35,357 bases of DNA, taken from positions 1 to 35,357 of the forward strand of contig MEKT01000238.1 in assembly GCA_001767435.1 (NCBI GenBank). Direction: 5' to 3'. The notes beneath the pieces are model-generated. The model did no database searches and had not been told where the DNA came from. It was given only the letters and a program-made list of their open reading frames with translations. This document shows, piece by piece, positions 1 through 35,357 of the stretch (its first letter is position 1; the number at the start of each line of letters is the position of its first letter). This DNA comes from Acidobacteria bacterium RIFCSPLOWO2_02_FULL_65_29 (GTDB taxonomy: Bacteria > Acidobacteriota > Vicinamibacteria > Vicinamibacterales > CAVVIG01). The translations under genes were made by a program, and so were the position numbers.

Positions 1-183
1 CTGACGGATGGGTGGGAACTGGTAGCCGTCGGCGTCGGGCGCGAAGGTGCCGTAGGTGACGCCCTTGACGAGGAACCGGGCTTCGTTCACTCGCAGGAAT
101 TTTCCATCGGCCGCGACGCGATCGGTCGAAGAGGCGGCCGCCTCACGATGGAGACTCAGATCAACCCGAGCGGCGGTAGTCAC
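1..183 (-). CDS. 5' end of a glycoside hydrolase-like protein (partial)
   Basis: The gene runs off the left edge, so only about 60 N-terminal residues are visible. Read on the minus strand, the frame contains FLVKGVTYGTFAPDADGYQF. This resembles the opening strand of GH2/GH5-like (beta/alpha)8 hydrolases, often seen in proteins where a glycosidase domain precedes a glycosyltransferase. The start is a GTG at 181-183; another GTG about 80 nt downstream is also possible, and no in-frame ATG is seen. It diverges from the spermidine synthase remnant, with about 10 nt between the two. The family guess rests on one short motif. The activity is unknown. Confidence 0.5.
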   Translation of the reverse strand, partial: MTTAARVDLSLHREAAASSTDRVAADGKFLRVNEARFLVKGVTYGTFAPDADGYQFPPIRQ

Positions 184-192
184 AAACCTAGA

Positions 193-440
193 ATGCCATG
201 GTACACTGCCGCCCCCACGCCGCGGGACAGAGCGGCTCTGTCATCCATGCTGGTCGTCGGATCACTCCTGTTCTTCCTGTCGGGGTTCACGGCTCTGATG
301 TACCAGGTCGTCTGGCAGCGGCTGCTCGGCCTCTATTCCGGCGCCGATGTCTACGCCTCGACGATCATCGATCGGCGCGTTCATCGGCGGCCTGGGCTGC
401 GGCAGCCTCGTCGGCGGGTCGGTCGCCGATCGGTTGTTAT
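193..440 (+). pseudogene. Spermidine synthase/MFS-type membrane protein, frameshifted N-terminal remnant
   Basis: The first frame gives a convincing N-terminus of the fused transmembrane/spermidine synthase family: one hydrophobic helix (MLVVGSLLFFLSGFTALMYQ) followed by VVWQRLLGLYSG and STII. Around position 370 the frame breaks. Adding one base's shift restores the expected AFIGGLGCGSLVGGSVADR of the second helix, and a TAG follows at about 438. No aminopropyltransferase domain follows. The gene therefore looks like a decayed fragment. The next 200 nt (440-652) hold no gene I recognise. A sequencing or assembly error could explain the single frameshift but not the loss of the rest. Confidence 0.7.
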
Positions 441-652
441 AGTACCCGTCGCTTCCGTTGGGCTACGTCGAGAGCGGAAAGATCGCGGCATAGCCGTACG
501 CCTTCGTCGCATTCCGTTGCGATGTCATGTTCGGTCATCGCGTCGCTCCGATCCACTTTTGTCTGGCCAACGTGCGCGCTCACCCGCCGGCGCTCACGAC
601 GCCACTGCGCGGGACGGGTGCAGCGCGCGGTGTTCGGCGGCGTTCTTCATGT

Positions 653-1051
653 TCAGGCCCAGTTCGCCAGCCTGAGTCCGGCGACGCGCTGAAAGTGCTT
701 CGTGTTGTTTGTGACCAAAGTCAGGCCACACGATAGCGCATGGGCGGCGATGAGCGTGTCGAACGTGCCAATAGGCTCACCACGCCTTGCGAGGGCACTG
801 GCGACGGGGCCGAACCGATCCGCCGCCGCTTGATCGAATGGCACGACGCCCACCGACGAGACGAACGTCGTGATGAGACCGTGCAGTTTGCGCGATCCCT
901 TCGCATCGGCACCGAACCGCAGTTCAGCCAACGTGATCGAACTGATGCAGAGTTGAGATGGTTGATGCTCGAGCACATGCGCCGAAACGGCGCCTTGTCC
1001 CCGAAGGGCCCAGCTGACCGTGTCCGTGTCGAGCATGAACTCCGACATCAT
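653..1051 (-). CDS. vapC: VapC-type PIN-domain toxin
   Basis: This 132-residue protein has the usual length and layout of a VapC ribonuclease. The first acidic residue is Asp8 in MLDTDT, the second is the Glu in ITLAELRFG, the third is the Asp in GTFDTLIAAHAL, and the polar end of the active site is in TLVTNNTKHF. Together these form the Mg-binding acidic pocket of PIN-domain RNases, which typically cut tRNA or rRNA. The ATG overlaps the antitoxin stop codon in an ATGA (1048-1051), so the pair should be translationally coupled. A second ATG follows directly, so the start could be one codon later. The RNA target cannot be told from the sequence. Confidence 0.85.
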   Translation of the reverse strand: MMSEFMLDTDTVSWALRGQGAVSAHVLEHQPSQLCISSITLAELRFGADAKGSRKLHGLITTFVSSVGVVPFDQAAADRFGPVASALARRGEPIGTFDTLIAAHALSCGLTLVTNNTKHFQRVAGLRLANWA

Positions 1052-1293
1052 GTCAAGGGATTCCGCACATCCCGTACAGGCCGCTGTCTAGGCCGCGGAA
1101 TCTCCTCGCGCCACGCACCCAGACAGGCGCGGAACTCCGCTGGCCACTCGTCAGCGGGCTCGAGAATGACGCGGCGGCCCTCCCGACGCACCAGCACTTC
1201 CTGCTGGGACGGAAACCGGCAGGCCTTCGGCAGTCGAACGGCTTGGCTTCCCCCGTTCTGGAACAGTTTCGCGCGAGCACCTCTCGTCGTCAT
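1048..1293 (-). CDS. vapB: VapB-type AbrB-fold antitoxin
   Basis: The protein has 81 residues. The N-terminal half, with AKLFQNGGSQAVRLPKACRF and then EVLVRREGRRVILEP, is the classic swapped-hairpin AbrB/SpoVT DNA-binding domain of VapB antitoxins. The C-terminal half (AWREEIPRPRQRPVRD) would be the disordered toxin-binding tail. It is the first gene of the pair and its start codon lies inside an inverted repeat (1293-1316), which fits the autorepression known for VapBC complexes. There is no Shine-Dalgarno sequence before the ATG, and the nearest -10-like hexamer lies so close that the message may be almost leaderless. Confidence 0.85.
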   Translation of the reverse strand: MTTRGARAKLFQNGGSQAVRLPKACRFPSQQEVLVRREGRRVILEPADEWPAEFRACLGAWREEIPRPRQRPVRDVRNPLT

Positions 1294-1316
1294 AGTCTAG
1301 ACACGAGTATAGACTA
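1293..1316. promoter_or_regulatory. Inverted repeat at the vapBC start, likely operator
   Basis: The arms TAGTCTA (1293-1299) and TAGACTA (1310-1316) are perfect reverse complements separated by 10 nt. The repeat touches the vapB start codon. On the minus strand the spacer carries TATACT, a good -10 hexamer, about 12 nt before the ATG, so the transcript would start only a few bases upstream of the gene. No clear -35 is seen. VapBC complexes usually bind such repeats and repress their own operon. That role is inferred here. Confidence 0.6.
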
Positions 1317-1491
1317 AGTCCCAATGTCGCCGGTCGCGATCAGCGCTGGAAACGAGGACGGCACTGAACGGGACCGAGGTTCGGAGGCTATTTCTGACGG
1401 TCGCGCGTCTTCTTGACTCGACGACCGGACGGAGAAAATCTACGCACTTGACGCGGGGAGGGCTGATAGGGGCTAGGCGGCCGTCGCGAGA

Positions 1492-1959
1492 TCACGCCGT
1501 TTTCGTCCGAACGACGAGGTCGACCTCGCAGTTGAGTACCTGGAGCAGAGCCAAGACCTGGTCGACCGACTTGCGGTAGTTGGTCTGATCGAGCAGCCGG
1601 TACAGCTGTGCCGCCGATGTTCCGAGCCGACGCATGATTTCCCGTTTCGAGAGCGGACTGGCGGCGGCTCGCTTCTGCGCTTCGAGGGTGAGCCGGTAGA
1701 GCAAGAGGTTCCGCAGATAGCTGGGATCTTGGTTGTACTCGAGCACCTGCTCCACGTGCACCGTCCCGCTGCGCCCAGAGTCGAGAACATAGGTGAACCC
1801 TTCCCGACCGGCTTCTTCATCCACGAAGCTCTCGCGCACCGGATCCTCGACCGTTGGCGTCGGGTCGCCCTGAGAAAACGGCAGGACAAGTGTCTTGGTG
1901 GACGTGCGGATCTCGAACGTTTTCTTTCGGTTGTTGTGCTTGACGGCGCGGATCTTCAC
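1492..1959 (-). CDS. HTH-type antitoxin/regulator paired with a DUF4160 protein
   Basis: I place the start at GTG 1957-1959, where it overlaps the stop of the DUF4160 gene as GTGA. This gives about 155 residues. A longer frame upstream is only a shadow of the DUF4160 gene. The N-terminal part is basic and beta-rich (KIRAVKHNNRKKTFEI). The C-terminal 55 residues look like a helix-turn-helix: LSKREIMRRLGTSAAQLYRL, then VDQVLALLQVLNCEVDL. Such proteins commonly follow DUF4160 genes and are read as antitoxins. The assignment rests on this gene order and the HTH, not on a known family name. Confidence 0.6.
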   Translation of the reverse strand: MKIRAVKHNNRKKTFEIRTSTKTLVLPFSQGDPTPTVEDPVRESFVDEEAGREGFTYVLDSGRSGTVHVEQVLEYNQDPSYLRNLLLYRLTLEAQKRAAASPLSKREIMRRLGTSAAQLYRLLDQTNYRKSVDQVLALLQVLNCEVDLVVRTKTA

Positions 1960-2159
1960 AGTACGCCCTCCGCTTCGAGCGCGGCGATCAACGCCACTAC
2001 CCGACGGGACGCGACGCCTTTCATCGGAACCTTGTTGTCCAAGTCCCACTTCACGACCAACTTGGCGTCGCGATACACGTGAACGTGGCGGGGAGGATGG
2101 TCGCCTTTCCAGGTGATGAACACGTACCCCCCCACGCCGGTGCTTGCCCACGAGAGCAT
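1956..2159 (-). CDS. DUF4160 family protein, putative toxin
   Basis: This 67-residue protein has the DUF4160 signature: a short beta start, GDHPPRHVHVYRD (His-rich core HVHV), then a strand LVVKWDLDN and a C-terminal helix (RRVVALIAALEAEG). It is near the small end of the family. Members usually sit next to an HTH or DUF2442 protein and are presumed to act as TA partners, though their biochemistry is poorly known. Here it is the first gene of the pair and ends in a 4-nt overlap with the HTH gene. A perfect 7-bp inverted repeat lies just upstream of the ATG. Confidence 0.65.
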   Translation of the reverse strand: MLSWASTGVGGYVFITWKGDHPPRHVHVYRDAKLVVKWDLDNKVPMKGVASRRVVALIAALEAEGVL

Positions 2160-2161
2160 GA

Positions 2162-2181
2162 TGTTACCACGAGAGGTAACA
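2162..2181. promoter_or_regulatory. Inverted repeat upstream of the DUF4160 gene, likely operator
   Basis: The arms TGTTACC (2162-2168) and GGTAACA (2175-2181) are perfect reverse complements with a 6-nt spacer, and the repeat ends 3 nt before the ATG of the DUF4160 gene. Its position matches that of the repeat before vapB. Control by the HTH partner is inferred. From here to 2337 I see no gene. Confidence 0.5.
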
Positions 2182-2337
2182 CTCAGGAATGAGGCTTGTT
2201 GTCCCAGTTCATGTCCGCATAACGATTCGCAATGAGCCGCGGCGCGCGAAATCCATCAGCGCCGACGGCTCCATTGCGATGTTAGCCAGCTGCTTGCGAC
2301 GATCTTCGTCGTGACGTCGAATGGGAGCTGGAACAAG

Positions 2338-2580
2338 CTACCGCCGCAGGCCAAACGCGAACAGCGTGTTACCCGCAGCGACCGCGACGTACTGCTTGCC
2401 ATCCACTGAATAGGTCATCGCACCGCTCTGCACGCTTCCGCCGAGGGCCATCTGCCACAACACCTCCCCCGTGCGCGCGTCGAGCGCGTAAAAGTACCCG
2501 TCGCCGAGACGCGCCGCTTCAGGCCCGGAGTAGTAGTCGCCCCATACTCCGGTAAACAGAATGTTGGAAGCCGTGGTCAT
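2338..2580 (-). pseudogene. C-terminal fragment of a PQQ-dependent dehydrogenase
   Basis: The 80 residues match the end of quinoprotein alcohol/glucose dehydrogenases: LGDGYFYALDARTGEVLWQM is a tryptophan-docking propeller motif, followed by SGAMTYSVDGKQYVAVAAGN and the terminal LFAFGL. The full proteins have 550-700 residues, so nearly all of the eight-bladed propeller is missing. Upstream the frame continues for only 10 codons (FLGGA fits the family) before a stop. The fragment is almost certainly a deletion remnant. It sits next to an integrase fragment, which suggests a recombination scar. Confidence 0.75.
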
Positions 2581-2602
2581 CGCTCCGCCAAGGAATTTGA
2601 CA

Positions 2603-2808
2603 TCATTCCTTCACCTGCTGTTGAACCGCAAGCGAAGTCAGAAACGCCGCGATCTCCGTCGCGCCCATCAGAGACGGATGCTTCTCGTCGTGATAGACGA
2701 TGTACTTGCGGATCCAGTAGACGTACGCCTCCTCGGTCCGGCGGCTGTAGTGTCGTACGCGCGTATCGCGTCGCGCACGCGATCGAGCAGTTTCGGCGGT
2801 GGCATCAT
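2603..2808 (-). pseudogene. N-terminal fragment of an integron-type tyrosine recombinase, frameshifted
   Basis: Two frames together rebuild the N-terminal SAM-like core-binding domain of an integron integrase. One begins at ATG 2806-2808 and reads PPPKLLDRVRDAIR. The second, shifted, gives RHYSRRTEEAYVYWIRKYIV followed by HPSLMGATEIAAFLTSLAVQ. The motif RHYSRRTEEAY and the ending AFLTSLAV are typical of IntI-like proteins. The catalytic C-terminal domain (R-H-R-Y) is absent and the reading stops at 2603, so it cannot be active. No attC-like array is apparent near it. The upstream codons (up to 2956) are probably non-coding. Confidence 0.7.
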
Positions 2809-2977
2809 GCTCGATCGGGATGATCCGTTTTCGATGCGGCAGTTCTTGCACCGCGCCACGATTCAGTGTGGTGCCGAAACCGCGTACCTTCAGCCGTGAG
2901 AGAGACAGCTCCGAGCTCGCGGCCAGGTGTCCGCAGCGACTTCGACCATCGACCATCGGCGGTGCTCGCGACGGTGT

Positions 2978-3658
2978 TTATGACTTGAGATCGAGCTTGC
3001 CGGTGTAGAGCGCCATGCCGACGACCGCATCCACGCCCTGGCTGTCGAGGTCGTCGATCTCTTCCTGCGTCGTGATGCCGCCGGCCGCCGTGAGGCGGTT
3101 GCTCGTCGCGCGGCGGACTTCGAGGATCGCCTCGCGGTTGATGCCGCCCATCAGCCCCTCGGTGTCGACGTGGGTGTACAGGAATTCGCCGCAGTACGGC
3201 TCGAGCGCCCGCACGGCTTCAACGGCGGTGATCGGCAGCGGGGTCTTCCAGCCGTGGATCACCACGCGGCCGCCACGGCTGTCCACGGCGGCAATCACAC
3301 GATCGGCGCCGACGGCGTCGGCGAGCGCCTTTGCAAATGCGAGGTCGGGCGCGCCATTCCTGAAAAGCGACGACCCGGCGATGATCTGCCGCGCGCCGGC
3401 CTCAAGAATCTCGCGTGCGCGTTCAACGGTTCGTATGCCCCCGCCCACTCGACACGTGAGCGATCCCGCGATCTGCCGGACGATGGCCAGGTTGTCGCCG
3501 ATGCCCATGGCGGCGTCGAGATCGATCACCTGCACCTTCGGGAACTTCTCGAACCGCTTCACCCAGCGGGCGACGTCCTCGTCCCTGATCGCGAGGCGCT
3601 CGCCCTGCACGAGCTGGACGACCGCGCCGCCCTGGAGGTCGATCGCCGGAATCAACAC
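2978..3658 (-). CDS. hisA: Phosphoribosylformimino-5-aminoimidazole carboxamide ribotide isomerase
   Basis: HisA opens the ProFAR ring and rearranges it to PRFAR, the fourth step of histidine synthesis. The (beta/alpha)8 barrel is complete. The first catalytic Asp is in IPAIDLQGG, the second in AAVDSRGGRV. The phosphate loops are VGGGIRT and AAGGITT. I choose GTG 3656-3658 because family members begin just before IPAID; a TTG at 3674-3676 would add six residues and neither start has a good ribosome site. The usual IDRDGT motif reads THVDTEGLMGG, a mild variation. It is cut off from the rest of the his operon by mazEF, transcribed the other way, so it needs its own promoter in the 90-nt gap or read-through. 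Confidence 0.9.
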   Translation of the reverse strand: MLIPAIDLQGGAVVQLVQGERLAIRDEDVARWVKRFEKFPKVQVIDLDAAMGIGDNLAIVRQIAGSLTCRVGGGIRTVERAREILEAGARQIIAGSSLFRNGAPDLAFAKALADAVGADRVIAAVDSRGGRVVIHGWKTPLPITAVEAVRALEPYCGEFLYTHVDTEGLMGGINREAILEVRRATSNRLTAAGGITTQEEIDDLDSQGVDAVVGMALYTGKLDLKS

Positions 3659-3710
3659 GCGAGACTCATCTCTCAATCTTAGGCGAAGCCAGTCGATAGG
3701 AAGAATGCAA

Positions 3711-3728
3711 GGAATACTATGGTATTCC
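3711..3728. promoter_or_regulatory. Inverted repeat between hisA and mazE, likely mazEF operator
   Basis: The arms GGAATAC (3711-3717) and GTATTCC (3722-3728) are perfect reverse complements with a 4-nt spacer. They sit in the short region between the divergent hisA and mazE genes, 21 nt before the mazE GTG. MazEF complexes repress their own promoter through palindromes of this type. Because the gap is shared, binding here could also affect hisA. This is inference from position. Confidence 0.55.
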
Positions 3729-3749
3729 GTATGGTGTTATCATGCTCCT

Positions 3750-3986
3750 GTGAAGATCGGGGTTTCTCTGCCGGAGGATCTCATCGCATTCGCGGACGAA
3801 GCCGCGCAACGGCGGGGGACTTCGCGGTCCGAGCTGCTCGCGCGCTTGCTCGAGGCCGAACGCGTGCGCCAACAGACCCAAGAGTACCTCGACCGCCACG
3901 GCTGGGACGTGGCGGACGACGACAAGGCCTGGCGCCGGTACCAGCGACGCCGGATGGCGGAAGAGTACCGTGACGACGACTGGTGA
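3750..3986 (+). CDS. mazE: Ribbon-helix-helix antitoxin (MazE-like)
   Basis: The protein has 78 residues and starts at GTG 3750. An ATG at 3742 is out of frame. The N-terminus MKIGVSLPEDLIAFADEAAQ, followed by GTSRSELLARLLE, is a standard ribbon-helix-helix DNA-binding fold. The C-terminus is charged (WRRYQRRRMAEEYRDDDW) and would wrap the toxin. The gene overlaps mazF by 17 nt, so expression is coupled. The pair is transcribed against the surrounding his genes. Confidence 0.8.
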   Translation: MKIGVSLPEDLIAFADEAAQRRGTSRSELLARLLEAERVRQQTQEYLDRHGWDVADDDKAWRRYQRRRMAEEYRDDDW

Positions 3987-4308
3987 CGCCCTGCCTCGAC
4001 GCGGAGAAGTCTGGTGGGTTCGTGTCGACAAGCGACGACCCGCCGTGGTCGTGCAGACCGACCAGGTCCGCGAGCCTCGCGTGCGATCGTTCCTCGTCGT
4101 CCCCCTCGCGAGTCGTCTTCACCTCGAGGGCTTGCCCGGCAACGTTCGGCTCGACCGTCGAGACACTCACCTGGCAAAGACGTCCGTCGCAAATGTCTAC
4201 GACGTCCAAAAGGTGCTCCGGACCGATTTCATCGAGCGCCTGAACATTTTGCCTGGCCATCAGCTTGGCGCCATCGCCGACGGCTTGCGCCTCGTCCTCG
4301 ATCTCTGA
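3970..4308 (+). CDS. mazF: MazF/PemK-type endoribonuclease toxin
   Basis: The 112-residue protein carries the CcdB/MazF barrel motifs: PRRGEVWWVRVDKRRPAVVVQTD at the start, the conserved VVPLASRL with its Ser, then TSVANVYDVQKV and the final helix LGAIADGLRLVL. MazF toxins cut RNA at short sequence motifs; the motif here is unknown. The start is GTG 3970, inside the mazE end. Behind it, 4309-4446 contains only repeats. The length and motifs are those of an intact toxin, and the pair looks functional. Confidence 0.85.
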   Translation: MTTTGDALPRRGEVWWVRVDKRRPAVVVQTDQVREPRVRSFLVVPLASRLHLEGLPGNVRLDRRDTHLAKTSVANVYDVQKVLRTDFIERLNILPGHQLGAIADGLRLVLDL

Positions 4309-4446
4309 GGTCGGGTCTTCTTCGTGTCTTCGTGGCGAGATCCGTATTGGATTCTACCGGTCTTCTTCGTGTCTTCGTGTCTTCGTGGCTGGATCCAGGC
4401 GGTTGATCCTTCTTGGAGTCTTCTTCGTGTTTTCGTGTCTTCGTGG
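4309..4446. repeat. Degenerate tcttcgtg repeat cluster
   Basis: The gap between mazF and hisF is filled by about three blocks of an 8-nt unit close to TCTTCGTG, ending in TGGC. The unit recurs as TCTTCGTGTCTTCGTGG. The same unit occurs inside hisH near 5590-5620 and, in reverse complement, in the tail of the second SahR-like gene near 22150-22240. No gene is seen here. A role as terminator or recombination site cannot be judged from the sequence. Confidence 0.75.
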
Positions 4447-5202
4447 CTAGATCCTCACCGGAATGCCGTGCTGTTTCAGGTATTGCTTGAGCGACCGCAC
4501 GCTGGTTTCGGCATAGTGAAAGATCGACGCCGCAAGCGCCGCGTCGGCGGCGCCCTTCGTGAAGACATCCACGAAATCGTCGAGCCCCCCGGCGCCGCCC
4601 GAGGCGATCACTGGAATCGACACGGCGTGGGAAACAGCGGCGGTCATCTCGCAGTCGAATCCAGCCTTGGTGCCATCGCGATCGATCGAGGTCAGCAGAA
4701 TCTCGCCGGCGCCGCGCGACTCGGCCTCGCGCGCCCACTCGACCGCGTCGCGGCTGGCCGCGGTCGTGCCGCTTCGTGAATAGACGGCGAATCGATCGCC
4801 GTCCCGCTTGGCGTCGATCGCCACGATGACCGCCTGGCTGCCGTACCGGCTGGCGAGCGTCGTGATCAACGCCGGATTGGAAAGGGGAGCGGTGTTCAGG
4901 CTGACTTTGTCGGCTCCCGCGTCGACGGCGGCGGCCGCGTCGGCCTCGGTGTGGATGCCGCCGCCGACGGCGAGGGGAATGAAGAGCTCGCGCGCCACCG
5001 CGTGGATCGTGGCGGCGAGCGCGCGGCGGCTCTCGATCGTAGCCGTGATGTCGAGGATCACGAGCTCGTCGATGCCCTCGCGGTTGTAGCGGCGTGCGAG
5101 CTCCCCCGGATCGCCGGCGCTTCTGAGGCCCTCGAAGTTGATGCCCTTCACAACCTGGCCGTCTCGCACGTCGAGGCAGGCGATGATACGTTTGGATAGC
5201 AT
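4447..5202 (-). CDS. hisF: Imidazole glycerol phosphate synthase, cyclase subunit
   Basis: HisF receives ammonia from HisH and converts PRFAR to imidazole glycerol phosphate and AICAR. The 251-residue barrel is full length. The catalytic Asp residues are in [10 protein letters not shown] and VAIDAKRDG. The phosphate-binding loops are LAVGGGIHT and ASGGAGG, and [12 protein letters not shown] is the usual loop near the active site. The start is the ATG preceding [10 protein letters not shown], as in most family members. It follows hisH in the operon across a 93-nt AT-rich repeat and ends where the tcttcgtg cluster and mazEF begin. Confidence 0.95.
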
Positions 5203-5208
5203 AAGAAA

Positions 5209-5293
5209 ATTAAGAATTAAGAATTAAGAATTGAGAATTGGAGGTCGAATTCGATCGCGAATTCTTAATTCCTAATTCTCAATTCTTAATTTC
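5209..5293. repeat. AT-rich palindromic aattaag heptamer repeat between hisH and hisF
   Basis: One arm is a run of AATTAAG-type heptamers, the other its degenerate reverse complement (TTAATTC, TAATTCT, CAATTCT). An inner palindrome, GAATTCG-N4-CGAATTC, lies between them. The RNA could form a long, weak hairpin. The base composition is far from that of the flanking genes. It lies in the middle of an operon that otherwise overlaps or nearly overlaps gene to gene, so it looks inserted. Confidence 0.8.
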
Positions 5294-5295
5294 CC

Positions 5296-5964
5296 TCATA
5301 CCGAACTGACAAAGTTCCGCAGAATCTTCAGCCCCGTCTCCGCCGACTTCTCCGGATGGAACTGCACGCCCGCAATCTGCCCGCGCTCGACGACAGACGC
5401 GAAGACCTCGCCGTGTTCGGTCGAGGCCACGGTGTCTCCGGTGAGCGGCGCGATGTAGCTGTGCGTGAAGTAGACCTGCGCGCCCGGCGCGACGCCTTCG
5501 AGAATCGACGCGTCTCGCGTGCGGTCGATCGAGTTCCACCCGACGTGCGGGATTTTCAGCCTCGCTTCTGGCCCGTTCTCGTGGCCTGATCTTCTTCGTG
5601 TCTTCGTGCCTTCGTGGCCTTCCGGCGGCACCCGTAGGCGCCGGCACTGGCCCGAAAGAACGCCCAGCCCGGGCACATCTGGCGCCTCGTCGCTGCCTTC
5701 GAACAGCCACTGCATGCCCAGGCAGATGCCGAGGAGCGGACGTCCCTCGCCCACGCGCTCGAGAATGGCGTCGATCCAGGCTCGATCGAGCGCGCGCGTG
5801 GCGTCGAAATGGCCGACGCCCGGCACGATGATCGCGCCGGCGCCGTCTAGCGCTCCCGGTGACGCCGGCACGAACACGCGCGCGCCGATAGCCGCGAGCG
5901 CCTTCTTCACCGACGTCAGATTCCCGGCGCCGTAGTCGATGAGCGCGATGGAAGCGGCGGTCAC
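5296..5964 (-). CDS. hisH: Imidazole glycerol phosphate synthase, glutaminase subunit, with a repeat-derived insert
   Basis: HisH is the class I glutamine amidotransferase that feeds ammonia to HisF. I take GTG 5962-5964, overlapping the hisB stop as GTGA, which gives 222 residues. The frame is open much further upstream, but that part shadows hisB and hisC. The nucleophile Cys81 is in [15 protein letters not shown], and His203 and Glu205 are in QFHPEKS. After LSGQCRRL, residues 112-135 (including [16 protein letters not shown]) are an in-frame insert encoded by the tcttcgtg repeat. Normal family members go almost directly from this point to LKIPHVGWN, which resumes correctly here. The catalytic residues are untouched, so activity is plausible. 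Confidence 0.93.
5589..5622. repeat. tcttcgtg repeat inside hisH
   Basis: Read on the plus strand this stretch is CTTCTTCGTGTCTTCGTG followed by CCTTCGTGGCC, the same unit as the cluster at 4309-4446. It encodes much of the extra peptide in HisH without breaking the frame. No duplicated target site is obvious. Confidence 0.75.
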
Positions 5965-6548
5965 AGCAGTCCCTTGGTGCTCGGCAGCATGCGTGCGAGG
6001 CGCTTGTCCTTCGCGCACGCGACCCGGAGCGCGCGGCCGAACGCCTTGAACACGGCCTCGACCTTGTGGTGGCTCGATCGCCCGTAGAGCACCCTGACGT
6101 GCACGTTGGCCCGTGCGCCGATCGCGAAGCCCTCGAAAAAGTCGTGCACGAGCTCGGTCTGCAGATCGCCGACGCGCGCGGCCGTTCTCTTCAGATCCAC
6201 GGCCGTGTGCGGGCGGCCGCCGAGATCGATCGCGACGACGGCCAGCGTTTCGTCCATGGGCATCACGAAGTAGCCCGCCCGGTTGATGCCGCGGCGGTGG
6301 CCAAGCGCCCGCGAAACCGCCTCGCCGAGGGCGATGCCGAGGTCCTCGACGGTGTGATGCTGGTCGACGTCGAGGTCGCCCGTGGCATCCACCTGGAGGT
6401 CGAACGCCCCGTGGCGGGCGAACAGCTCCAGCATGTGGTCCAGAAATCGGATGCCCGTGCGAACGCCGTACCGTCCTTTCCCGTCGAGCGCCAGCGACAG
6501 CCGCACCCGGGTTTCCGTCGTCCGTCGATCGATCAAAGCGCGGCGCAT
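5961..6548 (-). CDS. hisB: Imidazoleglycerol-phosphate dehydratase
   Basis: IGPD removes water from imidazole glycerol phosphate to give imidazole acetol phosphate. The protein is the monofunctional form (195 residues), without the phosphatase domain seen in enterobacterial HisB. It has both metal-binding motifs, [10 protein letters not shown] and [13 protein letters not shown], and the conserved [13 protein letters not shown]. The start is ATG 6546-6548, preceded by a good ribosome site (AGAGG) and lying 16 nt inside the hisC end. The stop overlaps the hisH GTG. The longer open frame upstream is a shadow of hisC. Confidence 0.95.
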
Positions 6549-7591
6549 AGTACCTCTTCGAGCACCGCCAGGCCGCGGCGCGTGTGTTCGACAATGCCGG
6601 CGGTGAGGCGAAGACACCCTTCGCACCCGGGATCGCTGCTGCGGTCGCGGAGGTAGATTCCACGCGCGGAGGCGGCGTCGACGAGTGCGCCGGTCCGTTC
6701 GCCGGTGCGGATGAGCACGAAGTTGGCATCGCTCTTCCAGTACTTCAGCCCGAGCCGATCGCACGTCGCGTACACCAGCGCTTTCGACTCGCGCACCTGC
6801 CGAAGGTAGTGCTCCACGTACGCGGTGTCCTGCAGCGCGGCCTCGAGCGCGATGGTGGCCGCCACGTTCACGCTGTAGACGCCAATCGCCTGCCGGACCG
6901 GCGCCAGCGTGGCGGGCGCGCCGACCAGCGCGCCGATTCGCAACCCGGCCAGGCCGTACGCTTTCGCGAAGGTGCGTCCAACGACGACGTTGGGATGCGC
7001 CGGAAGCTCGGGGACGAATGTCGTCCCTGCGAAGTCCGCGTACGCCTCGTCGACGAAGACGACGCCGCCCCGAGGCATACGCGCCGCCACGGTCTTGATC
7101 GCATCCATCGGCATCGAGACGCCGGTCGGATTGTTGGGGTTGGTCAGAAACACGACACGTGTGTTCGGGGTGATGGCCGCGAGCACTTCGTCGAGCGCGA
7201 ACGCGAAATCGGGCCTCGGCATCACGAGGACCGCGCGGCCGCCGACGACCGACGCGTCGATCGCGAAGATCTCGAAGGCCGGCTGCGGGACGATGGCTTC
7301 TGGGGCTTCCGGCGACGTGTTATCGCGCGAGGGTCGCAGGTAGGCGATCGCCACGGCCATGATGCCCTCGTCGAGGCCGTTGGTCAGGGCGAGGCGATCG
7401 GGTGCGACGCCCAGGTGCCGAGCGCACGCGTCCACAGCCGTCTTGTAGGGCGGATAGAAGGCAATCTGATCTGCGCGGAGCGCCGCCAGCGCTTCGAGGA
7501 CGCGCGGCGAGCAGCCGCCGGTGTTCTCGTTCTGGTGCAGCCTCAGGCCGTCGTACAGCTCGGGCGGCTTGTCGTAGTCGTCAATAGACAT
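6533..7591 (-). CDS. hisC: Histidinol-phosphate aminotransferase
   Basis: HisC transfers the amino group from glutamate to imidazole acetol phosphate. The 352-residue protein is a fold-type I PLP enzyme: [14 protein letters not shown] at the N-terminus, LTNGLDEGI for cofactor phosphate binding, [19 protein letters not shown] with the pyridine-nitrogen Asp, and the Schiff-base Lys in [22 protein letters not shown] near the end holds the Arg for the substrate carboxylate. The gene overlaps hisB and is separated from hisD by a 122-nt GC-rich repeat region. Confidence 0.95.
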
Positions 7592-7620
7592 GTTTTATGC
7601 CGGCGTCGTCCAATGCTCGC

Positions 7621-7662
7621 GGGGCCCCACCCCCGCTCGCTCCGGCGTGGGGCCCCACCCCC
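7621..7662. repeat. Direct repeat ggggccccaccccc between hisD and hisC
   Basis: Two identical 14-nt copies (7621-7634 and 7649-7662) lie in the 122-nt gap. Each holds the palindrome GGGGCCCC, so a stable hairpin could form. I see no U-run that would make it a terminator. Confidence 0.6.
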
Positions 7663-7713
7663 ACGCGCGAAGCCCTTCGCGCCGTGGCGCTCGGGCGTAT
7701 CTAGAACAGGGCG

Positions 7714-8955
7714 TCACCTGTCCAGTCTGACTTCAACCGATTCCGCGTGCGCCAGCAGACCCTCCGCGCGCGCGAGCGCCAGAATCGTCGGCGCAAGGCG
7801 CGCGAGCCCCCGTCGTGTCACGCGTTGAACGGCCATCACGCGCACGAAATCCGCGGCGCTCAGCCCGCCGCGGAATCTGGCGGCGCCGGCGGTCGGCAGC
7901 ACGTGGTTCGAGCCGGTTGCGTAGTCGCCGGCCGCCTGCGCGGCAAACGCGCCGACAAACACCGCGCCGGCCGTAATCGATCGGGCGATGAGAGCCTCGC
8001 GATCGACGACGAGATGCTCGGGCGCGAGGCGGTTGACCACCTCCATCGCTTCGTCTGCCGATCGCGCGACGACAATGGCGCCGTGCGCGCGGAGCGAGCG
8101 CGTGACGATGTTGCGGCCCCTGGCCCGTGCGGACACGGCGGTGGCCACCCGCGCCGCCAGGCGACGCCGCCACGTGATGAAGATCGAGCGGGCGTCGGGA
8201 TCGTGCTCCGCCTGCGCGACGAGATCCGCAGCGATCCAGTCCGGCCTTCCGTTCCCGGCGACGATGACGATCTCGGTCGGCCCGGCAAAAAAGTCGATCG
8301 CGCAGTCGCGCGAGACGAACGCCTTGGCGACCGCGACGTACCGGTTGCCCGGGCCGACGATCTTGTCCACGCGGGGAACGGTTGCCGTGCCGTAAGCCAG
8401 CGCGGCCACGGCGTGCGCGCCGCCGATACGAAAGAGCCGGGTCACGCCGGCCTCGAGCGCAGCCGCCATGACGGCGGGTTCCGGCCGCGGGCAGCAGACG
8501 ACGACGTCACGGACACCCGCCACACGCGCGGTGACGGCCGTCATCAGGAGCGACGAGGGCAGCGGGAACCGTCCGCCCGGCACATAGCAGCCGACGCGGG
8601 CGAGCGGCTCGACGCGCTGTTCGACCGATACGCCTGGCGCGACGTCGAGGTCCCAGTGCCTGGGAACCTGTCGGGACGCCACACGGGCGATGCTGCGCGC
8701 CGCCTGTCGGATGGCGCGTCGGACGTCGGGCGACGCCGCCGCGGCTCCCGCGATCATCTCGTCGTGCGAGACCTCGATCGGGCCTGTGACACCGTCGAAG
8801 CGGCGGGCGAGGCGGCGAAGCGCGGCATCGCCTCCATCGCGCACGCGCGCGACGATGGCCGCCACGCGCCGCTCGAAGGCGCGGTCGCCGCGGCGATCGT
8901 GCGCGACGACCCGGTCGAGAGCCCGCCGATTGGTCGAGCTGATGATTCGAATCAC
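7714..8955 (-). CDS. hisD: Histidinol dehydrogenase
   Basis: HisD carries out the last two oxidations, histidinol to histidinal to histidine, with NAD and zinc. The 413 residues show the full signature: [46 protein letters not shown], the zinc-binding Gln and His in LVAQAEHDP, the catalytic Glu-His pair in LAPEHL, and [13 protein letters not shown] with the zinc Asp. The start is GTG 8953-8955, just 4 nt after the hisG stop, so the two are probably coupled. The protein is Arg- and Ala-rich, in line with the GC content. Confidence 0.95.
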
Positions 8956-8959
8956 AATG

Positions 8960-9847
8960 TCACAGCACTATCTTGTTCAGTGGATACTCAACGATTCCCT
9001 GAGCTCTGGCCGCCTTTAATTTCGGGATCAAGTCTCGAACGGTCTTCTCTTCGATGATGGTGTTGACCGCCACCCAGTCCTCGTCGCTCAACGCCGAGAT
9101 CGTGGGTCGTTGTAGCGCGGGCAGGAGCGCCAAGACGGTCGCGAGATCCGCGCGCCGGACGTTGAGCATCAGCCCGACCCGGCCGTGCGCTTCGATCGCC
9201 GCCTTCAGCAACAAGGCGATGTTGTCCAGCTTGGTCTTCTTCCGTCCCTCGGCCAGCGCGGCACGATTGGCAATGAGCTGCGTGTTCGATTCCATGACCG
9301 TGTCGAGAATGGCGAGCCGGTTTGCGCGAAGCGTCGATCCGGTTTCCGTGGCCTCGACGATGGCGTCGGCCAGCACCGGCGGTTTGACCTCGGTCGCACC
9401 CCAGGAGAACTCGACGTTGACCTTCACACCCTGCCTCTCGAAGTACCGGCGCGTGGTGCGCACCAGTTCGGTGGCGATCGTCTTGCCGTTGAGATCCTTC
9501 GCCGACTTGAAGCTGGAATCCTCTGGAGCCGCCAGCACCCACCGCACTTTGCCGAAGCTCTGCTTCGAATAGACGAGATCCACGATCGGCTCAATGACGC
9601 CCGTCCGGCCGTCACCGAGCTCGTGCTCGAGGATCCAGTCCTGACCGGTGAGCCCGGCGTCGAGGACGCCGTCCGACACGTAGCGCGCCATCTCCTGCGC
9701 CCGGATCAGCATGCACTCGACTTCGGGATCGTCGATGGCGGGAAAATACGACCGCGGGTTGACATAGATGTTGAACCCGGCGCGCGCGAAGAGCTGAATC
9801 GTCGCGTCCTGCAGGGAGCCTTTGGGTAAGCCAAGTTTCAGTTTCAT
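8960..9847 (-). CDS. hisG: ATP phosphoribosyltransferase, long form
   Basis: HisG joins ATP and PRPP, the committed step. The protein has 295 residues and is the long, HisZ-independent form. Residues 1 to about 215 are the catalytic domains ([13 protein letters not shown] at the start, [13 protein letters not shown], and the PRPP loop in [14 protein letters not shown]). The last 75 or so are the ACT-like regulatory domain that binds histidine. Feedback inhibition by histidine is therefore expected, in addition to the attenuator upstream of hisI. It lies 21 nt after hisI. Confidence 0.95.
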
Positions 9848-9868
9848 GGGTCTGCCTGTTCCGGATCC

Positions 9869-9892
9869 CTAGTCCCGAGCCCCGAGTCCCGG
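9869..9892. repeat. agtcccg heptamer repeat at the hisI 3' end
   Basis: Three degenerate copies of AGTCCCG (AGTCCCG, AGCCCCG, AGTCCCG) overlap the last codons and stop of hisI. A related block (GAGTCCCGAGCCCGAG) occurs near 21144-21160, in front of the second SahR-like gene. Confidence 0.7.
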
Positions 9893-10198
9893 CAGCGAAC
9901 GAAAGAAGCACGTTCGCTGTCCCGTATGGCACACGTTGCCGTCGCCGAGCCGCTTGACCTTCAGGAGCACGGTGTCGTCATCGCAGTCGGTGAGCATCTC
10001 GACGACCTCGAGGCGGTTGCCCGACGTCTCCCCCTTGGCCCAGAGTGTGTTGCGCGTGCGGCTGAAGAAGGTGGCGTAGCCCGTCTGCTTCGTGATGGCG
10101 AGCGCTTCTTCGTTCATGAAGCCGACCATCAGGACCTCGGCGCTGTCGACGTCCTGAATGACGGCTGGAATGAGCCCGTCCAGTTTCGTGAAATCCAT
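9869..10198 (-). CDS. hisI: Phosphoribosyl-AMP cyclohydrolase (monofunctional)
   Basis: HisI opens the adenine ring of PR-AMP. I choose ATG 10196-10198, after a clear ribosome site (AGAGGAG), giving 109 residues. Family features are MGFMNEEALAIT, FFSRTRNTLWAKGETSGN, the metal-binding DCDDDTVLLKV and the Cys-His-Cys zinc site CHTGQRTCFF. There is no HisE domain, and no separate hisE is in the window. The last residues (SLPGLGARD) and the TAG stop are encoded by an agtcccg repeat, so the natural C-terminus seems to have been replaced by repeat sequence. This is the first structural gene behind the attenuator. Confidence 0.95.
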   Translation of the reverse strand: MDFTKLDGLIPAVIQDVDSAEVLMVGFMNEEALAITKQTGYATFFSRTRNTLWAKGETSGNRLEVVEMLTDCDDDTVLLKVKRLGDGNVCHTGQRTCFFRSLPGLGARD

Positions 10199-10295
10199 CC
10201 TGTCACTCCTCTGGCAAAAGAATCCGGGGGCGCCGATATTCAAGTGCTGTGCGCGCTTTGCGCGTTCCGCGGTGAACGTCGTGGCTTCCCTAACA

Positions 10296-10324
10296 ACAAA
10301 AAACCCCGCCTCGGTGGCGGGGTT
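10296..10324 (-). terminator. Intrinsic terminator of the his attenuator
   Basis: On the minus strand a 9-bp perfect GC-rich stem, AACCCCGCC with GGCGGGGTT (loop of 5 nt), is followed by TTTTTTGTTGTT. It lies between the His-rich leader peptide and hisI, with about 98 nt left to the hisI start. Its 5' arm (with flanks 10313-10326) can also pair with the leader segment at 10363-10379, so it can be switched off. Confidence 0.9.
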
Positions 10325-10390
10325 GCAATCCTCGAAGGTCCTGGTCGGGCCCTAGATCACGCGCAACTCCGCCACCCGCTGACGCGGTGG
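10302..10390 (-). promoter_or_regulatory. his operon attenuator (alternative hairpins 1:2, 2:3, 3:4)
   Basis: Four segments can be marked on the transcript. Segment 1 is CCACCGC (10384-10390). Segment 2 is GCGGGTGGCGGAGTTGC (10363-10379). Segment 3 is GCAACCCCGCCACC (10313-10326). Segment 4 is GGCGGGGTT (10302-10310). 1 pairs with the start of 2; 3 pairs with 4 to form the terminator; 2 pairs with 3 over 13 of 14 positions to form an antiterminator. Segment 1 lies only a few codons after the His run, so a ribosome waiting for charged tRNA-His would cover it and favour 2:3. This is the logic of the enterobacterial his leader; the sequence match to that leader is not implied. Confidence 0.85.
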
Positions 10391-10425
10391 GAATCATGGT
10401 GCACGTGATGGTGGCGACCGAACAT
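10357..10425 (-). CDS. hisL: His-rich leader peptide of the his operon
   Basis: This 22-residue open frame starts at ATG 10423-10425 and reads MFGRHHHVHHDSH before the last nine residues and a TGA. Six of nine consecutive codons (residues 5-13) are His. It precedes the intrinsic terminator and hisI on the same strand, as expected for an attenuator peptide. The ribosome site is weak; an in-frame ATG at 10456-10458 could extend it, but that start would lie at or near the transcription start. Non-coding chance is unlikely given the match of position, composition and RNA structure. Confidence 0.85.
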   Translation of the reverse strand: MFGRHHHVHHDSHRVSGWRSCA

Positions 10426-10460
10426 GTTCGTAGAGCGCAGGTGTTCAGACCTGCCCATGA

Positions 10461-10490
10461 AGACTACCTGTACCGAATCGTCGCTGTCAA
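10461..10490 (-). promoter_or_regulatory. Probable sigma-70 promoter of the his operon
   Basis: On the minus strand there is a perfect TTGACA (-35, plus-strand 10485-10490), an 18-nt spacer and TAGTCT (-10, 10461-10466), which keeps the key T-A and final T. Transcription would start near 10454, about 30 nt before the leader peptide. A 6-bp inverted repeat, GCAGGT-N6-ACCTGC (10438-10455), lies at the start of the transcript. Confidence 0.6.
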
Positions 10491-10570
10491 ACGGCCGCCT
10501 TGTTCCGTCGCGGGTTTCCGCACATGCTGATAGAAGCCGGATCCGACCAGCCTCCGCCCAAGGCAACGGC

Positions 10571-10600
10571 GGTCCGCCGAAGCTTCAGCGAAGGCGGGAA
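10571..10600. repeat. REP-like palindrome upstream of the ABC transporter genes
   Basis: The sequence TCCGCCGAAGCTTCAGCGA, continuing to AAGGCGG, forms an imperfect hairpin with arms CCGCC and GGCGG and a central AAGCTT. It lies between the divergent his and ABC operons and may belong to the same set of dispersed repeats seen elsewhere in the window. Confidence 0.5.
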
Positions 10601-10628
10601 GGCGGAAGGACCGGCCAACAGGATCGCC

Positions 10629-11348
10629 ATGATGGTCGAAACGGTCGCACCCGTCTTTGTCGCCCGTGGCCTGACCAAGGTCTACGAGATGGGCGAGGTG
10701 CGCGTGCAGGCGCTGCGTGGCGTCGACTTCGATCTCTTTCCCCGCGAATTCGTCGTGCTCCTCGGCCCGTCGGGTTCTGGAAAATCGACCCTTCTCAACA
10801 TCCTCGGCGGCCTCGACGTCCCGACGGCTGGCGAGGTGATCTATCAGGACCACAACCTGACGACGGCGGGCGAGGCGGCGCTCACCGAATACCGCCGAAC
10901 GCACGTCGGGTTCGTGTTTCAGTTCTACAACCTCATTCCAAGCCTGACGACCCGCGAGAATGTGGCGCTCGTCACGGAGATCGTGCGCAATCCGATGACG
11001 CCGGAGGAGGCGCTCGCGCTTGTCGGCCTCGGCCATCGCCTCGATCATTTTCCGGCGCAACTCTCGGGCGGCGAGCAGCAGCGTGTGGCGATTGCCCGCG
11101 CGATTGCCAAGCGGCCCGACGTGCTGCTCTGCGACGAGCCGACGGGCGCGCTCGACATCACCACCGGCATCGTCGTCCTCGAGGCGCTGGCGCGTGTGAA
11201 CCGGGAGCTCGGCACGGCCACGGCCGTGATTACGCACAATGCGGCGATCGCGGGAATGGCGGATCGCGTGGTGCGGCTCGCCGACGGCCGGGTGGCGTCA
11301 GTCGAACGGAACGTTCACAAGATTTCGGTGAGCGAGCTCCAATGGTGA
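10629..11348 (+). CDS. ABC transporter ATP-binding protein (LolD/MacB type)
   Basis: The frame is open from 10500, but I choose the ATG pair at 10629/10632, just before the conserved [21 protein letters not shown]. The upstream codons cover a REP-like palindrome. All ATPase motifs are present: Walker [11 protein letters not shown]-loop VFQFYNLIP, signature [14 protein letters not shown], Walker B VLLCDEP, D-loop GALD and H-loop ITHN. The subfamily is that of MacB/LolD/DevA, which power FtsX-like permeases without moving the substrate through a channel. The stop overlaps the permease ATG. The cargo is unknown. Confidence 0.9.
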
Positions 11349-13726
11349 GCATGCCGGCGGGGATCCCGATTCTCGACAGAAAACTCCTGCGCGATCTGTG
11401 GGAGATGAAAGGGCAGGCGTTTGCCATCGCCTCCGTCATCGCCGCGGGCGTGACCATGTTTGTGACGTACCTGTCGAACTTCGATTCCCTCGAGCGCACG
11501 CGCCAGGTGTATTACGACCGGGCGCGGTTTGCCGATGTCTTCGCCGCGCTCAAGCGCGCGCCGGCCAGCCTGGAACCGCGCATCGCCGCGATTCCCGGCG
11601 TTGAGGTCGTCGCGACGCGGGTCGTGGCCGATGTCACCCTCGATGTACCGGGAATGGCCGAGCCCGCGGCTGGACGGCTGATCTCGCTGCCCGACCGCGG
11701 ACGGCCGCCGCTGAACGACGTGTACCTCCGCCGCGGGCGCTGGGTTGATTCCGGCCGCCCCGACGAAGTCCTGGCCAGCGAGATGTTCTGTGAAGCGAAC
11801 GGGTTCGTGCCCGGCGATCGAGTGGCCGCGATCATCAACGGCCGGCGGCGGTGGCTCACCATCGTCGGCGTGGCCCTCTCGCCGGAATACGTGTATGCGA
11901 TCCGGCCTGGCGAAATGGTCCCCGATCCCCGCCGCTATGGCATTTTCTGGATGGGCCGTCAGGCGCTCGCCTCGGCATTCAACATGGAAGGCGGGTTCAA
12001 CGACGTGTCGCTGGCGCTGGCGCGCGGCGTGTCACGGCCCGATGTGATTGCCTCGTTCGATCGGCTGATCGAGCCCTACGGCGGGCTCGGCGCCGTGCCG
12101 CAATCGCTGCAGAGCTCGGCGTGGATGCTGGACAACGAGCTCGAGCAGCTTCGGAGCTTTGGCTTCATCCTGCCGCTCATTTTCCTCGGGGTCGCCGCCT
12201 TCATCCTGAACGTCGCGCTGGCCCGCGCCCTGTCGCTCCAGCGGCCACAGATCGCCGCGCTCAAAGCGCTCGGCTACTCGAACCGCGAGCTCGGGTGGCA
12301 CTACATCAAATGGGCGCTCGCGATTGCCGCGCTCGGGGCGGTCCTTGGCGTCGTCAGCGGCGCGTGGCTCGGGGCGGCGATGATCGGCCTCTACAACCGG
12401 TACTTCCGTTTTCCCGTGCTCGAGTACCACCTGTCGACCGGCGTGGCGGTGATGTCGCTCTTCGGCAGCCTGATCGTCGCGGCGTTCGGCGCGCAGTCGG
12501 CCGTCCGCCGCGCCATTCGGATTCCGCCTGCCGAGGCCATGCGCGCCGAGCCGCCCGCCCGTTATCGCCGGAGCCTGTTCGAGCGGCCCTGGCGCGGCCT
12601 GCGCCTCACGCTGGCGACGCGCATGGTGCTGCGCAACATGGAACGCCAGCCGCTCCGGACGGCCATGTCGGTCGTCGGCATCGGATTCGCCGTCTCGGTG
12701 CTGTTCGTGGGCCTCTCGTTCATCGACATCATGGAGGTGCTCATCGACCAGCAGTTCTATCAGGTGATCCGGCAGGATGCCACGGTCTCGTTCGTCGAGC
12801 CCCGATCGGGACGCGCGGCGTACGACATCCGCCATCTGCCGGGGGTCATGGATGTGGAACCCATGCGCGCGGTCGCCGCGCGCCTGCGCGGCGCGCGCGG
12901 GTCGCGGACGGTGGCGATCATGGGCCTGCCGGAAGTTCCGCATCTCAACCGCGTCGTGAATCGCGACGGTCGTCCGGAGCGGATGCCCCCGAGCGGACTG
13001 GTGCTGTCGAAGATCCTCGGCGATATTCTCGCCGTCGGGCCCGGCGACCTGCTGCAGGTCGAAGTGCTCGAGGGGGCGCGGCAGGTGCGAGCGATTCCCG
13101 TGGCGGCCCTGGTCGACGACAGCATGGGCCTCCAGGCCTACATGCGGATCGACGCCGTCCGCGCGTTGCTCAGGGAGGGCAACACGGTGACGAGCGCCGC
13201 GGTGACGCTCGATCCCAGGGCGACGCCGCGCTTCTACGCCGATGTGAAGGTGATGCCTGCCGTGGCCGGCGTCGCGCTGCGCGAGACGATGCTGCAGAAT
13301 TTCCGCAACACGATGGCCGAGAACATGAACCTGACCATCTTCATCAACGTCATCTTCGCGGGCATCATCGCGTTTGGCGTGGTCTACAACTCGGCGCGCG
13401 TCTCGCTGTCGGAGCGCAGCCGCGAACTGGCGAGTCTGCGCGTGCTCGGCTTCACACGCGGCGAGATCTCGCTGATACTGCTCGGCGAGCTCGCGCTGCT
13501 CACCGTGCTGGCGCTGCCAGTCGGCGGCGTGATCGGGTATCTTTTCGGCCTGCTCATCATGTCGGGATTCAACAACGAGGTCTACCGGCTGTCGTTTCAC
13601 GTCGCGGCCCCGACGGTTGCCTGGGCATTTCTGACCGTCATTGCGGCGGCGGCGTTGTCGGGCCTGGCCGTCCGGCGCCGTCTCGATCGCCTCGATTTGG
13701 TTGCCGTGCTGAAGACGAGGGAGTAA
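11342..13726 (+). CDS. FtsX-like ABC transporter permease
   Basis: The 794-residue protein starts at ATG 11342, overlapping the ATPase stop. One helix lies near the N-terminus ([20 protein letters not shown]), then a long periplasmic part, then helices around residues 275-390 and 430-460. A second periplasmic part follows, and the last three helices run from about 665 to 790 ([40 protein letters not shown]). It thus has two FtsX domains in one chain. The motifs [16 protein letters not shown] and [18 protein letters not shown] are the coupling helices that touch the ATPase. Together with the adaptor downstream it should form a tripartite mechanotransmission system like DevABC or MacAB. Confidence 0.9.
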
Positions 13727-13763
13727 CCGCCAATGCGACATCACGTCCTCGACTCGACCCCAT

Positions 13764-13846
13764 CGACCCTTCGACTGGCTCAGGGTCGTCCCGAGCTCAG
13801 TCGAGGGACGGCACGCTCAGGGCATGTCGAGCCTGTCGAGGGATGC
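13764..13846. repeat. Palindromic ccttcgactggctcagg-type repeat
   Basis: In the 155-nt gap between permease and adaptor, CCTTCGACTGGCTC and GAGCTCAGTCGAGGG form an imperfect inverted repeat. The words TCGAGGGA and CTCAGGGC recur to 13846. It is another of the dispersed degenerate repeats in this window. No gene is seen here. Confidence 0.65.
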
Positions 13847-13881
13847 GTGGATCGTCGTGGGGTTTCGCGCATGGAACAGCA

Positions 13882-15081
13882 ATGCTGCGACTGCTGATCA
13901 ATCGGCGCGTGCTCCTCGTGATCGCGGGCGTTGGCGCGCTCGTCGCCGTGGCGTTGTGGCCGACGACGATGTCTGTGGACGTCGGCGCCGTGTCCCGGGG
14001 CCCGCTGGTCGTCACCGTCGACGAGGAGGGCGTCACGCGCGTCCGCAGCCGGTTCGTGATCTCGGCGCCGGTGGCGGGCCGGATCCTCCGGATCGAGCTC
14101 GAGCCTGGCGACCCGGTCAGGCGAGGGAGCGTCGTGGCGCGTGTGCGCGCGGAAGCGCCGCCGCTGCTCGATGCGCGCGCGAGGGCCGAGGCCGAGGCGG
14201 CTGCTGACAGCGCGCGCGCGGCCGTGGGACGCGCGCGGGCCGATGAGCAGCGCGCGCGGACCACCCTCGCCCAGGCCGAGCGCGAGCTGACACGGGCGCG
14301 CGATTTGGCGCGGAACGAATTGGCGACCGGGCAGATGGTGGACACGCGAGAGGCCGAGGCGCGCGCTGCCCAGGAGGCCGTGAACGCGGCCGTGTTCGCC
14401 GTGCGCGCGGCGGCGTCCGAGCTTCAACGCGCCGAGGCCCGGCTCGCGCCGACCTCGCCCGATCTCGAGGGGCGTGTGGTGCCGGTGACGGCACCCGTGG
14501 ACGGCGTCGTGCTGAAACGACTCCGCGAGAGCGAAAGCGTGGTACCCGCGGGCGATCCGCTCATCGAGATCGGCGATCCCCGCCAGCTCGAGATCGTGTC
14601 CGATCTGCTGTCGACCGACGCGGTGCGCGTCACACCGGGTGCGCGCGTCATGATCGAGCAGTGGGGCGGCGATCGCGCGCTCGACGCGCGCGTTCGACGG
14701 ATCGAGCCTGCCGGCTTCACGAAGATCTCGGCGCTCGGCGTCGAAGAGCAGCGCGTGAACGTGGTGCTCGATTTCGTGAACCCGGTCGAGGCCTGGGCGG
14801 CGCTCGGCGACGCTTACCGCGTCGAGGTCCGCATCGTGACATGGGAAACCCCCGGCGCGCTGAAGGTGCCCACGAGCGCGTTGTTCCGCGAGGGCGAGGC
14901 GTGGGCTGTGTACGTGTTTGGCGCCGACGATCGCGCCCACCGCACGATCGTGGAGCTCGGCCGGCAGACCGGCCAGGAGGCCGAAGTCATCAGCGGCCTC
15001 ACCGAAGGCGCGCGTGTGATCCTGCATCCCGCCGACACGCTCTCCGACGGCGCCCGCATCGAGGCCCGCCCGGCCACGTAA
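13882..15081 (+). CDS. Periplasmic adaptor (HlyD/RND membrane-fusion type)
   Basis: I choose ATG 13882 (399 residues); the frame is open upstream only because it shadows the permease gene. One N-terminal helix (VLLVIAGVGALVAVALW) anchors it in the inner membrane. Next comes the barrel-sandwich half motif (SRFVISAPVAGRILRIELEP). A long Ala/Arg/Glu-rich coiled coil from about residue 95 to 185 follows. The second half motif is VTAPVDGVVLKRL, followed by beta-barrel strands and the C-terminal membrane-proximal domain. It is the third part of the ABC efflux or export system above. No outer membrane TolC-like partner is in the window. Confidence 0.88.
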   Translation: MLRLLINRRVLLVIAGVGALVAVALWPTTMSVDVGAVSRGPLVVTVDEEGVTRVRSRFVISAPVAGRILRIELEPGDPVRRGSVVARVRAEAPPLLDARARAEAEAAADSARAAVGRARADEQRARTTLAQAERELTRARDLARNELATGQMVDTREAEARAAQEAVNAAVFAVRAAASELQRAEARLAPTSPDLEGRVVPVTAPVDGVVLKRLRESESVVPAGDPLIEIGDPRQLEIVSDLLSTDAVRVTPGARVMIEQWGGDRALDARVRRIEPAGFTKISALGVEEQRVNVVLDFVNPVEAWAALGDAYRVEVRIVTWETPGALKVPTSALFREGEAWAVYVFGADDRAHRTIVELGRQTGQEAEVISGLTEGARVILHPADTLSDGARIEARPAT

Positions 15082-15095
15082 GGCGGCAACGGTCG

Positions 15096-16331
15096 ATGCG
15101 CATCCTCCTCGCGCCGCATGGCACCCGCGGCGACGTGCAGCCGATGCTGGCGCTTGCCGTGGCCCTCACGTCGCGCGGACACGAGGTCTCGTTCGTCGCG
15201 CCCACCAACAGCGTCGAGTGGATCGCGAGCTTCGGCTTCGAGTGCCGTCCGGACGGCATCGACGTCGAACAGACGATTCGGGCGCCGGAGACGCAGCTGC
15301 AGTCGCTCCGGTGGCAGGTTCGTTATGTGATCGGCGTCGTCATCCCGCGCCTGTTCCAATCGGTTGCGGCCGCCGCCGACGCCGTGAATCCCGCGCTCAT
15401 CGTCGGGGCGGGCGCGCAGATGGCGGCGACCTCGGTCGCCGAGCAGTGTGGGGTGCCTGGGGCGAGCGTCGTCTTCGCGCCGTGTGCGGTGCCGTCGAGC
15501 GACGCGCCGCCGCCGATGATTCATCGTCAAACCCTGCCTGCGTGGCTGAACCGCGGGCTCTGGCGTTGGGGTGCACCCTTCGCCGACGCGGCGCTCCGGC
15601 CGGCGATGAACGCCGGGCGAGATCGGCTCGGCCTTCCGCCGCACAAGCGGCCGACGCTGCTCATGGGCGGCAATCTGATGATCGTGGCGTCGGACCGCGA
15701 GCTCGGCCCGTTTCCGCGCGACGTGCCGCCGCGGGTCGTGGGGACCGACGCGTGGATCTTCGACGACCAGCATGCGATCGATCCGGGCCTCGACGACTTT
15801 CTTCGCGCGGGCTCGCCGCCGATCTACGTGGGCCTGGGCAGCATGGTCGCCGAGCCTGGCCTGACGCTCGCGTCGCACGCCGTCGCGGCGGCACGCTCGA
15901 TCGGATGCCGCCTCGTCGTGGCCGGAGGATGGGCGCGGATCGATCGCGGCGTCGAACCGTCCGACACCGTGATGGCCATTCAGGAGGCTCCGCACGCCGC
16001 GCTCTTTCCGCGTGTCGCGGCCGCCGTTCACCATGGTGGGGCCGGCACGACGGCGGCCGTGGCCCGTGCCGGTCGGCCGCAACTCATCGTGCCGCATATC
16101 CTCGATCAGTACTATTGGGCCCACCGCGTCCAGACGCTTGGCCTCGGGCCGCGAGCGCTGCCGGTCGAAAACCTGACGACCGAGCAGCTGATTCCGCGCC
16201 TGCGCTCGCTCGTGGAGTCGTCCGCGTTCCGCGAGAACGCCAGAACCCTCGGCACACGCGTCGCCGCCCGCGACGGTATTCCCGATGCTGTGACGATCCT
16301 CGAGAAGATGGTGGCCGCACACCGCAAGTAG
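15096..16331 (+). CDS. GT1/UGT-type glycosyltransferase
   Basis: The 411-residue protein has the two Rossmann domains of the GT-B fold. The N-terminus ILLAPHGTRGDVQPMLALA is typical of sterol, macrolide and flavonoid glucosyltransferases. The C-terminal donor-binding block is VAAAVHHGGAGTTAAVARAG followed by PQLIVPHILDQYYWAHRV, with the conserved His, GGAGT and Asp-Gln. It follows the adaptor by 14 nt and is probably in the same operon, so the ABC system may export a glycosylated lipid or small molecule. The acceptor is not predictable. A heptamer repeat follows the gene. Confidence 0.88.
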   Translation: MRILLAPHGTRGDVQPMLALAVALTSRGHEVSFVAPTNSVEWIASFGFECRPDGIDVEQTIRAPETQLQSLRWQVRYVIGVVIPRLFQSVAAAADAVNPALIVGAGAQMAATSVAEQCGVPGASVVFAPCAVPSSDAPPPMIHRQTLPAWLNRGLWRWGAPFADAALRPAMNAGRDRLGLPPHKRPTLLMGGNLMIVASDRELGPFPRDVPPRVVGTDAWIFDDQHAIDPGLDDFLRAGSPPIYVGLGSMVAEPGLTLASHAVAAARSIGCRLVVAGGWARIDRGVEPSDTVMAIQEAPHAALFPRVAAAVHHGGAGTTAAVARAGRPQLIVPHILDQYYWAHRVQTLGLGPRALPVENLTTEQLIPRLRSLVESSAFRENARTLGTRVAARDGIPDAVTILEKMVAAHRK

Positions 16332-16378
16332 AGAACGTCGAGCACGTCGCACGTAGAACGCCGAACGTTGATAGAACG
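16332..16378. repeat. aacgtcg heptamer-like repeat
   Basis: Degenerate copies of AACGTCG (AACGTCG, AACGCCG, AACGTTG, with GCACGTCGCACGTAG between) follow the glycosyltransferase stop and end just before the promoter of the secreted protein. Confidence 0.65.
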
Positions 16379-16391
16379 CGGATACGGGGTA

Positions 16392-16420
16392 TTGACACCC
16401 CGGCGAGCGAGGCGTATAAG
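16392..16420 (+). promoter_or_regulatory. Strong sigma-70 promoter
   Basis: TTGACA (16392-16397), a 17-nt spacer and TATAAG (16415-16420) match the consensus at all but one base. A very good ribosome site, AGGAGGAG (16446-16453), precedes the ATG at 16459. The downstream gene is likely to be highly expressed. Confidence 0.8.
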
Positions 16421-16458
16421 CAATAGATCCGCGTTCTTTCGTTTCAGGAGGAGATGAC

Positions 16459-16842
16459 ATGCGTAAGTGGCTTGCTGGCTCGGCGGCGCTCGCGTTCGTC
16501 TCGGTTCTGGCCGCGCCGCTCATGGCGGCGACCGAGACCGTGACCGGGAAGATCATCGACCAGATGTGCTACACGAAGGACAAGGCGAACACCGGCGCCG
16601 ACCACAAGATGCCTGCCGACATGGCGGGCTGCGCGCTCGCGTGCGCGAAGATGGGCAGGCCGATGGCGCTCCTCACGACCGACGGGAAAGTCTACACATT
16701 GAAGGGCGGCCTGGCGGAGAACATGAACGGCAAGCTGCAGCCCCACATCGCCCATACCGTGAGCATCACGGGCGACGTGACGAAGGAGAAGGACGGCACG
16801 ATGTCGATTGCCGCCGCCGAGCTGAAGATGGTTTCTCGCTAG
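16459..16842 (+). CDS. Small secreted protein of unknown function
   Basis: The 127-residue protein has a signal peptide ([20 protein letters not shown], probable cut after AMA). The mature part is a compact beta-rich domain: [16 protein letters not shown], then [29 protein letters not shown] and [19 protein letters not shown]. Three Cys residues (one in QMCY, two in GCALAC) could bind metal or form a disulfide. I recall similar small exported proteins in Acidobacteria but know no function. It has its own near-consensus promoter, and its stop shares the four bases CTAG with the stop of the convergent ahcY. Confidence 0.8.
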
Positions 16843-18338
16843 TACCGGTAGTGCTCCGGCTTGTACGGCCCCTCGACCGGCACGCCGATGTAATCCGCCT
16901 GTTCCTTCGTCAGCGTCGTGAGCTTCACGCCGAGGTGATCGAGGTGCAGCCGCGCCACTTGCTCGTCGAGGTGCTTCGGCAGCATGTAGACTTTCTTCTC
17001 GTACTTCCCGGTGTTGGCGTGCAGTTCGAGCTGCGCGATGACCTGGTTGGTGAACGACGCCGACATCACGAAGCTCGGATGCCCGGTCGCGCATCCGAGA
17101 TTGAGCAGCCGTCCCTCCGCCAGCACCATCACGCTGTGGCCGTCGGGGAAGCGCCACTCGTCGTACTGCGGCTTGATGTTGATGCGGTCGATGCCCGGGA
17201 ACTTCTTCAGCCCGGCCATGTCGATCTCGTTGTCGAAGTGACCGATGTTGCCGACAATCGCCTTGTCCTTCATCCGCGCCATCTGTGCGGCGCTGATGAT
17301 CAGGTGGTTGCCCGTGGCCGTGATGAACAGGTCGGCGCGCTCGACGAGGTGCTCGAGCGTGTTCACTTCGTAGCCTTCCATTGCCGCCTGGAGCGCGCAA
17401 ATCGGATCGATCTCGGTGATGATGACGCGGCACCCCTGGCCGCGTAACGCCTGCGCGCAGCCCTTGCCGACTTCGCCGAACCCGCAGACCACCGCCACTT
17501 TGCCGCCGAGCATCACGTCGGTCGCGCGCGCGATGCCGTCGGGTAGCGAGTGGCGACAGCCGTAGATGTTGTCGAACTTGCTCTTGGTCACCGAGTCGTT
17601 CACGTTGATGGCGGGGAAGAGCAGCGTGCCTGCTTCCATCATCTGATACAGCCGGTGCACGCCGGTCGTCGTTTCCTCGCTGACGCCGCGGATCGACGAC
17701 GCCAGACGCGACCAGCGCCTCGCGTCCTTCGCGATCGACCGGCGAATGAGGTCGAGAATCACGCCCCATTCCTCGGGATGGCCGTGTGGATCGAACGGCG
17801 GCACGTGCCCGGCCCTCTCGAATTCGGCGCCCTTGTGCACGACGAGCGTCGCGTCGCCGCCATCGTCCACGATGAGGGTCGGGCCGGAACCGTCCGGCCA
17901 TTCGAGCGCCTCGCTCGTGCACCACCAGTACTCGTCGAGCGTCTCGCCCTTCCACGCGAAGACCGGCGTGCCCTTCGGATACTGGGGCGTGCCCCCGGTT
18001 TCAGGACGCCCGACGACAACCGCGGCGGCGGCGTGGTCCTGCGTCGAAAAGATGTTGCAGGAGACCCAGCGCACGTCCGCGCCGAGCTCGGTCAGCGTCT
18101 CGATGAGCACGGCCGTCTGCACGGTCATATGCAGGCTTCCCATGACTCGTGCGTCCGTCAGGGGCTTTCTTGCGCGGTGCTCGGTGCGCAGCGCCATCAG
18201 CCCCGGCATTTCCTGCTCGGCCAGACGGATTTCCTTGCGGCCGAAGTCGGCGAGCGACAGGTCTTTCACCTTGTACGGCTCGCGGCCGGCGGCCGTCGCG
18301 GCCGCGAATGGATGAAGCTTTTCAGTTGCGGTAGCCAT
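16839..18338 (-). CDS. ahcY: S-adenosylhomocysteine hydrolase
   Basis: AhcY splits S-adenosylhomocysteine into adenosine and homocysteine, removing the product that inhibits methyltransferases. The 499-residue protein has the substrate domain ([28 protein letters not shown]), the catalytic region ([17 protein letters not shown]), the NAD-binding loop [15 protein letters not shown], and the C-terminal dimer tail ending in KPEHYRY that reaches the partner's NAD site. It has the 40-residue insertion common in bacterial forms (the stretch with [12 protein letters not shown]). It lies 6 nt after the SahR-like gene, so the two are cotranscribed. Confidence 0.96.
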
Positions 18339-18344
18339 GCTGAT

Positions 18345-19301
18345 CTATCCTCCTTGATTTGCCTGCCCCGTTGCGACGAACAATGCGGGCCCTTTGGCAG
18401 CGGCATCCGGCGCCAGCGGGACGATCCTGATCTCCTCGAAACCAGCGCCGCTCAGCAACCGGCGTGCGTGGTCCTCCGAAAAACCGAGCCAGACATGGCC
18501 CATTTGCTGGCGGTAGTGCTCGCGATCGTGTGGCAGCATGTCGACGACGACCAGCCGCCCACCGGGCTTCAGTACCCGTGCCACCTCGGCGAGGGCCTTT
18601 TCCGGCTCCGGCACGTGATGGAGCACCAGCATCAACGTCGCCGCATCGAGCCGTGCAGCGTCCATCGGCAGCGATTCGAGATCGCCGCGCCTCACGTCGA
18701 CGTTGGGGAGATCGTGCAGGCGTTTTCGTGCGGCCTGTAGCATGGCGGCCGAGGCGTCCACGGCCACGACGCGCGAGACGAAGGGCGCTAGGGCCGCGCT
18801 GACCTGCCCCGTGCCGCAGCCGAGGTCGCCAACCACCCACGCCGGATCGAGCAGCCCGGCGAATGCCGTGAGGTGGAAGCGATCGCCGAAGAGATCGTCG
18901 CGCACGCGGTCCCACTGCCCGGCCGACGAGGAAAAAAATTCCTGCGACTTGGTGCGGCGTTCCGACAGCACGCGCTGCAGCCGCCGTTGATCCTGCGCGG
19001 CCGCGGGAGTCGGCCCGACCTGCTCACGGACGAGCAGCCACAGCTTGCGTGCGGCCGCGTCCATCTCGTCTCTTGCCGACATCACGTAGACGTTGCTCGT
19101 CCCTTCGGGCCGTGCTGCGACCCAGCCGGCGTCGGCGAGGGCCTTCAGATGGCGGCTCACCGTCGACTGCGGGAGCTGCAGAATCGCGCACAGCTCGGAA
19201 ACCGTGAGCTCGTGGCGGTCGAGCAACAAGAGCAGGCGGCTGCGCGTGGTGTCGGCCAGCGAGGCCAGGTGGTCGAGAATCGCTGGGGCTCTCACATTCA
19301 T
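18345..19301 (-). CDS. ArsR-type regulator fused to a methyltransferase-like domain (SahR-like)
   Basis: The protein has 318 residues. Residues 1 to about 90 are an ArsR winged helix (RSRLLLLLDRHELTVSELCAIL, then QSTVSRHLKALADAGWVA). From about 135 on it is a class I SAM-binding fold: motif I VGDLGCGTGQVSAALA, VVAVDASAAMLQAA, and LVLHHVPEPEKALAEVARVLKPGG. ArsR proteins with this C-terminal domain are known as SahR in Proteobacteria, where they sense SAH and control ahcY, metH and related genes. The position directly before ahcY supports that role. A true methyltransferase activity is also possible. Its ATG lies inside an inverted repeat. Confidence 0.88.
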   Translation of the reverse strand: MNVRAPAILDHLASLADTTRSRLLLLLDRHELTVSELCAILQLPQSTVSRHLKALADAGWVAARPEGTSNVYVMSARDEMDAAARKLWLLVREQVGPTPAAAQDQRRLQRVLSERRTKSQEFFSSSAGQWDRVRDDLFGDRFHLTAFAGLLDPAWVVGDLGCGTGQVSAALAPFVSRVVAVDASAAMLQAARKRLHDLPNVDVRRGDLESLPMDAARLDAATLMLVLHHVPEPEKALAEVARVLKPGGRLVVVDMLPHDREHYRQQMGHVWLGFSEDHARRLLSGAGFEEIRIVPLAPDAAAKGPALFVATGQANQGG

Positions 19302-19317
19302 CCGTATAACCGGATGA
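19298..19317. promoter_or_regulatory. Inverted repeat at the start of the ahcY-linked SahR-like gene, likely operator
   Basis: The arms TCATCCG (19298-19304) and CGGATGA (19311-19317) are perfect reverse complements with a 6-nt spacer TATAAC. On the minus strand the ATG lies in the second arm and GTTATA in the centre could serve as part of a -10. The most direct reading is autoregulation of the sahR-ahcY operon. The repeat is not the same as the AT-rich one before the second SahR-like gene. Confidence 0.55.
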
Positions 19318-19331
19318 TAGGATACTACAAG

Positions 19332-19384
19332 AACAGGCTGGAGGCTAGGGGCTAGTTGGGGGCTCGGGCCTGGGGGCTCGGGCC
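19332..19384. repeat. ggctagg heptamer-like repeat
   Basis: Between the regulator and the Fpg-like gene are degenerate copies of GGCTAGG and GGCTCGGG (for instance GGAGGCTAGGGGCTAG and GGGGGCTCGGG). No gene is seen. Confidence 0.65.
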
Positions 19385-19385
19385 G

Positions 19386-20291
19386 TTACTGCCCGTCCAG
19401 CCGCCTCGGCCAGTCGTCCTTCAAGAGCCGCGACAGCGATCGGTCTGCCAGGAGCCGCCCGCCGGTCTGGCAGGTCGCACAGTAGTTGCACTCGTTCTCT
19501 GCGTACACAATCCGCTGCACGGGCGAGCCGCACACCGGGCACGGCTTCTTGAAGCGCCCGTGCACCGCCATGCCCTCGTGAAACGCGGTGACCTTTTCTG
19601 GAAATCCGTTTGCCGCCTCCTGTCGCAGCCGCGCGATCCAGGAGGCCAGCGTCGATCGCGTCGCGTCGTGGAGGCGCCGCATCTCCTCCACCGCCAGCGC
19701 GCGCGACAGCTTGAGCGGCGAGAGGCGCGCCGCGTGCAGGATCTCGTCCGAATAGGCGTTGCCGATGCCGCTGAAGAGGTGCGGGTCTGTGAGTGCGCGC
19801 TTCAACGTGTGCTGCTCGCGTGTGAGCGCGTTCCGAAACTGCTCGAGCGACGCATCGAGCGGCTCGATCCCGCCAGGATCGATCGCGCCGAGCGCGGCCT
19901 CTCCCCGAACCATCTGGATCGACGCACGCTTCTTCGAACCGGCCTCGGTGAACACGACCGTGCCGTGATCGAACGCGAACGTCGCGAGCACGATCTTCGG
20001 GCCCACACCGAGCGTCTGATCTCGATCCCGCCATCGAAGCCGGCCTGCGATCATGAGGTGGATGACCAGAAAGACCGACCCGGAACCCGACGAGGGATCG
20101 TCGCACTCGAGCACAATGCGTTTGCCGACCCGGCGGACGTCGCGGACGATCTGGCCGCCGACCAGGTCCAGAGGCGGCTCGACCGAGCGCAGCACGAAGG
20201 GGCTGTGCAGACGCACGAGCAGGAGCCGTCGGCCCGCGATTCGGGACTTCAGGGCGTCGACGTACACGATGACGTCGGGGAGCTCGGGCAT
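19386..20291 (-). CDS. Formamidopyrimidine-DNA glycosylase family protein (Fpg/Nei)
   Basis: Such enzymes remove oxidised bases and nick the strand by beta/delta elimination. After Met removal the catalytic Pro and Glu are at the N-terminus (PELPD, where MutM usually has PELPE). The conserved Lys is in RVGKRIVLE, the helix-two-turn-helix is around DPHLFSGIGNAYSDEILHAA, and a full zinc finger CPVC-N18-CNYCATC ends the protein. At 301 residues it is slightly longer than MutM. The PELPD start and zinc finger end suggest a variant clade rather than classical MutM, so I give no symbol. The gene stands alone between repeat blocks. Confidence 0.88.
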   Translation of the reverse strand: MPELPDVIVYVDALKSRIAGRRLLLVRLHSPFVLRSVEPPLDLVGGQIVRDVRRVGKRIVLECDDPSSGSGSVFLVIHLMIAGRLRWRDRDQTLGVGPKIVLATFAFDHGTVVFTEAGSKKRASIQMVRGEAALGAIDPGGIEPLDASLEQFRNALTREQHTLKRALTDPHLFSGIGNAYSDEILHAARLSPLKLSRALAVEEMRRLHDATRSTLASWIARLRQEAANGFPEKVTAFHEGMAVHGRFKKPCPVCGSPVQRIVYAENECNYCATCQTGGRLLADRSLSRLLKDDWPRRLDGQ

Positions 20292-20293
20292 GA

Positions 20294-20416
20294 TCGGCTG
20301 TCAGCGTTCAGCTCTCAGCTGTCAGCTTTCGGCTGTCAGCTCTGAGCAGATTATGGATTACGGCGGACACTACAGCGATTTCTTCACAGGCTCTGAGCTG
20401 ATAGCTGAGAGGGCTG
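20294..20416. repeat. cagctnt heptamer repeat and its inverse copy
   Basis: Just upstream of the glycosylase, degenerate CAGCTNT heptamers (CAGCTCT, CAGCTGT, CAGCTTT, CGGCTGT, CAGCTCT) run to about 20345. An inverse copy, GCTCTGAGCTGATAGCTGAG, lies at 20389-20408. Together they could fold into a hairpin with about 40 nt in the loop. From here to 20515 I see no gene. Confidence 0.7.
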
Positions 20417-20515
20417 ATCAGACCTGTCCGCACGCGAAAAGTGGCGTTGATCGTGCAGTTAGCGGTAGGCTGACCCCGACAGAGCCCGGCTCGCGCGACG
20501 GGCGTCTTACTGTGT

Positions 20516-21076
20516 ATGCGGCTGGTTTCGCTGTTACTTGCGGCGACGTTGGCGGCGGGCCCGGCGGCCGCGCAGGGAACGCCCTCGTCCGCCGTTCGGT
20601 CCTCTTCTGCGGACACCCCCACGTTCACCCTGCCGGTGTCGCTGGACAACATCCGGGAGGCGCTCGCGAGGCCGCCTGTCCTGCGCGGACTCGACAGGAA
20701 GCCCGATTTCAGCGTGACGATTGAGGAGGCCCACCGGCTCGAGGAGCTGTTTCGTGCGCTCGAGCTCAAGATGGGTCCTGCGCCCCCCGGCGGTCTCTAC
20801 GCCTACGAAATGCAGCGGCTTCTGTTCAACCCGACCGACCATCCGCTCGTGCAGCCCTACGCGGCGTTCAGCGGCGGCGAACTGATCACGCTCGCCATCG
20901 AAGGCCTCATCGGCCGTTGGCTCGGCGGAGCGATGAAAAACGGACTGACCGGCGCGGAGCGCAAGCGCGCCGAAAAGAACGCGCGCGAGGAGGTCACGCG
21001 CGCCATCGCCCAGTTCTGCGCCGAGCAGCCCGACAGGTCCCATTTCGAGATCTGCTGGATGGGAGTTGACCGGTAA
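20516..21076 (+). CDS. Secreted protein of unknown function
   Basis: The 186-residue protein has a clear signal peptide (MRLVSLLLAATLAAGPAAAQ, cut after AAAQ). The mature part has SLDNIREALARPP, a helix around EEAHRLEELFRALE, then YAYEMQRLLFNPTDHPLVQPYAAFSGGE and the amphipathic ITLAIEGLIGRWLGG. A charged helical stretch (TGAERKRAEKNAREEVTRAI) precedes two C-terminal Cys residues. I recall comparable proteins in Vicinamibacteria genomes, all without known function. It lies between repeat blocks and shows no operon partner. Confidence 0.75.
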   Translation: MRLVSLLLAATLAAGPAAAQGTPSSAVRSSSADTPTFTLPVSLDNIREALARPPVLRGLDRKPDFSVTIEEAHRLEELFRALELKMGPAPPGGLYAYEMQRLLFNPTDHPLVQPYAAFSGGELITLAIEGLIGRWLGGAMKNGLTGAERKRAEKNAREEVTRAIAQFCAEQPDRSHFEICWMGVDR

Positions 21077-21090
21077 GAACCCTGCATCGG

Positions 21091-21160
21091 GTAATTGGAT
21101 GATTGGGTAATCGGGTAATTGGGTCGCTGGTCAAGCCTGTCGCGCTTCCGAGTCCCGAGC
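21091..21160. repeat. gggtaat and agtcccg repeats before the second SahR-like gene
   Basis: GGTAATTGGATGATTGGG is followed by TAATCGGGTAATTGGG, an 8-nt unit. About 20 nt later comes GAGTCCCGAGCCCGAG, the unit also found at the hisI end. No gene is seen between 21077 and 21218. Confidence 0.7.
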
Positions 21161-21195
21161 CCGAGCGTCCAGATGCGAAGACTTGCATCCAGACA

Positions 21196-21216
21196 TCCAT
21201 AAATGTAGATTTAATG
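21196..21216. promoter_or_regulatory. AT-rich inverted repeat upstream of the metH-linked SahR-like gene
   Basis: TAAAT (21200-21204) and ATTTA (21209-21213) are perfect reverse complements around GTAG, flanked by further partial symmetry (CATCCA before, ATGATG after). It ends a few bases before the GTG start at 21219. Its place suggests an operator for the regulator that follows. The exact ends are uncertain. Confidence 0.45.
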
Positions 21217-21218
21217 AT

Positions 21219-22271
21219 GTGAGAGACGCCTCGAGCCTCTACCGTCTGCTCGGCGACGAGGCGCGGCTCCGGCTGCTCCGGGTGCTCCGGCGCGAACGGC
21301 TCAACGTGACCGAGTTGACGGGCATCCTGGGCCTCGCGCAGTCGGGCGTGTCCCGGCACCTCGGACTCTTGAAGGACGCCGGCCTGGTCGCGGAGGACAA
21401 GGACGCGGGTTTCACCTACTACCGATTGTCGCCGGGGCTTCAGGCAGAAGAGCGCCGTACGCTGTGGCACGCGCTCGAGGAGCAGTTCGATCGGGGGGAA
21501 TCCGATCCGGCCGTCCGCGCCGACGAGGCGCGCCTCCAGGAGGTGCTGCGGCTCCGAAAGGAGAATTTCGACACGCACGGCGCCGCCGACACGCGCGACG
21601 CGAGGCAGCTCGTGCCCGGTCGAAGTTGGGCGGCATGGTCGCGTGCCCTCGGCCTGCTCCTGCCGCCGCTCCGCGTCGCCGATCTGGGGTGTGGCGAAGG
21701 CTATCTGGCGATTGAAGCCGCCGGGTTCGCGTCTCGGGTGATTGCCGTCGATCGCTCGGCGGTCGTGCTCGATCGCGCCAAGGGACTTGCGCGGCGCCGG
21801 CGGGTGTCGAACGTGTTCTGGAAGCGCGGGGAGCTCGAAAAACTGCCGATCCGGGACGAAACGGTCGACGTGGCGCTGCTCTCGCAGGCGTTGCATCACG
21901 CACACGATCCGGCCCGCGCCGTCCAGGAAGCCGCCCGCATCACGGTGCCCGGCGGGCGCGTCCTCCTGCTGGATCTCCGCGCGCACGGCGAAGACTGGGT
22001 GCGTACGAAGCTCGGCGATCGCCGCCTCGGGTTTCGAGACGAGGAGCTGGCACGGCTGCTGACGTCGGCTGGTTTGCGCGACGTGCGCGTCGGCGTCGGC
22101 GCGCGCAAAGCCGGCGATCCGTTCACCGTGCTCGTGGCCACCGGGACCAAGCCAGCCACGAAGGCACGCCACGACACCACGAAACCACGAAAAAGACTCG
22201 GCCACACGGCCGCGAAACCGCGAGAACACGAAACGTCCGAGGCCAGCGACCGGGCCGCGCGAGAAAGTTAG
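21219..22271 (+). CDS. Second SahR-like ArsR/methyltransferase-domain regulator, upstream of metH
   Basis: I choose GTG 21219; a TTG at 21183 would run through the inverted repeat. The ArsR winged helix covers residues 1-80 ([20 protein letters not shown], then [17 protein letters not shown]). The SAM-binding domain starts near 145: [35 protein letters not shown], and [21 protein letters not shown]. The stop lies 1 nt before the metH ATG. The family resembles the SahR of Proteobacteria, which responds to SAH. The last 40 residues (for example [17 protein letters not shown]) come from the ccacgaa repeat and are not part of the fold. Only one other copy, next to ahcY, is in the window. Confidence 0.87.
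22150..22240. repeat. ccacgaa repeat forming the 3' end of the second SahR-like gene
   Basis: The sequence CACCACGAAACCACGAAAA and its neighbours (CCACGAAGGCACG, CCGCGAAACCGCGAGAACACGAA) are the reverse complement of the tcttcgtg family at 4309-4446 and inside hisH. It stays open and encodes a basic tail of about 40 residues. Confidence 0.7.
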
Positions 22272-22272
22272 A

Positions 22273-26079
<3,807 letters not shown>

Positions 26080-26352
26080 CGTACTTAGGAGTTTGTAATG
26101 TCCGATAATGACCGTATTGTTCAAATATAGAACGAATCCAAAAAGTGCCCAATTTATCTAGTGTTTATTGTCGTAAATCAGCCAAACGAACCACTAATTC
26201 GTCTTTATTTGTTCTTAAATAGAACATTTGATTGGGCGATCGATTTCTAAATCGGATGCCAAGATCATATAAGTGTAGGTAATACAAAGTCTTAGAGTCT
26301 AGTCTCAAGGCCAATTCCTTATGGCCCGCCGCTTGCTCATCCAGGTGGCGTT
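26080..26352. promoter_or_regulatory. AT-rich leader region of the first subtilase operon
   Basis: These 273 nt are much richer in A and T than the rest of the window. They hold two copies of GTTC-N7-GAAC (26119-26133, spacer AAATATA; 26211-26225, spacer TTAAATA, extended to TGTTCT/AGAACA). Near the gene is a block TGGCCCGCCGCTTGCT (26322-26337) that is also found, at the same distance from the ATG, before the second subtilase. No terminator for metH and no riboswitch that I know could be recognised here. Confidence 0.6.
26322..26337 (+). promoter_or_regulatory. Conserved leader block, sigma-54-like (-24/-12) or part of a coupled small ORF
   Basis: TGGCCCGCCGCTTGCT agrees with the sigma-54 pattern TGGCAC-N5-TTGCW at the key GG and GC and in spacing. 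The ATG follows the last T by 16 nt, exactly as in the second operon, so a sigma-54 start would leave a leader of only about 5 nt. The same stretch can be read as a small ORF (ATG 26321-26323, MARRLLIQVAL) whose TGA overlaps the subtilase ATG as ATGA. The sequence does not decide between the two. Confidence 0.4.
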
Positions 26353-28665
26353 ATGACTCCATTCACCAGTGTGGCTTCAGTGCGGCGAAAAGCCGTTTGG
26401 GGTCCCAAGCGGACGTTGTGGGCAATTCTGCTCGTCTTCTTCGGACTTTCGACGAGCGCGTGGGCAGCGGATGGACCCAACGGGTCCGGCTCTCGGGACA
26501 GCCGTCACCGCCAGCAGCCTCCAAAGGCCAAGCCCGCGGCTCCCAGCGCGCGCGTCAAGAACTACAAGCTCGACGCCGAGGTTGAACGCCGCGTCAGGCA
26601 AGGTAGTTCCAACACGCTCGTCCGCGTCATCGTCACGATGCAGCCAGGCGCGAAGCTCCCGGCCGAGCTCAAGAAGTTCGCCCAGGTGTCCGGCGCGCTG
26701 GACATCATCAACGGGCAAGTGCTCGAGCTGCCGAGCCGCGTGATCCGTCAGCTCGAGCGGCACCCCGACATCTTCCGCGTGCACTACGACCGGCCCGCCG
26801 GCAAGGAGAACTACCGCACGGCGGTGACCGTGGGCGCGGCGAGCGTGCGCTCGTATCTCGGCTATACCGGCGCCGGTGTCGGCGTCGCGGTCATCGACTC
26901 AGGCATCGCGGCCTGGCACGACGACTTGACCGGCGCATTCGACCCGGTGAAGTTTCCGTATGGCAACCAGCGCGTGACGAAGTTCGTCGATTTCGACAAG
27001 GGCCAGACGCTGCCGTACGATGACAACGGCCACGGCAGCCACGTGGCCGGCATCGTCGCGGGCAACGGCTACGACTCGTACGGGTACAAGAGGGGTATTG
27101 CGCCCGATGCCAGCCTGATCGTGCTGAAAGTACTCGACGCGAACGGAGTTGGCACGATCAGCAAGATCATCCAGGCTCTGAACTGGATCAAGAACAATCA
27201 TGCGGCCTACAACATCCGCGTCGTCAACATGTCGGTGGGCGCGCGGATCACGGAGTCGTACTGGACCGATCCGCTGACGCTGGCGACCAAGGCGCTCGTC
27301 GACGAAGGGATCGTGGTTGTGGGCGCTTCCGGCAATTTCGGAAAGAATGCCGCCGGCAATCTTCAGTACGGTGGCATTGCCGCACCGTCCAACGCCCCGT
27401 GGATGCTCACGGTTGGCGCCACGAGCACGATGGGCACGCTCAGCCGCTCCGACGACGTCATGGCCGGCTTCAGTTCGGCGGGGCCGACGTTCATCGATTT
27501 CGACTCCAAGCCCGACCTCGTCGCGCCCGGGACCGGCACGGTCTCGATGGCGGCCCTCGGCAGCACGTTCTATGTGAACAAGGCCAGCGCTTTGGTCGGT
27601 GGCAAGTGGGACCTTGGTTTCAAGCCGTACCTGGCGCTCAGCGGCACCAGCATGGCGGCGCCGGTCGTGAGCGGCACCGTGGCCTTGATGCTGCAGGCGA
27701 ACCCGACCCTGACGCCGAATCTGGTCAAGGCGATTCTTCAGTACACGGCACAGTCCTATCCTGGCTACAACACGCTGCGTCAGGGCGCCGGATTCCTCAA
27801 CTCGCTCGGCGCGGTCCGTCTGGCTCGCTTTTATGCACACAGCCAGGTCGGTTCCCGGATGCCGATTCAGAGCGTGTGGAGCCGGCAGATTCTCTGGGGC
27901 AACCATCGGATCTCCGGTGGTTATCTCAATCCCCTAGGCAATGCCTGGATGAACGGCATCGTCTGGGGCGCCGCCAAAGCGCTCAACGATGAGGACAACA
28001 TCGTGTGGGGCACGGAATGTGGCGACGGATGCGACAACATCGTCTGGGGCACGCACGATGCCGACGGCGACAACATCGTCTGGGGCACCGATGGGGACGA
28101 CAACATCGTGTGGGGCACCGAGGGCGACGACAACATCGTCTGGGGCACGGACTTCGATGGCGACAACATCGTCTGGGGCACCAGCGACGACAACATCGTG
28201 TGGGGCACGGACTGCGGCGGCGCCGACTGCGACAACATCGTGTGGGGCACGGCCGACGAAGACAACATCGTCTGGGGCACCGCCGAAGACGCCGACAACA
28301 TCGTGTGGGGCACGAACGCGGATCTCGACAACATCGTTTGGGGCACATCCGCTGAAGAGGACGTCACCTGGGGCAGCAGCGGCCCCGATGACGTAGTCTA
28401 CCCAGACGACGACGACACTGAGCCTCTGCCCGATCTCGCGGCCGAGTTTGGGGATGCGCCGGTTGAGCAGCCGCCCGCGGACCAGCCGCCCGCCGAGCAG
28501 CCACCTGCCGACGAGCCGACGGCCGAGCAGCCTGCGGATGAGCCGTCAGCCGAGCAGCCACCTGCGGACGAGCCGCCGGCCGATCCGCCACCGGCCGATT
28601 CGCCGCCAGGCGATCCGACGCCGGCGCCCTCGGGTGATTCGTCAGCAACGGACGGAGGTATCTAG
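26353..28665 (+). CDS. Secreted S8 subtilase with NIVWGT repeat array (paralog 1)
   Basis: The 770-residue protein begins with a signal peptide whose n-region has RRKAVWGPKR, shared with paralog 2. Residues 85-150 look like an I9-type propeptide. The catalytic triad is complete: Asp182 in AVIDSGIAAWHDD, His227 in DDNGHGSHVAGI, Ser433 in ALSGTSMAAP; the oxyanion Asn328 is in ASGNFGK. From about 548 to 665 there are 11 exact NIVWGT units separated by short Asp-rich loops, then an acidic Pro-rich tail (QPPADQPPAEQPPADEP). The Asp-rich repeats recall calcium-binding beta-rolls of RTX proteins, but the motif is different. Cys pairs sit in three loops. A GNAT gene follows after 2 nt. Substrate unknown. 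Confidence 0.92.
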   Translation: MTPFTSVASVRRKAVWGPKRTLWAILLVFFGLSTSAWAADGPNGSGSRDSRHRQQPPKAKPAAPSARVKNYKLDAEVERRVRQGSSNTLVRVIVTMQPGAKLPAELKKFAQVSGALDIINGQVLELPSRVIRQLERHPDIFRVHYDRPAGKENYRTAVTVGAASVRSYLGYTGAGVGVAVIDSGIAAWHDDLTGAFDPVKFPYGNQRVTKFVDFDKGQTLPYDDNGHGSHVAGIVAGNGYDSYGYKRGIAPDASLIVLKVLDANGVGTISKIIQALNWIKNNHAAYNIRVVNMSVGARITESYWTDPLTLATKALVDEGIVVVGASGNFGKNAAGNLQYGGIAAPSNAPWMLTVGATSTMGTLSRSDDVMAGFSSAGPTFIDFDSKPDLVAPGTGTVSMAALGSTFYVNKASALVGGKWDLGFKPYLALSGTSMAAPVVSGTVALMLQANPTLTPNLVKAILQYTAQSYPGYNTLRQGAGFLNSLGAVRLARFYAHSQVGSRMPIQSVWSRQILWGNHRISGGYLNPLGNAWMNGIVWGAAKALNDEDNIVWGTECGDGCDNIVWGTHDADGDNIVWGTDGDDNIVWGTEGDDNIVWGTDFDGDNIVWGTSDDNIVWGTDCGGADCDNIVWGTADEDNIVWGTAEDADNIVWGTNADLDNIVWGTSAEEDVTWGSSGPDDVVYPDDDDTEPLPDLAAEFGDAPVEQPPADQPPAEQPPADEPTAEQPADEPSAEQPPADEPPADPPPADSPPGDPTPAPSGDSSATDGGI
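27994..28347 (+). repeat. NIVWGT coding repeat array in subtilase 1
   Basis: Eleven copies of a near-identical 18-21 nt core, GACAACATCGTSTGGGGCAC (S is C or G), alternate with 6-24 nt of acidic codons. The core is kept at the DNA level, including third positions, which points to recent duplication or recombination among units. Confidence 0.9.
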
Positions 28666-28667
28666 TC

Positions 28668-29333
28668 ATGGAAAAGATGCCTTATCGCCCCGAGTTGGAA
28701 ACACAAGTAGTTTGGCAGCCGACGACCACAGAGGTCATCAGCACTGATTGGCGGCGGCAGCTGCCTATCCTTGCAGGCGACCAGGTGGTGCTGCGGGAAA
28801 TGCGGACGTCGGACGCGGCGTCGCTCTTCTCCATGCTCACGACCGAGGAAGTCGCGCGGTTCATCTCGCCGCCGCCCTCCACGGTGGAAGGATTCGAACG
28901 GTTCATCGCGTGGACGCAACGGCAGCGCGCGGCGGGTTCTTATACCTGCTTCGCGGTGACGCTGAAGGGTTTCGACACGGCAATTGGAATCTTCCAGGTG
29001 CGCGAATCCGAGCCAGGCTTCAAGACCGCGGAATGGGGTTTTGCGATCGGGTCGCCGTTCTGGGGCACCGGGGTCTTTCAGGAGGGCGCCGAGCTGGTGC
29101 TCCAGTTCGTGTTCGACACGCTGGGCGTCCATCGGCTCGAAGCGCGCGCAGCCGTCCGGAACGGTCGCGGCACGGGCGCGTTGCAGAAGTTGGGAGCTGT
29201 ACGGGAAGGCGTGCTGCGCAAGTCGTTTCTACGAAACGGCGAGTATCTCGATCAGGCGCTGTACGCGATCGTCGATGAGGACTGGCGAGCCTCCCGGGAG
29301 GTCGAGTCGCTCTGTCCCACCACGGTCCATTAG
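28668..29333 (+). CDS. GNAT acetyltransferase (RimJ/RimL-like), partner of subtilase 1
   Basis: The 221-residue protein has an extra N-terminal segment of about 40 residues (MEKMPYRPELETQVVWQPTT) before the GNAT fold. The fold has VVLREMRTSDAASLFSMLTT, FAVTLKGFDTAIGIFQV, EWGFAIGSPFWGTGVFQEGA, and the acetyl-CoA loop RNGRGTGALQKLGAVREGVL. RimJ/RimL-type enzymes acetylate N-terminal amines of proteins or small amines. The start is 2 nt after the subtilase stop, so the two are coupled. No signal peptide is seen, so it is expected in the cytoplasm, on the other side of the membrane from the mature protease. Confidence 0.88.
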   Translation: MEKMPYRPELETQVVWQPTTTEVISTDWRRQLPILAGDQVVLREMRTSDAASLFSMLTTEEVARFISPPPSTVEGFERFIAWTQRQRAAGSYTCFAVTLKGFDTAIGIFQVRESEPGFKTAEWGFAIGSPFWGTGVFQEGAELVLQFVFDTLGVHRLEARAAVRNGRGTGALQKLGAVREGVLRKSFLRNGEYLDQALYAIVDEDWRASREVESLCPTTVH

Positions 29334-29346
29334 AGCGTTCGGCGGC

Positions 29347-29560
29347 GTGTAAGGACTGTAGTCCGGCCACGACGGCGCTTGGCGCCGGCGTGTAGTGCAG
29401 GACTGTAGTCCAGGCACGACGGCGCTTGGCGCCGGCGTGTAGTGCAGGACTTCAGTCCAGGCACGACGGCGCTTGGCCGGTGTGTAGTGCAGGACTGTAG
29501 TCCAGGCACGACGGCGCTTGGCGCCGGCGTGTAGTGCAGGACTTCAGTCCTGCCCACGGC
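29347..29560. repeat. Tandem REP-like array, five units of 43-47 bp
   Basis: Units begin at 29347, 29390, 29437, 29482 and 29529. Each has a hairpin of the type GCAGGACTGTAGTCC or GCAGGACTTCAGTCC and, in all but the last, ACGACGGCGCTTGGCGCC with its own palindrome. The units differ by few bases. They look like REP/BIME-type elements. No transposase of the REP-associated family is in the window. Confidence 0.85.
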
Positions 29561-29580
29561 GGCGAGCGTGTTCGGAAAGC

Positions 29581-29612
29581 AGAAGGGCCGACTGCCAGGG
29601 GTCGGCCCTTCT
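29581..29612 (+). terminator. Strong hairpin terminator after the first subtilase-GNAT operon
   Basis: The arms AGAAGGGCCGAC (29581-29592) and GTCGGCCCTTCT (29601-29612) are perfect 12-bp reverse complements with an 8-nt loop. Only a short T-run (inside the arm) follows, so it may be partly factor-dependent. It lies after the REP array and closes operon 1. Confidence 0.7.
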
Positions 29613-30015
29613 TGCGATTGCCCCAAAACGACGGGTAGATCGTTCCCGCGGGGAAATGCGTTCCCCGCGTCTGAGGCCCAAAAACGCCAAAGTCCAGAAG
29701 AGTCGCACGACATTAGATATACTAAGAAGACAAAGTAGGACTTTGACATACTCTTAGTGCCTCAATTTTGACATCGACGTTCCAATGTGGAACACGAAGT
29801 CAAGATTCCTTGTTTTCAGGCCGTTTTTGCACCGATCCGGTGCTCATCCGCACTTTAATCGCACCGAATGACGTGTCAGGACGGAACACCCGTGCAGATC
29901 TGCTAGGTGTGGGCGAAAATTTACGAATCGATTAACTAGTTGATAAATCATAGTTTTGCATCAAATTGACAAAAATGGCTCAGGTGGCGTGCCTCTTGCT
30001 CTACGAGGCGCCCGT
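29613..30015. promoter_or_regulatory. AT-rich leader region of the second subtilase operon
   Basis: No gene is seen in these 400 nt. They contain an imperfect inverted repeat (ACTAAGA 29721-29727 with TCTTAGT 29752-29758; inner CAAAGT and ACTTTG). They also hold a GTTC-N7-GAAC site (29779-29793, spacer CAATGTG) like those of operon 1, a GCACCG-ATC-CGGTGC hairpin near 29829-29843, and the palindrome GCAGATCTGC near 29895. TTGACA occurs three times, each without a convincing -10 at the right distance. Confidence 0.5.
29985..30000 (+). promoter_or_regulatory. Conserved leader block of operon 2, sigma-54-like or part of a coupled small ORF
   Basis: TGGCGTGCCTCTTGCT aligns with the operon 1 block at 12 or more of 16 positions and fits the -24/-12 pattern. 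The subtilase ATG again follows 16 nt after its last T. A small ORF also covers it: ATG 29975-29977, MAQVACLLLYEAPV, with its TGA overlapping the subtilase ATG as ATGA. Both readings exist in both operons. Confidence 0.4.
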
Positions 30016-33000
30016 ATGACGTTCATCTCGGTTGCTCGGAACGCGCGACGGAAAGCGGTTTGGGGTCCCCGTCGCTCGTTTATCTGTTTGCTCCTTCTTG
30101 CCTTTGGTTACTCAGCGACCCCGCTCGTCGCGAAAGTCGGTGAAAAACCGATCAGCTCCAGCGACATGGCCAGTAGCGGCCGCGAGGAATTGAGCCGGCG
30201 GGATAAGGAGATTCGTCAAGCCCTCAGGCAGTTGAAGTCGCAACTGTCGGGCCGGCAGCTTTCCGGGGAAATCGCCGAGGCCGCACAGAGTCGAGCCGCC
30301 CTCAGCGATGCGGCGCAGCTCCTGTCCGACCTCGAAGGAACGATCGCGGCGGTTCGTCACGATGCGACGCGCCTCGACGGATGGAGCTTCTGGCTGGGCT
30401 ACGCCGAGATTCAGGCGACGCTCGATCGGTTGAATGTGGAACTGCCGGCCCTTCAAGCCCGGGCCAGCCGAATGGCCGTTCTGGACGCGAAGATCAGCAC
30501 ACTTGAAGCGCTGCAGGCCACGGACGCCGCTCTCCGTACACAGATCGATACCCTCACCGCCGAGCTCGGCGACGTGAAGCAGGCGCTCGTGGACCTGCCC
30601 GCCGGCATTCAAGGCGAGGGCGGGTTCAGCAGCCAAGCCGTCAACGGCCGCGCCATTACCCGGGCGCTTCCGGGCCGGCCGAACTCTGCCGTCCGCGGCT
30701 ATAAGGTCGACCCCGAGATCGCTCGCCGCCGCACGCTCCGCCCGCAGGACTCGTCGAGCGTCATCGTGACGCTCGTGCCGGGCGCGCAGCTCCCGCGAGA
30801 ATTCAAGAAGTTTGCGCGCGCGAACACGAGGCTTCAGGCCATCAACGGGCAGGTGCTCGACCTTCCCAATGGTGTCATCAGCCAGCTCGAAACTCGGCCG
30901 GAAGTGTTCCAGATTCACGAGAACCGGCCCATCAAGGCCGACAACTACCGGACATCGTTCACGATTGGTGCGCGCGCCGTGCAGCGCGGCTTCGGCCTGA
31001 CGGGCGCCGGCGTTGGCATCGCCGTGATCGACTCGGGCATTGCGACCTGGCACGACGACCTGACGAGCCGCTCGTCGGTGTCGTATCCATACGGCGATCA
31101 GCGCCTCGCGGCATTTGTCGATTTCGTCAACGGCCAGCCGCTGCCCTACGACGACCAGGGCCATGGCTCGCACGTGGCGGGCATCATCGCGGGCAATGGC
31201 TACAACTCGGGGAGCAGACAGAGTGGCGTCGCGCCCGAGGCCAGCCTCGTCTCGCTCAAGGTGCTCGATGCGAACGGCCAGGGCACGGTCGCCGGAGCCA
31301 TCGCGGCGCTCGACTGGGTGCTCGCGCACCACGCCGAGTACAACATTCGCGTGGTGAATCTCTCGGTTGGCGCGCACGTCCAGGAATCGTACTGGACCGA
31401 CCCGCTCACGCTCGCGGCCAAACGCGTCGTCGATGCCGGCATCACGGTCGTCACGGCCGCCGGCAATCGCGGCAAGAACGCCAACGGCGAAGCCCAGAGC
31501 GGGGGCATCAGCGCGCCCGGCAACGCGCCGTGGGTGCTCACGATCGGCGCGTCGAGCTCGAACGGCACGACCCGCCGCGACGACGACTCGATGGCGGACT
31601 TCAGCTCGCGCGGGCCGACGTATCTCGACTGGTCGGCCAAGCCCGACCTGGTCGCGCCCGGCTACGGCACGATTTCGCTGGCCGATCCCCTTGGCCTCTT
31701 CTACGGCTCCAAGGCGCAGTATCTGGTGGCCGGCTCGATGCCGACCGGATATCAGCCCTACCTCGCGTTGAGCGGCACGAGCATGGCCGCGCCGGTCGTA
31801 TCGGGCACGGTCGCGCTGATGCTGCAGGCGAATCCGTCGCTGACGCCCAACGCCGTGAAAGCGGTCCTGCAGTACACCGCGCAGGAAAATCTGAGCTACA
31901 ACGCCCTGACCGAGGGCGCGGGCTTCCTGAATGCGGTCGGCGCGGTTCGTCTGGCGAGCTTCTACGCAACCGCGCAGCCCGGCGACGCCGTCCCGACCCA
32001 AGCGATGTGGAGCAAGCACATCATCTGGGGCAACCAACTGCTCGGCGGCGGCCTTCCGGTGCCCTTTGCCAACGCGTACGCCGCCGGCACGACCTGGGGC
32101 GCCGCGCTGACCGACGACGGCGACAACATCGTGTGGGGCACCTCCTGCGACGACTGCGACAACATCGTCTGGGGCACCAACGACGACGACAACATCGTGT
32201 GGGGCACGAGCGGCGATCTCGACAACATCGTCTGGGGCACCGACGACGCCGACAACATCGTGTGGGGCACGGACTGCGGCGGCGCCGACTGCGACAATAT
32301 CGTCTGGGGCACCGAGGGCGATGACAACATCGTCTGGGGCACGGCCGAGGATGGCGACAACATCGTGTGGGGCACCGACGACGACGGAGTCGACAACATC
32401 GTCTGGGGCACCGACGAAGTCGACAACATCGTCTGGGGCACCGAGGATGGCGACAACATCGTGTGGGGCACGGATGGCGATGACAACATCGTCTGGGGCA
32501 CCACCGATGACGGCGACAACATCGTGTGGGGCACCGACGGTGACGACAACATCGTCTGGGGTACCGTTACCAGCACCGACGAGATCGTCTGGATCGGCGG
32601 AGCGACCAACGTTACGCCACTCACCTGGAACGACGTCGTCACGCGCCTGACCGACGAGGAAGTCTTCGAGCTGCTCGCGTCGATCAGCAGCCCGCACACC
32701 GGCGATACGTCGACGCCAACCAGCGACCCGGCGCCCGCCGATCAGCCTCCGGCCGATCCGGCGCCGAGCGACCCGGCTCCGGCTGACGGGACCAGCTCCT
32801 TGTCGGATCCCGCGCCTAGCGAACCGGCTCCGTCTGACCCGGCGCCGGCTTCGAGCGAACCCGCGCTGAGCGAACCGGTTCCGAGCGACCCATTGCCCGC
32901 GCCGAGCGAGCCGGCTCCGTCCAGCGACCCATTGCCCGCGCCGAGCGAGCCGGCTCCGTCCAGCGACCCATTGCCCGCGCCGAGCGAGCCGGCTCCGGCC

Positions 33001-33090
33001 GACGACCCGGCGCCCGCTTCGACCGAACCGGCTCCGAGCGACCCGACGCTTCCACCTGCTGACCCGGCGATTCCGGGAGGAGGCTTCTAG
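30016..33090 (+). CDS. Secreted S8 subtilase with NIVWGT repeat array (paralog 2)
   Basis: I choose ATG 30016, which aligns with the start of paralog 1 (ARRKAVWGPRR in both n-regions); the open frame begins 60 nt earlier at a TTG. The 1024-residue protein has a signal peptide, then about 150 residues of predicted coiled coil absent from paralog 1 (RRDKEIRQALRQLKSQLSG, LDAKISTLEALQATDAALR). An I9-like propeptide and a full subtilase domain follow (Asp339, His383, Asn484, Ser589). About residues 700-850 carry 14 exact NIVWGT units in Asp-rich spacers. The C-terminus is a long Pro/Ser/Ala/Glu tail with DNA-level tandem repeats. The loop DCGGADCD is shared exactly with paralog 1. It could be cell-bound or released; no LPXTG or known anchor is seen. 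Confidence 0.92.
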   Translation: MTFISVARNARRKAVWGPRRSFICLLLLAFGYSATPLVAKVGEKPISSSDMASSGREELSRRDKEIRQALRQLKSQLSGRQLSGEIAEAAQSRAALSDAAQLLSDLEGTIAAVRHDATRLDGWSFWLGYAEIQATLDRLNVELPALQARASRMAVLDAKISTLEALQATDAALRTQIDTLTAELGDVKQALVDLPAGIQGEGGFSSQAVNGRAITRALPGRPNSAVRGYKVDPEIARRRTLRPQDSSSVIVTLVPGAQLPREFKKFARANTRLQAINGQVLDLPNGVISQLETRPEVFQIHENRPIKADNYRTSFTIGARAVQRGFGLTGAGVGIAVIDSGIATWHDDLTSRSSVSYPYGDQRLAAFVDFVNGQPLPYDDQGHGSHVAGIIAGNGYNSGSRQSGVAPEASLVSLKVLDANGQGTVAGAIAALDWVLAHHAEYNIRVVNLSVGAHVQESYWTDPLTLAAKRVVDAGITVVTAAGNRGKNANGEAQSGGISAPGNAPWVLTIGASSSNGTTRRDDDSMADFSSRGPTYLDWSAKPDLVAPGYGTISLADPLGLFYGSKAQYLVAGSMPTGYQPYLALSGTSMAAPVVSGTVALMLQANPSLTPNAVKAVLQYTAQENLSYNALTEGAGFLNAVGAVRLASFYATAQPGDAVPTQAMWSKHIIWGNQLLGGGLPVPFANAYAAGTTWGAALTDDGDNIVWGTSCDDCDNIVWGTNDDDNIVWGTSGDLDNIVWGTDDADNIVWGTDCGGADCDNIVWGTEGDDNIVWGTAEDGDNIVWGTDDDGVDNIVWGTDEVDNIVWGTEDGDNIVWGTDGDDNIVWGTTDDGDNIVWGTDGDDNIVWGTVTSTDEIVWIGGATNVTPLTWNDVVTRLTDEEVFELLASISSPHTGDTSTPTSDPAPADQPPADPAPSDPAPADGTSSLSDPAPSEPAPSDPAPASSEPALSEPVPSDPLPAPSEPAPSSDPLPAPSEPAPSSDPLPAPSEPAPADDPAPASTEPAPSDPTLPPADPAIPGGGF
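32122..32565 (+). repeat. NIVWGT coding repeat array in subtilase 2
   Basis: Fourteen copies of the core GACAACATCGTSTGGGGCAC, with third positions as conserved as in paralog 1. The open frame on the opposite strand through this array is a by-product of the repeat and is not a gene. Confidence 0.9.
32889..33000 (+). repeat. 39-bp tandem repeat in the Pro-rich tail of subtilase 2
   Basis: Nearly three copies of a 39-bp unit start at 32889, 32928 and 32967, each encoding PLPAPSEPAPSSD. The copies are identical except at the end of the last one, which suggests a recent duplication. Confidence 0.9.
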
Positions 33091-33092
33091 CC

Positions 33093-33770
33093 GTGGAAAG
33101 AATGCCTTATCGCCCGGACCTGGACATGACCGCGTTGGGGACGCGGCCGACGACGACGACCGAGATCACCAGCAGCGACTGGAAGCAGAGCTTGCCGGTG
33201 CTGGCTGGAACGCAGGTGGTGCTACGTGAGCTGCGCGCGTCGGATGCGGCCTCGCTCTTCGCGCTGATCACCTGCGAGGAAGTGTCGCGGTTCATCTCGC
33301 CGCCGCCGACGACCGTGGGAGGCTTCGAGCGCTTCATTGCCTGGACGCACCGCCAGCGGAGCGCCGGCACGTACGCGTGCTTCGCCGTGACGCTCAAGGG
33401 CTTCGATACGGCCATCGGAATCTTCCAGGTCCGCGAAACCGAGCCGGGCTTCAGCACGGCCGAATGGGGTTTCGCCATCGGCTCCGCCTTCTGGGGCTCG
33501 GGTGTGTTCCACCAAGGCGCCGAGCTCCTCCTCGAGTTCGCATTCGAGACGCTCAACGTGCACCGGCTCGAAGCGCGTGCGAACGTGAAGAACGGCCGCG
33601 GCAATGGTGCCTTGCTCAAAATCGGCGCTGTTCAGGAGGGCGTTCTTCGGAAGTCGTTCCTTCGAAATGGTCAGTATCTCGACCAGGTGCTCTACGCCAT
33701 CGTCGACGACGACTGGCGCGACTCGCTTGACGCCGCCGCCCAGGTCTCGAGTCTCGTGAGCGTCCACTAG
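33093..33770 (+). CDS. GNAT acetyltransferase (RimJ/RimL-like), partner of subtilase 2
   Basis: The 225-residue protein is a close paralog of the one after subtilase 1: same N-terminal extension (MPYRPDLDM), VVLRELRASDAASLFALITC, EWGFAIGSAFWGSGVFHQGA, and the acetyl-CoA loop KNGRGNGALLKIGAVQEGVL. I choose GTG 33093 because it gives M-E-R-M-P-Y-R-P, matching M-E-K-M-P-Y-R-P in paralog 1; ATG 33102 is the alternative. It follows the subtilase stop by 2 nt, as in operon 1. The conserved coupling in both operons implies a functional link. The target is unknown. Confidence 0.88.
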   Translation: MERMPYRPDLDMTALGTRPTTTTEITSSDWKQSLPVLAGTQVVLRELRASDAASLFALITCEEVSRFISPPPTTVGGFERFIAWTHRQRSAGTYACFAVTLKGFDTAIGIFQVRETEPGFSTAEWGFAIGSAFWGSGVFHQGAELLLEFAFETLNVHRLEARANVKNGRGNGALLKIGAVQEGVLRKSFLRNGQYLDQVLYAIVDDDWRDSLDAAAQVSSLVSVH

Positions 33771-33774
33771 ATCA

Positions 33775-33805
33775 TTTTCACTTTTCACTTTTAACTTTTC
33801 ACTTT
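33775..33805. repeat. ttttcac heptamer repeat at the sulfurtransferase 3' end
   Basis: Copies of TTTTCAC (TTTTCAC, TTTTCAC, TTTTAAC, TTTTCAC) lie between the convergent GNAT and sulfurtransferase genes. The last codons and TAA stop of the sulfurtransferase lie in it. Confidence 0.75.
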
Positions 33806-34654
33806 GTCTTGAGGCGGATCGGTCGGCCGTACCGGGTCGCTCGACCATTCACTCCAGGAGCCCGCGTACAGCCGCGCGCCCTTCAGCCCCACGTGCTCCA
33901 TCGCGAGCAGGTTGTGGCAGGCGGTCACACCCGAGCCGCAGTAGGAGACAACGCGATCGGGCGGGATGCCGCCGAGCGATTGATCGAATTGCTCGCGCAG
34001 CTTTTCGGTCGATTGGAACGTGTTGTCCTCCTTCAAGTTCCACTTGAAGAAATGGTTGGCGGCGCCAGGAATATGGCCGGCCTTCGCGTCGAGGATCTCG
34101 TTCTCGCCGCGAAATCGATCCGGTGCACGTCCGTCGAGAAGGCGTGAATCGGAGCGATCGAGGAGCGCGGCTACTTCCGAGCTGTCGACGACCATGCCGG
34201 GCCGAGGTTTCGGCCGAAACACGCGAGGCTGGCGCCGCTCGCGGCCCGCGCGCGTGGGCCGATTCCCGGCGAGCCAGCGTGCGAGCCCGCCGTCGACGAG
34301 GGCCGCGCGGTCGTGTCCCATCCAGCGCAGCATCCACCACAATCGGCTGGCGTACATCCCGGAGTCTTGATCGTAGACGACGACCTGCACGCGCTCGTCG
34401 ATCCCGAGGTCGCCGAGCGTTCGGGCAAACCGAGTCGCGTCGGGCAGTGGGTGGCGGCCGTTGCCCCCCGTCCTTGTGCCGGACAAATCCCGGTCGAGAT
34501 GTGCGTAGGCCGCGCCCGGAATGTGGCGCGCCTCGTACTCGCCGGCGCCCCATTCGATGTCGTCGAGCTTGAAGCGGCAGTCGACGACCACCAACGAGGG
34601 ATCGTCGAGGTGGCGCGAGAGCGTGGTGGTATCGATGAGCGTCGTGAACGTCAT
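33791..34654 (-). CDS. sseA: 3-mercaptopyruvate sulfurtransferase (rhodanese family)
   Basis: The 287-residue protein has two rhodanese domains. The N-terminal one is inactive (VVDCRFKL, HIPGAAYAHLDRDLSG, VVVYDQDSGMYASRLWWMLRWMGH). The C-terminal one has the active Cys in VSYCGSGVTACHNLLA. The loop CGSGVTA is typical of 3-mercaptopyruvate sulfurtransferase, whereas thiosulfate sulfurtransferases have CRKG. It would move sulfur from mercaptopyruvate, derived from cysteine, to thiol acceptors or cyanide. The final residues (DKVKS) and stop are encoded by the ttttcac repeat. A 23-bp inverted repeat stands directly before the start. Confidence 0.9.
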   Translation of the reverse strand: MTFTTLIDTTTLSRHLDDPSLVVVDCRFKLDDIEWGAGEYEARHIPGAAYAHLDRDLSGTRTGGNGRHPLPDATRFARTLGDLGIDERVQVVVYDQDSGMYASRLWWMLRWMGHDRAALVDGGLARWLAGNRPTRAGRERRQPRVFRPKPRPGMVVDSSEVAALLDRSDSRLLDGRAPDRFRGENEILDAKAGHIPGAANHFFKWNLKEDNTFQSTEKLREQFDQSLGGIPPDRVVSYCGSGVTACHNLLAMEHVGLKGARLYAGSWSEWSSDPVRPTDPPQDKVKS

Positions 34655-34663
34655 AGCGGCGTA

Positions 34664-34686
34664 AGGATTCGTCCTGGACGAATCCT
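34664..34686. promoter_or_regulatory. 23-bp perfect inverted repeat upstream of sseA
   Basis: AGGATTCGTCC (34664-34674) and GGACGAATCCT (34676-34686) are perfect 11-bp reverse complements around a single T. The repeat ends 9 nt upstream of the sseA ATG. It could be an operator for a dimeric repressor. It could also belong to the REP-like set, since GGACTNNAGTCC hairpins are common nearby. The rest of 34655-34824 holds no gene that I can see. Confidence 0.45.
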
Positions 34687-34824
34687 AAGGTAGCATCGAT
34701 TGGACCCTGCAGAATGACGTCAGTTGGGCGCGGTGCTGGCCGGGCGAGGCTCTGTGGAACCGGCGGCGCGTTTGCTCGTCGAATACTGAAGCTGCGCCAA
34801 GGGCGCCGAGGAGCCTGACGGGAC

Positions 34825-35357
34825 GTGGACGCATTCGTTCAAGACCTCCGATACGCCCTCCGCAATCTCGCCGCGCAGCCGGGCTTCGCGGCCCTGACGA
34901 TTCTGTGCCTGGCTCTCGGCATCGGCGTCAACAGCACGATCTTCAGCGTCGTGGACACCGTGTCGATCCGGCCCCTGCCGTTCAGAGACGCGGGCGCGCT
35001 CGTGTCGCTCCACGGGACGCGCCACCGCGATCACCCTGCGCGACGAGCTGATGCCGAACGACGTGCAGTTGATGGTGACGACGATGATGGGTGCGGTATC
35101 GCTGGTGCTGCTGATCGCCTGCGCGAACGTGGCCAACCTGCTGCTGGCCCGCGCGACGGCGCGAGAGCGTGAGATGGCGGTGCGGACGGCGCTTGGCGCC
35201 GGCCGCGGGCGAATCGTCCGCCAGTTGCTGACCGAGAGCGTGCTGATTGCGATCGCGAGCGCGCCACTGGGAGTTGGACTCGCCTGGATCGGCCTCGGCT
35301 GGCTGACGGCGTCGATCCCGCCGGAAGGCCAGGTCCCGTACTACGTCGACTGGAACA
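34825..35357 (+). pseudogene. ADOP/MacB-type permease with internal deletion and frameshift (runs off the window)
   Basis: The N-terminus (GTG 34825) is that of Acidobacterial duplicated orphan permeases: DAFVQDLRYALRNLAAQPGF, the first helix [20 protein letters not shown] and [14 protein letters not shown]. Then, with a frame change near 35020, the text jumps to [20 protein letters not shown] and the helix [17 protein letters not shown], followed by [20 protein letters not shown]. In intact members about 250 residues of periplasmic domain separate these two parts. An internal deletion that also broke the frame explains both facts. The rest lies beyond the window. Confidence 0.8.

Follow-up and report, generated by a model that had tools for sequence, protein, structure and literature searches.

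His leaders are established in Gammaproteobacteria and have been predicted in a few Firmicutes (PMC9413887, PMC2965389). Attenuation by leader peptides was long seen as a trait of Proteobacteria and Actinobacteria, the cases in Firmicutes, among them the leaders of hisS and hisZ (PMC2965389), having come later (PMC2965389, PMC9413887), and a survey of Actinobacteria found no histidine leader (PMC1262725). According to Naville and Gautheret, almost none of the attenuators predicted in Acidobacteria had a function assigned to it. The preliminary description of the locus studied here knew of no his attenuator in Acidobacteriota, and likewise no description of his leader-peptide attenuation in this phylum was found in the open-access literature searched, older subscription surveys being outside its scope.

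The locus resides in a stretch of 35,357 nucleotides from Acidobacteria bacterium RIFCSPLOWO2_02_FULL_65_29 (contig MEKT01000238.1), the whole of which is referred to as the window. From its parts, their conservation and their co-variation, together with a state switch computed for the window, the element is very probably a transcription attenuator for the his operon, mediated by the ribosome and specific to histidine, which would sense charged tRNA-His. It precedes a hisIGDCBH(F,A) cluster located, like the element itself, on the minus strand, while its divergent neighbour on the plus strand is a gene for an ABC-transporter ATPase. The first structural gene, hisI (9869-10198, phosphoribosyl-AMP cyclohydrolase; NCBIfam NF000768 with 138.8 bits at a cut-off of 126), is followed by hisG (8960-9847, ATP phosphoribosyltransferase in its long form; TIGR00070, TIGR03455), hisD (7714-8955, histidinol dehydrogenase; TIGR00069), a hisC-like aminotransferase gene (6533-7591; TIGR01141 with 223 bits, below the cut-off of 276.55), hisB (5961-6548, start approximate, imidazoleglycerol-phosphate dehydratase; NF002111, PF00475), hisH (5296-5949, start approximate; TIGR01855), hisF (4447-5202; TIGR00735, over the cut-off) and a hisA-like gene (2978-3676; TIGR00007 with 162.7 bits, below the cut-off of 228.95).

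With the enterobacterial hisL (RF00514) the element shares a His-rich leader peptide, alternative antiterminator and terminator structures, a candidate pause or 1:2 hairpin and the predicted control of a his operon. In contrast to hisL, however, where hisG is the first gene, hisI comes first in the window, the sequences of the segments are unrelated and, in most relatives of the element, the leader ORF is apparently leaderless. In the window, the Rfam model RF00514 (His_leader) remained unmatched both at the gathering score and at E values up to 10, only sub-threshold chance matches being returned, and none of 20 related loci matched it either. Nor did any covariance model of a T-box riboswitch match in the window or in these 20 loci. 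The element would work like hisL, lies outside Rfam His_leader by sequence and structure and is an independent-looking attenuator. The His attenuators of Firmicutes (B. cereus group, Peptostreptococcaceae, Erysipelotrichales; PMC9413887) resemble it in that predicted His leader peptides are combined with terminator and antiterminator outside Proteobacteria. Yet those groups are small and scattered, whereas the feature described here was found in nearly all genomes of one order and in several groups of a phylum other than Firmicutes.

The predicted sigma-70-type promoter (10461-10490, minus strand as all parts of the element) consists of TTGACA (10490-10485), a spacer of 18 nt and TAGTCT (10466-10461) and is deduced from the sequence and from the relatives, which repeat this arrangement as TTGACA-17/18-TANNNT. 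It is absent from the output of a simple promoter scan because TAGTCT agrees with TATAAT at only three of six positions. The ORF of the putative His leader peptide (10357-10425, ATG at 10425, stop codon TGA at 10359-10357) comprises 22 codons (MFGRHHHVHHDSHRVSGWRSCA) and contains the stretch HHHVHHDSH, His being encoded by codons 5-7, 9, 10 and 13, i.e. six times within nine codons. A second in-frame ATG is present upstream at 10458 but is probably not transcribed since it follows the -10 box by only 2 nt. Between promoter and leader ATG, sequence and fold reveal a small 5'-UTR hairpin, GCAGGT-CTGAAC-ACCTGC (10437-10454). A comparable 6-bp hairpin with another stem sequence and an identical CTGAA loop start is present in L007, a locus from one other genus. 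Segment 1 (CCACCGC, 10384-10390) overlaps the last His codon and has its partner, GCGGGTGG (10379-10372), in segment 2 (10363-10379), which also harbours the antiterminator strand GGTGGCGGAGTTGC (10376-10363), as indicated by folds and co-variation. Segment 3 (GCAACCCCGCCACC, 10313-10326), which according to folds and swap test is common to antiterminator and terminator, pairs with segment 2 at 13 of 14 positions. The predicted intrinsic terminator (3:4, 10298-10324) is composed of a 9-bp stem (10324-10316/10310-10302) containing seven GC pairs, a loop (10315-10311) and a T-run (10303-10298), and the start of hisI lies 100 nt downstream of it. The promoter, the leader ORF and the overlapping 1:2, 2:3 and 3:4 pairings named in the preliminary description were all found.

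Folding of the window sequence begun past the stop codon leads to the terminator (-19.2 kcal/mol), the segment of which is more stable than its shuffles (z -2.7), while folding begun within the leader ORF leads to the antiterminator. The 2:3 stretch reaches a z of -3.1 versus shuffles; the 1:2 stretch alone is no better than shuffles (z 0.36), though the pairing is present. Both alternative states were obtained, in line with the earlier claim that 2:3 and 3:4 are mutually exclusive. In a ribosome model which assumed that the footprint extends 14 nt beyond the A-site codon, the computed probability of the terminator amounts to 0.01 when the ribosome is held at the first His codon, to 0.00 at a middle one and to 0.97 at the last one; it is 1.00 both at the stop codon and when no ribosome is present. 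This pattern is that expected for attenuation. A ribosome stalled at codon 10 would mask the transcript to about position 10384, the end of segment 1, which agrees with the masking of segment 1 that had been proposed for a stalled ribosome.

Transcription start, translation of the leader ORF, termination and the response to histidine are steps which we infer, and they would be connected as follows. RNA polymerase would start at the TTGACA/TAGTCT promoter and a ribosome would begin the 22-codon His-rich ORF. If charged tRNA-His is scarce, this ribosome would stall at His codons 5-10 with its footprint over segment 1, leaving segment 2 free to form the 2:3 antiterminator, so that no terminator would arise and hisIGDCBH and the genes beyond would be transcribed. 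If charged tRNA-His is plentiful, the ribosome would proceed as far as the stop codon, located where segment 2 ends, and cover this segment, which would permit the 3:4 terminator to form. Where no ribosome is present, 1:2 would form and termination would likewise win.

Relatives were found by means of HisI, and the loci stem from the order of the window, whose named records include Luteitalea and Vicinamibacterales, from named records of Bryobacterales and from another family of the phylum (f26). The 181 loci overlap between collections and contain 138 distinct leaders. Within the order of the window, 81 loci offer enough upstream sequence, and the sense strand upstream of hisI encodes at least four His within nine codons in 78 of them and three His in the other three. 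Altogether, 175 of 181 loci have a small His-rich ORF upstream of hisI, with at least four His within nine codons in 169 of them; the remaining six, with three His, also possess promoter and terminator. Real losses, in which hisI is kept and the His-rich ORF is gone, are few (L188, L203 and L209). A terminator-like hairpin with a T-run is situated between ORF and hisI in 121 of the 138 leaders, compared to 30, 21 and 19 in shuffles. The succession of His-rich ORF and terminator for which the preliminary description had recommended searching in relatives is, in these proportions, indeed present. It might be argued that the element merely reflects a fortuitous cluster of His codons within GC-rich DNA, next to an unrelated terminator, since CAC/CAT runs and GC-rich hairpins do arise by chance in such genomes and the antisense strands, which served as a control, reach at least four His within nine codons in 7 of 81 loci. 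In view of conservation and co-variation over 138 distinct leaders we consider the probability of this explanation negligible. Conservation settles that the predicted His ORF upstream of hisI is more than chance, and the predicted type of His attenuator is not limited to one lineage, being present in three groups of the phylum or more.

In the 121 leaders with terminators the His codons are almost evenly divided between CAT (360) and CAC (357), the residue being kept while the codons mix. The hisI, hisG and hisD genes of those loci mostly use CAC (758, compared to 181 CAT), unlike the half-CAT leaders. In about 30 relatives no leader for Leu, Trp, branched-chain amino acids or His was found before leuA, trpE, ilvB or hisS; as judged from these upstream regions, His is the sole amino acid involved among those tested. 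These data also bear on a reading in which the product of the His-rich ORF is a small protein with a function of its own, for instance metal binding, and the terminator merely ends a short gene or small RNA. Such a reading could invoke the existence of a complete unit of promoter, ORF and terminator, as well as the leader peptide peTrpL of Sinorhizobium meliloti, which has a second function in trans (PMC7298713). It is, however, very improbable, as merely the density of His codons is kept and neither their order nor their number, as the C-terminal part of the leader changes jointly with the terminator arm, as 175 of 181 loci have the ORF in front of their his operon while it was seen before none of the four genes named above in about 30 relatives, and as the leader peptide has no Pfam match.

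The joint evolution of the segments was assessed by several means. Duplexes of segments 2 and 3 have a mean energy of -21.1 kcal/mol, as compared to -16.2 kcal/mol for shuffled segment-2 regions, 62 of 121 lying within the best 5%. Own partners pair better than partners swapped between species, both for 2:3 (-19.7 versus -17.5) and for 3:4 (-20.3 versus -15.5) as well as for 1:2 (-18.5 versus -16.4), none of 2000 permutations being as good in any of the three cases. Among 29 representatives of less than 70% identity, the number of permutations as good was 0 for 2:3, 0 for 3:4 and 2 for 1:2 out of 5000. Shared ancestry is not fully removed in any of these comparisons. An identity cut of 65% left 9 representatives, which are too few (150 of 5000 for 2:3), and cuts of 70-80% were used instead. 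Pairing of 1:2 exceeds that of shuffles in only 39 of 121 leaders and is weak in Bryobacterales. Compared column by column in a fixed alignment of 19 sequences, 3:4 displays compensatory change, whereas 2:3, although 85% paired, exhibits no co-variation beyond shuffles because its register shifts between lineages, distant members using another one. As regards the compensatory changes suggested beforehand for segments 2, 3 and 4, the swap tests and the 3:4 columns support co-variation, while the 2:3 columns of the 19 sequences are neutral. The parts, the conserved leaders, the swap tests and the computed switching all speak for the his attenuation originally claimed.

With the full terminator present, clear switching at equilibrium is obtained for only 45 of 121 leaders. 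The remaining ones need a co-transcriptional argument, namely that 2:3 has formed before segment 4 emerges. In transcripts truncated ahead of segment 4, upstream pairing of segment 3 has a mean probability of 0.84 if a ribosome is stalled and of 0.26 if it has reached the stop codon. Family-wide, folding of the states at equilibrium alone is a poor discriminator, and co-transcriptional cut-offs and swap tests were used in its place.

A conspicuous property of most relatives is the position of their promoter. Of the 138 leaders, 130 carry a TANNNT -10 box whose end lies 5-11 nt (mode 9) upstream of the leader ATG; the corresponding counts are 15 for shuffles and 9 for the starts of hisI. A TTGACA-like -35 box is present as well in 93 leaders (versus 2 in shuffles). 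Shine-Dalgarno-like tetramers precede the leader ATG in 10 of 138 cases and hisI in 49 of 138. With the -10 box so near to the ATG and Shine-Dalgarno sequences so rare, the transcripts of most relatives probably start at the ATG or within a few bases of it, which would render the leader ORF leaderless. In this version the ribosome would load at the 5' end of the RNA once this end is clear of RNA polymerase. Leaderless genes have been predicted for Acidobacteria, at an average of 13% (PMC3160421). The window and L007 depart from this arrangement of the promoter: their -10 box lies 35-37 nt from the ATG (35 nt in the window), with the small hairpin in between. No clear Shine-Dalgarno sequence was seen in the 5' region before the leader ATG of the window, and initiation of this ORF is the weakest point of the case for an attenuator. 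In trpL of S. meliloti (PMC7298713) the leader ORF starts with the 5' end of the RNA, and an attenuator comes after it; that system, however, concerns tryptophan and an alphaproteobacterium, and its 5' end has been reported while it is predicted here. The cysteine-rich leader ORFs of mycobacteria (PMC4633059) are comparable as amino-acid-rich small ORFs before biosynthetic genes, in bacteria among which leaderless mRNAs are abundant, but they are concerned with cysteine and, in the part of that source available to us, a pair of terminator and antiterminator is not described.

In several other families of the phylum His-rich ORFs precede hisG as well. In one order (L394-L397; all four genomes with a hisG match), and likewise in a genus belonging to another family (L398-L400; three of three genomes with a match), hisG is preceded by two serial His-rich ORFs, each followed by a hairpin; the first hairpin of the latter loci is devoid of a good T-run. 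In the tandem loci L394-L400 the second ORF ends with PG or SG. These arrangements would in effect represent two His attenuators in series, a parallel to the mgtCBR leader of Salmonella, which contains two attenuation elements and two short ORFs (PMC3641672); operon and signals are unrelated there, however, and the window has a single attenuator. Two further hisG-first loci, L165 and L168, possess a very short His ORF (MNTPVPNLHHHHHAG and MLKASLHIHLCHHHVHTIRRVG, respectively), and a GC-rich terminator-like stem was not seen before their gene; possibly they constitute a version acting at the level of translation. They lend some plausibility to an explanation in which the His ORF stalls the ribosome in order to control translation of hisI or to act via Rho, with 3:4 not being an actual terminator, the more so as a recognisable intrinsic terminator is missing in 17 of the 138 leaders. 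Nonetheless, we attribute a very small probability to it for the window, since there, as in 120 other leaders, the region behind the ORF contains a GC-rich hairpin with a T-run and since the window hairpin, at its distance of 100 nt, is too far from the hisI start to hide the ribosome-binding site of this gene. In another order of the class to which the window belongs (L084-L103), a His-rich ORF was not found in the stretches examined. The loci of that order have a short-form HisG, and their hisI is located at the distal end or apart from other his genes.

Taken for itself, the attenuator of the window is ordinary in kind, and its place is unreported in the literature searched; the breadth of its conservation, the probably leaderless relatives and the tandem versions lift it above a simple instance. 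On balance, the sequences favour the view that Acidobacteriota own a widespread his-attenuator lineage with a leaderless leader ORF, with tandem two-step versions in some families and with an architecture distinct from enterobacterial hisL. A His attenuator that stands before nearly every hisI in one order and recurs in several further groups would provide a testable circuit of regulation for an abundant and poorly studied phylum of soil bacteria. Should the leaderless start prove true, it would moreover offer a natural system for studying how tightly a 70S ribosome on leaderless RNA tracks RNA polymerase, which matters because attenuation requires a ribosome that closely follows the polymerase.
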